From Komagataeibacter sp. FNDCF1 (GTDB lineage Bacteria; Pseudomonadota; Alphaproteobacteria; Acetobacterales; Acetobacteraceae): 64,000 nt of DNA. This document shows positions 1-64,000 of this stretch, piece by piece. The stretch spans positions 313,001 to 377,000 of the forward strand of contig NZ_JAIWOT010000001.1 in NCBI RefSeq assembly GCF_021295335.1, read 5' to 3'. The notes under the pieces were generated by a model that had not been told where the DNA came from, made no database searches, and saw only the letters and a list, made by a program, of their open reading frames with translations. Position numbers and translations under genes: made by a program. Position 1 is the stretch's first letter; the number at the start of each line of letters is the position of its first letter.

Positions 1-1
1 C

Positions 2-982
2 CCCCGTGAGGGTTCCATCATCGCCGTAATACCCGAGATCGGCGCACCGGAAATGGCGCGGACCTGGGTGGAAGATATCCGTACCTGGCCGGCACCGTGC
101 CCGGAAGATGATGGCGTCTCCCTCATGGCGGCCACGCTATCCGCTGTTCCGCGCCGCTTCGGGCGCATCGGAGCGGAAATGGGGCGCGAAATGGCGCTAC
201 GCATGCCGGTTTCGGATTTTCTGGCACTGGGCAGGCGTATGCCCGGAATGGAAATTGTTGATGGGACGCCTGCGTTGTGGCAGGCGCGGATGATCAAGAC
301 GGAAGCCGAAATCGCACATATCCGGTTTATCTGCGAAGTGGCAAGTGATGCTTATATCGGGTTGCCGGATCTGATTTCGGTTGGTGATACGGAACGGACG
401 GCTGTCAAACGCCTGCGTGCGGACATGTGCGCCCGCGGCGCGGACAGCGTGCCGTTCATGCCGGCAATCTCCGGACCGGGTGGCGTGGCGCAGATTGTCT
501 GCGGCCCGCAGGATCGTGTGCTGGCCAATGGTGATGTCCTGTTTATTGATACCGGCGCGACATATGACGGTTATTTCTGTGATTTTGACCGTGTCTATGC
601 CGTGGGAAGCATTGATGACGCGGCACGGCGTGCCAATGAGGCCGTATGGCATGCGACAGAACTGGGAATTCGTGCCGCCCGCCCAGGCAGGACAATGGAA
701 TCGGTATGGAAAGTCATGGCCGAAGCCCTGCAGGACGCGGGCTCGATCGGGAACAATGTTGGCCGGTTGGGACATGGCCTGGGGATGCAGTTGACAGAAC
801 CCCCCTCGTTCAGGGAGGGTGAGGAAACGGTTATCCAGCCCGGAATGGTTCTGACGATCGAGCCCGGCATGGAGTATGCCCCGGGGAAAATGATCGTCCA
901 TGAAGAAGATGTCGTTATCATGGATGACGGGGCCCATCTCCTTACCATCCGGGCCCCGAAGGAAATGCCCGTTATTTCCTGA
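2..982 (+). CDS. M24 family metallopeptidase (Xaa-Pro dipeptidase/creatinase type), 5' end outside window
   Basis: The reading frame is open to the left edge, so the first visible ATG (53) is internal and the N-terminus is missing. The C-terminal half has the pita-bread metal site in order: an IDTG Asp and a CDFDR Asp about 11 residues later, the His of GHGLG, the Glu of TIEPGM and the Glu of HEED near the end. M24 enzymes with a creatinase-like N-domain cleave Xaa-Pro bonds or related C-N bonds (prolidase, creatinase, ectoine hydrolase); which one cannot be decided here. It is followed by an amino acid permease on the same strand, suggesting uptake and hydrolysis of a small amide or peptide. 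Family confidence high, substrate unknown. Confidence 0.85.
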   Translation, partial: PREGSIIAVIPEIGAPEMARTWVEDIRTWPAPCPEDDGVSLMAATLSAVPRRFGRIGAEMGREMALRMPVSDFLALGRRMPGMEIVDGTPALWQARMIKTEAEIAHIRFICEVASDAYIGLPDLISVGDTERTAVKRLRADMCARGADSVPFMPAISGPGGVAQIVCGPQDRVLANGDVLFIDTGATYDGYFCDFDRVYAVGSIDDAARRANEAVWHATELGIRAARPGRTMESVWKVMAEALQDAGSIGNNVGRLGHGLGMQLTEPPSFREGEETVIQPGMVLTIEPGMEYAPGKMIVHEEDVVIMDDGAHLLTIRAPKEMPVIS

Positions 983-1044
983 CCGGGCAGTATATAATGA
1001 TGTGGAATCATCGTCCGGTTGCAACGTAACATGTGGTGTGTTCC

Positions 1045-2412
1045 ATGACGTATATACCCGACCAGAACACGGACAGCATAAACAATGTCCCCCAGCACGC
1101 TGAAAAACCGCGTCCGCTAGGCGGACGGCACGTTACGATGATCGCGCTGGGGGGCATGATTGGTATCGGCCTGCTGGTCGGGAGCGGGGCTGGCATCCGG
1201 CAGGCTGGCCCCTCCGTTCTTGTAAGCATAGTTTATGCCGGGCTTCTGGTGTTTCTGGTCATGAAGGTCCTGTCCGAGCAGATGCGTGTCGACCCGGGAC
1301 GCGGATCGTTCCTGCATTATATTGGCGCGGGAAACGGTGCCTGGTCTGTATTTGTAAGCGGCTGGCTTTACTGGCTTTACTGGGTTATGGTCATTGCGGT
1401 TGAAGCATTGGGCGGAGGGGAAATACTGCATCCATACATATCATTGCCCGCATGGATGACCGCCCTCTGTCTGATTTCATGTGTTGCATTGATAAATATT
1501 GTATCGACCAGAATGTTTGGGGAAATAGAGTTTGTACTTACATTATTTAAGATATTATTTATATCGTTTTTCTGCCTGAGCTGTATCTGGTTTGTTTTTT
1601 CTGATCTTTACAATATAAAAAACGCCTTTGGCATCAACCTGATTGGAAAACCTTTTTTCCCGAACGGCATCCGTGCCACCCTGTACAGCGTACCCATCAT
1701 CATGTTCACCATGGCCGGGTCGGAAGTCATTACCCTGACCACCCAGGATACGCATTGTTCCAGTGAACAGCTTTCGTGGCTGTCACGTCTGGTCGGAATC
1801 AGGATGGCGGGGCTTTATCTTCTGCCCATTTTTCTTGTATTGCTGATCCTGCCAAGCGGCAGCCTTCAACCGGGGCAGTCGCCTTTTGCCGCGACATTCA
1901 GGAACATGGGACTGGACGCCATGGTTTCGGTCATGAGCATCATGATTGTCCTGACCCTGGTTTCGTGCCTCAATTCCAGCATTTATATCAGTTCCCGAGT
2001 GTTGGTGAACCTGAGCAGCGTGGCCCATGCGCCGCAAATATTCATGGGGCAGGGCGCAGCCTCCCCCGTCCATGCCATATTGATGAGTTCCCTGGTGAGT
2101 ATGGGCATGGTCCTGTTTTCATCTTTTGTCAGTCCCCACGCATTTGAATTTCTTCTCAATTCAAGCGGATGCGTGGTGCTGATTGTCTATTTCCTGATTA
2201 CGACATCCTTCCTGCGATGCGCAAAAACGGGGAATGAAGCCACCATGTCACGCAGCATGGCATGTGCCCTGATGGCGGCCATCATGATTCTTGGTACGTC
2301 GGTCTGCCTTTTCTTTGATGCGGACATGCGTGCCGAGGCAGTGGGATGCGGTGTTCTGGCAGGGATTGCCTATCTGTCCTACCGGGCTTTCATAAAACAG
2401 CAGGAGCACTGA
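1045..2412 (+). CDS. APC-superfamily amino acid permease
   Basis: Inner-membrane permease of about 455 residues with roughly twelve hydrophobic segments. The first begins with a glycine-rich stretch (ALGGMIGIGLLVGSG), the TM1 signature of the amino acid-polyamine-organocation superfamily that contacts the substrate amino and carboxyl groups. The ATG at 1045 is preferred over an in-frame GTG at 1033; neither has a strong ribosome site. It lies 62 bp after the M24 peptidase on the same strand and probably brings in the substrate of the neighbouring catabolic enzymes. The middle part (about 1480-1640) is noticeably AT-richer than its surroundings. Family call firm; specificity not predictable. 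Confidence 0.85.
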   Translation: MTYIPDQNTDSINNVPQHAEKPRPLGGRHVTMIALGGMIGIGLLVGSGAGIRQAGPSVLVSIVYAGLLVFLVMKVLSEQMRVDPGRGSFLHYIGAGNGAWSVFVSGWLYWLYWVMVIAVEALGGGEILHPYISLPAWMTALCLISCVALINIVSTRMFGEIEFVLTLFKILFISFFCLSCIWFVFSDLYNIKNAFGINLIGKPFFPNGIRATLYSVPIIMFTMAGSEVITLTTQDTHCSSEQLSWLSRLVGIRMAGLYLLPIFLVLLILPSGSLQPGQSPFAATFRNMGLDAMVSVMSIMIVLTLVSCLNSSIYISSRVLVNLSSVAHAPQIFMGQGAASPVHAILMSSLVSMGMVLFSSFVSPHAFEFLLNSSGCVVLIVYFLITTSFLRCAKTGNEATMSRSMACALMAAIMILGTSVCLFFDADMRAEAVGCGVLAGIAYLSYRAFIKQQEH

Positions 2413-2464
2413 AATATTCCCCGCCAGTATGGCGCGTCCGCTACCTGATGCAATGAACGATGCC

Positions 2465-2496
2465 GCCCCGCCCGTCAGGAAATTTGCAGGCGGGGC
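2465..2496. terminator. Candidate bidirectional terminator hairpin
   Basis: An 8-bp GC inverted repeat (GCCCCGCC at 2465-2472 and GGCGGGGC at 2489-2496, 16-nt loop) sits between the converging permease and the FAD-oxidoreductase operon. There is no long T run, so intrinsic activity may be weak. Confidence 0.4.
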
Positions 2497-2525
2497 AGCA
2501 CAGGAATGTATCCGGCAGGCCCGGA

Positions 2526-3719
2526 TCAGATAACGGCTTCCTCGATGAAAGGTTTTTTGTCGATCACGCGCTGGTAACCCAGGGGCGACAGGTCAAGGCT
2601 GCGATAGGCGCCATATACGATCATTTCCGCAAGGCCGCGGCCAATCGCAGGGGACTGCTGCAGCCCATGCCCGCTGAAACCGTTGGCAAACAGGAAATTG
2701 GGTACTTCGGGGGAGGGACCGACAATCACATTATGGTCCAGCGTGCAGTAGTCGTAGTGGCCAGCCCATGAATTGATGACTTTCAGTGCCTCAAAAGCCG
2801 GGATGCGCTCGGCCAGGGCGGGCCAGATCTGTTCTTCAAATTCATCATGCGCTACGGAAAAATCATCGGGGTCCACCGCCGGATCATGTTCCGGCACGGT
2901 TCCAGCCAGATAGTACCGGCCCTCGGGTCGGAAGAATACGCCGGTTGTGTCAATAAAGAGCGGGATCTTTCCATCCAGCTTTTCCCGGCTGTCAACGACA
3001 AATAGGGAACGCCGCCGCGGTTCAACCGGCAGGTCCAGCGCCGCCATGCGTGCCACCGACGTGCCACGCGTGCCCGCAGCGTTGACCACGGTGCCTGCCG
3101 CCACGCTCCTGCCGCTGCGCAGGGTGACGTGTGTGATCCTGTCGGCGCTCCGGCCCAGGCCGACCACCTCGTCCTCGATATAGGTTACGCCGCTGGCGCG
3201 GGCCCTGTGCCGCAGGCCATTGAGATAACCCATATTGTCAAACCAGCCTTCCCCCCGTGGGCCATAACTGCCCAGCACGATGTCGTCGGCCGTCATCCAC
3301 GGAAACTGCCTGCGGATGTCATCATTATCCAGCAGCACCGTATCCGCGCCGCATGCCTGCTGCGTCCTGGCGTTCCGGCGCAGGATATCCACGCCGCGCT
3401 GGTCATTGGCTATGAACAGATAGCCGTTCTCGGTCAGGTTAAGATCGGGGCCGGGTACGTCGGTGGCCGCAAGCGTGGGAAAGTTCTGGATGAACTCAAC
3501 ACCGAACATCGATATCCGGACATTCAGGGCGTTGGAGAACTGATGGCGGATGGAACTGGATGACAGCGCCGTGGCCGCCTTGCGGTATGTCCAGTCCTTT
3601 TCGATGACCAGGACGCGCCCGTCAAAGTCGGAATTGGTGGCCAGGAAGAACGCGACCGCACTTCCCACCACGCCGCCGCCCACGATCACGACATCGTAGG
3701 ATGACGCAAGCTCGCTCAT
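2526..3719 (-). CDS. FAD-dependent oxidoreductase of the DAO family (sarcosine/glycine oxidase-like)
   Basis: A protein of 397 residues that opens with a dinucleotide-binding beta-alpha-beta motif (VVIVGGGVVGSAVA, about residues 9-22) followed by the acidic FAD-ribose region (VIEKD). The C-terminus has the family ending around FLFANGFSGHGLQQSPAIG. Such flavoenzymes oxidise secondary amines or amino acids (sarcosine, N-methyl amino acids, proline-like imino acids) to imines. It is the last gene of the leftward hyuA operon, starting 3 bp after the preceding gene, so it probably acts late on an amino or imino intermediate. Substrate unknown. Confidence 0.85.
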   Translation of the reverse strand: MSELASSYDVVIVGGGVVGSAVAFFLATNSDFDGRVLVIEKDWTYRKAATALSSSSIRHQFSNALNVRISMFGVEFIQNFPTLAATDVPGPDLNLTENGYLFIANDQRGVDILRRNARTQQACGADTVLLDNDDIRRQFPWMTADDIVLGSYGPRGEGWFDNMGYLNGLRHRARASGVTYIEDEVVGLGRSADRITHVTLRSGRSVAAGTVVNAAGTRGTSVARMAALDLPVEPRRRSLFVVDSREKLDGKIPLFIDTTGVFFRPEGRYYLAGTVPEHDPAVDPDDFSVAHDEFEEQIWPALAERIPAFEALKVINSWAGHYDYCTLDHNVIVGPSPEVPNFLFANGFSGHGLQQSPAIGRGLAEMIVYGAYRSLDLSPLGYQRVIDKKPFIEEAVI

Positions 3720-3722
3720 TGC

Positions 3723-4541
3723 TCAGCCTTTCTTCAGCGTGTCGTCAAAATGGCCCGCGGCACAGAAGCTCCCGCCCTGAAAGCGCACGGCGGGATCATT
3801 GGGGTCGCCCTGTGCCGTCATGCCAAAGACTTCGGACTGGAAATCCGCGGCATTGTCCCTTGGTGCGTAACCGAGAACGGATGCCTGCCGGTTGTCCCAG
3901 AAACTCTGGTTATTGGCAGATGTGGCGAAACTGATCATATGACCCACGCGCGGGGCATCAAGGCAGGCCGTGACAAGTTGGCGGAAATCATCATAGGACA
4001 GCCACGTGATCAGGTGGCGCCGGTCGGCCGGCTTGGGGAAGCATGAACCGATGCGCAGGCAGACGGTTTCGATGCCGAATTTGTCAAAGTAATAGCGCGA
4101 AAGATTTTCCGCATAGGCCTTTGAGACCCCATACAGGCTGTCCGGGCGCGGCGGGGCGCTGGCATCTATGGTCTGTGTGCGGTCATAGTACCCCACTGCA
4201 TGGATCGAACTGGCATAGATGATGCGCGAGACACCGCACTGGCGCGCGGCTTCATATACATTGTATGTGCCGACAATATTGGCATTCAGGATATCGGCCC
4301 ACGGGCCCTCGATGGCCTGCCCGCCCAGATGGATGATGGCGTCACATCCCTTTACGGCATTGCGTACGGCCTCGAAGTCACCCAGATCGGCGACGAAGTC
4401 TTCCTCATGCGCCTGCAGGTCGGTGGAGGGGACACGGTCGGACAGCCGGATGCGCGGCGCCAGTTCGCGCCCCGCGGTGCGGAGCTGCCGACCGAGCGCA
4501 CCGGCCGCCCCGGTCACAAGGATATGGTTGAACCTGCTCAT
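3723..4541 (-). CDS. NAD-dependent epimerase/dehydratase family protein, uronate dehydrogenase-like
   Basis: The ATG at 4541 forms an ATGA overlap with the stop of the aminotransferase gene and gives a 272-residue Rossmann protein beginning with the NAD motif TGAAGALGRQL. The short-chain YxxxK catalytic pair is seen as LYGVSKAYAEN, preceded by an active-site Ser stretch YASSIHAVG. Length and the C-terminal half resemble uronate dehydrogenases, which oxidise galacturonate or glucuronate to aldarolactones. In an operon of hydantoinase-type enzymes a uronate substrate would be odd, so the real substrate may be another hydroxylated ring compound. An in-frame extension to 4769 is rejected because it lies inside the upstream gene. 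Confidence 0.75.
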   Translation of the reverse strand: MSRFNHILVTGAAGALGRQLRTAGRELAPRIRLSDRVPSTDLQAHEEDFVADLGDFEAVRNAVKGCDAIIHLGGQAIEGPWADILNANIVGTYNVYEAARQCGVSRIIYASSIHAVGYYDRTQTIDASAPPRPDSLYGVSKAYAENLSRYYFDKFGIETVCLRIGSCFPKPADRRHLITWLSYDDFRQLVTACLDAPRVGHMISFATSANNQSFWDNRQASVLGYAPRDNAADFQSEVFGMTAQGDPNDPAVRFQGGSFCAAGHFDDTLKKG

Positions 4542-5755
4542 GCGTTCTGATCCTGCGAAAGTTTGCGAAGGGAGGTTTCCATCGCCGCAACCGCCTTTTC
4601 CAGAACGGTTGCTGACGTGGCGAATGACAGGCGCAGATAGGGGGAAAGCCCGAAGGCTGCTCCGGGCACTACGGCCACGCCACCATCCGTCAGCAGATAC
4701 TGGGCCAGATCGACATCCGTGGCGATCACCCTGCCATCTGGCGTGGTACGGCCCAGATAGGCGCCACAATGCGGAAAGACATAGAACGCGCCCTGCGGGA
4801 CAAGGGTGCGCAGGCCATCAATGCGGGCAAGACCCCTGATCACCACGTCCCGCCGCCCGGCATAGGCGGTCAGGGCTTCGGTAATGAATGCCTGCGTTCC
4901 GTTCAGTGCTTCGGCCGCCGCCACCTGCGAGATGGAACTGGGGCAGGTCACTGTCTGGGATTCCAGCTTGTTCAGCACCTTTATCAGGTTTTCCGGCCCC
5001 ACGGCATAGCCCAGACGCCAGCCTGTCATCGCATAGGCCTTGGACACGCCATTGATGACCAGCGTGCGGTCCATCAGGTCCGGGCATGCGCCGGGAAAGG
5101 AGCAGAATGTCGCACCGGGAAAGAGGATATGCTCGTAAATCTCGTCTGAAATGATCCCAACATCGGGATAGCCCTTCAGTACGTCACCCAGTGCGCGCAG
5201 TTCATCGCGGCTGTAGACGATGCCGGACGGATTGGACGGGGTGTTGAGCATGACCCAGCGCGTTTTCGGGTTCAGTGCCGCGGCAAGGCGTTCGGGGGTG
5301 AGCTTGAACGCCTGCTCGATCCCGCAGTCGAGAATAACGGCGCTGCCGCCATTGAACGTGACCATGTCACGATAGGAAACCCAGAATGGCGCCGGAATGA
5401 TGACTTCGTCACCGGGCGACAGCACCCCCATGAACAGGTTGAACAGGATCTGTTTCGCCCCGATGCCGATGGCAACCTGCGCCGGGGTATAGTCCAGCCC
5501 GTTTTCGCGCCTGAACTTGGCGACGATCGCCTCGCGCAGGGGCATGAGGCCACTCGGCCCGGTATAGTGGGTCATGCCATCTTTCATGGCATGGATGGCG
5601 GCTTCGACCACATTGCCCGGCGTGTTGAAGTCAGGCTCCCCCAGGGAGAGATCCATGACCTCACGCCCCTGCGCCCGCAAGGCGTTCGCCTTCATGGATA
5701 CGGCCATGGAAGGGGAGACCTCCAGGCGGGACGTGCGTGTATTTTCAAAATGCAT
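4538..5755 (-). CDS. Class I/II pyridoxal-phosphate aminotransferase (aspartate aminotransferase-like)
   Basis: 405 residues of fold type I. Visible motifs are the substrate-loop SLGEPDFNTP, the PLP-phosphate region GAKQILF, the NTPSNPSG Asn, the ISDEIYEH Asp that binds the pyridine nitrogen, the Schiff-base Lys in NGVSKAYAMTGWRLGYA, and a C-terminal substrate-carboxylate Arg (LRLSFA). It transfers an amino group between an amino acid and a 2-oxo acid in the cytoplasm. It starts 11 bp after hyuB and overlaps the next gene by 4 bp, so it belongs to the hyuA operon and probably deaminates the amino acid released by HyuAB chemistry. Confidence 0.9.
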   Translation of the reverse strand: MHFENTRTSRLEVSPSMAVSMKANALRAQGREVMDLSLGEPDFNTPGNVVEAAIHAMKDGMTHYTGPSGLMPLREAIVAKFRRENGLDYTPAQVAIGIGAKQILFNLFMGVLSPGDEVIIPAPFWVSYRDMVTFNGGSAVILDCGIEQAFKLTPERLAAALNPKTRWVMLNTPSNPSGIVYSRDELRALGDVLKGYPDVGIISDEIYEHILFPGATFCSFPGACPDLMDRTLVINGVSKAYAMTGWRLGYAVGPENLIKVLNKLESQTVTCPSSISQVAAAEALNGTQAFITEALTAYAGRRDVVIRGLARIDGLRTLVPQGAFYVFPHCGAYLGRTTPDGRVIATDVDLAQYLLTDGGVAVVPGAAFGLSPYLRLSFATSATVLEKAVAAMETSLRKLSQDQNA

Positions 5756-5766
5756 GGTCTGTCTTC

Positions 5767-7392
5767 TTATCCTTCCGCCGGGGTGTAGCCATTGCGGCGG
5801 TCACGTTCGCGCAGGTCTTCCGGACGGTCGGCGGGCAGGCCGTAGCCACCACCCCCCGGCAGGTCGAGACAGAGCCTGCGGCCTGCCGGAACATCCTGCC
5901 TGCCCTTGCCGCGCAGCTTCGTGCCGTCATCCAGCCGCACGGCCCCGGGAGCGCCGGCCTGTCCACCGTTGCGCCCGCGTGCCGGATGGCTGAGCCTGTC
6001 AAACATGGCGGAAAAGCGCAGCGCGTATCCTTCCGCCGCCTCGATCTCGATGGACTGGCCCAGCCCGCCCCGATATGCGCCATTTCCGCCGGACCCCTCA
6101 CGCAGTTCCTTGCGCCAGATGATGACGGGGCCGACCTGCTCGGTCGCCTCGACGGGCATGGTATGCACCCCGCTGGGAAAGGCCGTGGTGCTCAGTCCGT
6201 CCAGTGTCGGGCGCGCGCCGGTGCCACCGCTGTTGAACATCAGGATCTCGGCTCCCTTGCGCCCGGCGGTTTCATCCATCGCGCGCAGGCTCATATGCAG
6301 GTTCCATAGAGAGCCGGCCCCTTCGGCCGGAACCTGGTCGGGCAGCGCCTGCGCCAGTGCGCCAAGCACCAGGTCGGGCACGAAATGCCCCAGGATATGG
6401 CGTACCGACACGGGCGCGGGCCGCTGCGCGTTCAGGATGCACGATTGCGGGGCGGAGACCGTGAAGGGCTCCAGCGAGGCCGCGTTGTTCGGGATTTCGG
6501 GGGCGACGATGCACTTGATGCCATAGCAGGCGTATGCCTTGGTATAGACCAGCGGCACATTGATGCCAAAACGGCTGGGTGCCGATGTTCCCGCAAAATC
6601 GACATGTACGCCATCATCATGGATGCCCAGCGCCGCCTCGAGCTGGACGGGCGCGTCATACCCGTCCAGCGTCAGGCTGTTGTGCCATGTCCCGCGTGGC
6701 AGCGCACGGATGCACTCCAGCGTGGCGCGGCGGCTGTGTTCCAGGATGAATGCCCCGAGGCCACCCAGATCGGCCAGCCCGAATTCCCGCATCATGTCGA
6801 CCAGACGGCGGTGCCCGGCCTCATTGCACGCGGTCAGGGCAAAGATGTCACCGATCACCTTGTCCGCTTCGCGCACGTTGTTGCGGATGACCGTCAGCAG
6901 CATCTCGCTGGGCCTGCCCTGATCGAAAAGCTTCACGATCGGTATGAACAGGCCTTCCTCGTAAACTTCGTTCGCGTCGGGGCCAAAGCCGCGGCCGCCA
7001 ATATCCACCACATGGGCCGTACAGGCAAAATAGCCGACCAGCCTGTCATCAAGGAAGGAAGGCGACACGACGGTTATGTCATGCAGGTGGCCGGTGCCCT
7101 TCCACGGGTCATTGGTAATGTAGACATCGTTCTCGCGTATGTTTTCACGACCGATGTCATTGAGGAAGTGCCCCACGGATTCCGCCATGGCGTTGACATG
7201 GCCCGGCGTGCCGGTCACGGCCTGGGCCAGCATGCGGCCCTCGGTGTCGAAAATACCGGCCGACAGGTCTCCCGCTTCACGGACGGAGGTGGAAAACGCG
7301 GTCCGGATCAGTGTCTGGGCCTGTTCCTCGACAACGGAAATAAGGCGGTTCCACATGACCTGCATGTGAATATCAACCAGTGAATCCTGCAT
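5767..7392 (-). CDS. hyuB: Hydantoinase B/oxoprolinase beta-subunit family protein
   Basis: A 541-residue protein matching the HyuB family throughout: MWNRLISVVEEQAQ at the N-terminus, the YITNDPW and GHLHDITVV region, and a glycine-rich C-terminus (GAYRGGLGQSIE). HyuB partners HyuA in ATP-dependent opening of cyclic amides such as N-methylhydantoin or 5-oxoproline; related pairs form acetone or acetophenone carboxylases. It starts 24 bp after hyuA. The normal partner order and full length argue for a working enzyme; the lactam cannot be named. Confidence 0.9.
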   Translation of the reverse strand: MQDSLVDIHMQVMWNRLISVVEEQAQTLIRTAFSTSVREAGDLSAGIFDTEGRMLAQAVTGTPGHVNAMAESVGHFLNDIGRENIRENDVYITNDPWKGTGHLHDITVVSPSFLDDRLVGYFACTAHVVDIGGRGFGPDANEVYEEGLFIPIVKLFDQGRPSEMLLTVIRNNVREADKVIGDIFALTACNEAGHRRLVDMMREFGLADLGGLGAFILEHSRRATLECIRALPRGTWHNSLTLDGYDAPVQLEAALGIHDDGVHVDFAGTSAPSRFGINVPLVYTKAYACYGIKCIVAPEIPNNAASLEPFTVSAPQSCILNAQRPAPVSVRHILGHFVPDLVLGALAQALPDQVPAEGAGSLWNLHMSLRAMDETAGRKGAEILMFNSGGTGARPTLDGLSTTAFPSGVHTMPVEATEQVGPVIIWRKELREGSGGNGAYRGGLGQSIEIEAAEGYALRFSAMFDRLSHPARGRNGGQAGAPGAVRLDDGTKLRGKGRQDVPAGRRLCLDLPGGGGYGLPADRPEDLRERDRRNGYTPAEG

Positions 7393-7416
7393 GGCCTGTT
7401 CCTTTGCCGTAATCGG

Positions 7417-9498
7417 TTAGCGACGGGTTGCCAGAATGCAGCCATCCGCCTGGATGACGGCATCGAAAGGGGAGGTGATGATCGTGCCCGTTTCGGGTTC
7501 GACAATAACGGCCGGGCCGGATATCCGGTCGCCCGGTTTCAGGCTTTCGCGTTCGATGACGGCGGCATCCACAAAGGTCCGGCTTGCCTGATCGAACAGC
7601 CGGCGTGACGCGGTGGCCGTGACCTGCCTGGTTTCCGACGGGGGCGGCACGCGGGCGGATTCAACCGTGGGCGTGCTGGCGCGGAAGGACCAGCTGACGA
7701 TTTCCATGTCCAGCCCGTCAATGGTCCGGCCAAAGAATGCCGCATAGGCTTGGCGGAAACTTTCGGCAATACGTGCCACATCACCCAGTTCAAAGACTTC
7801 GGGCGGCAGCCGGACGGGAATGTCCCATCCCTGGCCCACGTAGCGCATGAAAGCCGTGCATTCGAATGTCGTGCGCGAATCACTTTCCATGGATGCCACG
7901 AAATTCAGTACTTCCTCACGCATGCCTTCCAGCAGCCTGCGCACTGCCGCCGCATCATAGGAAGCAAGGGAAATGCGCGAACTGCGGACCGTTTCATACC
8001 CGAAAGGCGCGCGCAGGAACCCGATTGCCGAGCCTACGCCCGCGCCCGGTGGCACCACAAAGCTGTCGATGCCAAGTTTTTCACACAGGCGCGCGGCATG
8101 CAGCGGGCCGCCACCACCAAAGGTGATCATGGTGAACTCACCAATGTCCTTGCCGTTTTCAACCGCATGGACACGGGCCGCATTGGCCATGTTCTCATCC
8201 ACCATCTCGACAATGCCGTAGGCCGCGGTGTCCGTATCCACATTGATGGCGGAGGCGATTTTCCGGTCAACGGCCTCACCGGCGTCGGGCGGCGACAGGG
8301 CCAGGGAGCCACCGGCAAAATTGTCCGGATCCAGCTTCCCCAGCAGCAGGTTTGCATCCGTTACGGTCGGCTCCGTGCCGCCGCGCTGGTAGCAGGCCGG
8401 GCCGGGTTCGGAACCGGCGCTTCTGGGCCCCACGCGTACCTGCCGCAGGGCATCCACGCTGGCAATGGAGCCGCCACCGGCCCCGATCTCGACCATTTCC
8501 ACCACCGGGATGGATATGGGCATGCCACTTCCCTTGCGGAAACGGTAGGTCCGGGCGACCTCGAATGTCTTGGCGGTCTTGGGGGCATAGTTCTCGACCA
8601 GGCATATCTTTGCCGTCGTTCCCCCCATGTCGAATGAAACCACGCTGGCGCAGCCATGCCTGCGGGCAACGTCCTGTGCGAATATGACGCCGCCGGCGGG
8701 GCCGGATTCGACCAGGCGGACGGGAAACTCGGCGGCATGTTCAAGGGCGATGATGCCGCCACCCGAATGGATCATGTAGACCGGGCAGCCGATGCCCAGT
8801 TCACGCAGCGCCAGGACCAGCCGGTCAAGATAGGACTTGATGACGGGTTTGACATAGGCATTGGCACAGACGGTATTGAACCGCTCGAATTCACGAAACT
8901 GTGGCGCCACTTCGCTGGAAATGGACACGGACAGGTCCGGGCAGCGTTGCAGGAGCGCATCGCGCACCTGCACTTCATGCGCGCCATTGGCATAGGCGTG
9001 CAGGAGCCCGATGGCGACACTCTCATAACCGCGCGCGGCAACCTGCTCCACCACTTCGGCAACGGATTGTGCGTCCAGCGGCAGCAGGACCTGCCCGTCG
9101 GCATCCATGCGTTCGCGCACGACCAGACGGTCTGCACGATCAATAAGGGCAGGGGGAAGGGTGATGTTCAGGTCGTACTGTTCAAAGCGGTTTTCCGTCC
9201 GCATTTCCAGCACGTCCCGAAAGCCCGCGGTGGTGATGAAGGCGGTTTTCGCGCCGCTGCGCTCGATCAGCGCATTGGTGGCAAGGGTGGTGCCATGCAC
9301 GATAACGTCGATACGGTTCAGGGGAATGCCCGCATTGTCGCAGACAATTTGCAGCCCCTTCAGGATGGCCCGTTCCGGGCCGCCGTAATCGGTCAGGATT
9401 TTTGTGGAAAAAAGATGTCCGTTGTGTTCGAGGGCAACGTCCGTGAACGTTCCTCCGATATCAACGCCTACACGATAGCTCTGCTGGGCCGACGTCAT
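7417..9498 (-). CDS. hyuA: Hydantoinase A/oxoprolinase alpha-subunit family protein
   Basis: 693 residues starting with the ASKHA ATPase motif VGVDIGGTFTDVAL. Other family marks are HGTTLATNAL, the second phosphate loop SFDMGGTTAKICL, and FGGGGPLHAA towards the C-terminal third. HyuA binds ATP and activates the amide oxygen of cyclic amides for hydrolysis with HyuB. It is the first gene of a five-gene leftward operon (hyuA, hyuB, aminotransferase, NAD enzyme, FAD oxidoreductase) and faces a divergent permease operon across a 159-bp spacer with a candidate GntR operator. Confidence 0.9.
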   Translation of the reverse strand: MTSAQQSYRVGVDIGGTFTDVALEHNGHLFSTKILTDYGGPERAILKGLQIVCDNAGIPLNRIDVIVHGTTLATNALIERSGAKTAFITTAGFRDVLEMRTENRFEQYDLNITLPPALIDRADRLVVRERMDADGQVLLPLDAQSVAEVVEQVAARGYESVAIGLLHAYANGAHEVQVRDALLQRCPDLSVSISSEVAPQFREFERFNTVCANAYVKPVIKSYLDRLVLALRELGIGCPVYMIHSGGGIIALEHAAEFPVRLVESGPAGGVIFAQDVARRHGCASVVSFDMGGTTAKICLVENYAPKTAKTFEVARTYRFRKGSGMPISIPVVEMVEIGAGGGSIASVDALRQVRVGPRSAGSEPGPACYQRGGTEPTVTDANLLLGKLDPDNFAGGSLALSPPDAGEAVDRKIASAINVDTDTAAYGIVEMVDENMANAARVHAVENGKDIGEFTMITFGGGGPLHAARLCEKLGIDSFVVPPGAGVGSAIGFLRAPFGYETVRSSRISLASYDAAAVRRLLEGMREEVLNFVASMESDSRTTFECTAFMRYVGQGWDIPVRLPPEVFELGDVARIAESFRQAYAAFFGRTIDGLDMEIVSWSFRASTPTVESARVPPPSETRQVTATASRRLFDQASRTFVDAAVIERESLKPGDRISGPAVIVEPETGTIITSPFDAVIQADGCILATRR

Positions 9499-9539
9499 GA
9501 CCGACTCCTCTGCACCAATCGGTTGTTTCAGGCTTCAAA

Positions 9540-9552
9540 CTTGTATGACAAG
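9540..9552. promoter_or_regulatory. Candidate FadR-subfamily GntR operator
   Basis: The 13-bp sequence CTTGTATGACAAG is a perfect palindrome around ATG and fits the known FadR-subfamily consensus TNGTNNNACNA. It lies in the spacer between hyuA and the divergent permease, and a FadR-type regulator is encoded at 14,209-14,985 in the same locus. It sits just downstream of the proposed leftward -10, a position suited to repression. Confidence 0.5.
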
Positions 9553-9581
9553 CCCTAAGGCACTTGTGCTATATGTGTCAA
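9553..9581 (-). promoter_or_regulatory. Possible promoter of the hyuA operon
   Basis: On the minus strand a perfect TTGACA (9576-9581) is followed after 17 bp by TTAGGG (9553-9558). The -10 is poor, so this is tentative. No convincing rightward promoter was found for the permease operon in the same spacer. Confidence 0.3.
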
Positions 9582-9657
9582 CATCGTAACGTTCCGGAAT
9601 GGATGGCTGATGGCTGGATGTCATTGCGTCCGTGCTCCCGTAGCGAAAGGTTTGTCC

Positions 9658-11292
9658 ATGCAGGTTTCACAATCCGGGCGTGTCGACCATTCTCCTGCCG
9701 GCTCTCCGGTCGGAACCGGCAGGCTGTCATTGCTGGACCTTACCCTGATTGGCTGCGGCGCGACATTCGGGTCGGGATGGCTGTTCGCGTCGTCACGGGT
9801 TGCGACCCTGGCGGGGCCGTGGGGGCTGCTCGCGTGGGGGATTGGCGGGCTTGTGGCGCTGCTTCTGGGCATCATCTACTGTGAACTGGGTGCCGCGTTG
9901 CCACAGCGGGGCGGGGTGGTCCGGTATCCCTACTGTTCCCATGGGCGGTTTCTGGGGTTCATGGTCAGTCTCGTGACCGTGGTGGCATTTTCAAGCATTG
10001 TCTCGATCGAGGTGGTCGCGGCCCGGCAGTATGTCTCCGTATGGTTTCCGGCGCTCAGCCAGGCGGGTGGCGCGCCCGGCCTTGCGGGCTGGGTGGTGCA
10101 GGCGCTGGTCATTGCATTCCTGTGTTACCTGAACCTGAAGGATGGAAAGACCTTTGCCTGGATCAACAATATTGTCACGATCCTGAAATTTTCCGTCCCG
10201 TTCCTGGTTGTCGGGACCCTGCTGCCGCGCCTGTCTGCCGCCCCTTTCATGGTGCCGGTCTCCGGTTCTCCTGTCACGGGAATGGTGACGGCCCTGTCCT
10301 CGGGCGGGATCATCTTTGCCTTTCTCGGCCTGACACCCATTGTCGCCGCGGCGGGGGAAGTGCGGCATCCGCAGCGCAACGTGCCCCGCGCGCTGTTTGC
10401 TTCGGTCGCCTTTACGACGGTCGTCTATGTCGTGCTGCAGGCAACCTTTATCGGCGCGCTGCCTCTCGCGGCCCTGCATGACGGGTGGGGGCCCATCGAG
10501 GACCGGTTTCCCCTGCCATTCCATGACATCATGGTTGTTGCCGGTATTGCGTGGGTGGCCGTGCTGGTCCTGTCGGATGCCTGTGTTTCCCCGCTGGGCA
10601 CGGGGAATGTCTATCTCAGTTCGACCTGCCGGGTTGCGGATGCGTGGCTGCATGAAGCGGGGCTGCTGCCGGGTAATGCCCGGCGCGCGGGACCTGTTTC
10701 CCTGCGGGCCATGGTCCTGTCCGTCGGGCTGTGCCTGTTCTGGACGCTGCCTTTTCCATCATGGAGCAGTCTGGTGGGTGTCGTCTCGACGGCAATCGTC
10801 ATGAGCTATGCCTTCGTGCCGGTCATCCTCGCGGCCCTGCGGCGGAGCTGTCCTGACCTTCCGCGCCCGTTCCGCGTGCGGTGGCTGGGTGTCATCGGGC
10901 CGCTTTCCTTTGTCATGTCGTCCTTTGTCGTGCTCTGGGCCGGGTGGCATACCGTTTTGTGGCTCCTGTCCGGGCAGATCGTGCTGGGCATGCTGTACCT
11001 GGCCTGCCGGGTCATCGCGTCCCCCCGGCGGGCGGGCGCGCTTGTGCTGCCCAATCTGTGGGTCCTGGCCTATTTCTGCGGAATGATCCTGTTTTCCTGC
11101 ATGGACCAGGACCTGGCGATGGAAACGCTCGCAGCGCCGGGGCGGCTGGTGATGTTCCTTGTCTTTCTGGTGGGTGTCTATTTCTGGGGCGCCCATAGCG
11201 GGCTGCGCGCGCCAACACTGTCCGCTGCATCGCGTGAGGGTGTGCTGTCCGCATCTTTCGTTTCCATGAACATATCTTCAGGGGTTCGTTAA
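9658..11292 (+). CDS. APC-superfamily amino acid permease
   Basis: Inner-membrane transporter of 544 residues from the ATG at 9658, which follows a GAAAGG ribosome site; an in-frame upstream start at 9610 is less likely. The first membrane segment has the APC signature (LIGCGATFGSGWLF), and about twelve to fourteen hydrophobic segments follow. Its stop codon abuts the ATG of the next SDR gene (11,293), so it leads a five-gene rightward operon ending with the GntR regulator. It probably imports the substrate processed by HyuAB and partners. It is longer than the permease at 1,045 and is not a duplicate of it. Confidence 0.85.
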   Translation: MQVSQSGRVDHSPAGSPVGTGRLSLLDLTLIGCGATFGSGWLFASSRVATLAGPWGLLAWGIGGLVALLLGIIYCELGAALPQRGGVVRYPYCSHGRFLGFMVSLVTVVAFSSIVSIEVVAARQYVSVWFPALSQAGGAPGLAGWVVQALVIAFLCYLNLKDGKTFAWINNIVTILKFSVPFLVVGTLLPRLSAAPFMVPVSGSPVTGMVTALSSGGIIFAFLGLTPIVAAAGEVRHPQRNVPRALFASVAFTTVVYVVLQATFIGALPLAALHDGWGPIEDRFPLPFHDIMVVAGIAWVAVLVLSDACVSPLGTGNVYLSSTCRVADAWLHEAGLLPGNARRAGPVSLRAMVLSVGLCLFWTLPFPSWSSLVGVVSTAIVMSYAFVPVILAALRRSCPDLPRPFRVRWLGVIGPLSFVMSSFVVLWAGWHTVLWLLSGQIVLGMLYLACRVIASPRRAGALVLPNLWVLAYFCGMILFSCMDQDLAMETLAAPGRLVMFLVFLVGVYFWGAHSGLRAPTLSAASREGVLSASFVSMNISSGVR

Positions 11293-12042
11293 ATGAAATC
11301 ACTCAATGCCGTTATTGTTGGCGGGGCCTCCGGGCTTGGGCTGGCGACAGCACGGCTCATGCTGCGTGAGGGCGTGCAGGCGCTCGGGCTGATCGACGCC
11401 AATGCGGAGCGTCTGGACGCCGCCGCCGCGTCACTGCGCGAACAGGGTGCGACGGTATGTACGGCGCAGGGGGATGTTTCCCGCGCGGTTACCGCCAGCG
11501 CCGCGTTTGATGCCATCGTATCGGAAATGGGCCGGGTGCACACCATGGTCAACTGCGCCGCGATCTATCCGCGCCGCCCGATCCTTGAAATATCGGACGA
11601 AGACTGGGATCTGGAAAACGCCATCAACATCAAGGGCACCTATCACATGATGGTGGCGGCGGTTAAGCACATGATGCAGTTTTCCACGGCGGGTACGGTC
11701 GCGGGCCGGATCGTGAATGTCGCATCGGTGGATGCGTTCAAGGCCCATCCGCAGAATACCCATTACGCCGCGACCAAGGCCGCGGTCGTCAGCCTGACGA
11801 AGTCGTTCGCGCATGAATTCGCCCCCGCCGGCATCCTGATCAATGGCGTGGCTCCCGCCGGTTTTGCGACCGACCGGGCCAGGGAGCTTGGGTTCCTGCC
11901 TGAACTTGCAAAAGCCAACCCGCTTGGCCGCGCCGCCGAGCCGGAGGAAATGGCGGAATGGATCATCATGATGGGCGGCCCCAGGAATACGTTCTCCACT
12001 GGCGAGACGGTCATTGTCAGCGGGGGTTACATCTATGCCTGA
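11293..12042 (+). CDS. SDR family NAD(P)-dependent oxidoreductase
   Basis: Classical short-chain dehydrogenase of 249 residues. The cofactor motif is [11 protein letters not shown] near residue 10, the NNAG equivalent is MVNCAAIY, the catalytic Ser is in [10 protein letters not shown] and the Tyr-Lys pair in [10 protein letters not shown]. The C-terminus ends with the usual SGGYIYA-type strand. It oxidises or reduces an alcohol/ketone pair with NAD(P). It directly follows the permease and overlaps the next SDR gene by 8 bp. Substrate unknown. Confidence 0.88.
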
Positions 12043-12769
12043 CCTGACCGCGCTGGTAACCGGCGCCACAAGCGGGATTGGCCGCGCGATCACGACCGAA
12101 CTGTCCATGGCGGGCTACGCGGTCGTGGCGGTGGGACGCAATGCGGACCACCTGTCCGAACTGGCAGCGATGAGCGGTGTCACGGCCGTGCAGGCGGATG
12201 TGCGCGACATTGATGCCATTCAGGATACCCTGGACGGAAAAGAGGTTGATGTCGTTGTCAGCAACGCGGGCATCCTGACTACGTCGGGTGCGTTTGCCGG
12301 CACGGATCCGGACCAGATCGATGCCATGATCGACATCAATCTGAAGGCACCGCTGCGCCTGGCCCACCGGCTGCTGCCCGGCATGATCGCGCGCAGGCGG
12401 GGGCACCTGCTGTTCGTGGGGTCCATCGCGGGGCACGCGCCCTTTGGTGGTTCCGCGATCTATGGTGCGTCCAAGGCCGGGCTTGCCAGTTTCTGCGAGG
12501 CGCTGCGCTGCGACCTGCTGGGCACCAATGTGCGCGTGACCGAACTTGTGCCCGGACGTGTCGAGACAAGCCTGTACCGTGATACCCACGGCAGCAGGGC
12601 GCGGGACGTGCTGTATGATGGCTATCGCGCGGTACAGCCGGAAGACGTGGCCCGGCTGGTCCGCACGGTGATTGAACTGCCCGCGCATGTTGACGTGTCG
12701 CGGCTGGATATCCTGCCGACCGATCAGGCCGTGGGTGGTGGACAGATCGTACGTCCACCCAGCATATAG
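12035..12769 (+). CDS. SDR family oxidoreductase
   Basis: The ATG at 12035 overlaps the preceding SDR stop by 8 bp and gives 244 residues. Motifs in order are [11 protein letters not shown] (cofactor), SNAGILT, the active-site Ser in [11 protein letters not shown], and [12 protein letters not shown] with the catalytic Tyr and Lys. The C-terminal part ([21 protein letters not shown]) resembles broad-specificity serine or 3-hydroxy acid dehydrogenases of the YdfG type. Two SDRs in a row suggest consecutive redox steps or epimerisation of an alcohol carbon in the same pathway. Confidence 0.87.
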
Positions 12770-12800
12770 GCCCTTCTTTTTCAGCCTGTCGGGAAATGCG

Positions 12801-14201
12801 ATGTCGATGAGTGAGGTCACTGCGGGACGTGATGGTACGGGCGGCACGGCGGAGATGCGCGTCCGGTATGCGGTGCTCGTACCACTGTTGATGGCCGTAT
12901 TCCTGTCCGTTCTGGATTATGCGGTTGCGAATATCGCACTGCCCACCATTTCGGGCGTGCTGCACATCACCGCGGCGCAATCCGTATGGGTGGTCAACGC
13001 CTACCAGCTGGCCAACGCCATGCTGCTCCTGCCGCTTGCCGCGTGGGCGGACCGCATCGGCAGCGCACGGCTGTGCCAGATCGGTCTTGTCATCATCATG
13101 GCCGGTTCGGGCATGTGTGCCGTAGCATCTTCCTTCCCTGTCCTTGTGTTTGCGCGCGTGGTGCAGGGGATAGGGGGGGCGTGCGTCATGTCGGTCAGCG
13201 CGGCGCTGGTGCGGGTATGCTATCCCCACAGCCGGCTGGGGGAAGCACTTGCGCTGAATGCGCTGGTCACGGCACTCGGCTTCGCCTGCAGTCCTGCCGT
13301 TGCGGCGGGTATCCTGTCCATTGCGTCATGGCGCTGGCTTTTCCTGTTCAACATTCCCTATGGCCTGATCACGCTGGGGCTGACGGTTGTGTCCTTTCCG
13401 CGTGTGCCGGTCCGGCATACGGCGTTTGACGCCAGTGCAGCCATTCTCAACATGCTGGCTTTCGGGGGGATACTGGTTGCGGGCGACTGGCTGGCGCATG
13501 GCAGCGAACGGGCGCTGGGCTGGGGCATGCTGGTCGTGGGCCTGGTCAGTCTGGCGCTGCTGGCAAAAAGACAGCACGGGCAGGCGGCCCCGCTTTTTCC
13601 TGTTGACCTGTTCATGATCGGACCGCTGCGCGTGGCGGCCGCCGTATGCTTCATGGGCTATGTCGCGTCCAACTTCTTCATGATTTCCATCCCGTTTACC
13701 CTGACATCCCTTTTTCACAAGACGCAGGTGACGACCGGGCTCATGATCACGCTGTGGCCGCTGGGCATGATGGTGGCGGGCCCGCTGGTCGGCCGGCTGG
13801 CGGACCGTGTCCATCCGGGGCTGCTGGCGGCTGTCGGGCTGTTCGTGGTGGGAACGGGTTACATGCTTCTGCGTGTCTGTCCGGCCGATGCCTCCACCGC
13901 CAACATCATATGGCGTTTTGGTTTTGCGGGCATGGGGTTTGCGTTTTTTGTCGCGCCCAATAACAAGGCGATCATGCAGGCGGCCCCGCTGGAACGCTCG
14001 CGCGGGGCCAGCGCCATCATTTCTCTTGCCCGCATTCTGGGGCAGTCAACGGGGGCGACGCTGGTTGCGTTTGTCATGACGCGGGGTGGAAGCCATGCCA
14101 GCCTGCATTGCCTGGAACTGGGGGCGTTTACGGCATGGGGTGCCGCGGGGCTGAGCGCGTCACGTCTGCTGCGGCGCGCCGGGCCCGAAGGTAAAAGGTA
14201 G
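12801..14201 (+). CDS. MFS transporter, DHA2-type (14 TM) drug/metabolite exporter
   Basis: 466 residues from ATG 12801, with about fourteen hydrophobic segments and a motif-A-like loop (LAAWADRIGSARLC) after the second. The opening FLSVLDYAVANIALPTI is typical of the EmrB/QacA/SmvA group of proton-driven exporters. It lies between the SDR genes and the GntR regulator on the same strand, so it may expel a toxic intermediate or end product of the pathway rather than a drug. An upstream in-frame start (12,672) lies inside the SDR gene and is rejected. Confidence 0.85.
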   Translation: MSMSEVTAGRDGTGGTAEMRVRYAVLVPLLMAVFLSVLDYAVANIALPTISGVLHITAAQSVWVVNAYQLANAMLLLPLAAWADRIGSARLCQIGLVIIMAGSGMCAVASSFPVLVFARVVQGIGGACVMSVSAALVRVCYPHSRLGEALALNALVTALGFACSPAVAAGILSIASWRWLFLFNIPYGLITLGLTVVSFPRVPVRHTAFDASAAILNMLAFGGILVAGDWLAHGSERALGWGMLVVGLVSLALLAKRQHGQAAPLFPVDLFMIGPLRVAAAVCFMGYVASNFFMISIPFTLTSLFHKTQVTTGLMITLWPLGMMVAGPLVGRLADRVHPGLLAAVGLFVVGTGYMLLRVCPADASTANIIWRFGFAGMGFAFFVAPNNKAIMQAAPLERSRGASAIISLARILGQSTGATLVAFVMTRGGSHASLHCLELGAFTAWGAAGLSASRLLRRAGPEGKR

Positions 14202-14208
14202 TCCGAGC

Positions 14209-14985
14209 GTGAAGAACAGGGAAATTTTTTCCGTCGTGCATCCACAGCAGCCACGCGACAGGACGGATGATGGCTTGTCGCCGCCCGTGGCAAGCCTGTC
14301 CGAGACCATTGCCAGCCATCTGATGCAGTGCATTACGGATGGTGTCTATGGCGTGGGTGACAAGCTTCCGTCCAATGCCGAACTCTGTGAAGCATTCGGG
14401 GTCAGCCGCACGGTGGTGCGCGAGGCGATTGCTGCACTAAAGCTGGGCGGGCGCGTCGTTTCGCGGCAGGGGGCGGGCGTGTTTATCGCGCATGACGGGG
14501 AAGGGTCCGCCTTTTCACAGAAACCACCGGTGGAGGATATCCAGGCCTGTCTGGAAATCCTGGAACTGCGCATTGGTGTCGAAGTGCAGGCCGCAGCCCT
14601 TGCGGCGCAGCGCAATACGCCTGAAACGCTGTTTCATCTCCATCAGGCGCATGAACACTTCCTCAAGACGCGCCGCGCCAGTTCGCGTGCGGAGGCGGAT
14701 GCCGATTTCCAGTTCCATCTGGCAATTGCAAGGGGTGCTGGAAACCCGCGCTTCGTCCAGTTTCTTGAAAGCATGGTCGAGGATATCAACCGTGACCTTC
14801 ATCTCAAATACTGTGCGATATCCCACGACAGGAAGAAATATTTCACGAATACAGCAAGGGAGCATGAAAGCATCATAAATGCCATATCCGCGCAGAATGC
14901 GGACAGGGCGCGGCAGACAATGCTGGAACATCTTAATGACGGTCTGGCCCGGTACAGGATACTCCTGAAAAATCATGACCGTTAA
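14209..14985 (+). CDS. GntR-family transcriptional regulator, FadR subfamily
   Basis: 258 residues from a GTG start 7 bp after the MFS gene. The N-terminal winged helix has the GntR pattern (GDKLPSNAELCEAFGVSRTV, then REAIAALKLGG). The C-terminal domain is all-helical with FCD-domain metal-ligand candidates (FQFHLAIARGAGN and a later REHESIINAI His). FCD regulators usually repress neighbouring catabolic operons until a carboxylic acid binds. The palindrome at 9,540-9,552 fits its expected operator class. Confidence 0.88.
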   Translation: MKNREIFSVVHPQQPRDRTDDGLSPPVASLSETIASHLMQCITDGVYGVGDKLPSNAELCEAFGVSRTVVREAIAALKLGGRVVSRQGAGVFIAHDGEGSAFSQKPPVEDIQACLEILELRIGVEVQAAALAAQRNTPETLFHLHQAHEHFLKTRRASSRAEADADFQFHLAIARGAGNPRFVQFLESMVEDINRDLHLKYCAISHDRKKYFTNTAREHESIINAISAQNADRARQTMLEHLNDGLARYRILLKNHDR

Positions 14986-15015
14986 GCCCCGCGGTGCAGG
15001 GGTGGAAGCGGCCGC

Positions 15016-16797
15016 CTAAACCTGTGCCAGCCAGCGCGGCAGGGTCTTTGCCGCATGTGCGGTTCTTGCTGCCTGAACACAGGCGGCAAGACTGCCGAAG
15101 CGGACATGCCGCCCCACCAGCCCGGGGGCGTAATGGGCGTATTTTCCGGAATTGGTCATAAGTGTGTGCGCCTGCGGTGGCACCAGCGGTTCGCCAATCA
15201 TGCACCAGCAGGTATCGGTCACCATTGTTGCGCCAAACGCTTCTATGGTCTGGATATATCCTTTTTCGTGGGCTTGGGCATATACATCCCGCCCGGTCGT
15301 GACGATCATTGCCGTGCCATCGGCCCTGGTCCCGTCCCGGCACAGGGCGGCCAGCCTGCGTAGTTCGCCAAGCGAGGCATGGGGGTTGCCGATGGAGACA
15401 AGCTGGACGGCGGTCTGCGTTGCGCTGTCCAGTTCCATCCATGCGCGGCGCAGGTCGGTGATGCCTGCCGTGCACTGTCGCCGTGCGGCCCTGTGCCCCA
15501 GCGCGGCCTGAAGGGTCGGGGCTTCCGGTGTCACGCCCACGGCATGGAACATCGGTGCCGCCGAAGTGGTGGCAAAGGCGGCGCTGAAGGCCTTCAGCGC
15601 ATCATGGTCGGGTGACAGACAGGCCAGGCCCGTTATGGCGGGAATTTCCGTGCCACTCAGAAGTCCCACCAGATAACCCAGCACGGGAAAGAAGGAATCA
15701 TCAATATCCGCCGGCACGTCCACATCGATATGAACGCATGCATGGCGTCCCTCCGCCCGATGGCTGCCCACGAATGGCGCGCGCCCGGTCAGGGCCACGC
15801 AGATATCAAGATAATCCGGGTATTTGAGCGTCCGCGCGCCCAGCACGCTGTTGGCGAACACCACGGCATTCGATTCCGCCCAGACGATCTGTTCACCCGG
15901 ACCGGGCGCGCTGTCCAGCAGGTAGGGCGCGCAGGTAAAGCTGCCTTTCGCGCCCATCTGCTCATACGCCTCCGCCAGGGCCACTGCCGGTTCACCAAAG
16001 GACGGGGCGATGCCGAATGACCGCCAGCGCCGCTGGTCGACCGAAATGGCGTTGAGGGTTGTCGGCACCCGCACCCGCACCCGCGCACCCCACGCCACCA
16101 GCTGCCGTGCAAAACGCAGGCTGGCCGGCCCGGTATAGATGCAGCCATCTATATGCGCCTGCGAGATGTCGATAAGCCGTTCCGCTCCCTGCAATGTCGC
16201 CATTGCCAGCACGATTTTCATCGCGCCGGCCGCGGCCGGCCCAAACCTGCCATCCAGCATGTCACGATCATGCGCACTCAGGGCAGGCAGGGCAGACGGC
16301 GCATCCGTTGCGTGATGCATCTGGCCGGCGGGCAGGCGGCGCGTGGCGCCCGCAGGGCTGGTGACAAGCAGCGCGCCATCGGCAATGCAGGCGTCGGTCA
16401 TCTGCCCGAGTGCATGGAATTCCGCAGCCCCGACGCACAGTACGGGGATGGACCTGCCAAACATGAGGCTGGTCACCACAACCCCGAGCACCAGAATCTC
16501 GTCGGGTTCGGCCAGAACAAGCCCCGCCGGGGCCTTCCCGTTCAGCAGCAGTTCCAGCATGACGCTGCTGCCCGTGCAGGATCCGCGCCCGTTGGGAATG
16601 GCCAGGATCGCATCGGTCACGCACGCACCGCTCAGCGGATGGTGGCGGTCGATCACTTCCCCCGTGGCCGGATTGATGCCACCCCAGAAACTCAGCCCCG
16701 TATCGGCATGCAGGAGCGGCCCCCGGGCCGATCCCTCCACAAGGACGCGACAGGTAGCCTGCGGTGCTGCTGTTGTCCTGTCCCGCGATGCTGCCAT
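15016..16797 (-). CDS. Aconitase X, single-chain type (cis-3-hydroxy-L-proline dehydratase-like)
   Basis: 593 residues in which an N-terminal swivel domain (about 15-150; GEVIDRHHPLSGACV, PNGRGSCTGSSVMLELL) is fused to a large catalytic domain (DUF521) running to the C-terminus. The split form is two genes in archaea and some bacteria; the fused form is the bacterial type I, whose characterised members dehydrate cis-3-hydroxy-L-proline to pyrroline-2-carboxylate. Iron-sulfur or metal ligand Cys are spread through the large domain. It converges on the GntR gene and is divergent from the DUF1989 gene. A hydroxyproline-like substrate would fit the amino acid permeases and the FAD imino-acid-type oxidase nearby. 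Confidence 0.82.
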   Translation of the reverse strand: MAASRDRTTAAPQATCRVLVEGSARGPLLHADTGLSFWGGINPATGEVIDRHHPLSGACVTDAILAIPNGRGSCTGSSVMLELLLNGKAPAGLVLAEPDEILVLGVVVTSLMFGRSIPVLCVGAAEFHALGQMTDACIADGALLVTSPAGATRRLPAGQMHHATDAPSALPALSAHDRDMLDGRFGPAAAGAMKIVLAMATLQGAERLIDISQAHIDGCIYTGPASLRFARQLVAWGARVRVRVPTTLNAISVDQRRWRSFGIAPSFGEPAVALAEAYEQMGAKGSFTCAPYLLDSAPGPGEQIVWAESNAVVFANSVLGARTLKYPDYLDICVALTGRAPFVGSHRAEGRHACVHIDVDVPADIDDSFFPVLGYLVGLLSGTEIPAITGLACLSPDHDALKAFSAAFATTSAAPMFHAVGVTPEAPTLQAALGHRAARRQCTAGITDLRRAWMELDSATQTAVQLVSIGNPHASLGELRRLAALCRDGTRADGTAMIVTTGRDVYAQAHEKGYIQTIEAFGATMVTDTCWCMIGEPLVPPQAHTLMTNSGKYAHYAPGLVGRHVRFGSLAACVQAARTAHAAKTLPRWLAQV

Positions 16798-16891
16798 TGG
16801 GTATCCTGCCTGATCAGATATCTGTCCATCCGGAAGGTGCCGTCATGGCAGGGCCGTCTCCCTTTTCATGTCACAGCCGTACCGTTCCATC

Positions 16892-16925
16892 TTGACATCG
16901 TATACCATTAAACAAATGATTGTTT
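16892..16925 (+). promoter_or_regulatory. Candidate promoter with overlapping inverted repeat upstream of the DUF1989 gene
   Basis: TTGACA at 16892-16897 is followed after 17 bp by AATGAT (16915-16920, four of six matches to TATAAT). The -10 is covered by the inverted repeat AAACAA (16910-16915) / TTGTTT (16920-16925), a possible regulator site. It lies in the 235-bp spacer between divergent acnX and the DUF1989 gene. Confidence 0.4.
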
Positions 16926-17032
16926 CCAGCCTGACCGGCAGACATGCAGGCGCCGGTCATGGCCCCCGTTTTTTCCGAACCGTGGTGGCGCATGCCCGTG
17001 GCGGCCGGTGCCCGGCAGCCTGAAGTGGAGAC

Positions 17033-17896
17033 ATGATGAAACCTGAAGCCATAACGCCAGCACCCGATGACGCGGCACAACGCAGGCAGGTCAGGCCGGT
17101 CGTCTGTTACCCGACCGAAAGCCTTCCACGACCGGACATCCGGGCCTACCAGGCCGTGCGCGATGGCATGCAACTGGTCGAGCGGCTGACCATTCCCCCG
17201 CGGGAGGCAGCGTGCTGGAGCGTGCCAGCCGGTCATTTCTTCCGCATCGTATGCAGCGAAGGCCCGCAGGTGGCGGACCTGAACCTGTTCAACCTGCACA
17301 ATACGGAAGAACGGTTCTATTCCGGCAAGACGCGGGCACTCAATGGTACGCATCTGGGGGTAGGGGACCAGATGTTCTCATGCTTTCCCTACATGCGGCC
17401 CATGGCCACCATTACGTACGATACGCTGGACTGGTACGGCTTTGATGAATTCGGCGGTGCGGTGCATGATGTGATCGGTACCCGCTGTGATCCGTACACC
17501 CATTATCTTCTCAGCCATGGCGGGCAGTACCATCACTGCTGTCATTCCAACCTGACCCGTGCCTTTGCCGCCCATACGGGCCAGTCGCCCGAAGAGGCGG
17601 GCAAGCTGGTCCATGATGTCCTGAATGTTTTCATGTGCACCGGCTTTACCCGGGATACGGGGGAATATTTCATGAAGGCCAGCCCGGTGCGCCGGGGAGA
17701 CTATCTGGAACTGTTCGCGGAAATCGACCTGCTGGGCTGCATGTCCGTCTGCCCCGGTGGTGACTGCTCGTCGGAACATTCGTCGGACACGGCAACCTGC
17801 TATCCGCTGGTTGTGGAAGTCTACCGGCCCGCGCACCTGCCACCGGGCTGGGTGTCCCCGCCCGTCAATGGCTATGACGGCACGCATGGCGTGTAA
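17033..17896 (+). CDS. DUF1989 (urea carboxylase-associated) family protein
   Basis: 287 residues matching the DUF1989/UAAP family: an N-terminal ITIPPREAACWSV-type strand, QVADLNLFNLHN, and Cys-rich sites at HHCCHSNL and MSVCPGGDCS that could bind metal. Two family members, CgdA and CgdB, form carboxyguanidine deiminase in guanidine degradation, so hydrolysis of a C-N bond is the best guess. No urea/guanidine carboxylase is seen here, so this copy probably acts on another compound. ATG 17033 is followed by a second ATG at 17036. The next gene is on the same strand, 60 bp downstream. Confidence 0.8.
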   Translation: MMKPEAITPAPDDAAQRRQVRPVVCYPTESLPRPDIRAYQAVRDGMQLVERLTIPPREAACWSVPAGHFFRIVCSEGPQVADLNLFNLHNTEERFYSGKTRALNGTHLGVGDQMFSCFPYMRPMATITYDTLDWYGFDEFGGAVHDVIGTRCDPYTHYLLSHGGQYHHCCHSNLTRAFAAHTGQSPEEAGKLVHDVLNVFMCTGFTRDTGEYFMKASPVRRGDYLELFAEIDLLGCMSVCPGGDCSSEHSSDTATCYPLVVEVYRPAHLPPGWVSPPVNGYDGTHGV

Positions 17897-17956
17897 CAAC
17901 CCGCCCCAGGCGCGGATATGGGGGCCAGCCCGGCTGTTCCCCCGGCAAGGAATGCG

Positions 17957-19762
17957 ATGAAACCCGTAATGCCCTCACCTGATCGCCTGCTGGACCGCCG
18001 CCTGCGCCCAGGTCATGCCCTGCTGGAGGCCGGACGGGCAATGGCAGATGACTGCCGACTGGGCGAAAGTGCGTTCATGCGCGCCAGTGGCTGCGCTTCC
18101 GAAGCCGCTTACAAACGCATGATCGAGGGCACGGGCCGGATCATGCAGCACGCGCATATCGGCTTCCGGGATGTAGGCCGCACGGTAGAGGCGATGCGCA
18201 CCGTGCGTGACACATGTGCCACCCGTGGGGTTACGGTGGACCGCTTCGGCATCACGCTGGACTGGTCAATGGGGTATCCGCTGGCCATGCGCGCCAGCGC
18301 GGGGCGGGGGACCGGTATCGTCATGAACGATACGGGAGACTTTGCCCGCATTGTCAATGCATGTCCCGCCGCGACCCATTTCGGGGATTTCATGCTGGGC
18401 CTGCCCGGCGCACTGGACAACACGCGTGCGGCCATTGCCGCCGGTGTGACCTCGATTGGCAATCTGGGCCAGTATTTCACGTTCCGCCTGCCATACTGGG
18501 ATGATGACGTGGCCACGACCGAGGCCACGGTTACGGCGCTGGGCCTGATCGCAGCACAGGATGCGGAAATTCTGGTCCATTCCAATCTTGATGACGGTTT
18601 TGCCGGGCTGTTCGTGGACATGTGCTGCAGTCTGGGCATGGCCATTATCGAGAAATACATCATCGAGGACCTGACCGGCGCCCGCCTTTCGCACTGTTAT
18701 GGCCACCATTTTTCCGATCCGCTGTCCCGTCTGGCGTTCCATGCGGCACTCAGGCAGGTCAATGTCACGCCCGGTACCATGATCTTTGGCAATACCGTGG
18801 CCTATCGTGCGGCGGATGCGGCCAATTATGCCAGCCTGGCCAATTATCTCATGGCCGATATCATGGCGCTTCGCCGCTGGCCGACCGGGCATGCCATCAA
18901 TCCCGTACCCGTAACCGAGAACGCCCGCATTCCCGATGTGGATGAGATCATCGATGCGCAGTGCTTTGCCACGCGCCTGGCCCAGCATGCCCCCTTTTAT
19001 CAGGAGATGATCGACTGGGGCCATGTGGAAAGCCTGTCCGCCCGGCTGGTCGTGGGGGGCAGGCAGTTCGCACACGACACGCTTGCGGGCATGGCGGCGG
19101 CAGGGGTGGATATCCGCGATCCGGCGCAGTTGATGCTGGCCATCCGCCGTACCGGCCCCCGCGTGCTGGAAGCGCTGTACGGCCCCGGCACGCCTGCGCC
19201 CGCGACTGGCGGCCGGACACCGGTCGTGGTTGCGCAGTGGGCACGCGAACTGGATGAAATGGCGGAGGCATGGCTGGAAACGCAGGCCCCCCTGATCGCG
19301 CGCATCCGCGCCGCCGGTGGTGATGCGCCGTGTATATGCGTGGGCACTTCGGACGTGCATGAGCATGGCAAATATCTGGTTGAACGCGCCCTGGCCGGAC
19401 TGGGGGCCAGGATTGTCGACGGGGGCGTGTCCGTTGACCCGGATGATCTGGTGGCACGCGCGGCGGCGGGGGGTGCGGATGTCATTGCCGTCAGCACCTA
19501 TAACGGCGTGGCCCTGCGCTACTGCCGTGATGTGCACGCTGCCATGGCCGCGCGGGGCATGCGGGCCACGTTGCTTATGGGCGGACGCCTGAATGAAATT
19601 CCGGCTGATTCCAATTCCGGCCTGCCAGTGGACGTTACGGCGGAGATTGCGGAAACTGGCGCCGTGGCCTGCACGGGGCTCGATGAACTGACCGGGGCGA
19701 TTGCCGATGTCCTGTCGCGTGCATCCGTGCCCGTGCAGGCCGATCCTGAAAAGACTGCCTGA
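17957..19762 (+). CDS. Cobalamin-dependent mutase-like protein (glutamate-mutase type, single chain)
   Basis: 601 residues from ATG 17957, which follows an AAGGA ribosome site. The first 400 residues look like a TIM-barrel catalytic part of the glutamate-mutase/methylaspartate type. The last 140 form a B12-binding Rossmann domain with the base-off signature DVHEHG (466-471, His 468 as lower axial ligand), a STYNG loop near 513-517 and a GG pair near 542. Glutamate mutase itself is two proteins (MutS and MutE); here both functions are on one chain with the B12 domain at the C-terminus. Carbon-skeleton rearrangement of an amino or carboxylic acid is inferred. No reactivase gene is visible. Confidence 0.7.
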   Translation: MKPVMPSPDRLLDRRLRPGHALLEAGRAMADDCRLGESAFMRASGCASEAAYKRMIEGTGRIMQHAHIGFRDVGRTVEAMRTVRDTCATRGVTVDRFGITLDWSMGYPLAMRASAGRGTGIVMNDTGDFARIVNACPAATHFGDFMLGLPGALDNTRAAIAAGVTSIGNLGQYFTFRLPYWDDDVATTEATVTALGLIAAQDAEILVHSNLDDGFAGLFVDMCCSLGMAIIEKYIIEDLTGARLSHCYGHHFSDPLSRLAFHAALRQVNVTPGTMIFGNTVAYRAADAANYASLANYLMADIMALRRWPTGHAINPVPVTENARIPDVDEIIDAQCFATRLAQHAPFYQEMIDWGHVESLSARLVVGGRQFAHDTLAGMAAAGVDIRDPAQLMLAIRRTGPRVLEALYGPGTPAPATGGRTPVVVAQWARELDEMAEAWLETQAPLIARIRAAGGDAPCICVGTSDVHEHGKYLVERALAGLGARIVDGGVSVDPDDLVARAAAGGADVIAVSTYNGVALRYCRDVHAAMAARGMRATLLMGGRLNEIPADSNSGLPVDVTAEIAETGAVACTGLDELTGAIADVLSRASVPVQADPEKTA

Positions 19763-19944
19763 AAAAACCCGCGATTGCGGCCGCATCCGCATCGTGCAGG
19801 AAAGGTTCTCGTGCTGCCGTCCTGAAAAGGACGCGGCGCGCGGAGCATCCGGTTTCCGTAAACGGCGTGCTCCGGGCCGCGCCCCGGGGTCCGGCGGCTG
19901 GGTGCGGGCCTGGTGCCCGGCTTCCTGACAGGGCGGCCGGGGTG

Positions 19945-22344
19945 TCAGGCCATGATGGTCTGCACGCCAAAGACCTGCCCGACCTGTCCTGTGCCGGTGC
20001 TGGCAAAACTGACCTCGATGGTTGCCTGTCCGCCCGGCAGGTCTGGCGGTATGGCGTAGCGGTGCCAGCTGAAAACCCCGGGATTGCGGCCATCGAGATT
20101 TTCTGTGGCGATGACATGTCCATTCACCCGCACCGTGAACAGGCGGTTGACGTCATCATCATAATACAGCACCCGCAATGCCATCGGCTGGTGGCCCGCA
20201 TGCAGGGTTGTGCTCATGGTGGTCCGTGTCATCCAGCCTTTTCGCCCCAGGCGCGTACAGGGCCGCGCGCCCCGCATGGCGTGGGGGCGGTCGGGACCAA
20301 TGGCATCAATGATGCGGGCCCTGTCGGTATCACGGGTTGCGCCTGCCAGTGTTTCACGTAACGCGGGTGTCCATGCCGCCACCGGCACGCATGTCAGGTA
20401 AGGTGCGGCCAGACGCGACTGCATGAAGGCGAAAGGCCGCAGCACAAGCTCTCCCGGCCACGCCCCGCCGCCGCTGCCGATGCGTCCGGCCCGGAAGGCC
20501 ACGCCCTGTTCGTGATGCACATGCTCGAGCATGGCAGTCGGGTCATCGGCCACCAGGGCGGGCAGGGGCTGGCGCCATGGCACTTCGCCCCGTGCCGGGC
20601 CAAGGTCGGCCGCCAGCAGCAGCGGGCCGTAAAAAAAAGCCGAAGGCGCGGCCGGTCCCCCCGCCGGTACGGTTTCACGCCGCAGCGGCATGTCAAGCAC
20701 CAGCATCACGCTGTCCCCCGCCTGCCATGTGCGGCGTATGCGGACATAGCCATCGGCTTCCACATCCGTTGCCATGTGCTCCCCGTTCACGCTCAGTGTG
20801 CTCCCGCGTGCCCAGCCGGGTACGCGCAGTGCCAGCGTCAGTGGCATGGGGGTGGCGATGTGGGGGATGGACACCATCACCTGTCCATCAAGTGGATAAT
20901 GTGTCCGCATGACCATCCGGACCCCACGCTCGTGCCAGTCCAGTTCTGAGGGAATGAACAGGTTGACGACGACTTCATCCCCGTCGCGCAGCCACCAGAT
21001 GACGTCCCCATGGCGGGCATGGCTTTCCATTCCGGTTCCGACACAGCACCAGAAATCTTCTGTCGGGGTGGAAAAATCACGCGCGGCCCCGGTTCCCATG
21101 GGCAGCATGTAGGTGAACATGCCGGTATGGGGATCATGCTGCGCCATGATATGGTTGAGATGCGCACGCTCATAATAGTCAAACTGCGTGGCATGGGGCT
21201 GCCATGCATGGACATGCCGTGTCAGCTTGAGCATGTTGTAGGTGGCGCAGGTTTCACAGGTCCGGGCATTGAGATGCGTGCCCATGTCGCCCGCGCCATG
21301 CGGGCCGGCGGTGGTGAAATACTCGAAATCCCCCGTGCCGCCACAGGCATAGCTCCGGCGGCTGACCACGGATTGCCACAATGTGCGCGCGGCGGTCGCC
21401 GCCCGCGTATCGCCCGATACTTCGTATACACGTGCCGCCCCCACGGTCTTGGCGATCATTGTATTGGCGTGCAGTCCGTCCAGTTCGTCGCGCCCGTCGC
21501 GCAGCGGGTCCATGGTGGCGCGGTCACTGATCTGCCCGGCCAGCGCCAGCCAGCGCGTATCGCCGGTGCGGGCGTACAGTTCAGCCATGGATTCATTCAG
21601 GCCACCATATTCACAGCTCAGCACCTGCTGTAAACGTGCATCATCAAGATGGCTGAATGTATCGTGGATATAGCCCGCCAGCCCGCAGGCCACGCCCAGT
21701 GCCCCGTGGGTTGCGCACAGACGGTCCGCATCAAGCAGGCCAGCCAGCAGCTTGTGCCAGTTGTAAAGCGGCGCCCATGAACCGTTAAGGCTGAAGCGCC
21801 TGGCCCGGATGTCGCCGCGCCGTATTTCCTCGAACACATGGATGCCGGGTTCGATCGCCCCCTGTGGGGTCCGGCGTGTAAAGGCACCGACAAAACCATT
21901 GCCCTGTGCGTTCTGGCAGGCTGCAAGTTCATCTGTGATGTAGGCAGCACGGGCTGCGGCCTGCGGCTCTCCTGTTCCGGCATGCAAATGACTGAGCGCG
22001 CTGAGATAATGCCCCAGCGTGTGGCCTGCGATCGTGTCGGCTTCCCATCCGCCATAAACCGGTGCCCGCGCGGGCAGCCCCGCCTGCGTACGGAATCCGG
22101 ACAGCAGGCGATCAGGATCAAGGGAGAGGAGATAGCGCCGGTTGGTCCGGGTGGCCGCAAGCCAGGGGGAGGGGAGCAGGCGGACGCATTGTGGCGGAAA
22201 AGGTGCGGTGGCGGGCACGGACAGGTCGGCCGGCGTTGCGGCGCGGGCCGTCCGGTCCGGCGGCCCGCCAGTTCCGACACCCAGGCCGATTGTTCCTGCT
22301 GCTGCCAGCAGCGTGCGGCGTGTCGGCCCGGTCCGTTCCGTCAT
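19945..22344 (-). CDS. Glycoside hydrolase family 127 beta-L-arabinofuranosidase (DUF1680), Tat-exported
   Basis: 799 residues from ATG 22344, chosen because it places a twin-arginine signal (TRRTLLAAAG) at the N-terminus; the track start at 22,395 only adds a non-signal leader. The GH127 zinc/nucleophile site is complete: ARTCETC (Glu 364, Cys 366) and FWCCVGTGMES (Cys 433, Cys 434), with the catalytic nucleophile being a zinc-bound Cys in characterised members. It removes beta-L-arabinofuranose from plant glycans, probably in the periplasm. It converges on the mutase gene across 182 bp that hold no recognisable gene. No arabinose pathway genes are adjacent. Confidence 0.88.
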   Translation of the reverse strand: MTERTGPTRRTLLAAAGTIGLGVGTGGPPDRTARAATPADLSVPATAPFPPQCVRLLPSPWLAATRTNRRYLLSLDPDRLLSGFRTQAGLPARAPVYGGWEADTIAGHTLGHYLSALSHLHAGTGEPQAAARAAYITDELAACQNAQGNGFVGAFTRRTPQGAIEPGIHVFEEIRRGDIRARRFSLNGSWAPLYNWHKLLAGLLDADRLCATHGALGVACGLAGYIHDTFSHLDDARLQQVLSCEYGGLNESMAELYARTGDTRWLALAGQISDRATMDPLRDGRDELDGLHANTMIAKTVGAARVYEVSGDTRAATAARTLWQSVVSRRSYACGGTGDFEYFTTAGPHGAGDMGTHLNARTCETCATYNMLKLTRHVHAWQPHATQFDYYERAHLNHIMAQHDPHTGMFTYMLPMGTGAARDFSTPTEDFWCCVGTGMESHARHGDVIWWLRDGDEVVVNLFIPSELDWHERGVRMVMRTHYPLDGQVMVSIPHIATPMPLTLALRVPGWARGSTLSVNGEHMATDVEADGYVRIRRTWQAGDSVMLVLDMPLRRETVPAGGPAAPSAFFYGPLLLAADLGPARGEVPWRQPLPALVADDPTAMLEHVHHEQGVAFRAGRIGSGGGAWPGELVLRPFAFMQSRLAAPYLTCVPVAAWTPALRETLAGATRDTDRARIIDAIGPDRPHAMRGARPCTRLGRKGWMTRTTMSTTLHAGHQPMALRVLYYDDDVNRLFTVRVNGHVIATENLDGRNPGVFSWHRYAIPPDLPGGQATIEVSFASTGTGQVGQVFGVQTIMA

Positions 22345-22707
22345 ATCAGGTCTCTGGCCTTGTATTTCATGCCTGCATGCCCCGGTCAGGGGCATAATTC
22401 ATGCTGTTTGCGTTGTAGATATCCGTCATCGCGCGATGGGCCGGGCCGCATGTCATGCCGTATGGGGCACGACGTGCCTGTCGCCCGCGTGAACCGGCTC
22501 CAGACTGCCAATAAAACATAATGCGATCAAGAACCCTGACGGCTGTTTGCGTGACGGTTCTGTTCTGATGGCTCAGCCACAACAAGAAAGCTTGCCGTCC
22601 CCAAACTCTTGCATATACGTAATTAGTCGGCAGGCGCTCCGGACAGGGGAGCGTCTGCCGTGGTTGCCGTGGGTTGTTCCCACAGGTCAGGAGGATTGAA
22701 TGTTTTC
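22345..22707. other. Divergent intergenic region (GH127 / DadA-like)
   Basis: A 363-bp non-coding spacer between divergent genes. Seen in it: a GTGGG-TTGTT-CCCAC hairpin (22669-22683) immediately before an AGGAGG site (22689-22694) for the rightward gene. No convincing ORF or clear sigma-70 promoter pair was found. Confidence 0.5.
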
Positions 22708-23991
22708 ATGTCACATGCGGTTGCCCCGGCAGTGGAAACACGTCTGATGCCAGGATATCCGGCCCGTATCATCGTTGTGGGGGCGGGCATCGTGGGGCGT
22801 GCCTGCGCGCTGCGCCTGCAGCAGGATGGTGCGGATGTGGTCCTGCTGGATTCCGGGGAGCGGGAACCGGCTTCCTGGGGCAATGCCGGGCATGTCGCGG
22901 CGGAATATATCACGCCCTTCGCCAATCCGGGCGTGCCGCCCACTGTCCCGCGTTCGCTTTTCCCGCGTGGTCCGGTGGTACTGGACTGGCGTCATCCCGT
23001 CATGCTGGGCAGGTGGTTCGCACGGTATCTGTATGCCGCCTACCGGCCACGCCAGGTTCATGCCGCATCGGTGGTACTGCGGGACCTGATGGCGCAGGCC
23101 CTGCCCGCATGGCAGGAACTGGCGGCCGAACTGGGGCAGCCCGACCTGCTGGATACGACAGGTACCTACAAGCTGTGGGAACGCCCCGGACCGGGCATGC
23201 AGGCCAGCCTGCGGACCGATCATGGAAGTGTCCGGGCATGTGCCGTGCCGGAGGCGGAACGTGCACGCCTTGCCGGTGGGCTGCGGGTTCCGGTGGCGGG
23301 GGCCGTCCGTTTTCACGGCACGGCGCAGGTGCGTGACCTCCGGCAGGTGCTGGATTCGGTCATGGAGGCATTCGTGCGCGCGGGTGGTACGGTCATGCCC
23401 GGCCATGCCCTGAAAATCGATACGGGCGGCGCGCGGCCGGTCGTATGGACCGGGCAGGGACCGCAGGAGGCCGATCAGGTACTTGTGGCCTGCGGCATTG
23501 GTTCGGCCGCCCTGCTGCACGGGCACAAGGTGCGTGTGCCCCTGATGGCGGAACGGGGCTATCATCTGGAATGGGATCATGGTGGGGCGTGGACCCTGTC
23601 CAATATCGTGTTCGAAGACCGCAATGTGGTCGTGACCCGCTTTGGCGCACGGTTGCGCGCCACGTCCATTGCCGAATTCACGCAGGTGGACATGCCCCCC
23701 AATCCTGCCCGCTGGGCGTGGCTGGAGCGTCATGTTACCGAACTGGGGCTGCCCGTGGCCTCCGCCTTCAGCCGGTGGAGCGGATTTCGTCCTTCCCTGC
23801 CGGACTATCTGCCCGCGCTGGGGCCGATACCGGGCATGCGCGGCGTGTTTGCGGCCTATGGCCACCAGCATCTTGGCCTGACCCTGGCGGCGGTGACGGC
23901 ACGCCTGCTGACCGGTCAGATGCGCGCGACGGCGGGGGCTGGCAGGCTGCCGCTTCCCGCCGTGCTGCGCGCCGGGCGTTTCGGGGGCTGA
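22708..23991 (+). CDS. FAD-dependent oxidoreductase, D-amino acid dehydrogenase (DadA)-like
   Basis: 427 residues from ATG 22708, preceded by AGGAGG at 22689-22694 (13-nt spacing, longer than ideal). An earlier GTG at 22,660 is possible. The N-terminus has the FAD motif IIVVGAGIVGRACALRLQQ, then VLLDSG and the DadA-type ASWGNAGHVAAE region. The C-terminus has RWSGFRPSLPDYLPALGPI and GHQHLGLTLA, as in DadA. DadA enzymes oxidise D-amino acids and pass electrons to the membrane quinone pool. Followed by an MFS carrier on the same strand, suggesting import and oxidation of one substrate. Confidence 0.85.
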   Translation: MSHAVAPAVETRLMPGYPARIIVVGAGIVGRACALRLQQDGADVVLLDSGEREPASWGNAGHVAAEYITPFANPGVPPTVPRSLFPRGPVVLDWRHPVMLGRWFARYLYAAYRPRQVHAASVVLRDLMAQALPAWQELAAELGQPDLLDTTGTYKLWERPGPGMQASLRTDHGSVRACAVPEAERARLAGGLRVPVAGAVRFHGTAQVRDLRQVLDSVMEAFVRAGGTVMPGHALKIDTGGARPVVWTGQGPQEADQVLVACGIGSAALLHGHKVRVPLMAERGYHLEWDHGGAWTLSNIVFEDRNVVVTRFGARLRATSIAEFTQVDMPPNPARWAWLERHVTELGLPVASAFSRWSGFRPSLPDYLPALGPIPGMRGVFAAYGHQHLGLTLAAVTARLLTGQMRATAGAGRLPLPAVLRAGRFGG

Positions 23992-24035
23992 GACCCGATG
24001 CCCCGATTCCATCCACTGCAACGGAGAAACATGGC

Positions 24036-25358
24036 TTGATTCCCGATCCCAAATATCCGCCCGATGCATCCGAGACGAGGATGCGGCTGGATGCCATGCC
24101 ACTGCGCCGCTTCCACCTGCTGACGCTTGTCGCCACATCAGGTGGACAGTTCTGCGATGGCTATGTGCTTGGCACCATTGGTGCGGCCCTGCCGGGGGTG
24201 GAACGGGCCATGCATTGCAATGACATATGGATGGGCGCCATTGGCAGCGCGTCGCTTGCGGGGCTGTTTTTCGGGTGCCTGCTGATCGGCCCGCTGACCG
24301 ACCGGCTGGGCAGGCGCAGGCTGCTGCGGCTCAACATGCCCCTGTTCATCATACTGTCGCTGGTGCAGGCACTGGTCACGTCGCCCCTGCAACTGGTGCT
24401 GGCCCGCATATTGCTGGGGGCATGTCTGGCGGCGGATTATGTCGCGGGATCGGCCTATCTGTCGGAATTCGCGCCGCTGCGCCTGCGGGGCCGCTTTCTG
24501 GCCAGCATGATCGTGGGCTGGTCGGCAGGGTACTGCATGGCCAACATTTTCGGCATGCTGTTTACCATGCATGGAAGTGGCGGTTGGCGGCTTTGCCTGT
24601 TCAGCAGCGCGATTCCGGCGGCGCTGGTGATGATGCTGCGGATTTTCCTGCCTGAATCCCCCCGCTGGCTCATGGCCCGCAACCGCCCGAAAGAGGCGCA
24701 GCAGGTGCTGAAGGCCTGTTTCCCCAATGACAGGGTATTCGTGGCACCCGCAGTGGCAAAGCAGGAAGAAAACTGGCGCACCGTATTTACACCGCCCTGG
24801 CGCAGGCGGCTGGCGGTGGGTGCCGGATTTTATGTGGCGCAGGTCGTGCCCTATTTCTGTATCGGTACCTTCCTGCCCGAGCTGTTTACCGCCCTTGGCG
24901 TGCGCGATGTCTATACCGGCGGGGTCGTGTTCAATCTTTTCCTGCTGATCGGTTCCATAGCCGCCCTGTGGCTGGTGGACCGGCTGACACGGCGGACGTT
25001 CCTGATTGGCAGCTTCCTGCTTGCGGCAGCATTTCTGGTCGGGGTTTCGTTCGCCGCCCAGCTGCCGCTTCTGCTTACGCTGGTGTTTTTTGGCCTGCTG
25101 GCCCTCACGCTTGCGGCCGCGACATCACTGGAAATGGTTTATCTGCCGGAACTCTTTCCCATCAACCTGCGTGGCGTGGGCGTGGGCATTGCCACGGCAT
25201 GCAGCCGGCTTGGCTCACTGATTGGAACATTTTTGCTGCCGGTTCTCATGCGGCAGATCGGAACGCCGCTTACCCTAGGGATCTGTGCGCTGATCCTGGT
25301 TGGTGGTGCCGTGCTATGCGCGGCCTGGGCACCGGAAACGCGGGATTCGGTCCTGTAG
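24036..25358 (+). CDS. MFS transporter, sugar-porter/organic acid symporter type
   Basis: About 440 residues with twelve hydrophobic segments. MFS motif A is LIGPLTDRLGRRRLL, and PESPRWLMARNRPKEAQ after TM6 is the sugar-porter signature, with a matching PELFPINLRGVGVG late in the protein. A TTG at 24036 has GGAG ten bases upstream; the first in-frame ATG is 24081 with a poorer site, so the start is uncertain. The long open frame to 23,445 overlaps the DadA-like gene and is not used. Probably co-transcribed with the oxidoreductase 44 bp upstream and importing its substrate. Confidence 0.82.
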   Translation: MIPDPKYPPDASETRMRLDAMPLRRFHLLTLVATSGGQFCDGYVLGTIGAALPGVERAMHCNDIWMGAIGSASLAGLFFGCLLIGPLTDRLGRRRLLRLNMPLFIILSLVQALVTSPLQLVLARILLGACLAADYVAGSAYLSEFAPLRLRGRFLASMIVGWSAGYCMANIFGMLFTMHGSGGWRLCLFSSAIPAALVMMLRIFLPESPRWLMARNRPKEAQQVLKACFPNDRVFVAPAVAKQEENWRTVFTPPWRRRLAVGAGFYVAQVVPYFCIGTFLPELFTALGVRDVYTGGVVFNLFLLIGSIAALWLVDRLTRRTFLIGSFLLAAAFLVGVSFAAQLPLLLTLVFFGLLALTLAAATSLEMVYLPELFPINLRGVGVGIATACSRLGSLIGTFLLPVLMRQIGTPLTLGICALILVGGAVLCAAWAPETRDSVL

Positions 25359-25570
25359 ATATCCCGCTGTGCTGCCGTCGCGCATGTTCGCATGGCCTTG
25401 AACATGCATGGGCGGCATGAAACTGCGGGCCATCGGGATCGTGACGCAGGCGGGTGTGCGCCAGATTCTTCCGTACCGGCTGGTCCATGCCGCGCGTGTC
25501 TATGGATATCGGGGTGGATTACCAGCCATGATCCTGTAGTAAAGGAACGGTTATTACAGGGAGAACCATC

Positions 25571-26053
25571 ATGATGCATGCGGTTACCAGCCGTATGGGC
25601 TGTCTTGCTGCCGTGCTGTCATGCACGCTGGCCGTGGGAGCGGCGGCCCATGCCCAGCCGGACATGCAGCAGGCTGCCCAGCGCGCCCAGCAGATGCAGC
25701 AGATGCAGCAGCAGTTCCAGCAGCAGCAGATGCAGTTCCGTCAGCAGCAGGACCAGATGCGCATGCAGCGTGACCAGCAGATGCAGCAGATGCGCCAGCA
25801 GTTCCAGCAACAGCAGATGCAGCTTGACCAGCAGGCCCGGCAGATGGGCAACCAGCCCGGTGGCCGTGAACAGATCGAACGCCAGCGCGAGCAGATGCGC
25901 CAGCAGCAGGACCAGCAGATGCAGCAGATGCACCAGCAGTTCAGCCAGCAGGACGAGCAGCTACGCCAGCAGCGCATGCAGATGAACCAGCAGCAGCAGC
26001 AACAGCAGATGCAGCAGTTCGGCCAGATGATGCCCTACCAGCAGAACTGGTAG
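25571..26053 (+). CDS. Exported Gln/Met-rich low-complexity protein
   Basis: 160 residues. The first 30 are a signal peptide ending AHAQ (cleavage near residue 29). The mature part is almost wholly Q, M and R in heptad-like runs (QQMQQMQQQF, QQQMQFRQQQDQMRMQRD) and lacks aromatic or Cys-rich domains. GGGAG lies before the ATG pair. Possible roles are a periplasmic coiled coil, metal (Met-rich) binding or a surface polymer; the sequence decides none. The DNA is highly repetitive (CAGCAG/ATGCAG), so slippage-driven length variation is expected. It converges on the YhaN gene 54 bp away. Confidence 0.75.
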   Translation: MMHAVTSRMGCLAAVLSCTLAVGAAAHAQPDMQQAAQRAQQMQQMQQQFQQQQMQFRQQQDQMRMQRDQQMQQMRQQFQQQQMQLDQQARQMGNQPGGREQIERQREQMRQQQDQQMQQMHQQFSQQDEQLRQQRMQMNQQQQQQQMQQFGQMMPYQQNW

Positions 26054-26107
26054 GCCCCTGTTGCGCACGCATCCCGTCTGGCTGACCGTGGGCGCAGGCC
26101 CGTGCGT

Positions 26108-29100
26108 TCAGCCCGGTTCAGCCGTATGGGTGCGCGGCAGTTCCACCAGGTTCAGTGGAATGCCCTCCGCCCGCAGGGTGCGCGCCATGGTGCGTATGCT
26201 GTCATGATGGGTAAAGAGCAGTACCTGCGTGGTGCGGGCAAAATCCGCCAGCACCCGTAGCGTGCGTTCGCTGCGTGCATCATCGAACTGTACCAGCAGG
26301 TCATCTGCGATAAAGGGAAGGGGTTCGGCGGAGCGGCAGTAAGTCTCCACGCTGGCAAGCCGGAAGGCCAGGAAAAGCTGGTCCCGCGTGCCGGCACTCA
26401 TGGCGCTGACCGGCACGGTCCCGCCATCGTGGCGCAGGCCCAGCACGACCGGTTCGCCTTTCGGGTCCAGTTCGGTGCGGATGGCGGTAAACGCACCCAG
26501 CGTGGCAAGGGAAAGGAACTGCCCCGCGCGGGTAACAAGCGGGTCCTGTTCGGCTGCCCGTACGCGGCCTATGGCATCGGCAATCAGGTTACGGGCCAGT
26601 GTCAGTTCCGCATATTCCTCTACAATCCGGTGCAGGCTGCTGATGGCCGCCTCGCGTCGGGCTGCTGCCTGCGGGGCATCGGTGTTGTGCTCGAACGCAC
26701 GCAGCGCCGTTTCTTCTTCCTGTTCGGCGCGCACGGCGTTGTCGCGCTGGAGTTCGAGATCCTTCAGCCGGTCGTGAATGCGGGCGGTTTCGGCCCGGAG
26801 TTCGGGCAGGTCGCGCCCGTCAATGGCGCGTTCCAGATCATCCGGCGACTGGCCACCCGTCATGCGCGACAGGGTATGCAATGCCCGGGCATGGTCCTGT
26901 GCCAGCTGGTCACGCGCGGCAAGGCGGCTGGCAAGCCGTTCAAGTGCTTCCGGGCTTTCGGCCTGGGTGCGGGCCTGCAACTGCCCGATTTCCGCACGGG
27001 CGCGGGCAAGGGCTTCTTCACTTTCCGCCATGTCCTGGCGCGCTTTGTCCAGCGTGGGCAGCAGGGCCTCGCGCTGGTGGCGGCCCTTTTCCGCCGCCTG
27101 CCATAGCTGGTCCAGTTCCCGCGCCGCCGTCGCTGCATCGGCGTGCAGGGGAGTGGGCAGGCAGGGGCGGATATCATCCACGACACGCGCCAGTTCGGTT
27201 TCGGCCTGCCGGGCCTGAAGGCGGGCATCGTGCAGTTCGGCCAGCCGCTCCAGCTGTGCCGGGGCGGCGGCCCATTCGGCCGCAAGCGCGCGGGCGACGG
27301 TGGGCAGCGCGTCCGCCTTCAGCCCGATCGCCTGCATGGCGGGGGCCCACTGGCTTTCCCATTCACGCCGTGCGGCCTGCAGGGCGGCCGCCTGTGCATG
27401 CAGCCGGGCCTGCTCGGGCAGAAGGTCGTCGAGTTCACGCCGGAGTCTGCTGTATTCCTCATACCCGGCGGCATGCACGCGCAGGGCAGTGGTGACCGCT
27501 TCCACGCACGGTCCCAGCGGCAGGTCGGGTGCCATGCCAAGGCGCTGGGCCAGCCGGCGCAGGCTTTCGTGCATGGTATCGGGTTTTATGCGCTCTTCGG
27601 CCAGCAGGGTGCGCTCGATCGCAATCTGTTCGGCATCGGACAGGAGTTGCGCACGGGCAAGCAGGAATGCGCTCAGGGCATCCGGTGTGGCCGCATGGGG
27701 GGCAGGGATGCAGAATGGCGCGGTGAACGCCTGCCAGTGGTGGGCCATCTGCTGTTGCATGTCCGCCAGCGCGCGCTCATGCAGGGCAATCCGGTCCGTG
27801 CAGTGCGCGATGTCGTGCCGCAGCCCTTCGATACGGGCAATCCGGTCCGCCTGTGCCATCAGCTGCGCGGACAGGGTATCGGCCCTGTCCATCGCCGCTT
27901 CCAGCGCCCGGGCCCGGGCCTGGCGTGTGGCGGCCGATGGGGCGGCGGCGCCGTCCTGCGCATGGAGATAGGTTGCGCGGATGTCGTGCCACAGCGCATC
28001 GCGCTGCTGGCGGGCGGCGGCCAGCATGCCGGGTGTAAGCGGCTGTCCGGTGTGTTCCAGCCGGGCAAGCCCGGCGCCCAGCGTCGCCTGCCGGTCATGT
28101 TCCGCCGCAAGCGCGGCAGCCAGGCGGTCGTGTTCCGTGCGCAGGCCATGCTGGCGTTCGGCCGCCATGCGCGCCCCCTCCGATGGCGGGCAGGGCAGGG
28201 CGCGCAGATGTGCCACCGTATCGGACCCCAGTGCGCGAAGCTGCGTCTCCAGTGCCGTCTGCCTCTGGCCAAGGGCGGCCTCGCGCTGTTCCAGCCGCTT
28301 CATTTCCACCACCAGTGCGGCAAAGGGCGCGGGGTCGGCGTGCAGCGCGTCATCATGACCGGCTGCGCGCAGGCTGGCCATGCGGTGCTGCCTGTGGACA
28401 ATGGCCGTGTCCGTCTGGCTGACCTGCTGGTCCACGGTGGCGCGCCGGCTCTGCCATTCCGCCTGTGAGTCGGCCAGATGGCGTATGGTCTCAAGGGTGG
28501 CGCGCGTGGGCATGGATTGCTGCAGGTCGGCGTCCTCTGCCTTGCCCAGCTGCTGGCGCAGGCTGGCAAGGCTTTCATCTATGCCCCGCTGCCTTTCCGC
28601 CAGATCGGCCTGGCGCGCCCGGTGCTGGCGCACGACCTGTTCCAGTTCACGGGCGCGGCCCATGGGTTCGCGCAGGCTGACAGGAATGGCCTCGCCCGGC
28701 GGTGTGGTGGTCTGCCGGGCCAGCAGTTCGGCATGGGTCACGGCTTCGGCATGGCGGGCACGGGCCGCAACGCAGGTTTCCAGTGCGGTGGTGATACGCG
28801 CTCCCATGCCCGGTGGGAGGGGGGCAAGATCGGCCAGTGCCGCCAGCCCGGCTGCCAGCCGTGCGATTTCGTGCAACTGCGGCAGGGCCTTTTCCAGCTG
28901 TTCGTAATGGCTGTGCAGGCGGCGCAGCTCGGTCTGTTCGGTGCTGATGGCCGCCTTGCGCGCACGGGCTTCATCGCGCTCGCGGCGGTGTCGGGTATAG
29001 GCGTCATGCCCGAGGGAGGCGGCATTGAGGCTGCTCTGCGCGGTCCGGAAGGCATCGGATGCCTTGTAGAATGCACGCTCGGCGGCGCGGCGGGGGGCGA

Positions 29101-29614
29101 ACAGGGCGTTACGCCTGCTGTCGATTTCATCCAGCCGTATCATCAGGGCACGCAGTCCCCCGCCCGCTTCCACGATCAGGCGGCCGATATCGCCGTTTGC
29201 GCGTAGCAGGTCGGCGCCGCCGGTCCGCAATGTCTCGTCATTCAGGCCGAACAGGGCGGTAAAGCGTTCGCGCGTCATTGCCCCCAGCGGGTGGGCGAGT
29301 ACGCTGTCCTTCACGCGGGTTCCATCGGGCGTGGCAAGGGTATCGCCATTGCCCTTGCGGCGGATCAGGTCCAGTTCCTGGCCGTTTTCCAGCAATATGT
29401 GCGCACCAAGACGGATCTGGTCATTGCCGAAGACCGCCCCCGCGTTCGACCTGCCGGGAATGCCGAACAGGAGATCCCCGATGGCGGCAAGGCAGGTGCT
29501 CTTGCCCGCTTCGTTCGGACCGTGGATGACATGCAGGCCACGCCCGTCGCCAAAATTCAGGTCGAGGCTGGCAATCGCGCCATATCTGACGATCCTGAGG
29601 TCACTGATGCGCAT
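26108..29614 (-). CDS. YhaN-family SMC/SbcC-like ATPase
   Basis: 1,168 residues from ATG 29614, which overlaps the upstream YhaO gene by 14 bp. Walker A is HGPNEAGKST (residues 31-40). A very long, charged, heptad-rich middle forms the coiled-coil arms. The ABC signature region (SAMSAGTRDQLFLAFRLA) and Walker B (LPFIADDLLVQFDD), then a D-loop/H-loop LLFTHHDS, close the C-terminus. It is SbcC/Rad50-like in architecture and with YhaO forms an end-processing or DNA-break complex. The frame extends to 29,944 but only inside the YhaO gene. Confidence 0.88.
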   Translation of the reverse strand: MRISDLRIVRYGAIASLDLNFGDGRGLHVIHGPNEAGKSTCLAAIGDLLFGIPGRSNAGAVFGNDQIRLGAHILLENGQELDLIRRKGNGDTLATPDGTRVKDSVLAHPLGAMTRERFTALFGLNDETLRTGGADLLRANGDIGRLIVEAGGGLRALMIRLDEIDSRRNALFAPRRAAERAFYKASDAFRTAQSSLNAASLGHDAYTRHRRERDEARARKAAISTEQTELRRLHSHYEQLEKALPQLHEIARLAAGLAALADLAPLPPGMGARITTALETCVAARARHAEAVTHAELLARQTTTPPGEAIPVSLREPMGRARELEQVVRQHRARQADLAERQRGIDESLASLRQQLGKAEDADLQQSMPTRATLETIRHLADSQAEWQSRRATVDQQVSQTDTAIVHRQHRMASLRAAGHDDALHADPAPFAALVVEMKRLEQREAALGQRQTALETQLRALGSDTVAHLRALPCPPSEGARMAAERQHGLRTEHDRLAAALAAEHDRQATLGAGLARLEHTGQPLTPGMLAAARQQRDALWHDIRATYLHAQDGAAAPSAATRQARARALEAAMDRADTLSAQLMAQADRIARIEGLRHDIAHCTDRIALHERALADMQQQMAHHWQAFTAPFCIPAPHAATPDALSAFLLARAQLLSDAEQIAIERTLLAEERIKPDTMHESLRRLAQRLGMAPDLPLGPCVEAVTTALRVHAAGYEEYSRLRRELDDLLPEQARLHAQAAALQAARREWESQWAPAMQAIGLKADALPTVARALAAEWAAAPAQLERLAELHDARLQARQAETELARVVDDIRPCLPTPLHADAATAARELDQLWQAAEKGRHQREALLPTLDKARQDMAESEEALARARAEIGQLQARTQAESPEALERLASRLAARDQLAQDHARALHTLSRMTGGQSPDDLERAIDGRDLPELRAETARIHDRLKDLELQRDNAVRAEQEEETALRAFEHNTDAPQAAARREAAISSLHRIVEEYAELTLARNLIADAIGRVRAAEQDPLVTRAGQFLSLATLGAFTAIRTELDPKGEPVVLGLRHDGGTVPVSAMSAGTRDQLFLAFRLASVETYCRSAEPLPFIADDLLVQFDDARSERTLRVLADFARTTQVLLFTHHDSIRTMARTLRAEGIPLNLVELPRTHTAEPG

Positions 29615-30860
29615 TGTCGCCCGCTTCGGGATTTTCCACCAGTGACAGGGCAAGGTCGCGTGCGCGTGCTGGTACGTCGTGCAGGATGGCGGCGCGCATC
29701 TCCTCCGTCCGGGTGTGGGCGGGCATGCGGTCGAGTATGGTGGTGAGTATGGTATCCAGTTCCGCCTGCAGGGCTTCGGGGGTTGCGGCGCTGCGTATGT
29801 CCGCCGCGATCCGCCCCCCGGTGGAAGGGTCGAGCACTTCGGGCCGCGCGGGCGCGGTGGTATGGACCCGCAGGCGTTCAAGCCAGATATGGTCGGACAC
29901 GCTGGCCAGAATGGCTTCAACTTCCAGTTGCAGTTCATGCGCATCGCGGATCAGGCTGGCATGCAGCGGCGTGGCCCCCACCAGTTCCAGCCGCAGCGCC
30001 ACGGGTCGCCCCTGTGCGCGGGCCACGAGGTCAAGGCTGGCCGCGCGGATGCGGCTGCCCATTTCCGCATAGGTCGTGGCGGCATTCAGGTCCACCGCCT
30101 CGCACGCCCAGCGCACGGCGTCGAGCACCCGGTGTTCGACCGTCAGCACCTCTCCCCCGCGCACCGTGACCAGGGATGCTCCCTTGGGTCCGGCTTCGCG
30201 CGCGTGGCGTCCCTGCAGGTTGCCCGCATAGACCACGTACGGGTTCTCATGCAGGATTTCACGCGTGTGGACATGACCCAGGGCCCAGTACTGGTAGCCA
30301 TGGTTGACCAGCTGTTCAACCGTGCAGGGCGCGTAGCTCTCGTGCCCCTCCCGCCCCTGGCAGGCGGTATGCAGGATGCCGATGTTGAACAGGCCCGGAA
30401 CCGGCGGGGGGTACTGGCGGGCGATATTGTCGCGCACGTCACGGCGGGCGAAACTGTGGCCATGCACGGCAACGCCCAGATCCTCCATGACACAGGTCTC
30501 GGCCCCGGACGTGGCGAACAGGTGCACGTTGTCCGTTACCCGCAGGTGTTTTGCAAAGCGGTTTTCCGCATCATGGTTGCCCAGGATCATGAACACGCGG
30601 ATACCCGCCGCCTGCAGCCGCGCCATGCCATTTATGAAGAACAGCCCGCATTGCGTATCACGCAGGTCGCCATCAAACACATCGCCCGCCAGCACCACGA
30701 AGCGGCAGCCGCTTTCCACGGCCAGGCTGACCATGTCACTGAATGCCCGACGTGAGGCATCGGCCACAAGCCGGGCGTAATCTCCCGATTTTTCCGTAAG
30801 GCCGAGCAGCGGACTGTCAAGATGCAGGTCGGCGGCGTGAAGGAAGCGGAATTCGTCCAT
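29601..30860 (-). CDS. YhaO-family metallophosphoesterase (SbcD/Mre11-like DNA repair nuclease)
   Basis: 419 residues from ATG 30860 (an in-frame ATG at 30,869 is also possible). Metal-binding motifs of calcineurin-like phosphoesterases appear in order: HAADLHLDSP, VVLAGDVFDGD, ILGNHDAE, and the later GHSFARRD and ALGHVHTRE His residues. Mre11-type proteins use two Mn ions for exo/endonuclease action on DNA ends. The gene overlaps the YhaN ATPase gene by 14 bp, giving a translationally coupled two-gene operon. Confidence 0.9.
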   Translation of the reverse strand: MDEFRFLHAADLHLDSPLLGLTEKSGDYARLVADASRRAFSDMVSLAVESGCRFVVLAGDVFDGDLRDTQCGLFFINGMARLQAAGIRVFMILGNHDAENRFAKHLRVTDNVHLFATSGAETCVMEDLGVAVHGHSFARRDVRDNIARQYPPPVPGLFNIGILHTACQGREGHESYAPCTVEQLVNHGYQYWALGHVHTREILHENPYVVYAGNLQGRHAREAGPKGASLVTVRGGEVLTVEHRVLDAVRWACEAVDLNAATTYAEMGSRIRAASLDLVARAQGRPVALRLELVGATPLHASLIRDAHELQLEVEAILASVSDHIWLERLRVHTTAPARPEVLDPSTGGRIAADIRSAATPEALQAELDTILTTILDRMPAHTRTEEMRAAILHDVPARARDLALSLVENPEAGDNAHQ

Positions 30861-30924
30861 GCACGCCATCGTAATTCATTGCAGGCGGATGTAAATGCAC
30901 CTGCCCCGCCATGCAGGCCGCAGG

Positions 30925-32394
30925 TCAGGCATCCGGGTCGGTGATGTCGGTGCAGATGTATTTCATCTCCAGATATTCATCCATGCCGTAGCGCGATCCC
31001 TCGCGCCCCATGCCGGACTGCTTGATCCCGCCAAAGGGGGCGACCTCGTTGGAGATCAGGCCGGTATTGTGCCCGACCATGCCGTATTCCAGCGCCTCGG
31101 CCACACGATGGACGCGGGCATGGTCGCGGGTGAAGAAATAGGCGGCAAGCCCGTATTCCGTATCATTGGCCATGGCGATGGCCTCGTCCTCGGTGCGGAA
31201 GCGGAACAGCGGGGCCACGGGGCCGAATGTCTCCTCATGTGCGATGCGCATGGCGGGCGTCACGTCGCGCAGCACGGTGGGGCGGTAGAACAGCGGGCCC
31301 ATCCGGTCCCCCGTGCCGCCGCACAGCACGGTCGCGCCCCGTTTCACGGCGTCATGTACATGGGCTTCCACCTTGTCACGCGCGCCCGCGCTGATCAGCG
31401 GGCCGATGACGGAATCCGGATCACTGCCCGGCCCGACGCGCAGCGCCTCCACGGCGCGGGCGAAGCGGGTGGCGAATTCGTCATAAATACCGTCCTGCAC
31501 CAGAAAGCGGTTGGCGCATACGCAGGTCTGCCCCGCATTGCGGTATTTGGCGGCGATGGCGCTTTTCACCGCCTGTCCGATATGCGCGTCATCAAACACG
31601 ATGAAGGGCGCATTGCCGCCCAGTTCCAGTGACAGGCGCTTGAGCGTCGGGGCCGACTGCGCCATGAGGACGCGCCCGACCCGCGTGGAGCCGGTAAAGG
31701 ACAGCTTGCGGATATCGGGGCTTGCGCACAACGCCTTGCCCAGCGCCGTGCCATCCCCCGGCAGGACCTGCAGCAGCCCCGCCGGCACGCCTGCCTGCCG
31801 GGCCAGTTCGGCCAGGGCCAGCGCGGTCAGCGGTGTCAGTTCCGATGGCTTGACGATCATGGCGCACCCCGCGGCAAGGGCGGGACCGGCCTTGCGCGTG
31901 ATCATGGCGGCGGGGAAATTCCATGGGGTTATGGCGGCGCATACCCCGACCGGCTGGCGGATGACACTGAGCCGTGTGGCCGGGTTGGTGGGGGGAATGA
32001 CATCACCGTAAGCGCGCATGGCCTCGGCCGCGAACCAGAGCAGGAAGCTCGCGGCATAGCGGATCTCGCCTGCCGCTTCCACGCGCGGCTTGCCCTGTTC
32101 GGTCACGATCAGGGTGGCCAGGTCATCGAGGTTGTCCATGACCAGGTCATGCCAGCGTGCCAGGATGACCTGCCGCTGGGCGCCGGTGCGGTTGCGCCAT
32201 TCTGCCTGCGCCGCCACGGCGGCGGCAATGGCGCGGGCGGCGTCATCCGCGCCGCATTCGGCAACCTGCGCCACCAGCGCGCCGGTGGCGGGATTGTGCA
32301 CGGGCCGGCACGTGCCATCCAGCGCGGGACGCCACGTACCGTCGATGAAGGCATCCGTGCGGAAGAGGGATGTATTGGCAAGATGTACGGCCAT
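30925..32394 (-). CDS. gabD: Succinate-semialdehyde dehydrogenase (NAD(P)+)
   Basis: 489 residues of the aldehyde dehydrogenase superfamily at full length. The general-base Glu is in LELGGNAPFIVF and the nucleophilic Cys in NAGQTCVCANRFL, with the NAD-binding FTGSTRVGRVLM before them; the C-terminus has the GMGREGSRYG motif of GabD. It oxidises succinate semialdehyde to succinate. It follows gabT by 50 bp on the same strand, completing the GABA shunt; other semialdehydes such as glutarate semialdehyde are possible. Confidence 0.92.
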   Translation of the reverse strand: MAVHLANTSLFRTDAFIDGTWRPALDGTCRPVHNPATGALVAQVAECGADDAARAIAAAVAAQAEWRNRTGAQRQVILARWHDLVMDNLDDLATLIVTEQGKPRVEAAGEIRYAASFLLWFAAEAMRAYGDVIPPTNPATRLSVIRQPVGVCAAITPWNFPAAMITRKAGPALAAGCAMIVKPSELTPLTALALAELARQAGVPAGLLQVLPGDGTALGKALCASPDIRKLSFTGSTRVGRVLMAQSAPTLKRLSLELGGNAPFIVFDDAHIGQAVKSAIAAKYRNAGQTCVCANRFLVQDGIYDEFATRFARAVEALRVGPGSDPDSVIGPLISAGARDKVEAHVHDAVKRGATVLCGGTGDRMGPLFYRPTVLRDVTPAMRIAHEETFGPVAPLFRFRTEDEAIAMANDTEYGLAAYFFTRDHARVHRVAEALEYGMVGHNTGLISNEVAPFGGIKQSGMGREGSRYGMDEYLEMKYICTDITDPDA

Positions 32395-32444
32395 GACAGT
32401 CTCCGGTCTGGGCGGGGAGGTTATGGTTGACGGAACGGGCGGGT

Positions 32445-33740
32445 TCAGGTTGCCGTTTCCGCCAGTACCTGTTCAATGATGGTCATGCCTTCATCAATGA
32501 TTGTATCCGCAGCCGTCAATGGTACAAGAATGCGGATGGTTGCCCCCTGTATTCCGCATGGAAGTACGATCAGCCCCTTTTCACATGCCCGTGCGCACAG
32601 GGCTGCCGCCGCGCCCGGTCGCAGGTCGGGCCGGTCCCGGGTCTGCAGGATGTCAAACGCGACCATGGCGCCCGGCCCGCGCGCGCGGCTTATGGGCAGC
32701 AGGCCGGTACTGGCATGCATCCTGTCGATATGGCGGCGCAGGCGCGCGCCGATCACATTGGCGCGCTCGACCAGATTTTCTTCCTCCATGATGTCCAGCA
32801 CCGCCAGGGCGGCAGCGCATGCCAGGGGTGCGCCGCCATAGGTGCCACCCAGCCCGCCGGGGCCGACCGCATCCATGACATCCGCACGCCCGATCACACC
32901 GGAAAGCGGCAGCCCCCCGCCCAGTGACTTGGCTACGCATACAAGGTCGGGCTGCACGCCGGAATGTTCGATGCCGAACAGGCGGCCGGTCCGGGCGAAG
33001 CCACTCTGTACCTCATCCGCCACCAGCATGATGCCATGCGCATCACAGATCCGGCGCAGGGCGTGGAGCAGTTCGGCGGGCGCCATGCGGAAACCGCCTT
33101 CGCCCTGAACGGGCTCGATGATGATCGCGGCAATGCTGGCGGGCGCGAGATCAGCCGCGAACAGGAAGTCGAGCATGCGCAGCGTGTCGGCCACACTTAC
33201 GTCACCATCGGGGAAAGGCAGGTGATAGACTTCGCCCGGCAGGGTGCCGAACGGCGCCTTGTAGGGATTGACCTTGCCCGTCATGGCCGAGGCCAGCAGC
33301 GTGCGGCCATGGAAACCACCGGTAAAGGCGATGATCCCGTTACGCCCCGTTGCCGCGCGCGCGATCTTGACCGCGTTTTCGGTCGCCTCCCCGCCGGTGG
33401 AAAAGAATACGGTCCGCGCGGGCCCATCGAACGGTGCGCGCGCGTTCAGTTTTTCCGCCAGTTCGATATAGGGTTCGTATGCCGCGACCTGAAAGGCTGT
33501 ATGGGTAAAGCGGTCAAGCTGGGCGCGCACCGCGGCCACGACCTTCGGATGGCGGTGCCCCACGTTCAACACCGCGATGCCACCGGCAAAATCCACGTAG
33601 CGCCGTCCTTCAACATCCCACAGCTCGGCATTTTCCGCCCGGTCGGCAAAGACCGGCGTGGCCGTGGCCACCCCGCGCGGGACGGCATGGTTGCGGCGGG
33701 CAAGCAGGGTCGTGTTGGTATCGGTCATGGCGCGTTTCAT
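32445..33740 (-). CDS. gabT: 4-aminobutyrate-2-oxoglutarate aminotransferase
   Basis: 431 residues of class III PLP aminotransferase. Motifs: FSTGGEATENAVK, AFTGGFHGRTL, the EPVQGEGGF Glu, VADEVQSGFARTG Asp and the PLP Lys in CVAKSLGGGLPLSG. Converts GABA and 2-oxoglutarate to succinate semialdehyde and glutamate, feeding GabD encoded next. ATG 33740 and 33728 are both possible starts. A LysR gene lies 56 bp upstream on the same strand and may control it. Confidence 0.92.
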   Translation of the reverse strand: MKRAMTDTNTTLLARRNHAVPRGVATATPVFADRAENAELWDVEGRRYVDFAGGIAVLNVGHRHPKVVAAVRAQLDRFTHTAFQVAAYEPYIELAEKLNARAPFDGPARTVFFSTGGEATENAVKIARAATGRNGIIAFTGGFHGRTLLASAMTGKVNPYKAPFGTLPGEVYHLPFPDGDVSVADTLRMLDFLFAADLAPASIAAIIIEPVQGEGGFRMAPAELLHALRRICDAHGIMLVADEVQSGFARTGRLFGIEHSGVQPDLVCVAKSLGGGLPLSGVIGRADVMDAVGPGGLGGTYGGAPLACAAALAVLDIMEEENLVERANVIGARLRRHIDRMHASTGLLPISRARGPGAMVAFDILQTRDRPDLRPGAAAALCARACEKGLIVLPCGIQGATIRILVPLTAADTIIDEGMTIIEQVLAETAT

Positions 33741-33796
33741 TGCTCGAGTTGCGGTACCGGCGGGATGCCGGGTTCATGGTCCCGTGCGTAACGGCT

Positions 33797-34780
33797 TCAA
33801 TGATGCGGGGGGAGGCGCTTTGTGGGCACCTGGTGGTGATCTGCCGTCACCACCTTTTCCGTTGCGGGCACCATCCGGCTTTCCAGCCACGCGCGCAACG
33901 CCATCATCGGCCGTGTCTGCCATGCCGGCTTCGTGGCGCGCAGCATGTACGCCCCCAGCGCCACGTCGCGCAGCGGCGTTCCGGTCGTGGTGATGCGGAC
34001 CAGCCGCCCCGTGCGCAGGTCATCTTCGAGCAGAAAGGTGTTGGCCAGTGCAATCCCTTCACCCGCGCGGGCGGCGGCAAGGGCCAGATGTGCCTGCCAC
34101 AGCCTGCACCCGCTGACCTGTGGCACATCGACGGACTGCCGGGCAAACCACAGCCGCCATTCCGTATCGTTATCCTCAACCAGCAGGGGGGCATCCAGCA
34201 GGTCGGCGGCATGGCGCGGGGGGTACGCAAGCCGGCGCAGGCAGGCGGGGCTGGCTACGGGAAAGACCGCGGGCCGTGCCAGCGCCAGGGCATGGATGCG
34301 TGGCGGGGTGGGGGCGATATCATGGTCATTCATATAGCGGATATCGGCATGCAGTCCGGTATCGGACCGGTCCGGGTCGAACGGGCAGTCTGAATCGACC
34401 GGGCGCAGCAGGAGATCCACGCCGGGATGAAGCTGGCGGAAAGCGGGCAGGCGTGGCAGCAGCCAGTGATAGGCGATGCCGTGGGAGCAGGTCAGCGTAA
34501 GTTCCGGCATCTGGCCACGCAGTTCCGCCGTGGCGCGGGCCAGACCATCAAGCAGGGGAGTGATGCGGGCATGGTAGTCCTGTCCCGCCGGGGTCAGAGC
34601 ACCCGTGGCGCGGTTGCGCAGGCTTACGCCCAGCATGCCCTCCAGGTCGCGCAGGTGGCGGCTGACCACGGCGTGATCCACCCCCAGCATGCCGGCTGCA
34701 CGCCGGATTCCACCCGTACGCGCGAAGGCCACGAATGCATGCAGCGTCGCAAGGGGGGGAATCCGGTAACGCCATTCCAT
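33797..34780 (-). CDS. LysR-family transcriptional regulator (GcvA-like)
   Basis: 327 residues. The N-terminal winged helix is LHAFVAFARTGGIRRAAGML, then HAVVSRHLRDLEGMLG; GcvA-type regulators start in the same way with a P-L-x-x-L-x-x-F pattern. The remaining 230 residues are the periplasmic-binding-protein-like effector domain (ELTLTCSHGIAYHWLLPRLP opens it). It precedes gabT on the same strand and is divergent from another LysR gene, so it is a candidate activator of gabTD or of its divergent neighbour. Confidence 0.87.
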   Translation of the reverse strand: MEWRYRIPPLATLHAFVAFARTGGIRRAAGMLGVDHAVVSRHLRDLEGMLGVSLRNRATGALTPAGQDYHARITPLLDGLARATAELRGQMPELTLTCSHGIAYHWLLPRLPAFRQLHPGVDLLLRPVDSDCPFDPDRSDTGLHADIRYMNDHDIAPTPPRIHALALARPAVFPVASPACLRRLAYPPRHAADLLDAPLLVEDNDTEWRLWFARQSVDVPQVSGCRLWQAHLALAAARAGEGIALANTFLLEDDLRTGRLVRITTTGTPLRDVALGAYMLRATKPAWQTRPMMALRAWLESRMVPATEKVVTADHHQVPTKRLPPHH

Positions 34781-34874
34781 GGGGTACGGATGCTAGCATG
34801 AACCGCCGTCATCAGGAACATGGCTGCCTGCGTCCTTTGCCCGGGCATACTGGCGGCGCAGGGATTTGTCCGAT

Positions 34875-35813
34875 ATGCAGGGAGCAGGTTCTGGCAGGAT
34901 TGGATACGGCGTGTTTCTGCGGCAGCTGACATATCTCATGGCGCTTGACCGCTACCGGCATTTCTCGCGCGCGGCGGAAAGCTGTGGCGTATCCCAGCCA
35001 GCCCTCTCGGCGGCGATACGCCAGCTTGAATCCGAACTGGGCATTACCATCATCCGCCGGACCCGGCGCTTCAATGGCCTGACGGATGAAGGCAGGCGCG
35101 TGCTGGACTGGGCACGGCAGACACTGGCCGCGCTGGACGGGTTGCGGCAGGAAGCGGCCTTTGCGCAGGAGGTGGCGGGGGGCACGCTGTCCATTGGCGT
35201 GATGCCGCCGGGCATGCAGGCCGTACCCATGCTGCTGGAAAGCTTTCGTACCGCCATACCCGGCCTGCACCTGAAGGTCCGGCTGGGCTCCAGTGCGGAT
35301 ACCATCCATGGCCTGCGCCAGCAGCAGCTCGATCTGGGGCTGGTCTACCTTGACCAGATTCCCGCCGACGGGCCTTTTGAAAAGCTGTCGCTTTATACCG
35401 AACAGCATGTGCTGGTGGCGGTCGAGCCGCTTGTGCTTCCGGCCGGGCGGCAGGAATGGAGCAGTCTTGCGGATCTGCCGCTCTGCCTGCTCAGTTCCGA
35501 GATGCAGACCCGGCAGATCGTGGATGACGCCTTTCGCAACGCGGGCGTGACCCCGGCTGTGATTCTGGAGACGAATTCACTCGAAGTGCTGTATGGCGAA
35601 GTGCTGGGCGGGCGGCTGGCCAGCATCCTGCCGGTTGCCGCATTGCCGACGCATACCGGCCATAACAGGCTGCAGGTGCGCCCGCTGGGCCCATGCGCCG
35701 TGCCGGAGGCCGGTCTGGTGCGGCTGGCCCCGTCCCAGCCCACGGCACTGGCCATGCGGGTATGGGAGGTCGCGGCAACACTGAAAATGCGCGATATCTT
35801 TGCCGTGGGCTAA
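34875..35813 (+). CDS. LysR-family transcriptional regulator (CynR/OxyR-like)
   Basis: About 312 residues. The helix-turn-helix is YLMALDRYRHFSRAAESCGV, then SQPALSAAIRQLESELG, followed by a LysR effector domain (GGTLSIGVMPPGMQAVPMLL). A TTG at 34866 would add three residues; ATG 34875 is chosen. The start shares a short divergent spacer with the GcvA-like gene. No enzyme gene follows it, since the next gene converges, so its target lies elsewhere or across the spacer. Confidence 0.85.
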   Translation: MQGAGSGRIGYGVFLRQLTYLMALDRYRHFSRAAESCGVSQPALSAAIRQLESELGITIIRRTRRFNGLTDEGRRVLDWARQTLAALDGLRQEAAFAQEVAGGTLSIGVMPPGMQAVPMLLESFRTAIPGLHLKVRLGSSADTIHGLRQQQLDLGLVYLDQIPADGPFEKLSLYTEQHVLVAVEPLVLPAGRQEWSSLADLPLCLLSSEMQTRQIVDDAFRNAGVTPAVILETNSLEVLYGEVLGGRLASILPVAALPTHTGHNRLQVRPLGPCAVPEAGLVRLAPSQPTALAMRVWEVAATLKMRDIFAVG

Positions 35814-35863
35814 AGGGCTGGCAGGCAGTATTCTGGCCCGGTACGGCGGGGTAGAAACAAAAA

Positions 35864-35887
35864 CGGCAGGAACCGGGGTTCCTGCCG
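35864..35887 (-). terminator. Rho-independent terminator of the cold-shock gene
   Basis: A perfect 11-bp inverted repeat (35864-35874 / 35877-35887, 2-nt core) begins 7 bp past the cold-shock stop codon. Read on the minus strand it is followed by TTTTTGTTT, a classic intrinsic terminator. It may also stop the converging LysR transcript. Confidence 0.9.
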
Positions 35888-35893
35888 AAATCA

Positions 35894-36100
35894 TCAGCCA
35901 ATCTTCAGATTGACTGCGGAAGACTTGCCGTTACGACCTCTTTCGAGGTCATACGTCACGGCCTGGCCTTCGTTCAGGGTCTGCTGGCCAGCCTGCTCGA
36001 CTGCGGAGATGTGAACGAAAGCGTCAGCGCTTCCGTCATCAGGCTGGATAAATCCAAAGCCCTTCTGGGCGTTGAACCATTTAACTGTTCCTGCGGCCAT
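35894..36100 (-). CDS. Cold-shock protein CspA family
   Basis: 68 residues from ATG 36100, preceded by GGAGG at 9-nt spacing. It is a single OB-fold cold-shock domain with RNP1 (KGFGFIQ) and RNP2 (AFVHISAVE), the normal length of CspA-type RNA chaperones. It binds single-stranded RNA/DNA and relieves mRNA structure. The in-frame extension to 36,139 ignores the ribosome site and is not used. Transcribed alone, with its own strong terminator. Confidence 0.95.
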   Translation of the reverse strand: MAAGTVKWFNAQKGFGFIQPDDGSADAFVHISAVEQAGQQTLNEGQAVTYDLERGRNGKSSAVNLKIG

Positions 36101-36382
36101 GTGTTGGCCTCCTTGCGTAACCGGCACCCACGCGAACATGCGCGGAATCGAGACTTTTCGTTTTATCGGGGATGCCAGAAGGCCGCGTAATGTGGCTGCA
36201 TTTGAAATCTTGTCCGTAGCTGAAAAGTCCAGCCGTGCGACCCTTCATACAGGGGGTGCGCGCAAATAGCACGGGAAATATTGAAAATGGTGGAAATATT
36301 TGCCGCACGGGGGCGGCAACCATGGTGCCGTGACCGCAAAAAGCGCCTGTTTCCGTAAACTGCCGACCTGAAAAACAGCTTT
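36101..36382. other. Upstream region of the cold-shock gene
   Basis: 282 bp without a convincing gene. It contains a direct repeat GGAAATATT (36274-36282 and 36292-36300) inside an inverted repeat GCAAATA (36262-36268) / TATTTGC (36297-36303). It probably holds the promoter and a long 5' leader of the cold-shock mRNA. Confidence 0.4.
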
Positions 36383-37072
36383 TTACAGGATGCACCACTG
36401 GCGCATCATGTTGTGGTAGATGTTGGTCAGCGACAGCACCGCCGGGTCGCCATCCCCCAGTCTTTCGCGCAGCGACGTGACCTGCATGTCCAGATCGAAC
36501 ATGATCTGCCTGCGGCTTTCCTCCGCAATCATGGACTGGGACCAGAAAAATGCCGCAAGCCTGCTGCCGCGGGTCACGGGCGTGACACTATGCAGCACGG
36601 TGGTGGGGTAGAGGATCATGTCACCGGCTGGCAGCCTGATCGCCTGCTCGTTGCCATTGGCGTGCATGGTCAGCTCGCCGCCTTCATATTCATCGGGGTC
36701 GGAAAAGAACAGGGTGGAGGAGACATCGGTGCGGATGCGCGTGTGGATGCCGCCCGCCAGTATGCCGCGGATGGCATTGTCCACATGCGCGCCAAAGCTC
36801 ATGCCGTTCTCGTAGCGGTTGAACAGCGGCGGGCTGACCCGGTAGGGCAGCACCGCGCTGTTGAACAGGGCATTGCGGCCCAGCGCGCGCAGCACGATCT
36901 CCCCCAGTTCGCGGCAGGCCGGGGTGTCCCGCCCGAGCTGGAGGTTGTTCTTGGCCTTGGCCGACTGCACGCCCGCCGTCTCGCGGCCATCGGTCCATTG
37001 CGCGTTTTTCAGTGTTGCGCGGCAATGAGCCAGTTCATCGGCATTCAGCAGGGCGGGGATGTGCAGCAGCAT
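36383..37072 (-). CDS. Fe(II)/2-oxoglutarate-dependent dioxygenase, PKHD-type hydroxylase PiuC/YbiX
   Basis: 229 residues with the double-stranded beta-helix metal triad His96-x-Asp98 (FGAHVDNAI) and His161 (VLHSVTPV), and the 2-oxoglutarate-binding Arg in RGSRLAAFFW. This is the standard length of PiuC/YbiX. These enzymes are nearly always next to TonB-dependent siderophore receptors such as Fiu/PiuA, as here, 26 bp after the receptor on the same strand. Its start may depend on transcription through the receptor, which is now broken upstream. Confidence 0.92.
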   Translation of the reverse strand: MLLHIPALLNADELAHCRATLKNAQWTDGRETAGVQSAKAKNNLQLGRDTPACRELGEIVLRALGRNALFNSAVLPYRVSPPLFNRYENGMSFGAHVDNAIRGILAGGIHTRIRTDVSSTLFFSDPDEYEGGELTMHANGNEQAIRLPAGDMILYPTTVLHSVTPVTRGSRLAAFFWSQSMIAEESRRQIMFDLDMQVTSLRERLGDGDPAVLSLTNIYHNMMRQWCIL

Positions 37073-37098
37073 GGCGGAACCTCGGGCCGTGGGACAGA

Positions 37099-39183
37099 TC
37101 AGTACTGTGCCGAGATGTTGAACAGGAATGACCGCCCGATGGAAGGTGTCACCCGGTTGGAGAACAGGCTGCCATAGTTCAGCCGGTTATCAAGGTTATA
37201 GGCGTTCATGGCCACTTTCCAGTGGTTGTCGAAACGGTGGGAGACCATGGCGTCGAATTCGACCGTGGCGGGCACCCGCGCCGTGTTGGCCTGATCCAGC
37301 CATACGCCCTGGCGCCAGGTGATGCCGCCGCCTACGGTCATGTTCCACGGCTTGCGCGGCGCGATCTCGTAACTGGTCCATGCCGTGGCCTGGTTGTGGG
37401 GCACATACTGGATCTGGCCGCCCTGCTTGGATGTGGTGGAACCGGCCCTGGTGATGGTGGGGTCATACAGCGCGTAAGTGCCATAGAACATCCAGTTGCG
37501 CAGCAATGTGCCCGATACGCTGAGCTCCAGCCCCTGATTGCGTTCCTGGTCGCTGGTGGCGCTGATATCGCCGGTGCTGGGGTCTGTCTGGACCGAATTG
37601 CTCTTTTCCAGCCGGAACAGGGCGGCCGTAAAGCCGACACGGTCATGGAAGGCGCTGTATTTCGCACCCACTTCATACAGCCTGCTGCGTTCGGGTGCGG
37701 CGCTTGCGCTCTTGGCATTCATGGGTTCGGAACTGTTGGTGACGTACAGGCTCATCGGTGTGGTGGATTCCGACCAGTTGAAATACACCATGAGATTGCT
37801 GCGCGGCGTGTACATGATGCTGACGGAGGGGTTGATGGTGGTCTCGTTCTGGCTGTAACGCACATCCGGTGTGGCGGTGCTGCCGCCGGTGGCGCTGTAG
37901 GTACTGTTCCAGTTATCCCAGCGGAAGCCCGCCTTGATTGACAGGTAGTCCGTCAGCCACACCTGATCCGACAGGAAGAAGCCCACATCCAGCGCCGAAC
38001 TGTCCTTGTAGCACTTGCGGCCCACGCCATTGCCGATATTGACCAGACGGTTTGGATACTGCGCGCAGTCCCCCAGTGTCAGGCCGGGCACGGCAGGTGA
38101 GGGGTCAAGCAGGCTGGTGCCGGGGCGGTTGGAACCATAGGCGTAGTTCTGGCGGTGGTCGGTCACGTATTCGATGTCAAACCCGCCAATGATCTCGTGG
38201 CGGATATGCCCCGTTTTCAGGTGCGCCACACCGGAGAACACATCCTGTATCGACCAGTCGCTCTGCCGGTAGGGTTCCGGCCCGCCCACGCCGCCATTGC
38301 GCGCGACCTGTGCCGCGGCAGGGTTGGATGAGAAGAAATCGGACTGGCAGGTGGACGAAGGTGAAACGCCACCAAACGTATTGTTCGTCAGGGTGGCGCC
38401 ACTGGAGAAGTTCGAGCAGGCTTCCTGTGATGCGGAGAAATAGCGGTGGAAGATGCCGCCACGCATGTCGTTATACAGTGTCAGGATCGGACTGACCTTT
38501 GCCGTAAGCCGGCCGGTGATCATGTCGGTGCTGGAATCATCCTGGTCATAGGTCGTGCCGTACCAGTTGGTGCGCTTGACACCGTATTCGGTAACCGGGC
38601 GACCAATGGCGTTTGCGGATGAATAAACCACCGGTACGCCATAATCGGGAATGCGGTTGTCGTTCTGGTGGAAATACTCCAGAACGAACGAGACCTTCCT
38701 GCCCAGCCCGAACGCGATGGAGGGCGCGATGCCCCAGCGGTGGGAATAGATGGCGTCACGCCCCACCACATTGTTCTCGTTGCCCATGCCGGTCAGGCGG
38801 ACGGCGGTGGTGCTGTTGAGCTGGTAGTTCACATCCAGCGTGCCCCGGTAATAGGACCCGCTGCCGCCCGAAAAACTGGCCTGGTAGCTGTTGCCCAGAT
38901 GCGGGGTCTTGGTCACGATATTGATCGCGCCGCCCGTGGTGCCATTACCGAATACTTCCGAAGACGGCCCCTTTATGACCGAGACATGGTCGTAATAGAA
39001 GCTGTCGCGCGTATAGACGCCAAAATCACGCAGGCCGTTTTCGTAAATATCGTTCTGGGCGGCAAATCCACGGATCAGGAACTGGTCGCCCGCCATGCCG
39101 CCTTCGCCCTCGCCAACCGATGCAGTGATGCCGGGCACGTTCTTCAGTGCTTCATCCAGGGATTTGACATTCTGCTGCTGCAT
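37099..39183 (-). CDS. TonB-dependent siderophore receptor, 5'-truncated at the prophage junction
   Basis: 694 residues of a Fiu/PiuA-type outer-membrane receptor. The plug domain starts abruptly at MQQQNVKSLDEALKNVPGIT, and the plug (FLIRGFAAQNDIYENGL, VIKGPSSEVFGNGTTGGAIN) and barrel through the terminal FLFNISAQY are complete. The signal peptide, TonB box and first plug strands, normally about 60-100 residues, are absent. An in-frame stop lies 9 nt upstream and the phage integrase starts just beyond. Without a signal peptide the product cannot reach the outer membrane, so the gene is probably non-functional in the lysogen. Confidence 0.88.
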   Translation of the reverse strand: MQQQNVKSLDEALKNVPGITASVGEGEGGMAGDQFLIRGFAAQNDIYENGLRDFGVYTRDSFYYDHVSVIKGPSSEVFGNGTTGGAINIVTKTPHLGNSYQASFSGGSGSYYRGTLDVNYQLNSTTAVRLTGMGNENNVVGRDAIYSHRWGIAPSIAFGLGRKVSFVLEYFHQNDNRIPDYGVPVVYSSANAIGRPVTEYGVKRTNWYGTTYDQDDSSTDMITGRLTAKVSPILTLYNDMRGGIFHRYFSASQEACSNFSSGATLTNNTFGGVSPSSTCQSDFFSSNPAAAQVARNGGVGGPEPYRQSDWSIQDVFSGVAHLKTGHIRHEIIGGFDIEYVTDHRQNYAYGSNRPGTSLLDPSPAVPGLTLGDCAQYPNRLVNIGNGVGRKCYKDSSALDVGFFLSDQVWLTDYLSIKAGFRWDNWNSTYSATGGSTATPDVRYSQNETTINPSVSIMYTPRSNLMVYFNWSESTTPMSLYVTNSSEPMNAKSASAAPERSRLYEVGAKYSAFHDRVGFTAALFRLEKSNSVQTDPSTGDISATSDQERNQGLELSVSGTLLRNWMFYGTYALYDPTITRAGSTTSKQGGQIQYVPHNQATAWTSYEIAPRKPWNMTVGGGITWRQGVWLDQANTARVPATVEFDAMVSHRFDNHWKVAMNAYNLDNRLNYGSLFSNRVTPSIGRSFLFNISAQY

Positions 39184-39222
39184 TATGAACTATGACTTAT
39201 TATCAATTACTTATAGATTGGT
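39184..39222. other. Putative left attachment junction of the prophage
   Basis: This AT-rich 39-bp segment separates the broken receptor frame from the integrase stop codon. Homology to the receptor ends at or just before 39,184 and in-frame stop TAG appears at 39190-39192. The att core should lie in or next to the receptor codons around 39,160-39,190; its exact length needs the right junction. Confidence 0.5.
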
Positions 39223-40215
39223 TTACAGCGGTTTGCGTTTAGCGGTTTGCAGCTTCCCTATCGCAGCTTCCGCCAGCCGTTTTTGGTCTGCTGATTTGGT
39301 ATAGTGCTGGACCATGGCGATGCTCAAGTGACCAGTTATTGATGCGATCTCGTGGGCGCTACATCCGGCTTCAGCAAGCGTGGTCGCTGCATACTTTCTT
39401 AGACCATGGACATTCAGGCCTTCAGGGAAGCCGGACTTTTCCACTTCTTTCTGCATTAGGGATGTAGGGCTATTCCGGTGCCACTTTGTGCCGCGACTCG
39501 TGGTCAGAATATATTCGCAATTCGATAACCTGCGCCACTCGTCAAGGCATGACTTGAGGCGAGGGTGAACAGGAATGACTACCGTAACTTCCGGATAGCC
39601 AATTTTCCGCTTTTCCTGCACGACCGTGATTGCGTTCCCATCATAATCCGCCCACCGCATTTTAATTAGATCGCCCTTCCTTTGGCCGGTATAGGCAGCG
39701 ACCATTACGAGTCGAGCCAGATGGGAGGGAAAGTTGGTAATGGCGTGCTCCACCTGATCGGCGGTCCATGCCTGGTATGGCACAGATGGCAATTGAGGAA
39801 TTCGGGATGCTACGTTGAACGGAAGCCATTCTCGGTCCACTCCCCATGACAGTAGCGTCGAGAATACTCGCATGAGGGTATTGGCACTCCCCGATCCAAC
39901 ACTGGCCGCATGCCCATCCCTAATTTCCAGAACGTGCTTCCGGCGAAGGCCATTCGCAGGTAGGTCGCCAGCGGCTTCAAGATACCCCAGCATGCTGAGA
40001 TATGATGTTTTCGTTCGAGGCTTTAAGCGGCTGAACTCTGGGGACTGGCGGTATGCCGATATGAGCGCCTGAAGGCTGCGAGGATCGGAACGGGGAACTT
40101 TTGCCGTTCGGTCCCGATCATATCGGTATTCTTTGATGGTTCCATCAGCCAGCCTTTTTCTGACGACGCGGCTTTTGGTTCCAGATGCGTTCCCTGACTT
40201 TTTCGAAGATGGCAT
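39223..40215 (-). CDS. int: Phage tyrosine-type site-specific integrase
   Basis: About 330 residues. The core-binding domain (YRQSPEFSRLKPRTKTSYLS) precedes the catalytic domain, which has Arg179 (TGQRKGDL), His270-x-x-Arg273 (HGLRKYA), His296 (TGHLS) and the nucleophile Tyr305 (VQHYTKS). It catalyses recombination between attP and a chromosomal site; the neighbouring broken receptor gene suggests that site. The start is uncertain: the frame is open to 40,293, and ATG 40215 is chosen to limit overlap with the AlpA-like gene. It is last in the leftward operon, as expected for lambda-type control. Confidence 0.92.
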   Translation of the reverse strand: MPSSKKSGNASGTKSRVVRKRLADGTIKEYRYDRDRTAKVPRSDPRSLQALISAYRQSPEFSRLKPRTKTSYLSMLGYLEAAGDLPANGLRRKHVLEIRDGHAASVGSGSANTLMRVFSTLLSWGVDREWLPFNVASRIPQLPSVPYQAWTADQVEHAITNFPSHLARLVMVAAYTGQRKGDLIKMRWADYDGNAITVVQEKRKIGYPEVTVVIPVHPRLKSCLDEWRRLSNCEYILTTSRGTKWHRNSPTSLMQKEVEKSGFPEGLNVHGLRKYAATTLAEAGCSAHEIASITGHLSIAMVQHYTKSADQKRLAEAAIGKLQTAKRKPL

Positions 40216-40414
40216 CCGCGTCATTCTCGGCCTTTCGGCCTCCCATAATCTGATCAAGTTCAAGCCGGTCATAGCGTGGCGACCGGGGGCCAAAGTGACG
40301 GGATGGCTGGGGTAACTTCCCAGCCTTCACCAAGCGCGGTAATTCATCCACGCGCCGCCCGACATATCGGGCGGCATCTTCTGGCCGGAGCCATCGGGGC
40401 TGGACTTCACCCAT
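40145..40414 (-). CDS. AlpA/excisionase-like helix-turn-helix protein
   Basis: 89 residues from ATG 40414. The N-terminal WLRPEDAARYVGRRVDELPRL resembles the winged HTH_17 domain of AlpA and phage excisionases, followed by a charged tail. Immediately before the integrase with a 70-bp overlap, so a recombination-directionality factor is the best guess. It overlaps the upstream small gene by 8 bp. Confidence 0.65.
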   Translation of the reverse strand: MGEVQPRWLRPEDAARYVGRRVDELPRLVKAGKLPQPSRHFGPRSPRYDRLELDQIMGGRKAENDADAIFEKVRERIWNQKPRRQKKAG

Positions 40415-40589
40415 TCCCCGCCTCCCTACGCCGCGCAATCACACGCTCCACATCCTGCTCGATAGCTGCCCGCGATATGGCCTTGGACTTCCCCACGACG
40501 CGGCCCTTCAGGATGATCCGCGCCTCTTTCCGGGTGCATTCCACCCGGTATCCTTTGTAGAAAAAACCAAAGTGGCTGGTAACGTTCAT
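40407..40589 (-). CDS. Small phage protein of unknown function
   Basis: 60 residues, very basic (MNVTSHFGFFYKGYRVECTR opens it) with no recognised domain. Its ATG overlaps the stop of the methylase gene as ATGA and its end overlaps the AlpA-like gene, so it is translated within the operon. The alternating beta/basic start could be a small nucleic-acid-binding fold; function unknown. Confidence 0.65.
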   Translation of the reverse strand: MNVTSHFGFFYKGYRVECTRKEARIILKGRVVGKSKAISRAAIEQDVERVIARRREAGNG

Positions 40590-41098
40590 GCCGCCTCTCC
40601 ATCAACAATCATCGTGTTCAGGCCAAATCCCTTTCTGTGAGCATAGGCTAATGCTTCCACGGCCTGCATCCCAACGCCGATCAGCACGACGCCATTGCCC
40701 GGTGAATTGCCCCGTGTTCCGTCCGGACGGATGAATTTCGTCTTGCCTCGTGGAAACAGCAGGGCATCTGCATGTGGCACGAATTCGTGGAACCACCCCG
40801 AACTAGTCAGGGCGTTCACGCAGGCAATGCCGTTTCCGTGCTCCATGAAGCGCCGCATCCACGGCACGACACCGTTGCGGCCACCAAATGGCGGGTTCAT
40901 CCAGACGAACCCATTCCACGGCGCTGTCAGCCCGTTATCGCTGACGGTGAGGAACCGGCGGCACGGGACAGACAGGAAGGCACGCCCCGTTTCCGGCTGG
41001 GCCACGTCAAGATCGAAGGTTACGCCTAGCGCCTCGAAAATCTCCGGCGGCGTGAACCATTCGTCGGACTGGCCCGGTGCCGCATGATGGGGCTTCAT
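40586..41098 (-). CDS. Phage DNA N-6-adenine methyltransferase (Dam family)
   Basis: 170 residues of the short phage Dam type. The N-terminal DEWFTPPEIFEALG and the catalytic NPPF motif (68-71, in FVWMNPPFGG) identify an adenine-specific methylase. A later ALLFPRGKTKFIRPDG is the family's third block. It would protect phage DNA from host restriction or mark origin/promoter sites. It overlaps its neighbours by 4 bp at both ends. Confidence 0.88.
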   Translation of the reverse strand: MKPHHAAPGQSDEWFTPPEIFEALGVTFDLDVAQPETGRAFLSVPCRRFLTVSDNGLTAPWNGFVWMNPPFGGRNGVVPWMRRFMEHGNGIACVNALTSSGWFHEFVPHADALLFPRGKTKFIRPDGTRGNSPGNGVVLIGVGMQAVEALAYAHRKGFGLNTMIVDGEAA

Positions 41099-41616
41099 GC
41101 CGCCTCCCTGCGCGCGATCTCGCGCTTGATCCCCTTGATGGCACGCTCTGCCGTGTCGGCAGCGCCCATACTATCGGCATACTGAATGTCGTTCAGGGCA
41201 AACAGGCGCCACTGTTCCAGTGTGAAAAACACCTCATCGGGCACACCGCCGGTAGAAGCGCGCTGATTTGGCTCAGGATCATGCGCCTGCCAATCCTCAA
41301 TGAAGTCCACCGCCTTCCGCAGATCCGTGATGGCATCCTGCTCAGACCCCTTCCGCCCACACCGATAGACATACTGCCACGCCTGCGCCATATCGCCGGA
41401 CAGGTAGCGGCTCACATCCCAGGCCTGAAACTGACCGGTCTGGTAGTGTGCGCCGCGCGTTGCGGCTGTGCCGTGGATGCTGTCGAAGCCCTCAAGCCAT
41501 TCCTTGCGGTATGTGCCGAAATCAACGTCAGCGGGCACCTTGCGCAGTGCCCCACGCTCAGCCGCCCGGCGGCCACGCTGGTAGGGGGTGTGGGTTTGTT
41601 CGGTCTGTTCGGTCAC
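41095..41616 (-). CDS. DUF3310-like phage protein
   Basis: 173 residues from a GTG at 41616 that forms a GTGA overlap with the thyX stop; the longer frame to 41,694 lies inside thyX. The middle has SRYLSGDMAQAWQYVYRCGRKGSEQDAITDL in which the Y-R-C/G-x-K pattern resembles the DUF3310 nucleotide-kinase-associated domain of phages. The N-terminus is a hydrophilic EQTEQT linker. It lies next to thymidylate synthase, so a nucleotide-metabolism role is possible but unproven. Confidence 0.65.
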   Translation of the reverse strand: MTEQTEQTHTPYQRGRRAAERGALRKVPADVDFGTYRKEWLEGFDSIHGTAATRGAHYQTGQFQAWDVSRYLSGDMAQAWQYVYRCGRKGSEQDAITDLRKAVDFIEDWQAHDPEPNQRASTGGVPDEVFFTLEQWRLFALNDIQYADSMGAADTAERAIKGIKREIARREAA

Positions 41617-42449
41617 AGGCTCTTCTCCATCAGGGCACGGTTTTGGACCCATCCCCGGAAATTGCGTTGGTCGGTTTCGTCGTGGAAGCCGCACACGTAA
41701 GGCGTGGCCTGATGCTCGAACGGGCTGGCGTGGAACGGTCGCGATTTGGTCAGGCGTTTACCAAGTGCTACGTCCTCGTCCAGCGATGACTGGCGGCCAT
41801 CATGCGTCAGGTAGGACGTACGGGCGCACCGCGCAGACGACACGGCACGCAGGTTGCCTGTCGGGTCCATCAGTCCTTGGTGTTCGCGAATTTCCTCTGC
41901 CATCACGAACGGCAGGTGCCATTGCCCTGTATAGAGGTGCTGCGTATCCGCCGTTGATATTGCCGATTTCATTGCCTGCGCCAGCGCGCGGATTTCCGGC
42001 TGTGCATCCTCATGGTCGCGCAGGGCAAAAAAGTTGTCCCATTCCGTTGCTGTCACCACCACGTTGATGTGAGCGAACGGCTCAAGGATGCGGTTCACGA
42101 TCTGCTTGTGAGCACCGTGCCCCGCCATCAGCCGTGCGGTTTCGATGGCGAATCTCGCGCTATCATACCAAAGGGCTTCTGTTGCCGCTCGGTCATGGTC
42201 CGACAATGCTTCCTTTGCCTGCATCCCCTTCTGGTTATTCCCCCAGAACACAGGAACGGCAGGATCGCGGTCAACGTCCGCGATCAGGCGCTCAACAGGA
42301 ATGGCCCGGCTGCTGCTGGCGTTCCGATTGAACTGCCGATGCGTCATAAACTCGGCATGGATGAAGCGAGGATACCGCAACAGAAGCGTGTCGATACGTT
42401 TCCCGGCATTGCTAACGCTGGCGAGGATTGAGGTGGCTGTGATGGTCAC
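41613..42449 (-). CDS. thyX: Flavin-dependent thymidylate synthase
   Basis: 278 residues. The ThyX signature RHRxxSxNxxSxR is seen as THRQFNRNASSSR (36-48), and the later GQWHLPF, ARCARTSY and FHASPFEHQATPYV stretches match family blocks. It makes dTMP from dUMP using FAD and methylenetetrahydrofolate. The first signature residue is Thr instead of Arg, a variation seen in some phage copies. It overlaps its neighbours by 4 bp and would supply thymidine during replication. Confidence 0.85.
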   Translation of the reverse strand: MTITATSILASVSNAGKRIDTLLLRYPRFIHAEFMTHRQFNRNASSSRAIPVERLIADVDRDPAVPVFWGNNQKGMQAKEALSDHDRAATEALWYDSARFAIETARLMAGHGAHKQIVNRILEPFAHINVVVTATEWDNFFALRDHEDAQPEIRALAQAMKSAISTADTQHLYTGQWHLPFVMAEEIREHQGLMDPTGNLRAVSSARCARTSYLTHDGRQSSLDEDVALGKRLTKSRPFHASPFEHQATPYVCGFHDETDQRNFRGWVQNRALMEKSL

Positions 42450-42775
42450 TGGGCGTTCTCCGCGTTCATGGCGGCGTCAATGCTGTGCCGGATATGATCG
42501 AGGTCGGCAGGAAGCGTGATCTGATAGCGAGATAGGAAAACTTTCTTCCAATATGGCGGGGTATCTCCCATTTCTCCTATGATAACGTCCTGATTGCCGA
42601 TCCAATCCAACCGCGCAGTATCCCGCCCCATATCCGCCCGCTCCAGTTCACGCCCGCGCTGGATGGCTTCATCGATGTGCTTAGTGGCGGCGTCCCGGTC
42701 ATCGATATAGCAAAACGTACCTTCCTCACCAAAAGCATTGGTGAGGTCTTCAATCTGTTCTTCCCGACTTCTCAC
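42446..42775 (-). CDS. Small acidic phage protein of unknown function
   Basis: 109 residues from a GTG that overlaps the preceding stop as GTGA. The N-terminal half is acidic and helical (REEQIEDLTNAFGEEGTF); the second half repeats pairs of W/Y-rich strands. No known domain recognised. Part of the continuous leftward operon. Confidence 0.6.
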   Translation of the reverse strand: MRSREEQIEDLTNAFGEEGTFCYIDDRDAATKHIDEAIQRGRELERADMGRDTARLDWIGNQDVIIGEMGDTPPYWKKVFLSRYQITLPADLDHIRHSIDAAMNAENAQ

Positions 42776-42924
42776 GGCTGCAATTCCTCAAAATACGGGC
42801 AATCCTCTCGATCACCGTCAATCCAATCCAAAATCTGCCCCAGAGCATCTTCAGTTTCTTCTGTCTGTTCTTCGACAGGCAATTCCATCAACCGACGATA
42901 TTCGGCATATTCTCGGCTGGTCAT
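42772..42924 (-). CDS. 50-residue acidic phage protein
   Basis: ATG 42924 overlaps the stop of the upstream CxxC gene (ATGA) and its own stop overlaps the GTG of the next gene. The product opens MTSREYAEYRRLMELPVEEQ and ends with an acidic WIDGDREDCPYFEEL tail. Too small to classify, but the overlaps at both ends support translation. Confidence 0.55.
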   Translation of the reverse strand: MTSREYAEYRRLMELPVEEQTEETEDALGQILDWIDGDREDCPYFEELQP

Positions 42925-43202
42925 GCTTTCTTCACTTCATCGTCCTGCGATGCCCATTCAGCCAGCCGCGCCCGGCTTTCATCCCGACCTGAAAGCCATC
43001 CAGTTTCATTGCAGTCAGGGCACTCAACTTCCCCGTAGAACGCCATTCCTTGGCATGACGGGCACGTCTGGCACGGGGCCGGCGGATAACTGCAATCTCG
43101 CTGCCAGCCCTCATGCGCCTCATCAATATCAATCAGCACACCATTGACGCATTCTGTATCGCCGCGATTGAGATAGCCGTTTTTACATAATACGCATGTC
43201 AC
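42921..43202 (-). CDS. Zinc-ribbon-like CxxC phage protein
   Basis: 93 residues with Cys pairs at CVLCKNG (start), CQTCPSCQG and CPDCNETG, a DnaJ-central-domain-like pattern that probably binds zinc. The C-terminus is a helix with acidic ends. Overlaps both neighbours by 4 bp. Function unknown; a nucleic acid or chaperone adaptor role is possible. Confidence 0.6.
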   Translation of the reverse strand: MTCVLCKNGYLNRGDTECVNGVLIDIDEAHEGWQRDCSYPPAPCQTCPSCQGMAFYGEVECPDCNETGWLSGRDESRARLAEWASQDDEVKKA

Positions 43203-43591
43203 GACTTCTTCCCTTCATCGTCGGTTAGGGCGCGGATGGCGGATGCACATTCATCGGCGGCAAAGATACGTTCCTCAAACGCTACGACATCGACATCATT
43301 TTCTGCCGTGTCACTCAGTGCATAATAATGGACGCTGATTTCTTGAGTGGCTTTTACTGCCCTATCCCGCTCATCCTGCCGCATCTGCGCGAGTTCGGAT
43401 GGGTCGCGCACCGGCTCGCCATAGACGTATTTCTTCGCCTTCGCTTCGGGCAGAGATGATCGGCGATGGCCCCACACTTCCAGACTTTGGTCCCAGAAGT
43501 GCAGTTCCCAAACATCGGGCTCTGTTTTGGGCGCAAGCCAGTGCCACCCTGAATGCTCCGGCTGATCTGGCAGGCCGTTCCAGTCGCTCAT
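43199..43591 (-). CDS. Conserved-looking phage protein of unknown function
   Basis: 130 residues; the first half is tryptophan-rich (DWNGLPDQPEHSGWHWLAP, WELHFW) and the second is acidic helical. The P-x-x-x-G-W-x-W pattern resembles small phage DUF551-like proteins, but this is not certain. ATGA overlap with the gene upstream. Confidence 0.55.
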   Translation of the reverse strand: MSDWNGLPDQPEHSGWHWLAPKTEPDVWELHFWDQSLEVWGHRRSSLPEAKAKKYVYGEPVRDPSELAQMRQDERDRAVKATQEISVHYYALSDTAENDVDVVAFEERIFAADECASAIRALTDDEGKKS

Positions 43592-44124
43592 CCCGCCGCT
43601 CCTTCGTTGAGGGCTGCGCGGGCCTTACGCTGAGACCACTCAATATCCCATTCCAACTGTTCAATGTGCGCCTGTGTAGGGGCAGGGCAGTCTCCAATCT
43701 CCCTTGACGCAATTTCGCTCAAAGCACCTTTCAACCGCGCAATCTCCGCATCCTTCTCAGCCTTCACACGGGCAACCTGCGCCTCCATGTCGGTGCGGCG
43801 GACGAGGGGGATGCCGCCGTCCCATTCCTTGTGGATCGACACGCCATGGCAAGCCGGGTTCTTTAGGTCGGAAAACGAGGCTTCCCGACCATAGCCTACA
43901 GTCTCCACATCCGCGCACGGCTGGATGGGGGTGCCGATAGCAGCGATGGTAGCCTCAATAGCTGAACCATTACGATCCGGCTGATAGGGTGCTCCGTAAG
44001 CTACCATGCGCTGCTCATCCGTCAGCCGCCCCGGCACAAGATGCATCGGTGTTTCGTTCATCTTTATCGCTTCTTCCAAATCAATCTGCCGCGCGTCGTG
44101 GATCAGGTTGTTAAAATCCGACAT
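43588..44124 (-). CDS. Phage protein of unknown function with coiled-coil C-terminus
   Basis: 178 residues: a hydrophilic N-terminus, a middle HGVSIHKEWDGGIPLVRR block and a coiled-coil region (MEAQVARVKAEKDAEIARLK) at about 112-131. It overlaps its neighbours by 4-14 bp. No enzyme motif is seen. Confidence 0.55.
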   Translation of the reverse strand: MSDFNNLIHDARQIDLEEAIKMNETPMHLVPGRLTDEQRMVAYGAPYQPDRNGSAIEATIAAIGTPIQPCADVETVGYGREASFSDLKNPACHGVSIHKEWDGGIPLVRRTDMEAQVARVKAEKDAEIARLKGALSEIASREIGDCPAPTQAHIEQLEWDIEWSQRKARAALNEGAAG

Positions 44125-44317
44125 TGTTGGCTCCTATGACCTGCTCGAACGCATCCCATGGGTCAGTTCCGGCGGCCTCGGCCAGTCGCAGGCGGCGTCT
44201 CTGCCGGCTATTGAGGGGCGCGGAGTTATGCGCCCTCATGTGAAGTTCGACCTGCTCCATCCACGTCAGGCGGGTTGCCAGGTAGTCCGGTTCGGCGGCG
44301 TCGCTGGTGGGGGTCAT
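44111..44317 (-). CDS. Small phage protein of unknown function
   Basis: 68 residues with a basic helical middle (HNSAPLNSRQRRRLRLAEAA) that could bind nucleic acid. ATG overlaps the recT stop (ATGA) and the end overlaps the next gene by 14 bp. Confidence 0.5.
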   Translation of the reverse strand: MTPTSDAAEPDYLATRLTWMEQVELHMRAHNSAPLNSRQRRRLRLAEAAGTDPWDAFEQVIGANNVGF

Positions 44318-45192
44318 GCCACAGGTTCCTCGACCGGCGCTGCCGCTATTTCTTCGGCCTGCTGGCGTTCAGCCTGCTCGACTTCGCCCATGCGCTCGCC
44401 AAGCATTTCCTGAACGCGCTCGATTGTTTCTGGCGCGATGGGGCGACCGGCCGCCTCGGCCTTTTCGATCGTGGCTGTCCATTTCTTCCAGAGGGCGTCT
44501 ACACATGCGATATTGCGGCAGTCGGCCAGCTTGCTTTCGAAATAAGCGATATGATTGAACGGCCGCTGCTCGACTTGGCGAGTATGGGGCGTGAGGTCTA
44601 TTGTCTCGCCAGAAAAGTCCTTCCCAGACATTTCATCATCGGTATTGGTCCCGCCGGTCTGTTCAGGGAAGGCCATGCGCAACGCCTGCGCTTCAGTGCA
44701 TTTCGCAAGCTGTCCATATGCGCGCTTTTTCCACATAGCATTTGGTGCCTGCGTGTCACGCTTGGCGGTGGCATAGTTTTCCAGCCAGAACTCTTTCGCC
44801 GTGAACTCGCATATCTTGCCATGCACAAGACGGCGTACCGTCACCCGACACCAGGACGGAAACGTCACTTCTGTGCCGCCGAGGGTGACTGTCTTATCGG
44901 GACCGAACTCCGGCTCGGACTTTCCCACATATTCCCCTGTGCGGGCAGCTTCCGTGCGGTATAGGGCAATTCCGGGCATGATCACATCGACCATGCGCCC
45001 GGCATCCTTGTTCCAGATGGGGACAATGTGGACTGGCTTCTTCATCACATCCAGACCGGCGGCCCGGCAGTAACCCATTACCATCATTACGGACGCATCG
45101 GCCGCGCCGGGGTAAAGGCTATTCTTGAGAACATCTATCAGTTCATGTTCAGTGACCTGAGTGCCGTTCTGCATGGTTACAACTGCGTTCAT
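44314..45192 (-). CDS. RecT/Bet-type single-strand annealing protein
   Basis: 292 residues matching the phage Bet/RecT family: opening TEHELIDVLKNSLYPGA, then MVMGYCRAAGLDVMKKPVHIVPIWN, WCRVTVRR, the MWKKRAYGQLAKCTEAQALR helix and the acidic tail. It anneals complementary single strands during phage recombination. No partner exonuclease (YqaJ/Exo) is found among the neighbours; one of the small unknown genes or a host nuclease may substitute. ATGA overlap with the gene downstream. Confidence 0.87.
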   Translation of the reverse strand: MNAVVTMQNGTQVTEHELIDVLKNSLYPGAADASVMMVMGYCRAAGLDVMKKPVHIVPIWNKDAGRMVDVIMPGIALYRTEAARTGEYVGKSEPEFGPDKTVTLGGTEVTFPSWCRVTVRRLVHGKICEFTAKEFWLENYATAKRDTQAPNAMWKKRAYGQLAKCTEAQALRMAFPEQTGGTNTDDEMSGKDFSGETIDLTPHTRQVEQRPFNHIAYFESKLADCRNIACVDALWKKWTATIEKAEAAGRPIAPETIERVQEMLGERMGEVEQAERQQAEEIAAAPVEEPVA

Positions 45193-45656
45193 GCTGCAAT
45201 TCCTTTCTTGCCACGGATCACGAGGCGCATTGCGCCGCCGTTGCTCAACGTGGCTCCGTCAATTCTTTCGCCCTTCTTGAGGGCCTTGGTCAGTTCGGTG
45301 CGGTTCAGCTTGTCCGGCTGCGGCTCGAACAGGTCAGGGCGCGCGGCGCGCAGGGCCTTTTCATCCGTCACAGTTGTGGTCTGGGGCGACGCGGCCAGAC
45401 TTCCAGTGAAGTGCTCGCTCTCGAAAGCAAGGACGCCAGCTTCTTCCATCTCCCCAACAAGGGCGCGCCGGAGCGCCTTGGCCTGCGCCTCACTCTCCTT
45501 CGACCACAGTTCTAGCATGGCGATCTGCTCAAGCGCGATCTGGTCCATATTGGCGTCGGGCGCTTTGGAAGCGACACGCGAGGCATTGAAAGCCTTGATT
45601 GCCGGAGCGACCTGTTCGACGTAGATCCGGTCCATGACCTTTGCGAGATCGGACAT
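45189..45656 (-). CDS. Phage recombination-module protein (host-nuclease-inhibitor/Gp157-like position)
   Basis: 155 residues from ATG 45656, which shares one base with the upstream stop (TGATG). Helix-rich with an AQAKALRRALVGEMEEAG stretch and a basic C-terminus. By position before recT it may be an annealing-partner or nuclease-inhibiting protein, but no motif proves it. Confidence 0.5.
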   Translation of the reverse strand: MSDLAKVMDRIYVEQVAPAIKAFNASRVASKAPDANMDQIALEQIAMLELWSKESEAQAKALRRALVGEMEEAGVLAFESEHFTGSLAASPQTTTVTDEKALRAARPDLFEPQPDKLNRTELTKALKKGERIDGATLSNGGAMRLVIRGKKGIAA

Positions 45657-45829
45657 CACACACGCCCCTCACCAAACGGCACCCGCTGGCCGTCCGGCAG
45701 CCACACGGCGTTGTAATCAGGGAACGGCCACGCGGGGATTTCCAGATCGTCGCGCACGCGACTGTCCCAGTTCCCGCCGTACTGTTCATTCAGGCTGCTT
45801 ACCAAAGCCCGGCGTTGTTCGTATGTCAC
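45656..45829 (-). CDS. 57-residue phage protein
   Basis: GTG 45829 overlaps the preceding stop (GTGA). The product opens VTYEQRRALVSSLNEQYG and is rich in W/P (IPAWPFPDYNAVWLPDGQR). Not recognised; supported by overlaps at both ends. Confidence 0.5.
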   Translation of the reverse strand: MTYEQRRALVSSLNEQYGGNWDSRVRDDLEIPAWPFPDYNAVWLPDGQRVPFGEGRV

Positions 45830-45906
45830 AGCCCGCGCCTCCCAGTATGGTTCTGCATCACGCGCCGGTTGATCCGCACGCGCTGGTGTTCGGTCAGGAG
45901 GGGCAT
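45826..45906 (-). CDS. 26-residue ORF in the leftward operon
   Basis: ATG 45906 shares its A with the preceding TGA and its TGA overlaps the next GTG. The peptide is basic (MPLLTEHQRVRINRRVMQNH). It is small enough to be fortuitous; coupling at both ends is the only support. Confidence 0.3.
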   Translation of the reverse strand: MPLLTEHQRVRINRRVMQNHTGRRGL

Positions 45907-46070
45907 CATGTGCGTGACTCCACGTCAGCGGTCACAACCATGATGATTTGCGGGTTGTGTCCGGGTGGGCAGGGACGAAACTTGCCGTCCTTCGGGACGC
46001 AGCGCAGTACTTCGCCGCGATCATCAAGGCTGATGATGAAGCGACGGGGATCGGGTGCGTTCGGGATCAT
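45906..46070 (-). CDS. 54-residue phage protein
   Basis: ATG 46070 overlaps the upstream stop as ATGA. The product opens MIPNAPDPRRFIISLDDRGE and has a C-terminal IIMVVTADVES; one Cys pair (CVPKD...CPPG) is present. No domain recognised. Confidence 0.5.
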   Translation of the reverse strand: MIPNAPDPRRFIISLDDRGEVLRCVPKDGKFRPCPPGHNPQIIMVVTADVESRT

Positions 46071-46414
46071 GCCACGCACTCCATCCGTGCATCCCGACGC
46101 ATATCAGCCTGGTCAAGGGCGGCATTCGACCGTTCCTCAGCCTCAATGCTCTCAACCGTTTCCGGGAAATCCTTGATGGCCTTAGACACCATGACGATTT
46201 CATCATCCAGCGCCCCGCCATACTTGCCGCCGGTCATGTCGCTGACATCGTGGAAGCGGTCATCAATCCATCGCGCCTGATCGCGCAGAGTAATCAGCGA
46301 TGCACGATATTCACACAGGCGCTGGTATTCGTCCTCGGCCCACGCAGGCCAGTATCCGCCAATGGCACCGTCAATATCAGCCTGCGAACAACCGTCAGGA
46401 AGATTACTGCACAT
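46067..46414 (-). CDS. Acidic helical phage protein of unknown function
   Basis: 115 residues from ATG 46414 with a GAGAGGAA ribosome site; a TTG two codons earlier is not preferred. Helical with a long ITLRDQARWIDDRFHDVSD segment and a C-terminal charged stretch. It restarts the overlapping chain after an 82-bp gap. Confidence 0.6.
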   Translation of the reverse strand: MCSNLPDGCSQADIDGAIGGYWPAWAEDEYQRLCEYRASLITLRDQARWIDDRFHDVSDMTGGKYGGALDDEIVMVSKAIKDFPETVESIEAEERSNAALDQADMRRDARMECVA

Positions 46415-46496
46415 AATCAATTCCTCTCATTACTTGAAAAATACTCGGCCAACTCGGCCAGACTGCCGGGACCGCAATCCCGGTGGCCTGGGCGTG

Positions 46497-46607
46497 TCAG
46501 GGCATTGCAATAATGGTGAAGGCCCAGAACATGACACCCAGAAGCATGGCGCCGAGCAGGGCCATGCCGAGGAAGCGGGTTAGGTGGTTGTCGGGTAGGG
46601 GAGGCAT
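46497..46607 (-). CDS. 36-residue single-span membrane protein
   Basis: ATG 46607 shares a base with the TAA of the repeat-protein gene (TAATG). After a polar start (MPPLPDNHLTRF) one hydrophobic segment (LGMALLGAMLLGVMFWAFTI) spans the membrane. The position within the early operon argues against a holin; superinfection exclusion is one possibility. Confidence 0.5.
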   Translation of the reverse strand: MPPLPDNHLTRFLGMALLGAMLLGVMFWAFTIIAMP

Positions 46608-47356
46608 TACTGCCTCACCACTTTGCCGTTCTTTATGGAGTAGAGAACACCAGCTTCAATGCCGTCTTCGCCTTCGTAGATATTGATGAAGCGATTGCGA
46701 GTACCATCATGCCAAACCAAAGATGCCGCACCGCCTTTGCCCAAGCTGACCGAACCGCGCCGCCCCGAAAATGCGACGGTAACATTCTCTCCGGAGCATA
46801 CGATCCGCGCGTCGTCGCCAGAGGAACCGATCCGCGCGCCGTCGCCAGAGGAACCGATCCGCGCGTCGTCGCCAGAGGAACCGATCTGAGCGCCGTAGCC
46901 AGAGGAACCGATCTGAGCGCCGTAGCCAGAGGAACCGATCCGCGCGTCGTCGCCAGAGGAACCGATCCGCGCGCCGTCGCCAGAGGAACCGATCTGAGCG
47001 CCGTAGCCAGAGGAACCGATCCGCGCGTCGTCGCCAGAGGAACCGATCCGCGCGCCGTAGCTCTCGTCAACATCAACGCCTTCGGTTGCGGCAACGATTA
47101 AACGAACGTCGCTTTTGATGAAATCGGCATTGATGTTCTTCACATCGAATGCCTTGTCGGCCAGCCAGCGCGCATCACCGTAACGCTTGTCAGCATAAAG
47201 GCTATTCATGACCTCGCCATACGCGCCGCCCTGGGGAAACTTCTCGCGAAACCAGTCGCGTCCATCGGAGCAAGCGCCCCATTCTCTGATCTTCAGGAGG
47301 GTAATCTGTGCGGGGTTATTTTCGGGAGCATCCGCCTGCTCGATCTGTGCATTCAT
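46607..47356 (-). CDS. Phage protein with tandem nine-residue repeats (probable beta-solenoid)
   Basis: 249 residues from ATG 47356 with GGAGGG upstream. Residues 1-100 form an ordinary domain (REWGACSDGRDWFREKFPQG, YGDARWLADKAFDV). Residues 101-181 are nine near-identical units of the form G/D-A-R/Q-I-G-S-S-G-D/Y, then three degenerate units, then a capping C-terminus. The regular small/hydrophobic pattern suggests a short-pitch beta-solenoid. Similar iterated IATSG/IGSSG repeats occur in other phage proteins of unknown role. The start at 47,404 is rejected because it has no ribosome site and overlaps the upstream gene. Confidence 0.7.
   Translation of the reverse strand: MNAQIEQADAPENNPAQITLLKIREWGACSDGRDWFREKFPQGGAYGEVMNSLYADKRYGDARWLADKAFDVKNINADFIKSDVRLIVAATEGVDVDESYGARIGSSGDDARIGSSGYGAQIGSSGDGARIGSSGDDARIGSSGYGAQIGSSGYGAQIGSSGDDARIGSSGDGARIGSSGDDARIVCSGENVTVAFSGRRGSVSLGKGGAASLVWHDGTRNRFINIYEGEDGIEAGVLYSIKNGKVVRQ
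46814..47056 (-). repeat. Nine tandem 27-bp repeats encoding the nine-residue units
   Basis: Nine in-frame 27-bp units, differing mostly at the codons for D/Y/G and R/Q. They mix two or three unit types (e.g. CGCGTCGTCGCC and TGAGCGCCGTAGCC variants), which suggests recent unit duplication by slippage or unequal exchange. Confidence 0.9.
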
Positions 47357-47360
47357 AATC

Positions 47361-47504
47361 TCAGCCCTCCACAACCATATCAACAGGAGGGGCAGGAATT
47401 GCATGCGTTACATCCGCGCACGCAGGCTCATAAATAGCAAAACCGTCCGCATCGACTGATACGCGATATTCAACGTTGCCGTGTTTTTCGATCGTGTGAG
47501 GCAC
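47361..47504 (-). CDS. 47-residue phage protein
   Basis: GTG 47504 with GGAG 7-10 bases upstream. The product opens VPHTIEKHGNVEYRVSVDAD and ends in a Pro/Val-rich tail (IPAPPVDMVVEG). Its ribosome site lies in an 18-bp sequence also found before the next upstream gene. It ends 4 bp before the repeat-protein ATG. Confidence 0.5.
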   Translation of the reverse strand: MPHTIEKHGNVEYRVSVDADGFAIYEPACADVTHAIPAPPVDMVVEG

Positions 47505-47531
47505 TGCCCATCTCCGTGTTGGTATGTTTTT

Positions 47532-47765
47532 TCAGATCATCCGAGTGCGGTGAAAGTCTTTGCTTTCAAAAGCGGCGATGGCGTCGGTAGCCGACTTGAA
47601 CCCAAACCCCGAACGAGGGTTCGGGTGGCCAGCGCGCTCTTTCTGTTCGTCAACAACGGTGATGGTGCCGTTCGCGGCATATTCGAGGCGAAACGTCTGA
47701 AGGACGCGCATCCGCACATCCATGTCGCCACCGCTGCGCGTGAAGTTGATTTCGTTGAGTGTCAT
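47532..47765 (-). CDS. First gene of the leftward early operon, unknown function
   Basis: 77 residues from ATG 47765 with GGAGATGGGCC before it; the track start at 47,804 is in the promoter. The product opens MTLNEINFTRSGGDMDVRMR and looks like a small alpha/beta protein with SATDAIAAFESKDFH at its end. Directly downstream of the proposed PL promoter. Confidence 0.6.
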   Translation of the reverse strand: MTLNEINFTRSGGDMDVRMRVLQTFRLEYAANGTITVVDEQKERAGHPNPRSGFGFKSATDAIAAFESKDFHRTRMI

Positions 47766-47793
47766 GGCCCATCTCCGTGTTGGTGATGGGGTG

Positions 47794-47823
47794 AGTATAA
47801 GCATGGTGTTGTGATTATCGCAA
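47794..47823 (-). promoter_or_regulatory. Candidate leftward early promoter (PL) with operator half-site
   Basis: Minus strand TTGCGA (47818-47823), 18-bp spacer, TATACT (47794-47799). The -35 overlaps CGCAATA (47819-47825), the same half-site found in the repressor/cro operators, so repression by the CI-like protein is expected. Confidence 0.6.
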
Positions 47824-47911
47824 TACGTAAATTACGAAAAACGCAACTCCTTAAAGGTGGACCATTCAGCCGGAAAGGAACACAATAAGAACATAAGGGA
47901 GAGGAATTGCC

Positions 47912-48004
47912 ATGCATGCGACTCAGGCTGAAACCTACCTGTTCCAGACTTACAGGCTGGAGGGGAGGCGGACGCTCAATATCCATGGCCAGCAGAACTG
48001 CTAA
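47912..48004 (+). CDS. 30-residue ORF rightward of PL
   Basis: ATG 47912 is preceded by GGGAGAGG at good spacing. The peptide opens MHATQAETYLFQTYRLEGRR. Unknown; the ribosome site is the main support. Confidence 0.4.
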   Translation: MHATQAETYLFQTYRLEGRRTLNIHGQQNC

Positions 48005-48030
48005 CCTGCCGTTCTCGACAAGAGGCGATG

Positions 48031-48147
48031 ATGCGATTTTATCAGGTCAGATCCGGCCTGACAGAGGATGTAGGCGCAAGCGTGTTCCGGATTTATCTGG
48101 GATCCGATGGCGCGCCAAGGGGCGAAACGCTGGATGAAACCGGATAG
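48031..48147 (+). CDS. 38-residue ORF
   Basis: Two ATGs (48028, 48031) follow AGAGG. The product opens MRFYQVRSGLTEDVGASVFR, a strand-helix-strand pattern. It ends before the repressor terminator hairpin. Unknown. Confidence 0.4.
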   Translation: MRFYQVRSGLTEDVGASVFRIYLGSDGAPRGETLDETG

Positions 48148-48172
48148 GTGACTGCGGCGATGGCATGAAAAA

Positions 48173-48188
48173 CCCCGCCGGAGCGGGG
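48173..48188 (-). terminator. Rho-independent terminator of the repressor gene
   Basis: CCCCGC (48173-48178) and GCGGGG (48183-48188) pair around CGGA; on the minus strand the stem is followed by TTTTT. It is 11 bp past the repressor stop codon and also faces the two small rightward ORFs. Confidence 0.8.
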
Positions 48189-48198
48189 ATGTCGTGGC

Positions 48199-48831
48199 CT
48201 ACCACTTTTTGGGAATATGAAAGTCAACGGGCGATAGCCACTCAATGGGAGGATCATATAGTGGCTTGACAGACGGGTTCACGGAAAAAAGGGCGAATGT
48301 CCCATTTGGTCCTTCTGCTAACGACTTAATTACCGTTTGACCGTCCCCCAGTCTGGCCACTACGTCCCGGCCAAGAAAGTTGTCCCATCCGTCGGGAGCA
48401 TCCGGCGGCTGGATGCCTATGATTTCGCCAGGCGTATATCGCGGAAGCATGGATTCTCCACGCACCCGCAGAAGCAGGCCCGGATAATTGAAGAATGGCA
48501 CTTCAACCATCTCCAATTCGTCTGTGCAGTCGCCGTCGATAAATAGCACTACACGGTCGGCAGCCCCCACATATCCAGAAATCGGCATTTTCTCGGCGGA
48601 TCGCTCACTCATGCCAAGTGCCCTCTTAATTTCGGCAGGAGAGCGCTTCAGTATTTCTGCGAATTTCTCTATCTCATCCGCCTGTAGCCGACGTATGCCC
48701 TTCAAGACATTCGTGAGCTTTGGGCCATCCAGATCTACCTCAGACGCAAAACTGGCCTGGCTTCGGAAGCCAGCCAAGGCAATAGCGTCCTTGAACCATT
48801 TCTTATCGATACCGCTTTTCATGTTTGGCAT
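48199..48831 (-). CDS. CI/LexA-like phage repressor (S24 peptidase family)
   Basis: 210 residues. An N-terminal helix-turn-helix (about 24-50, SQASFASEVDLDGPKLTNVL) precedes a C-terminal S24 domain with Ser127 in GESMLPRY and Lys169 in QTVIKSLAEG. The candidate autocleavage region is SGYVGAAD (85-92). It should repress the PL and PR promoters and be inactivated by RecA-stimulated self-cleavage, so the prophage is probably SOS-inducible. A second in-frame ATG is at 48822. Divergent from the Cro-like gene across operator sites. Confidence 0.88.
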   Translation of the reverse strand: MPNMKSGIDKKWFKDAIALAGFRSQASFASEVDLDGPKLTNVLKGIRRLQADEIEKFAEILKRSPAEIKRALGMSERSAEKMPISGYVGAADRVVLFIDGDCTDELEMVEVPFFNYPGLLLRVRGESMLPRYTPGEIIGIQPPDAPDGWDNFLGRDVVARLGDGQTVIKSLAEGPNGTFALFSVNPSVKPLYDPPIEWLSPVDFHIPKKW

Positions 48832-48863
48832 TTTACCGCCGTAAGTTGCCTTCGTCCGTTGCG

Positions 48864-48908
48864 TATTGCGTTATTCGCAATATTTCCTATTGCGCTATGT
48901 CTTGCGAA
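48864..48908. promoter_or_regulatory. Immunity operators between repressor and cro
   Basis: TATTGCG (48864-48870) and CGCAATA (48876-48882) form a 7-5-7 inverted repeat. A second TATTGCG (48888-48894) and a TTGCGAA (48902-48908) follow, making at least two operator-like sites. The same half-site recurs at PL (47819-47825). No exact sigma-70 pair is called here. Confidence 0.65.
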
Positions 48909-48925
48909 TACCGTAATGTCTATTC

Positions 48926-49183
48926 ATGACGCATCGCAGCATTTCAGATGCCGACAACGTAGCGGCATCAGTCGTGAACGCCTTTGGTGGCTTGACGAAA
49001 GCTACCAAGGCTTTGGGGCACCGAACGCACAGCACAATTTATAGCTGGGTCAGGAAGGGGCGCATCCCCCATTGGAGGCACGCTGAAATCGTAGAGGCCG
49101 CGGATAGAGAAGGCGTGCAAATACCTCACGACCTATTCCGCGGCGTGACGGTCGTGCGGCCTGAAGGGGAGGGTGTGCGATGA
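48926..49183 (+). CDS. Cro-like helix-turn-helix regulator
   Basis: 85 residues from ATG 48926. The HTH is FGGLTKATKALGHRTHSTIY, with WVRKGRIPHWRHAEI after it, typical of YdaS/Cro-type proteins. It is the first rightward gene opposite the repressor and would favour lytic growth by blocking repressor synthesis. It overlaps the antirepressor gene by 4 bp. Confidence 0.8.
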   Translation: MTHRSISDADNVAASVVNAFGGLTKATKALGHRTHSTIYSWVRKGRIPHWRHAEIVEAADREGVQIPHDLFRGVTVVRPEGEGVR

Positions 49184-49977
49184 CCGCCCAGATCATCCCC
49201 TTCAAGATTGAGCGCCATCAGGACGGAGAACTTCGCATCAGCGATGAAGAGCTTGCGGCCAAGCTCGAGTACGAAGACATTCGCGTCTTTCGTCGCCTGA
49301 TTAAAAAACATGAAGACAATATCTCCCAACTTGGCGATGTGTTTTCAAAACTCATCGCTCCTGTAGGCGGTGGCCGGGCGGCAAGGGTATATCACCTGAC
49401 CGAACAGCAGGCCGTATTCATGGTCAGCCGGTCCGATAAACCGGCAGCGACCATGATCATGATTGGTGTTTCGCGCGCGTTTGTTGATATGCGGCGCAAA
49501 ACACAGCGTGAGATGCCGCTTCCCGAGTTCTTCCGCCTGAGCCTGATCAATGACCAGGTGCGACAGTGGCAGCGTGAATACCCTGATGGGTTCTTTGTTG
49601 ATCTGCACCGCGTGCTTGGCCTTGAGCGACCGGCCATCGGAAATCATTCCAACTGCGCCCATTTCATCAATCGCTACATCTACAAGTTCCTGTTTGGCGA
49701 GTTGGGCCTGACAGCAATACGCGATGCCAACCCAGCAGATGAAGAGCATATCCGCGCACACAAGCACCATCAGGTGCTCAAGGAAAAACATATGCCAGTC
49801 CTGCGCCAGCATATCGACAAGGTGGCTACCATCCTGTCATGCGCCATTTCCCTGCGTCAGTTTGATGACCTGTTCAATCGGCGTTTTCCTTCCGTCAATA
49901 CTCAGATCGGATTCATGTTCGGCGAAATGCCGGTAATGGCTTCCCGTCCCGTAATTGAAGGGAAGGTGATGCGGTGA
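49180..49977 (+). CDS. Phage antirepressor-like protein (Rha/P63C type)
   Basis: 265 residues. The N-terminal half resembles Rha/ORF6N-type regulator domains (KLEYEDIRVFRRLIKKHEDN, ARVYHLTEQQAVFMVSRSD), and the C-terminal half resembles the P63C domain (QWQREYPDGFFVDLHRVLGL, NRYIYKFLFGELGL). Such proteins counteract the CI repressor or alter host regulation. It is translated after cro with a 4-bp overlap. Confidence 0.75.
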   Translation: MTAQIIPFKIERHQDGELRISDEELAAKLEYEDIRVFRRLIKKHEDNISQLGDVFSKLIAPVGGGRAARVYHLTEQQAVFMVSRSDKPAATMIMIGVSRAFVDMRRKTQREMPLPEFFRLSLINDQVRQWQREYPDGFFVDLHRVLGLERPAIGNHSNCAHFINRYIYKFLFGELGLTAIRDANPADEEHIRAHKHHQVLKEKHMPVLRQHIDKVATILSCAISLRQFDDLFNRRFPSVNTQIGFMFGEMPVMASRPVIEGKVMR

Positions 49978-50037
49978 GCCGCCCCAAGATGTGGTCCGAA
50001 ATAAACGCAGAGACGATCAGGGGCGGCGCAGGCGTTT

Positions 50038-50403
50038 TTATTTCAGAAACCGATGTGGCGAAAACGCGCGTGCGGCCGCCTCGGACAGAAGCGCCAACTT
50101 CGAATGGGCCGCCGCATCCAGAATTGTCTTTCGGACATGATCGAGTGAAGCATTATACCATTCTGGCCTTTCTTCTTCTGTTTGTTCTGTTCCTTTTACT
50201 TCGTCTGCCAAGCGCCAGGCATTCAGCACATCACGCTTCACAGAAGGGGGTTGATGGAAAATGAGTAAAGCAACCATGTCCACTAATCGGTTAATGATCT
50301 CGGCCTCCATTTCTATGGCAGCGTCGTATGTTTCTTTGCGCGCCATCAGTTCTTCGACCTTTGCCTCAAGATCAGAAATTCGTTTTTCCACAGGTTCCTC
50401 CAT
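50038..50403 (-). CDS. Coiled-coil phage protein on the opposite strand
   Basis: 121 residues from ATG 50403 opening MEEPVEKRISDLEAKVEELM, a clear coiled coil similar in style to SlyX-like proteins, followed by an amphipathic region with EVKGTEQTEEERPEW. It lies antisense among rightward genes. A rightward ORF over the same bases (49,974-50,264) has an unlikely polyleucine segment, so the minus frame is preferred. Confidence 0.5.
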   Translation of the reverse strand: MEEPVEKRISDLEAKVEELMARKETYDAAIEMEAEIINRLVDMVALLIFHQPPSVKRDVLNAWRLADEVKGTEQTEEERPEWYNASLDHVRKTILDAAAHSKLALLSEAAARAFSPHRFLK

Positions 50404-50490
50404 GATGGGTCTAGACAACCGCATGGTGGCACAGCGGGGCGGCAGAGTCATTGTGCCTAGCCGTCCCGCAACTGAAGGGGAGGGTCAGTA

Positions 50491-50991
50491 ATGTCCTCCC
50501 TGTTAGACCTGACAGATCAGACATTTGGCCATCTGAAAGTGATTGAGCGTGCGCCATCTCACAACACACTCGTGCGCTGGCACTGCATATGCATGAAGTG
50601 CGGCGGGAACCACGAAGCGACGACTTTTGGCCTGCGGAGAGGGCAAACCATTCAATGTGCCGACTGCCAGGGTCTGTTCAAATGGGACGACGAAAAAGAC
50701 CAGACCGTTCAGGACATGAAAGCAGAAGGAAAGTCGGAAAAAGAAATCGCCGCCGTTCTTGGCTGCAACCCCGTCACTGTTCACCGTCGGGTTGCGAAGT
50801 TGGGGATTTTGGCAAAGCGCACGAGGAAAACATTACGGTTGGATCCTGATGAAAGCCAGTTCCGCAAATACATGAACACGCCTTGCACCCGGAAATGCCT
50901 GGAATGCGGGAAAACGTTCAGCGCAAGCGGGCGCCTCAACAGGCTTTGTTTCACATGCGGCCCCATGGCGCACGGGGCCGCTTTCGTCTGA
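50491..50991 (+). CDS. Zinc-finger/helix-turn-helix phage protein
   Basis: 166 residues with two Cys clusters (WHCICMKCGGN, CADCQG and the C-terminal CLECGKTFSASGR, CFTCG) around a helix-turn-helix (KSEKEIAAVLGCNPVTVHRR). The ATG shares a base with an upstream TAA. It is probably a DNA-binding regulator in the early rightward region; target unknown. Confidence 0.7.
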   Translation: MSSLLDLTDQTFGHLKVIERAPSHNTLVRWHCICMKCGGNHEATTFGLRRGQTIQCADCQGLFKWDDEKDQTVQDMKAEGKSEKEIAAVLGCNPVTVHRRVAKLGILAKRTRKTLRLDPDESQFRKYMNTPCTRKCLECGKTFSASGRLNRLCFTCGPMAHGAAFV

Positions 50992-50995
50992 TGCC

Positions 50996-51148
50996 TCACC
51001 GCCCCGCCAGCTCCGTAGCCACGAGCGCCGCGAGGAATTGCCGTTCCTCGATGGTGGCGTTGGGATGCAGCGTGGCCCAGCACCGGGCCAGCATGCGGAG
51101 TGACTGTGCGATCGTGGGTTCGGTCAGTGGAATTGACCGGGCTTCCAT
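50996..51148 (-). CDS. Possible 50-residue leftward ORF
   Basis: ATG 51148 to TGA 50996; opens MEARSIPLTEPTIAQSLRML and ends FLAALVATELAGR, a plausible small helical protein. The frame stays open upstream without a clear start. It is antisense to the rightward transcription, so support is weak. Confidence 0.35.
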   Translation of the reverse strand: MEARSIPLTEPTIAQSLRMLARCWATLHPNATIEERQFLAALVATELAGR

Positions 51149-51223
51149 GTCGTATGCGTGGGGTTCCTCCAACAAGTGTTTCTCCAGTTCCGTGTCTCGC
51201 AGGACGGAATATGGGGAAATTTC

Positions 51224-51562
51224 ATGCGAAATGATCGGGCTTTTTCGGACCGAAAGTTGCCCTCTATGAACGGAGTGATTTCCAACATCGGCATTCGCGA
51301 CAGGCTGCTTGGCGCTATAGGGCGCGAGTTCAGGCCGTTGCGTTGTGCCGCTGAAATGCTGGCGCGTGCAGCAGGACGCACGCCGCGCGCCGCGAAGAAC
51401 TGGCTGTCAGGAACCAATGCGCCCGATGCTGAGGCGCTGATTGAGCTGTTGGCCTCATGCAACACCATTGCTGACGAGGTGAATGCCCTCGTCGAGGAGC
51501 GCCGTAAGGCGAAAGATATATGCCCTGGATCAAAATCAGGATCAGGCACTTCGTCTGGTTGA
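51224..51562 (+). CDS. Small helix-turn-helix-like phage protein
   Basis: 112 residues from ATG 51224, after GGGGAA. The middle (EMLARAAGRTPRAAKNWLSG) has a helix-turn-helix look, with a following helix NAPDAEALIELLASCN. A later ATG (51266) is possible. Its end overlaps the next small gene. Regulatory role inferred. Confidence 0.6.
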   Translation: MRNDRAFSDRKLPSMNGVISNIGIRDRLLGAIGREFRPLRCAAEMLARAAGRTPRAAKNWLSGTNAPDAEALIELLASCNTIADEVNALVEERRKAKDICPGSKSGSGTSSG

Positions 51563-51690
51563 AACGAGAGGCCGGACCGCCCCCGTCCTGCCATGTGCTG
51601 TGCCTGCATGTGTCGTGGTTCGATTGGGACACGTGGGCCGACAAGATGGAACGTGCCCTCAAAGCCGCGAGGGAGGAATTACGGAAATGA
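51520..51690 (+). CDS. 56-residue phage protein
   Basis: ATG 51520 after GAAAG; opens MPWIKIRIRHFVWLKREAGP, then Trp/Cys-rich CHVLCLHVSWFDWDTW and a helical end. Its TGA overlaps the ATG of the next gene (ATGA). It overlaps the end of the preceding ORF by 43 bp in another frame. Confidence 0.55.
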   Translation: MPWIKIRIRHFVWLKREAGPPPSCHVLCLHVSWFDWDTWADKMERALKAAREELRK

Positions 51691-51917
51691 CCCAGCACAT
51701 TACCGGCCGCCCTATCGCATCAATGCGATCAATACTTGCCGATGCGGTTGAAATGGCTGGCGGACAGAACGCGTGGTCACGGCGGACTGGCATTCCACAG
51801 TCGGTTGTGTCCGAGACGCTGAACGAACGCCGCGAGGTGTCGGAAAGCATCGTCAATGCACTGGGGTATGTGACCCAGACTGTGTGTATTCCCATGAAAG
51901 GGCAAAATCATGCCTGA
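51687..51917 (+). CDS. Small helix-turn-helix regulator, YdaS/Cro-like
   Basis: 76 residues from ATG 51687 with GGAGG 11 bp upstream. HTH: VEMAGGQNAWSRRTGIPQSV, then VSETLNERREVSESIVNALG. A longer start at 51,483 crosses the preceding gene and is rejected. Its end overlaps the next gene by 8 bp. Confidence 0.7.
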   Translation: MTQHITGRPIASMRSILADAVEMAGGQNAWSRRTGIPQSVVSETLNERREVSESIVNALGYVTQTVCIPMKGQNHA

Positions 51918-52125
51918 CCGCACATGGACCCGCGTCTCCGGCGTTGACCGGGATGGCACGTATTTCGTGGGTATCTACAACGTGCGCACGAATATCGAAG
52001 CACGTGCATGGCTCATGTATGAGAACGTGGAATTCATCCGGGGGCGTGTAACCGGGCTGCGCTATGAGGCGCTGGGTCCGGGTGATCGCGTTTGCCCGTT
52101 CCCTGTGCGGGAGATGGCGGCATGA
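51910..52125 (+). CDS. Phage protein of unknown function
   Basis: 71 residues; a compact beta-rich fold is likely (WTRVSGVDRDGTYFVGIYNV, RVTGLRYEALGPGD). ATG overlaps the preceding stop by 8 bp and its stop overlaps the RusA ATG (ATGA). No domain recognised. Confidence 0.55.
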   Translation: MPDRTWTRVSGVDRDGTYFVGIYNVRTNIEARAWLMYENVEFIRGRVTGLRYEALGPGDRVCPFPVREMAA

Positions 52126-52535
52126 CGGCAATCACCTTCACCGTGCCTGGACCATTGCGCGGGAAAGGTCGCCCACGCTTCGGGAATGGCCGCACCTTCA
52201 CAGATAGCAAAACCATGACGGCAGAGGCTTTCGTGCGGTCCTGCGCCGCCCTCGCGTGTCCTCTGGCTCCCATAGATGGTCCCGTGTCTCTGGATATCCG
52301 CATCACCCGCGGCATTCCGAAATCGTGGCCGAACAAGAGGCGCCAAGCAGCCTTGCAGGGCCGCCTGCACGCTACCGGAAAACCCGATCTGGATAACGTG
52401 GTCAAGCTGGTGGGCGATGCGCTGAACGGCATCATCTGGCGCGACGACAGCCAGATCACATCAGTTACCTGCTCCCGCCATTTTGGCGAGGTTGAGCAGT
52501 CGGTCATCAGCATTCAATCGTTGGAGGCATCATGA
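52122..52535 (+). CDS. rusA: RusA-family Holliday junction resolvase
   Basis: 137 residues from ATG 52122. The family signature KPDLDNVVKLVGDALNGI followed by WRDDSQI supplies the catalytic acidic residues (Asp89, Asp91 and Asp108/109) matching the Asp triad of RusA. It resolves recombination intermediates in phage DNA. It overlaps its neighbours by 4 bp. Confidence 0.9.
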   Translation: MTAITFTVPGPLRGKGRPRFGNGRTFTDSKTMTAEAFVRSCAALACPLAPIDGPVSLDIRITRGIPKSWPNKRRQAALQGRLHATGKPDLDNVVKLVGDALNGIIWRDDSQITSVTCSRHFGEVEQSVISIQSLEAS

Positions 52536-53536
52536 GCATAAAAGCCATCAACTGGGCGCTTATGCAGGCAGCCCTGGCGCCATCTCCAAAGCTGGTTTTG
52601 ATCGTTTTGGCCAATCGGGCCAACGCGCAATTCAAGGCGTGGCCATCCATTGAGACGATCTGCCGTGAAAGCGGACTGAGCGACCGCACCGCTCGTCGCG
52701 CTCTTTCTGAACTGGAGAAGGCATCTCTGATTGAGCATGTCGGGTTTTCTTTCAGGGCAAAATGCTACCTTCTGAAAGTGCCAACTGGCTTTGAAATGCC
52801 CGTCGAGGCGGCTGATCTGACCGGTCAAATTGACCACGTAACCGGTCAAAATCGACACGTAACCGGTCATGATGGCCGACTACAGGGAAACGTAACCGGT
52901 CATTCTGACCATCTGACCGGTCAAATTGACCACGTAACCGGTCAAAATCGACACGTAACCGGTCATGATGGCCGACTACAGGGAAACGTAACCGGTCATT
53001 CTGACCATCTGACCGGTCAAATTGACCACGTAACCGGTCATGGTGACAACGTAACCGGTCACCATGACCGACAAACCATCATGAACCATCAAAGGAACCA
53101 TCAGGAACCGTCAGGATCTGGAAGTGAGATCAGCGAGCCGGAACTGACCATCGACACCGCATGGCGTCCTCTGGTCCGACAGGTTCAGGATGTGGCCGGA
53201 TATGACCTGGCGCGGCTGATGCCTAGCGCAGCCGATGGCGGTGAAGTTCGCCAGTGGCTGGCAGACATCACCGCCAAAGGCCATTCGGTGCAGGGCGCAT
53301 CCGAGATCATCCTGATGGCCGTCAGTGGCGTGATGGAGCGTCGGCGCGATCAGGGACCGCCCAATACCCTGCGCTATTTCCGCAATGCCGTGGCCGAGAT
53401 GGCCGCCGCAACGCCAACCCGTGAGGCTGCCCGCATGGAGGCGGCCTACCTCGAATACACCAAGGTCGAGATGCGCCATAAGCGCCGGCCGAAGTCCTGG
53501 ACCGTGTTCCAGAAGGAATGGAGTTCTGCAGCATGA
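52532..53536 (+). CDS. Replication initiator-like protein with internal repeat (lambda O-like)
   Basis: 334 residues. The N-terminal winged helix (WPSIETICRESGLSDRTARR) is the phage replication-protein type. Residues 95-177 are 32-residue repeats of the pattern VTGH/VTGQ. The C-terminal 150 residues (DIDTAWRPLVRQVQDVAG onwards) would bind helicase or a loader. As in lambda O, the origin appears to be inside the gene: the repeat DNA is an iteron array. DnaB helicase follows closely. The initiator role is inferred from position, HTH and the repeats. Confidence 0.75.
   Translation: MSIKAINWALMQAALAPSPKLVLIVLANRANAQFKAWPSIETICRESGLSDRTARRALSELEKASLIEHVGFSFRAKCYLLKVPTGFEMPVEAADLTGQIDHVTGQNRHVTGHDGRLQGNVTGHSDHLTGQIDHVTGQNRHVTGHDGRLQGNVTGHSDHLTGQIDHVTGHGDNVTGHHDRQTIMNHQRNHQEPSGSGSEISEPELTIDTAWRPLVRQVQDVAGYDLARLMPSAADGGEVRQWLADITAKGHSVQGASEIILMAVSGVMERRRDQGPPNTLRYFRNAVAEMAAATPTREAARMEAAYLEYTKVEMRHKRRPKSWTVFQKEWSSAA
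52817..53061 (+). repeat. Iteron array within the initiator gene, probable phage replication origin
   Basis: Eleven copies of ACCGGTCA at 52820, 52841, 52862, 52895, 52916, 52937, 52958, 52991, 53012, 53033 and 53054. A 96-bp direct repeat occurs twice and partly a third time (starts 52817, 52913, 53009). Spacings of 21, 21, 33 and 21 bp repeat and are near whole helical turns, so all sites face the same side of the DNA. Confidence 0.8.
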
Positions 53537-53748
53537 GCGCCGAGATCATCCCTTTTCCGCCGTCCCTGAACCTGTATCTGGCCCCGATGTATGCCGAACG
53601 GCATTTCCGGGAAGCGCGCCAGAAGATGCTTGAGGCTTTCCACGAGGTCATCAGGTCAGGCGGCTACCCCACCAGCCTGCGCGACGAAGCCATGGCGACA
53701 TGGAACGCGATGCGCGGCCTGATCGAAATCGAGGAGATGGAGGCTTGA
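53533..53748 (+). CDS. Phage protein of unknown function, replication module
   Basis: 71 residues from ATG 53533, overlapping the initiator stop (ATGA). It opens MSAEIIPFPPSLNLYLAPMY and continues helical (EARQKMLEAFHEVI). It sits between initiator and DnaB, where loaders or accessory factors are usual, but no loader motif is visible. Confidence 0.6.
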   Translation: MSAEIIPFPPSLNLYLAPMYAERHFREARQKMLEAFHEVIRSGGYPTSLRDEAMATWNAMRGLIEIEEMEA

Positions 53749-55250
53749 ACGAAATCCATTTCCCGCCTGGGGCGGAAATCACGCCTGACGCCCCGGTGAA
53801 TATCCAGGCCGAAATCGGCGTGATCGGCGGCATCTTGATGGACAATCGCGGGTATGAACTGGTTTGCGATTTCCTCGAAAAACGCCATTTCGCTAATTCC
53901 GTGAACGGCTGGCTGTATGGCGAGATCGAGAAAGTCATACAGTCCGGGGTTGAGGCGAACCCGATCACGATGAAGGCGCGAGTTGAAAACGCGATTGAAC
54001 TGGAATCGGTCGGTGGGTTTCGATACCTGATGACCGCAGTCCAGTCGCAGCCGGGGTGGATGGGGTGCCGTGGGTCCGGGCATGCCGTTCGGGACGCATG
54101 GCTCCGTCGCCAGCTTCTGGATATCGGCTCCATGGCGAAGTCCCGCGCCATGTCCGGTGAAGGATCTGCGCCGGAAGAAATCATTGACGACATTGAGCAG
54201 GAACTTCTTGCGCTCGGGAAAGATCGTGGCGACCAGCGCCTGACAAGCCTCACTTCCGCGATGGATCAAGCCATGGAGGCAGCCTCTGCGGCGGCAGCCC
54301 GCGGAGACGGCATCATCGGCATGCGAACCGGCTTCCAGAAGCTGGACGAGGAAACCAGCGGCCTTGCTCCGGGGTGCTTATACCTGCTGGCCGGTCGCCC
54401 ATCCATGGGTAAAACCGGCATGGGAGTGGGGATTGCTGTTCGCGCGGCCAAACTTTCCCAGAAGCCAGTCCTCTACTGGTCTGGCGAAATGGACGCCGCG
54501 TCGATATCGGCCAGGATCATCTCGGCCCATTCACGGTTGCCGTTGCGCTGGGTGCTGACCGGCACAAAGCCGGGACCGCGCAATCCAGACGGATCGGATG
54601 GACCGCGCTTACCCCTTACTCAGCGCGAATGGGACAGGATTTTCATGGCCCGCAAGGCAGCCGAGCAGGTTCCCGTTGTGGTCGATGATCGGCCTGCTGT
54701 CACCGTGGCGCAGCTTTATGGCCGGGCGAGACGCATGGCGCGGTCCAAGGCAGGCCTGGGCATGATCGTGGTTGATTACGTTGGCCTGATGCGCGGCACG
54801 CCCACAACCCGCAAGCAGGGGAAGTATGCCGAAGTCAGTGAGATCAGTAGTGACCTGCTGGCGCTGGCCAAAAGCCTGAATGTGCCGGTCCTTGGCTTGC
54901 AGCAGCTCAACCGAGGCGTGGAAGGACGCGACGACAAGCACCCGACCATGGCGGACCTGCGCGACAGTGGGAATCTGGAACAGGATGCCAGCGGGATATT
55001 CCTGCTCTATCGGGATCACTACTACGCTCAGCGCGATCCCGAACCGACCAAACGACCGGCGGAAAATATGGACACCTTCAGCCAGCGCGTTGACGCGTGG
55101 CATGAGCGCATCCGCGCTTCCGAGGGGAAGGCGGAGATCATCATTGCCAAGAACCGGCAGGGCGATTGCGGTACGGTTCCGATGCTGTTCAACGGCCCGA
55201 CGACATGGTTCCGCGACGTGCGGGAAGGTGAGGAAAGCGCGGCATGGTGA
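53745..55250 (+). CDS. dnaB: Replicative DNA helicase, DnaB family
   Basis: 501 residues from a TTG at 53745 that overlaps the previous stop (TTGA) with GGAGG just upstream; the longer frame to 53,700 lies inside that gene. The N-terminal domain (AEIGVIGGILMDN) is DnaB-like. The C-terminal motor has Walker A AGRPSMGKTG (216-225), Walker B IVVDYVGLM, and the GLQQLNRGVEGRD and DLRDSGNLEQDA motifs. It unwinds DNA at the phage fork. Complete. Confidence 0.93.
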   Translation: MNEIHFPPGAEITPDAPVNIQAEIGVIGGILMDNRGYELVCDFLEKRHFANSVNGWLYGEIEKVIQSGVEANPITMKARVENAIELESVGGFRYLMTAVQSQPGWMGCRGSGHAVRDAWLRRQLLDIGSMAKSRAMSGEGSAPEEIIDDIEQELLALGKDRGDQRLTSLTSAMDQAMEAASAAAARGDGIIGMRTGFQKLDEETSGLAPGCLYLLAGRPSMGKTGMGVGIAVRAAKLSQKPVLYWSGEMDAASISARIISAHSRLPLRWVLTGTKPGPRNPDGSDGPRLPLTQREWDRIFMARKAAEQVPVVVDDRPAVTVAQLYGRARRMARSKAGLGMIVVDYVGLMRGTPTTRKQGKYAEVSEISSDLLALAKSLNVPVLGLQQLNRGVEGRDDKHPTMADLRDSGNLEQDASGIFLLYRDHYYAQRDPEPTKRPAENMDTFSQRVDAWHERIRASEGKAEIIIAKNRQGDCGTVPMLFNGPTTWFRDVREGEESAAW

Positions 55251-55723
55251 ACGAGAAAATGCCTGAAAACCGCGAAGAAAAAGGTACCAATCCCCGGCGG
55301 GGTGCGGTACTATCGCGCATGGATAACCCCGATCATTTCTGGCCCACCCGCTGCGGCGCGGACTACGTAGCCAACCTTGCGCCAGCCTGGGACTGGGATG
55401 TGGCAGTCGCAGCGTGCCAGATGCGGGCTGGTTACGATATCGGAGAGGGTGGGCGCGCTATCGTGGCTGGTATGCCCGTTTCCGGGCAGAGGATTGGCGT
55501 GGAGTGCGGTGTAGCGGTTCCTGAGGGAGGATTGACCGTGGACGATGGGAAAGGCGCTGTGGGAGAGAATATGGAGCGATTGGCTTACAATGCCACCATC
55601 TTCATTGCCTGCGGATTGGCTGGAAGTCTGATCGTGCGTGGTACGTGGGGATTTCCTTCCATGCTGATCGGCGGGTGCGTGCTGGCTGCTATCGTGCGGC
55701 CTTCTTGGTCAGTCGGGAGGTGA
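55244..55723 (+). CDS. Phage protein with two C-terminal membrane segments
   Basis: 159 residues; ATG 55244 overlaps the dnaB stop. The first 100 residues contain FWPTRCGADYVANLAPAWDW and a Gly-rich region. The end has two hydrophobic segments (TIFIACGLAGSLIV and MLIGGCVLAAIV). Function unknown; a membrane-associated regulator or holin relative is possible but unproven. Confidence 0.55.
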   Translation: MVNEKMPENREEKGTNPRRGAVLSRMDNPDHFWPTRCGADYVANLAPAWDWDVAVAACQMRAGYDIGEGGRAIVAGMPVSGQRIGVECGVAVPEGGLTVDDGKGAVGENMERLAYNATIFIACGLAGSLIVRGTWGFPSMLIGGCVLAAIVRPSWSVGR

Positions 55724-55729
55724 GTGGTT

Positions 55730-55834
55730 ATGGCTGACACGCTGAAAATCGCCGCCATCTGGGCGCTGTTCCTGATCGTGATACCGCCAGTCAGCGCTGT
55801 TTGCTGGGTGGTTGTTTGGTGGAGTGGGGAATGA
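55730..55834 (+). CDS. 34-residue single-span membrane protein
   Basis: ATG 55730 follows GGGAGG at 9-bp spacing. One strong hydrophobic segment (IAAIWALFLIVIPPVSAVCW) fills most of it. Its TGA overlaps the next ATG (ATGA). Unknown. Confidence 0.5.
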   Translation: MADTLKIAAIWALFLIVIPPVSAVCWVVVWWSGE

Positions 55835-56025
55835 TCCCCCGCTCTCAACGCCAGTTCCAGCAGGAAATGCAGGCGCGGGGGTGGTCCGTATCCGTTTCGC
55901 GCGGCGGTCATCTTCGGTGGATCCACAGAAACGGGGCTATCTATTTCTCAGCGGGGACGCCGGGGGACCGCAGGGCCGATAAAAACGCTCGGGCGGCCAT
56001 GAGGAGGTTGGAGAAACAACCATGA
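55831..56025 (+). CDS. HicA-like small protein without a HicB partner
   Basis: 64 residues from ATG 55831. The pattern GWSVSVSRGGHLRWIHRNG, then YFSAGTPGDRRADKN fits the HicA double-stranded-RNA-binding fold with the conserved G-G-H His. HicA toxins cleave mRNA, but phage copies in replication modules often stand alone. No HicB antitoxin is adjacent. It overlaps the next gene by 4 bp. Confidence 0.6.
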   Translation: MIPRSQRQFQQEMQARGWSVSVSRGGHLRWIHRNGAIYFSAGTPGDRRADKNARAAMRRLEKQP

Positions 56026-56540
56026 ACCAGACCCTCACCAAAGAAACCAAGCGCATCCTCAACACAATCGTCACGCCCGAGCGACAGCGCCGGTCTGAAT
56101 GGACGCTTCAGCATGGCGCGCCCCGCGTGCGTACGACTGTCCAGTCGCTCCTTAACGCGGGAGATATCGACCAGAGCGCGGCTGATGCGGCGGAGCGATG
56201 GTATCGGGACTTCGTGTTCGGATACTACGGCTATGTCGAATTCGCGCCGCAACATGAAATCAACACGCTGACGCGCCATGATGAGGTATCGTGGATAGTT
56301 GTCCGCGCACATGCAAAGGCCCGAATAACAGACATCCGCGATGCGCTCGGTATGTGTGCCCATATCAGGTTGCGCATGATGATCGCGGAAGAAAAAACGT
56401 TCTCCGATATGGGAAAGTTTTTCTATCCCGGCACTACGGAATCCGTGGGAAGGAGGAAAGTCTCGGCGCAGTGTGCCTTGGTGCTTGAGCAGCTATCGGA
56501 TTATTACGAGCGGCAGGGCAAAAAAAAGGTTGCATCCTGA
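56022..56540 (+). CDS. Phage protein of unknown function, possible late regulator
   Basis: 172 residues, helix-rich, with RYERWYRDFVFGYYGYVEF-like aromatic stretches (actual: AAERWYRDFVFGYYGYVEF) and a C-terminal ALVLEQLSDYYERQ. ATGA overlap with the HicA-like gene. It is the last rightward early gene before the terminase gap, where Q-type antiterminators usually lie, but no Q motif is seen. Confidence 0.5.
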   Translation: MNQTLTKETKRILNTIVTPERQRRSEWTLQHGAPRVRTTVQSLLNAGDIDQSAADAAERWYRDFVFGYYGYVEFAPQHEINTLTRHDEVSWIVVRAHAKARITDIRDALGMCAHIRLRMMIAEEKTFSDMGKFFYPGTTESVGRRKVSAQCALVLEQLSDYYERQGKKKVAS

Positions 56541-56573
56541 GTCCGCAATTCGTATGAATATAACCACAATCTA

Positions 56574-56595
56574 ATAACTGCGTTCAGTCAGTTAT
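56574..56595. other. Stem-loop in the gap before the terminase genes
   Basis: ATAACTG (56574-56580) pairs with CAGTTAT (56589-56595) across an 8-nt loop in the 162-bp gap 56,541-56,702. A short GC stretch follows. Candidates are a late-transcription or cos-related element; no gene is visible in this gap. Confidence 0.35.
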
Positions 56596-56702
56596 CTGAT
56601 GCGCCGGGAATGCCCCCGGGTAGCGGGCTGGACGTTTGATTTAATCGCGCCGGACCCGGCAGAAAACAGCCATCGTTTGAAAAACAATCAAAAAGTTTGA
56701 AT

Positions 56703-57041
56703 ATGACGCAGAGAGGTGGAGCAAGGCCCGGTGCGGGCCGGAAAAAGGGAAGCCTCACAGAGGCCAAGAAAATTGGCCGTGAAGTCAGTAGCCGCGTCAC
56801 GAAAAAACTTGCAGACGCCAGCGCCACACCTCTCGATATCATGGCACGCGTCATGCAGGGCGACGTTTCCATAACCGAAATGCAGTTTGAGGCAGCAAAG
56901 GCAGCGGCCCCATATATCCATCCGAAGCTATCCGCAATCCAGATGGATGCAAGGGTAAGGCGATCCGTTGAAGATATGACAGATGAAGAACTTGCCGCGC
57001 TCGCTTCTGGTGAAGAAGGCGGCGGAGAAGGCCAGGACTGA
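56703..57041 (+). CDS. terS: Terminase small subunit
   Basis: 112 residues from ATG 56703. The opening TQRGGARPGAGRKKGSLTE is the basic N-terminus seen in many phage small terminases; the middle is helical. Overlaps the large subunit by 59 bp. It recognises the packaging site and stimulates TerL. Assigned mainly from position and the start motif. Confidence 0.75.
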   Translation: MTQRGGARPGAGRKKGSLTEAKKIGREVSSRVTKKLADASATPLDIMARVMQGDVSITEMQFEAAKAAAPYIHPKLSAIQMDARVRRSVEDMTDEELAALASGEEGGGEGQD

Positions 57042-58425
57042 AATCAGCCGCCGCGCATCGGGGCGGTCCGGGCTTCTTGGTTTCACTCAATACACCATGT
57101 CTGACTACATGGTTGGCCCGCAGCATCGGCTTCTGTGTGATCGCCTTGACGCTGTTGAGCGTGGGGAAATCAAACGCCTGATGGTGTTCATGCCGCCCCG
57201 GCATGGTAAATCAGAACTGACCAGCAAGCGTTTCCCTGCGTGGTTTCTTGGGCGCAATCCGACCAAGCAGATCATCACGGCATCATATGGCGCGACGCTT
57301 GCGCAGGGCTTTGGCCGGGATGTGCGCAATATCGTGGCATCGCCAGAGTTCGGGGCATTGTTTCCGGGCGTAGGCGTTGCGTCTGACAGTGCTGCCCGCG
57401 ATAACTGGCATACGAATAGAGGTGGTGTTTACACCGCAATGGGCGTAGGCGGTGGCCTGACTGGTAAGGGTGCTCATGTCGCGCTGATCGATGATCCTGT
57501 GAAAGACAGGCAGGACGCTGAAAGCCCAATCATACGCGAGGCGGCATGGGACTGGTATCGATCGGTCCTACGCACGCGCTTGATGCCAAATGGGGCTATT
57601 GTTCTTGTCCTTACCCGGTGGCATCCGGATGACTTGGCCGGTCGCTTATTGGCCGAGATGGAGAATGGAACAGGCGAGGAATGGGAAGTCTTGTCCCTGC
57701 CTGCCATATGCAATTCCGACCATGACGCCCTGCATCGTGGAATTGGCGAGGCGCTTTGGCCAAAGGTGTTCCCGGTTGCGGAATTGAAGAATATCGAGAA
57801 GTCCATCGGCCCCCGTGAATGGTCTGCCTTGTATCAGCAGAACCCGACGCCGGGCGAAGGGACATTGTTCAAGGTCTCCATGATCCCTGTGGTCTCGGCT
57901 GCTCCAAAAACGGGCCAGATGGTCCGGCGATGGGATTTAGCTGCGACACGCCAGATTGGCACGCGCGACCCCGACTGGACTGTTGGCATCAAGTTGCTGA
58001 AAGCGGATGACGGGCGCTTCTACATTCTCGATGTCGTGCGCCTGCGCGGAGATCCGGCAGAGGTTGAGACGGCCATTCTCAATACGGCGGCACAGGATGG
58101 CGGAGAAGTCCGTATCATCCTGCCGCAAGACCCCGGACAGGCCGGTGTGGCGCAGGTGCAGTATCTGACACGGAAGCTATCTGGATATACAGTGGATTCA
58201 ATCCGGGAGACGGGCGACAAGGCCACCAGGGCGGCCCCATTCTCGTCGCAGACGAATGTGGGGAATGTCTGTCTGGTCAAGGCATCGTGGAACCGGGCGT
58301 ATCTGGAAGAACTGGCAGCCTTCCCATCTGGGACGCACGATGACCAAGTGGACGCTTCCGCCGGGGCGTTTGATGCCCTGGCAGAGCCGGACGATGTAGA
58401 GGTGTGGGCACGCCTCGGATATTGA
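56983..58425 (+). CDS. terL: Terminase large subunit
   Basis: 480 residues from ATG 56983. Walker A FMPPRHGKSE (69-78), Walker B HVALIDDPV (about 166-174), then a C-terminal nuclease region (RRWDLAATRQIGTRDPDWTV and SGTHDDQVDASAGAFDA). It powers DNA packaging into proheads and cuts the concatemer. Complete and directly followed by the portal gene. Confidence 0.92.
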   Translation: MKNLPRSLLVKKAAEKARTEISRRASGRSGLLGFTQYTMSDYMVGPQHRLLCDRLDAVERGEIKRLMVFMPPRHGKSELTSKRFPAWFLGRNPTKQIITASYGATLAQGFGRDVRNIVASPEFGALFPGVGVASDSAARDNWHTNRGGVYTAMGVGGGLTGKGAHVALIDDPVKDRQDAESPIIREAAWDWYRSVLRTRLMPNGAIVLVLTRWHPDDLAGRLLAEMENGTGEEWEVLSLPAICNSDHDALHRGIGEALWPKVFPVAELKNIEKSIGPREWSALYQQNPTPGEGTLFKVSMIPVVSAAPKTGQMVRRWDLAATRQIGTRDPDWTVGIKLLKADDGRFYILDVVRLRGDPAEVETAILNTAAQDGGEVRIILPQDPGQAGVAQVQYLTRKLSGYTVDSIRETGDKATRAAPFSSQTNVGNVCLVKASWNRAYLEELAAFPSGTHDDQVDASAGAFDALAEPDDVEVWARLGY

Positions 58426-58437
58426 TTTAGGTGAACG

Positions 58438-59886
58438 ATGGCACGCAAAAATCGCGGGAAAGGTAACGCGCCGGTCAAGCACGTCCAGACCCGCGATGGG
58501 TTTGTGAACCCGCGCACCCGAACTGGCCGTGGCATGGATAACCTTGCTTCGGCGGGGCATTATGCATTCCGGTTCCTGACCCGCAATCGCGTCCAGCTTG
58601 AGGCGGCCTATCGTGGGTCATGGATCATTGGCAACGCGGTTGATTGTGTTGCCGAAGATATGACGCGCGCGGGCGTTGAATTGACCGGCAGCATAGACCC
58701 TCACGAAGCAAGTGAGCTTTATGCCGCGATGTCAGAGTTTGGCGTGCTGGAAAGCCTTTGCGACACCATCAAATGGGCGCGCCTGTTTGGTGGGGGTATT
58801 GGGATCATCATGATTGATGGCCAAGACCCCGCCACGCCGCTGGACCCGTCAACGGTTGGCAAGGGCCAGTTTCTTGGCATCTATTCGATTGACCGATGGA
58901 TCGTGAACCCTGAGTATTCGGACACGATCCATAATTTCGGCCCAGCCCTCGGACAGCCGAATTATTATCAGGTCATCCCTGACGCGGATGCGTTTGGCGG
59001 CCAGTGGATTCACCATAGCCGCGTCATCCGTCTCGATGGCATCCGGCTGCCCATGTATCAGCGCCAGTATGAAAATGGCTGGGGCATGTCGGTGGTGGAG
59101 CGGATATTCGATGTCCTGACATCGTTCGATAGTGCAACCCTTGGAGCGGCGCAGCTTGTCTACAAGGCGCATCTTCGGGTCATGAAGATCAAAGGCTACC
59201 GCAATGTTATGGGCGGTACGAGTGAAGCTGCCCGGCGCGCCATTCAGGCGCAGCTTGATAACATCAGGGCCTATCAATCCAATGAGGGCATGACCGTCAT
59301 TGACAGTGATGACGATTTTCAGGCCCTACAATATGCCTTTAGCGGCCTGAATGATGTCCTGCTGCAATTTGCCCAGCAGCTTGCCGGGGCAATGCAGATT
59401 CCAATGACGCGGCTCATGGGTCAGTCTCCCGCCGGGTTCAACACAGGCGAAAGCGATCTGCGGCAATATTACGATGGGATTGCCCAGAATCAGGAGGGGC
59501 AGTTGCGGCGCGGCATGCACACCCTGCTGGAGGTGCTGCACTATTCCATTCTGGATAAAGCGCCGCCTAAAGACTTTGGATTCAATTTCGCGTCTCTGTG
59601 GGGGATGTCCGACATGGACAAGGCCAATGTAGGGTCAACCCGCACCAGCGCAGTAGTTTCGGCCTATGAGGCAGGGATTGTGACAGACCGAGCGGTCGCC
59701 CTTCGAGAACTACGCAGCGGCGCAGAGGCGGACGGCATGTGGGATAGCATCACGGATGAGATAATAAAGGATGCAGAAAGCGATCCCCCGGCTCCCGATG
59801 AAAACGACCTTCCGCCGGTGCCGCAACCAGCGCCAAATGAGGCAGCGATGCAGTATGTCGAGCCTGAATCAGAAAGGCATTCCTGA
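58438..59886 (+). CDS. Phage portal protein, DUF1073 family
   Basis: 482 residues. DUF1073 features include YRGSWIIGNAVDCVAEDMTR, the KWARLFGGGIGIIMIDGQ segment, MTRLMGQSPAGFNTGESDLR and a disordered, acidic C-terminus. It forms the dodecameric DNA gate at the capsid vertex. Some databases label this family anti-CBASS because one member carries a fused Acb1 domain; no such domain is present here. 12 bp after terL. Confidence 0.88.
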   Translation: MARKNRGKGNAPVKHVQTRDGFVNPRTRTGRGMDNLASAGHYAFRFLTRNRVQLEAAYRGSWIIGNAVDCVAEDMTRAGVELTGSIDPHEASELYAAMSEFGVLESLCDTIKWARLFGGGIGIIMIDGQDPATPLDPSTVGKGQFLGIYSIDRWIVNPEYSDTIHNFGPALGQPNYYQVIPDADAFGGQWIHHSRVIRLDGIRLPMYQRQYENGWGMSVVERIFDVLTSFDSATLGAAQLVYKAHLRVMKIKGYRNVMGGTSEAARRAIQAQLDNIRAYQSNEGMTVIDSDDDFQALQYAFSGLNDVLLQFAQQLAGAMQIPMTRLMGQSPAGFNTGESDLRQYYDGIAQNQEGQLRRGMHTLLEVLHYSILDKAPPKDFGFNFASLWGMSDMDKANVGSTRTSAVVSAYEAGIVTDRAVALRELRSGAEADGMWDSITDEIIKDAESDPPAPDENDLPPVPQPAPNEAAMQYVEPESERHS

Positions 59887-60644
59887 TGTTGAAAAGGGTC
59901 GTCACAGCCGACGCCCCCGGAGGAAAACGGAAGCGGGAGAAGTTTGAGCCGACAAAATCCCTTGCAATTTCATATGAGAGATCGCTTCGGAAAATTGCCA
60001 AGCACATCGGGACGCTTTCTAAGTTGCTGGACCCCGACGCCACGCAATCCCCGCAGCCGTTGATTGATGCGCTTGAGCGTTATAGCCGCACACTTGAGCC
60101 TTGGGCGCAAAGTGTGGCCCAGCGCATGCTGGAAGATGCTGACAGGGAGAATAAGCGCGACTGGCGGTCTCATGCGGCGCAGATGGGCAGGTTGCTGCGG
60201 GAGGAAATAGAGCAGGCGCCTACCGGCGAAACATTGCAGCTACTTCAGACTGAGCAAGTGGCGCTCATTACGTCCATCCCGCGTGAAGCAGCTTTGCGGG
60301 TGCAGAAACTTGCCAGAGAAAGCCTGATAACCGGATTGCGGTCAACGTCGATACGCGACGAAATCATGCGATCTGGTGAAGTGACGGCCAGTAGGGCAAC
60401 CCTGATTGCACGCACGGAAACGGCCAAGGCTTCCACCCTGCTGACACAGGCGCGTGCGCAGGCGGTCGGAAGCACAGGGTATATATGGCGGTCCCATCGC
60501 GATGCCCGGACCCGCAAGTCCCATAGAGGGATGAATGGGCAGTTTGTGGCTTGGGATGAACCACCAAAATTGGACGGATTGAAGGGGCATGCCGGATGCA
60601 TCCCTAACTGCCGGTGTTTCGCGATGCCGGTCTTTCCGTCATGA
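59886..60644 (+). CDS. Minor head protein, SPP1 gp7/Mu F family
   Basis: 252 residues; ATG shares a base with the portal stop (TGATG). The C-terminus shows the family signature: TARTETAKAS-type helix, then SHRDARTRKSHRGMNGQFV and GHAGCIPNCRCFA. Such proteins attach to the portal and enter the prohead at low copy. Normal gene order after the portal. Confidence 0.85.
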   Translation: MLKRVVTADAPGGKRKREKFEPTKSLAISYERSLRKIAKHIGTLSKLLDPDATQSPQPLIDALERYSRTLEPWAQSVAQRMLEDADRENKRDWRSHAAQMGRLLREEIEQAPTGETLQLLQTEQVALITSIPREAALRVQKLARESLITGLRSTSIRDEIMRSGEVTASRATLIARTETAKASTLLTQARAQAVGSTGYIWRSHRDARTRKSHRGMNGQFVAWDEPPKLDGLKGHAGCIPNCRCFAMPVFPS

Positions 60645-60699
60645 CCAGTTCCGCTCAACGTCGTGAGACGTGGATCGCGGGTTTTTTTCGCGAGGGGAC

Positions 60700-61761
60700 A
60701 TGGAAAACCTGACCATGCTCATGCCCGCTGATCCGCGCGGGTGTGGGTTTTATCGTATCTTGCAGCCCGGAAAGGCGTTCGCGAAAAGCATTGGCAGTAA
60801 GGCGATTGAAACGTGCCACTTGCCGCGTGCGGAAGAATGGGGGAGATATAAGTTCGATCTGGTTCTGACGCAGCGCCAGTTTGAGGTAAATCAATACCGG
60901 CACTGGTGCGAATACAGCGCCCGGCATCCTGATCTGCCGATCTACATGGATTTCGATGACCTGCTTTGGGCACCACATCCGGGATCGACGTTCAAGCTGA
61001 GCCGTGATCGCGTGCAGTGCATGGACAAAACCGTCCAGTTCGCTCACCACCTGGTAGCCAGCACACAGGACATGGCGGCCGCACTGTGGGAGCGATACCG
61101 GCGCGAGGCATTTGTTCTGCCCAATATGATCTCCGAGCGCGAATTCAGGCCAGTCAGGGCGCGTGAGAACGGGCAGAAGTTGCGTGTTATCTGGGCTGGC
61201 GGCAATACACATGCGCCCGACCTGCATCAGATCATTCCCGTGGTGCAGTCAACCGCGACGAAATACGAATGGGTATTCTTCGGTTTTGTGCCAGATGCCA
61301 TCAAGGGAACTGTTAAGGTCGTGCCCGAGACCGAGATGAAGGATTATTTGCGGTCCGTGCATGCTCAAGGCGCTCATGTGGGTATCGCGCCCTTGCTGGA
61401 TATTCCATTCAACAGGTGCAAGTCGCATCTCAAGATACTGGAATACGGCGCACTCGGGTTGCCAACGATTGCGACGGACATAGCACCCTACAAAGACAGC
61501 CCCGGCATCCTGATTAAAAAGCCCCGCGTTTCAGACTGGCTGCGCGCGCTTTCGGTCATGGAAGATGAAAATACCCGGATGGAAATTGCGGGTAAATGTC
61601 AGGAATATTCGCGATCATATTGCATTGAGAGACCGGAAAATATTTCTATCATACAGCAAGCCTATGGACATAAAGCAGCTTATGAAGGCCATCGGGTGGA
61701 AGCCGCCGGAATCCTTCGATGCGTCTATGGCGAGAACCATTGCGTGGCAGAAGGCCAATAA
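60700..61761 (+). CDS. GT-B fold glycosyltransferase (group 1-like), phage-borne
   Basis: 353 residues from ATG 60700 with GAGGGGA upstream. The N-domain contains PIYMDFDDLLWAPH, the C-domain VIWAGGNTHAPDL and HVGIAPLLDIPFNRCKSHLK followed by the ILEYGALGLPTIATD stretch with the sugar-nucleotide-binding Glu. It transfers a sugar from a nucleotide donor. Its place between minor head protein and DUF2213 is unusual; it is probably a cargo gene that modifies host surface sugars or virion proteins. The end may be slightly altered where the following fragment overlaps. Confidence 0.75.
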   Translation: MENLTMLMPADPRGCGFYRILQPGKAFAKSIGSKAIETCHLPRAEEWGRYKFDLVLTQRQFEVNQYRHWCEYSARHPDLPIYMDFDDLLWAPHPGSTFKLSRDRVQCMDKTVQFAHHLVASTQDMAAALWERYRREAFVLPNMISEREFRPVRARENGQKLRVIWAGGNTHAPDLHQIIPVVQSTATKYEWVFFGFVPDAIKGTVKVVPETEMKDYLRSVHAQGAHVGIAPLLDIPFNRCKSHLKILEYGALGLPTIATDIAPYKDSPGILIKKPRVSDWLRALSVMEDENTRMEIAGKCQEYSRSYCIERPENISIIQQAYGHKAAYEGHRVEAAGILRCVYGENHCVAEGQ

Positions 61762-61773
61762 GGAGTGGATTTC

Positions 61774-61777
<4 letters not shown>
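61664..61777 (+). CDS. 37-residue fragment resembling the C-terminus of a sugar-nucleotide dehydratase
   Basis: The frame opens MDIKQLMKAIGWKPPESFDA and ends ARTIAWQKANKEWIS, which strongly recalls the last 35 residues of dTDP-glucose 4,6-dehydratases and relatives. It overlaps the end of the GT gene in another frame, and its TGA overlaps the TTG start of the next gene. It could be a translated remnant of a lost dehydratase or a coupling peptide. Confidence 0.4.

Positions 61778-64000
<2,223 letters not shown>

Follow-up and report, generated by a model that had tools for sequence, protein, structure and literature searches.

What does a tandem DNA repeat do in the middle of the gene for a phage-type replication initiator? 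The window analysed here, a stretch of 64,000 nucleotides that is part of a 3.74-Mb genome, carries such a gene, and from sequence comparison its repeats are most probably (with a probability of roughly 0.85) a prophage replication origin, placed inside the initiator gene as in lambda O and read by the N-terminal domain of the protein itself. Computation yielded the dyads and their array, a neighbouring AACC ladder, constraint at the DNA level across homologues, covariation of the recognition helix with the repeated word, exchange of cassettes between genes and the gene neighbourhood.

The stretch around the initiator looks like a prophage. In the ORF list, combined with Pfam and PHROG matches, an S24 repressor gene (48199-48831) stands with genes for a Rha-like regulator, RusA, the initiator and a DnaB-like helicase, and terminase and portal genes lie further along by our reading of the list. 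A Pfam scan of eight neighbouring ORFs gave no lambda P family, and a DnaB-like helicase gene is present instead. The 71-aa ORF in the interval between initiator and helicase is without any Pfam family in the Pfam scan; as a guess, its product might be a loader. Elsewhere in the window, a 27-bp tandem repeat (46801-47058, 9.6 copies, 91% matches) lies in a minus-strand ORF for an ARIGSSG repeat protein, and CAG-rich tandem repeats of 21 and 33 bp occupy 25688-26001.

Table 1. Features of the initiator locus (window coordinates).
Feature	Position	Strand	Basis and remarks
RusA-like Holliday junction resolvase gene, upstream neighbour	52131..52535	+	PF05866, E=3.8e-28
Initiator gene, 334 aa	52532..53536	+	ORF; HTH_36 N-domain, linker read from the proposed origin, helical C-domain
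Winged-helix DNA-binding domain, codons 3-81	52538..52774	+	AlphaFold2 model: four helices, two strands
Recognition helix, codons 51-63	52682..52720	+	AlphaFold2 model and covariation
Iteron array, eleven 13-bp dyads, 96-bp higher-order repeat	52818..53072	+	Sequence
ACCGGTCA starts	52820, 52841, 52862, 52895, 52916, 52937, 52958, 52991, 53012, 53033, 53054	+	Sequence
Dyad starts	52823, 52844, 52865, 52898, 52919, 52940, 52961, 52994, 53015, 53036, 53057	+	
AACC ladder	53074..53109	+	Rungs at 53074, 53084, 53096, 53106; steps 10, 12, 10; three reading frames
Helical C-domain, codons 207-333	53150..53530	+	AlphaFold2 model
71-aa ORF, initiator/helicase interval	53533..53748	+	ATG at 53533; ORF list start 53518
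Phage DnaB-like replicative helicase gene	53700..55250	+	PF03796, E=3.2e-70; phrog_19

All eleven ACCGGTCA sites of the preliminary description are present on the plus strand between 52820 and 53061, and its spacings are real (in full 21, 21, 33, 21, 21, 21, 33, 21, 21 and 21 bp), as is the 96-bp period (2.7 copies, 95% matches). Over both strands of the 64-kb window ACCGGTCA has 17 matches against 2.02 expected, a number reached in 0 of 100 shuffles. The unit is larger than this 8-mer, since a 13-bp dyad, GGTCA-N3-TGACC, starts at each GG, with arms pairing at 5/5 positions in six of the eleven copies, at 4/5 in three and at 2/5 in two. The iteron-type origin inside the gene that had been proposed gains comparative support, while its site becomes the dyad rather than the 8-mer alone and the AACC ladder has to be added to it. 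The array corresponds to codons 96-181 and starts 288 bp inside the initiator gene. The VTGQ/VTGH peptide that it encodes also exists (3 of the 11 units read LTGQ), and it looks like a by-product.

The N-terminus of the initiator (residues 17-67) matches HTH_36 (PF13730; E=3.6e-14; 52.8 bits, the cutoff being 25), and its PHROG matches (phrog_1032, phrog_391 and phrog_270, best E=1.1e-18) are to replication initiation or O-like proteins. Phage_rep_O (PF04492), which lambda O matched in the same library with 5.7e-36, gave no match in the initiator at E<=1, and RepA_N (PF06970) was likewise absent from its Pfam matches at E<=1. In the AlphaFold2 model the winged-helix domain is predicted with a mean pLDDT of 76-97 over ten-residue blocks, and residues 91-191, which coincide with the stretch encoded by the array, are predicted to be disordered. 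The C-domain weakly matches a primosomal protein in PHROG (E=0.0021) and presumably contacts the helicase or primosome. Foldseek found no match in the PDB at E<=0.001, the top of the list being mostly generic winged helices, and 84 matches at E<=0.001 in a viral library, with many HTH phage proteins among those listed. When the N-domain profile was run against PDB sequences, a single chain, from a designed helical repeat protein in which no stretch passed alone, fell below 0.001, and the remaining matches were mostly weak ones to transcription regulators. Of the relatives of the initiator found in named genomes, that in Komagataeibacter intermedius TF2 is nearest (79% over its best segment), which suggests an acetic-acid bacterium as the host.

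Homologues came from genome searches and viral contigs, which gave 99 HTH gene hits, 87 of them distinct; 63 passed the limits of E<1e-13, profile start and length, and 57, the window gene included, were left below 85% identity. An array was called when a chain of 10-mers with at least 3 copies was reached by at most 1 in 40 resamplings of synonymous codons. This superseded an earlier dyad-count test with synonymous permutation, which performed poorly because permuting a gene's own codons keeps the codons of the repeat and GC-rich genes give low-complexity hits. By the chain test, arrays within the gene exceeded synonymous resampling in 35 of the 57 non-redundant homologues, among them the window gene, and 22 missed the threshold; among the longest other ORFs at the same loci, taken as controls, 4 of 61 passed. 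Visible in-frame arrays occur below the threshold in L021, L030, L041 and L090, while among the homologue arrays listed L022, L028, L031 and L095 had nothing over the null. The array words vary, with GGAAC types in L002, L037 and L041, GGCA types in L014 and L021, and longer dyads elsewhere.

The same script recovers the four annotated iterons of lambda O, and in a check set of named phages and one plasmid (19 loci, of which one ORF was too short and 18 were used) arrays were found at 14 loci, including phages of Acinetobacter, Vibrio, Pseudomonas, Arthrobacter, Moraxella, Burkholderia and Pseudanabaena. The failures were L114, L119, L120 and L129, the sole plasmid of the set, which had neither an array over the null nor a ladder. 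In the records of two phages, Pam5 (L127 from 1501) and QHHSV-1 (L128 from 1501), the HTH initiator frame is without annotation, and the QHHSV-1 record has opposite-strand ORFs annotated there. In L142, L203, L147, L078, L079, L089, L126, L124 and L164 the 5′ copies are ∼17 bp apart, and the later ones mostly 21-23 bp towards the ladder.

The AACC ladder lies immediately 3′ of the array, and neither strand of the window has another with at least three rungs (pattern matches: 2, overlapping, with 0.06 expected). At least three rungs at 9-13-bp steps were present in 30 of the 57 homologues compared with 3.7% of synonymous resamplings, in none of 57 opposite strands and none of 61 control ORFs, and in 6 of the 18 check-set loci against 4.2% expected. 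Steps were 10-12 bp in 74 of 83 cases, and of the 43 genes with two or more rungs, 30 have them in different frames; thus the NHQ, EPS and TIK peptide strings come from a single DNA word translated in three frames. The word stays constant across homologues while the iterons differ. Genome-wide, the loose three-rung pattern showed no enrichment (7 matches forward and 3 in reverse, the control having 6 and 9), and hence a match to the short pattern carries no weight by itself.

A longer form of the ladder, used as a DNA-only scan of viral contigs, found at least 120 stretches compared with 5 for the reversed pattern, and the 80 listed loci that were analysed contained 96 hits. Thirty-nine of these fall 91-298 bp past the HTH profile, in the frame that encodes it; the other 57, outside a recognised HTH frame, are mostly simple repeats with a few truncated initiators, so that the excess over the reversed pattern is partly low-complexity DNA. 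Long AACC-containing minisatellites that mimic the ladder (TVTGT or RNRHR strings) occur in L143, L144, L163, L184 and L187. Of the 24 non-redundant HTH genes obtained in this way, 23 have iterons arrayed 5′ of the ladder, judged at 5/100 rather than 1/40.

Thirteen relatives match the C-domain only, and 11 of them, which are kin of one another, carry 5-6 rungs, past the null in 10 (38/200 for L017); L004 and L026 had no rungs. The 11 (L017, L019, L024, L025, L027, L029, L034, L036, L038, L040 and L042) are initiator-like with a different N-domain and ladder steps of mostly 12 bp, and many of them have AAGCT/AGCTT repeats further 3′. Duplex stability over array and ladder is only moderately below that elsewhere in the window (60-bp windows from 52800 to 53080 give z 0.6 to 1.6), and the least stable stretch among those listed is before the array, at 52720 (z 1.96). 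The profile has no sharp minimum at the ladder, which either favours sequence recognition over mere AT-richness or speaks against opening there.

The plan, though this likeness is no evidence of descent, is that of lambda O and ori-lambda (Phage_rep_O, PF04492) and of P22 gene 18, where the origin lies in the middle of the initiator gene and inverted-repeat iterons are about two turns apart. The preliminary description was right to call it like lambda O with other repeats and more sites, 11 compared with 4 in lambda; the window initiator differs further by its PF13730 N-domain, the word of its sites and its DnaB-like helicase neighbour. In lambda-type genes additional iterons are reported to make the protein longer (PMC7466680). 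The element 3′ of the iterons also differs: it is the CACAAAAGA stretch shared by lambda, mEpX1, mEp043, Pm34, phiEt88 and P22, and the AACC ladder in the window. Among nine genes found with the N-domain of lambda O, six (L130, L266, L267, L268, L269 and L270) have differing iterons and then the shared CACAAAAGA, none has three or more AACC rungs, and two, Brookers and Spoks, have no evident array by inspection with no null applied. The lambda-type A-rich element is absent 3′ of the window iterons, GC being about 0.5 over 53040-53139.

Gram-positive phage initiators such as SPP1 gp38 and that of TP901-1 also have the origin inside or at the initiator gene. In plasmid pSK41, according to one report, four Rep boxes bound by the N-domain lie centrally within rep, and the origin-encoded linker is dispensable (PMC5703833). 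RepA_N replicons of this kind are unlike the window initiator in having the RepA_N domain and in being plasmids of Gram-positive hosts. The same report describes the staphylococcal pPR9 Rep as a pfam13730 N-domain on the C-domain of pSK41, the two plasmids differing over ∼500 bp that span N-domain and origin, with a pPR9 rep region that replicates autonomously (PMC5703833). Compared by that description, pPR9 Rep resembles the window initiator in its N-domain family and in an N-domain and origin that move as a block, and differs in being from a plasmid and in having another C-domain.

Readings of the array as operator only, peptide repeat, neutral duplication or RNA hairpin were set aside. We consider it unlikely that the array serves chiefly as an operator or for incompatibility control, throttling transcription or copy number, with the origin elsewhere. 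Iterons of iteron plasmids serve control as well as initiation, and the predicted binding of the N-domain would suit such a role equally well; however, an array 288 bp inside the gene is away from any promoter position, a second recurrent element follows the array in many homologues, and the origins of lambda and pSK41 are reported to occupy the same place (PMC7466680, PMC5703833).

Selection for the VTGQ/VTGH linker peptide, which the DNA repetition would simply follow, is very improbable. It would fit the window gene and its nearest relative, L001 (7 sites with the same 21/33 pattern), in both of which all copies are in one frame, and it would fit the synonymous resampling of the window gene, which gave a mean of 10.9 copies and in 1 of 40 trials matched the array as it stands; with a peptide that is itself repetitive, resampling this gene alone hardly separates selection on DNA from selection on peptide. 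Across homologues, in contrast, copies occupy more than one frame in 24 of the 35 genes with significant arrays and in all 23 of the ladder-found genes, as spacings, usually 21-24 bp, are often 22 or 23 bp. Moreover, the uncommon codons GTA and GGT are fixed across distinct unit types of the window gene: GTA is the Val codon in 5 of 5 Val-bearing types against 8.8% in ten other phage genes, and GGT the Gly codon in 6 of 6 types against 12.7%. All 7 contiguous L001 units keep the 8-mer while only 54 of the 86 same-residue codons of the N-domain are identical between L001 and the window, a comparison that is partly circular and supporting evidence only, because the units were located by the 8-mer itself; gene conversion inside arrays could contribute to the identity of the words. 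The predicted disorder of the linker also argues against a selected peptide.

Significant arrays give 246 spacings, of which 153 are 20-25 bp, 29 are 16-18 bp and 105 are multiples of three. The joint tuning of spacing to helical pitch and codons that had been proposed is thus no rule, since relatives at 22 or 23 bp shift frame, and it is unlike lambda as well, with spacings of 20, 24 and 23.

The iteron word was then compared with the N-domain in a set of 57 genes different from the homologue set, made up of the 35 significant genes, 7 picked by eye (L008, L021, L030, L041, L046, L090 and L098) and 15 of the 18 validation genes (L114, L115 and L129 were omitted; L119 and L120 were kept though under threshold), using 1576 pairs below 60% identity. 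Once the remainder of the domain is controlled for, word similarity tracks identity at residues 50-66 (partial r 0.37, reached in 0 of 2000 permutations). In a scan with blocks of 17 residues the signal peaks at 49-65 (0.41), the top single residues are 52, 55, 50 and 51, and residues 50-55, which covary most with the word, largely fall in the modelled recognition helix (51-63). The rest of the domain retains a partial r of 0.19 (0 of 2000 permutations), and hence shared ancestry is not fully removed. A Curtobacterium provirus (L003), with an N-domain 33-39% identical to that of the window, has the same helix residues, RRALSELE, and the same word, of which it carries one degenerate and three exact ACCGGTCA copies, the exact ones each in a different reading frame. 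The covariation suggests that the array is read by the initiator's own N-domain.

Functionless neutral tandem duplication of a short segment is more doubtful still than a selected peptide: the 96-bp unit was recently duplicated (95% matches) and array length varies (11 sites against 7 in L001), but arrays with different words stand at the same place in phages of many hosts, and duplication would yield neither symmetric dyads nor covariation with the helix. That the dyads are hairpins of the mRNA is scarcely credible, for although GGUCA-N3-UGACC pairing is possible from the sequence, the 13-bp sites with at least 3/5 pairs in eight genes have 210 of 235 cells Watson-Crick, 20 other mismatches and only 5 G-T, thus no G-T excess, and the covariation of helix and word indicates protein-DNA contact.

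Two cases suggest, from their sequences, that N-domain and array are swapped as one cassette. The first is L004, whose C-domain is 95% identical to that of the window and which, examined as a relative that might keep the protein and lose the repeats, is without the window-type N-domain as well as the repeats; it has a DUF1376 N-domain and, by eye, repeats of another word, and its common sequence with the window starts at 53140, 31 bp past the ladder. In Edwardsiella phage GF-2, the C-domain is that of lambda O (62% over 144 aa), joined to an HTH_36 N-domain with iterons of its own.

In an origin of this kind, winged-helix dimers would bind the GGTCA-N3-TGACC dyads and, as these are about two helical turns apart, may stack along the same face of the double helix. 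The resulting nucleoprotein complex would open the DNA at the adjacent AACC ladder, a putative unwinding or loading element, and the C-domain on its flexible linker may recruit the phage DnaB-like helicase. The main constraint on the linker would then be that the reading frame is kept open.

The literature searched, with subscription journals mostly outside it, gave no account of iterons within the gene across HTH_36 phages or of the AACC ladder. The broader proposal, on which we are evenly divided, is that HTH_36 initiators form a large class in phages across bacterial phyla, with origins of two separately evolving parts inside the gene, namely iterons that follow the recognition helix and a frame-indifferent AACC ladder with one rung per turn, a sequence-specific element for opening or helicase loading read by a shared factor; a second class would have another N-domain and the same ladder. 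The finding offers a route from sequence alone to proposed origins in phages annotated just as ‘helix-turn-helix protein’ or ‘primosomal protein’, and, in the pairing of recognition helix with iteron word, a natural code open to binding assays, and the AACC ladder becomes a candidate unwinding or loading element.
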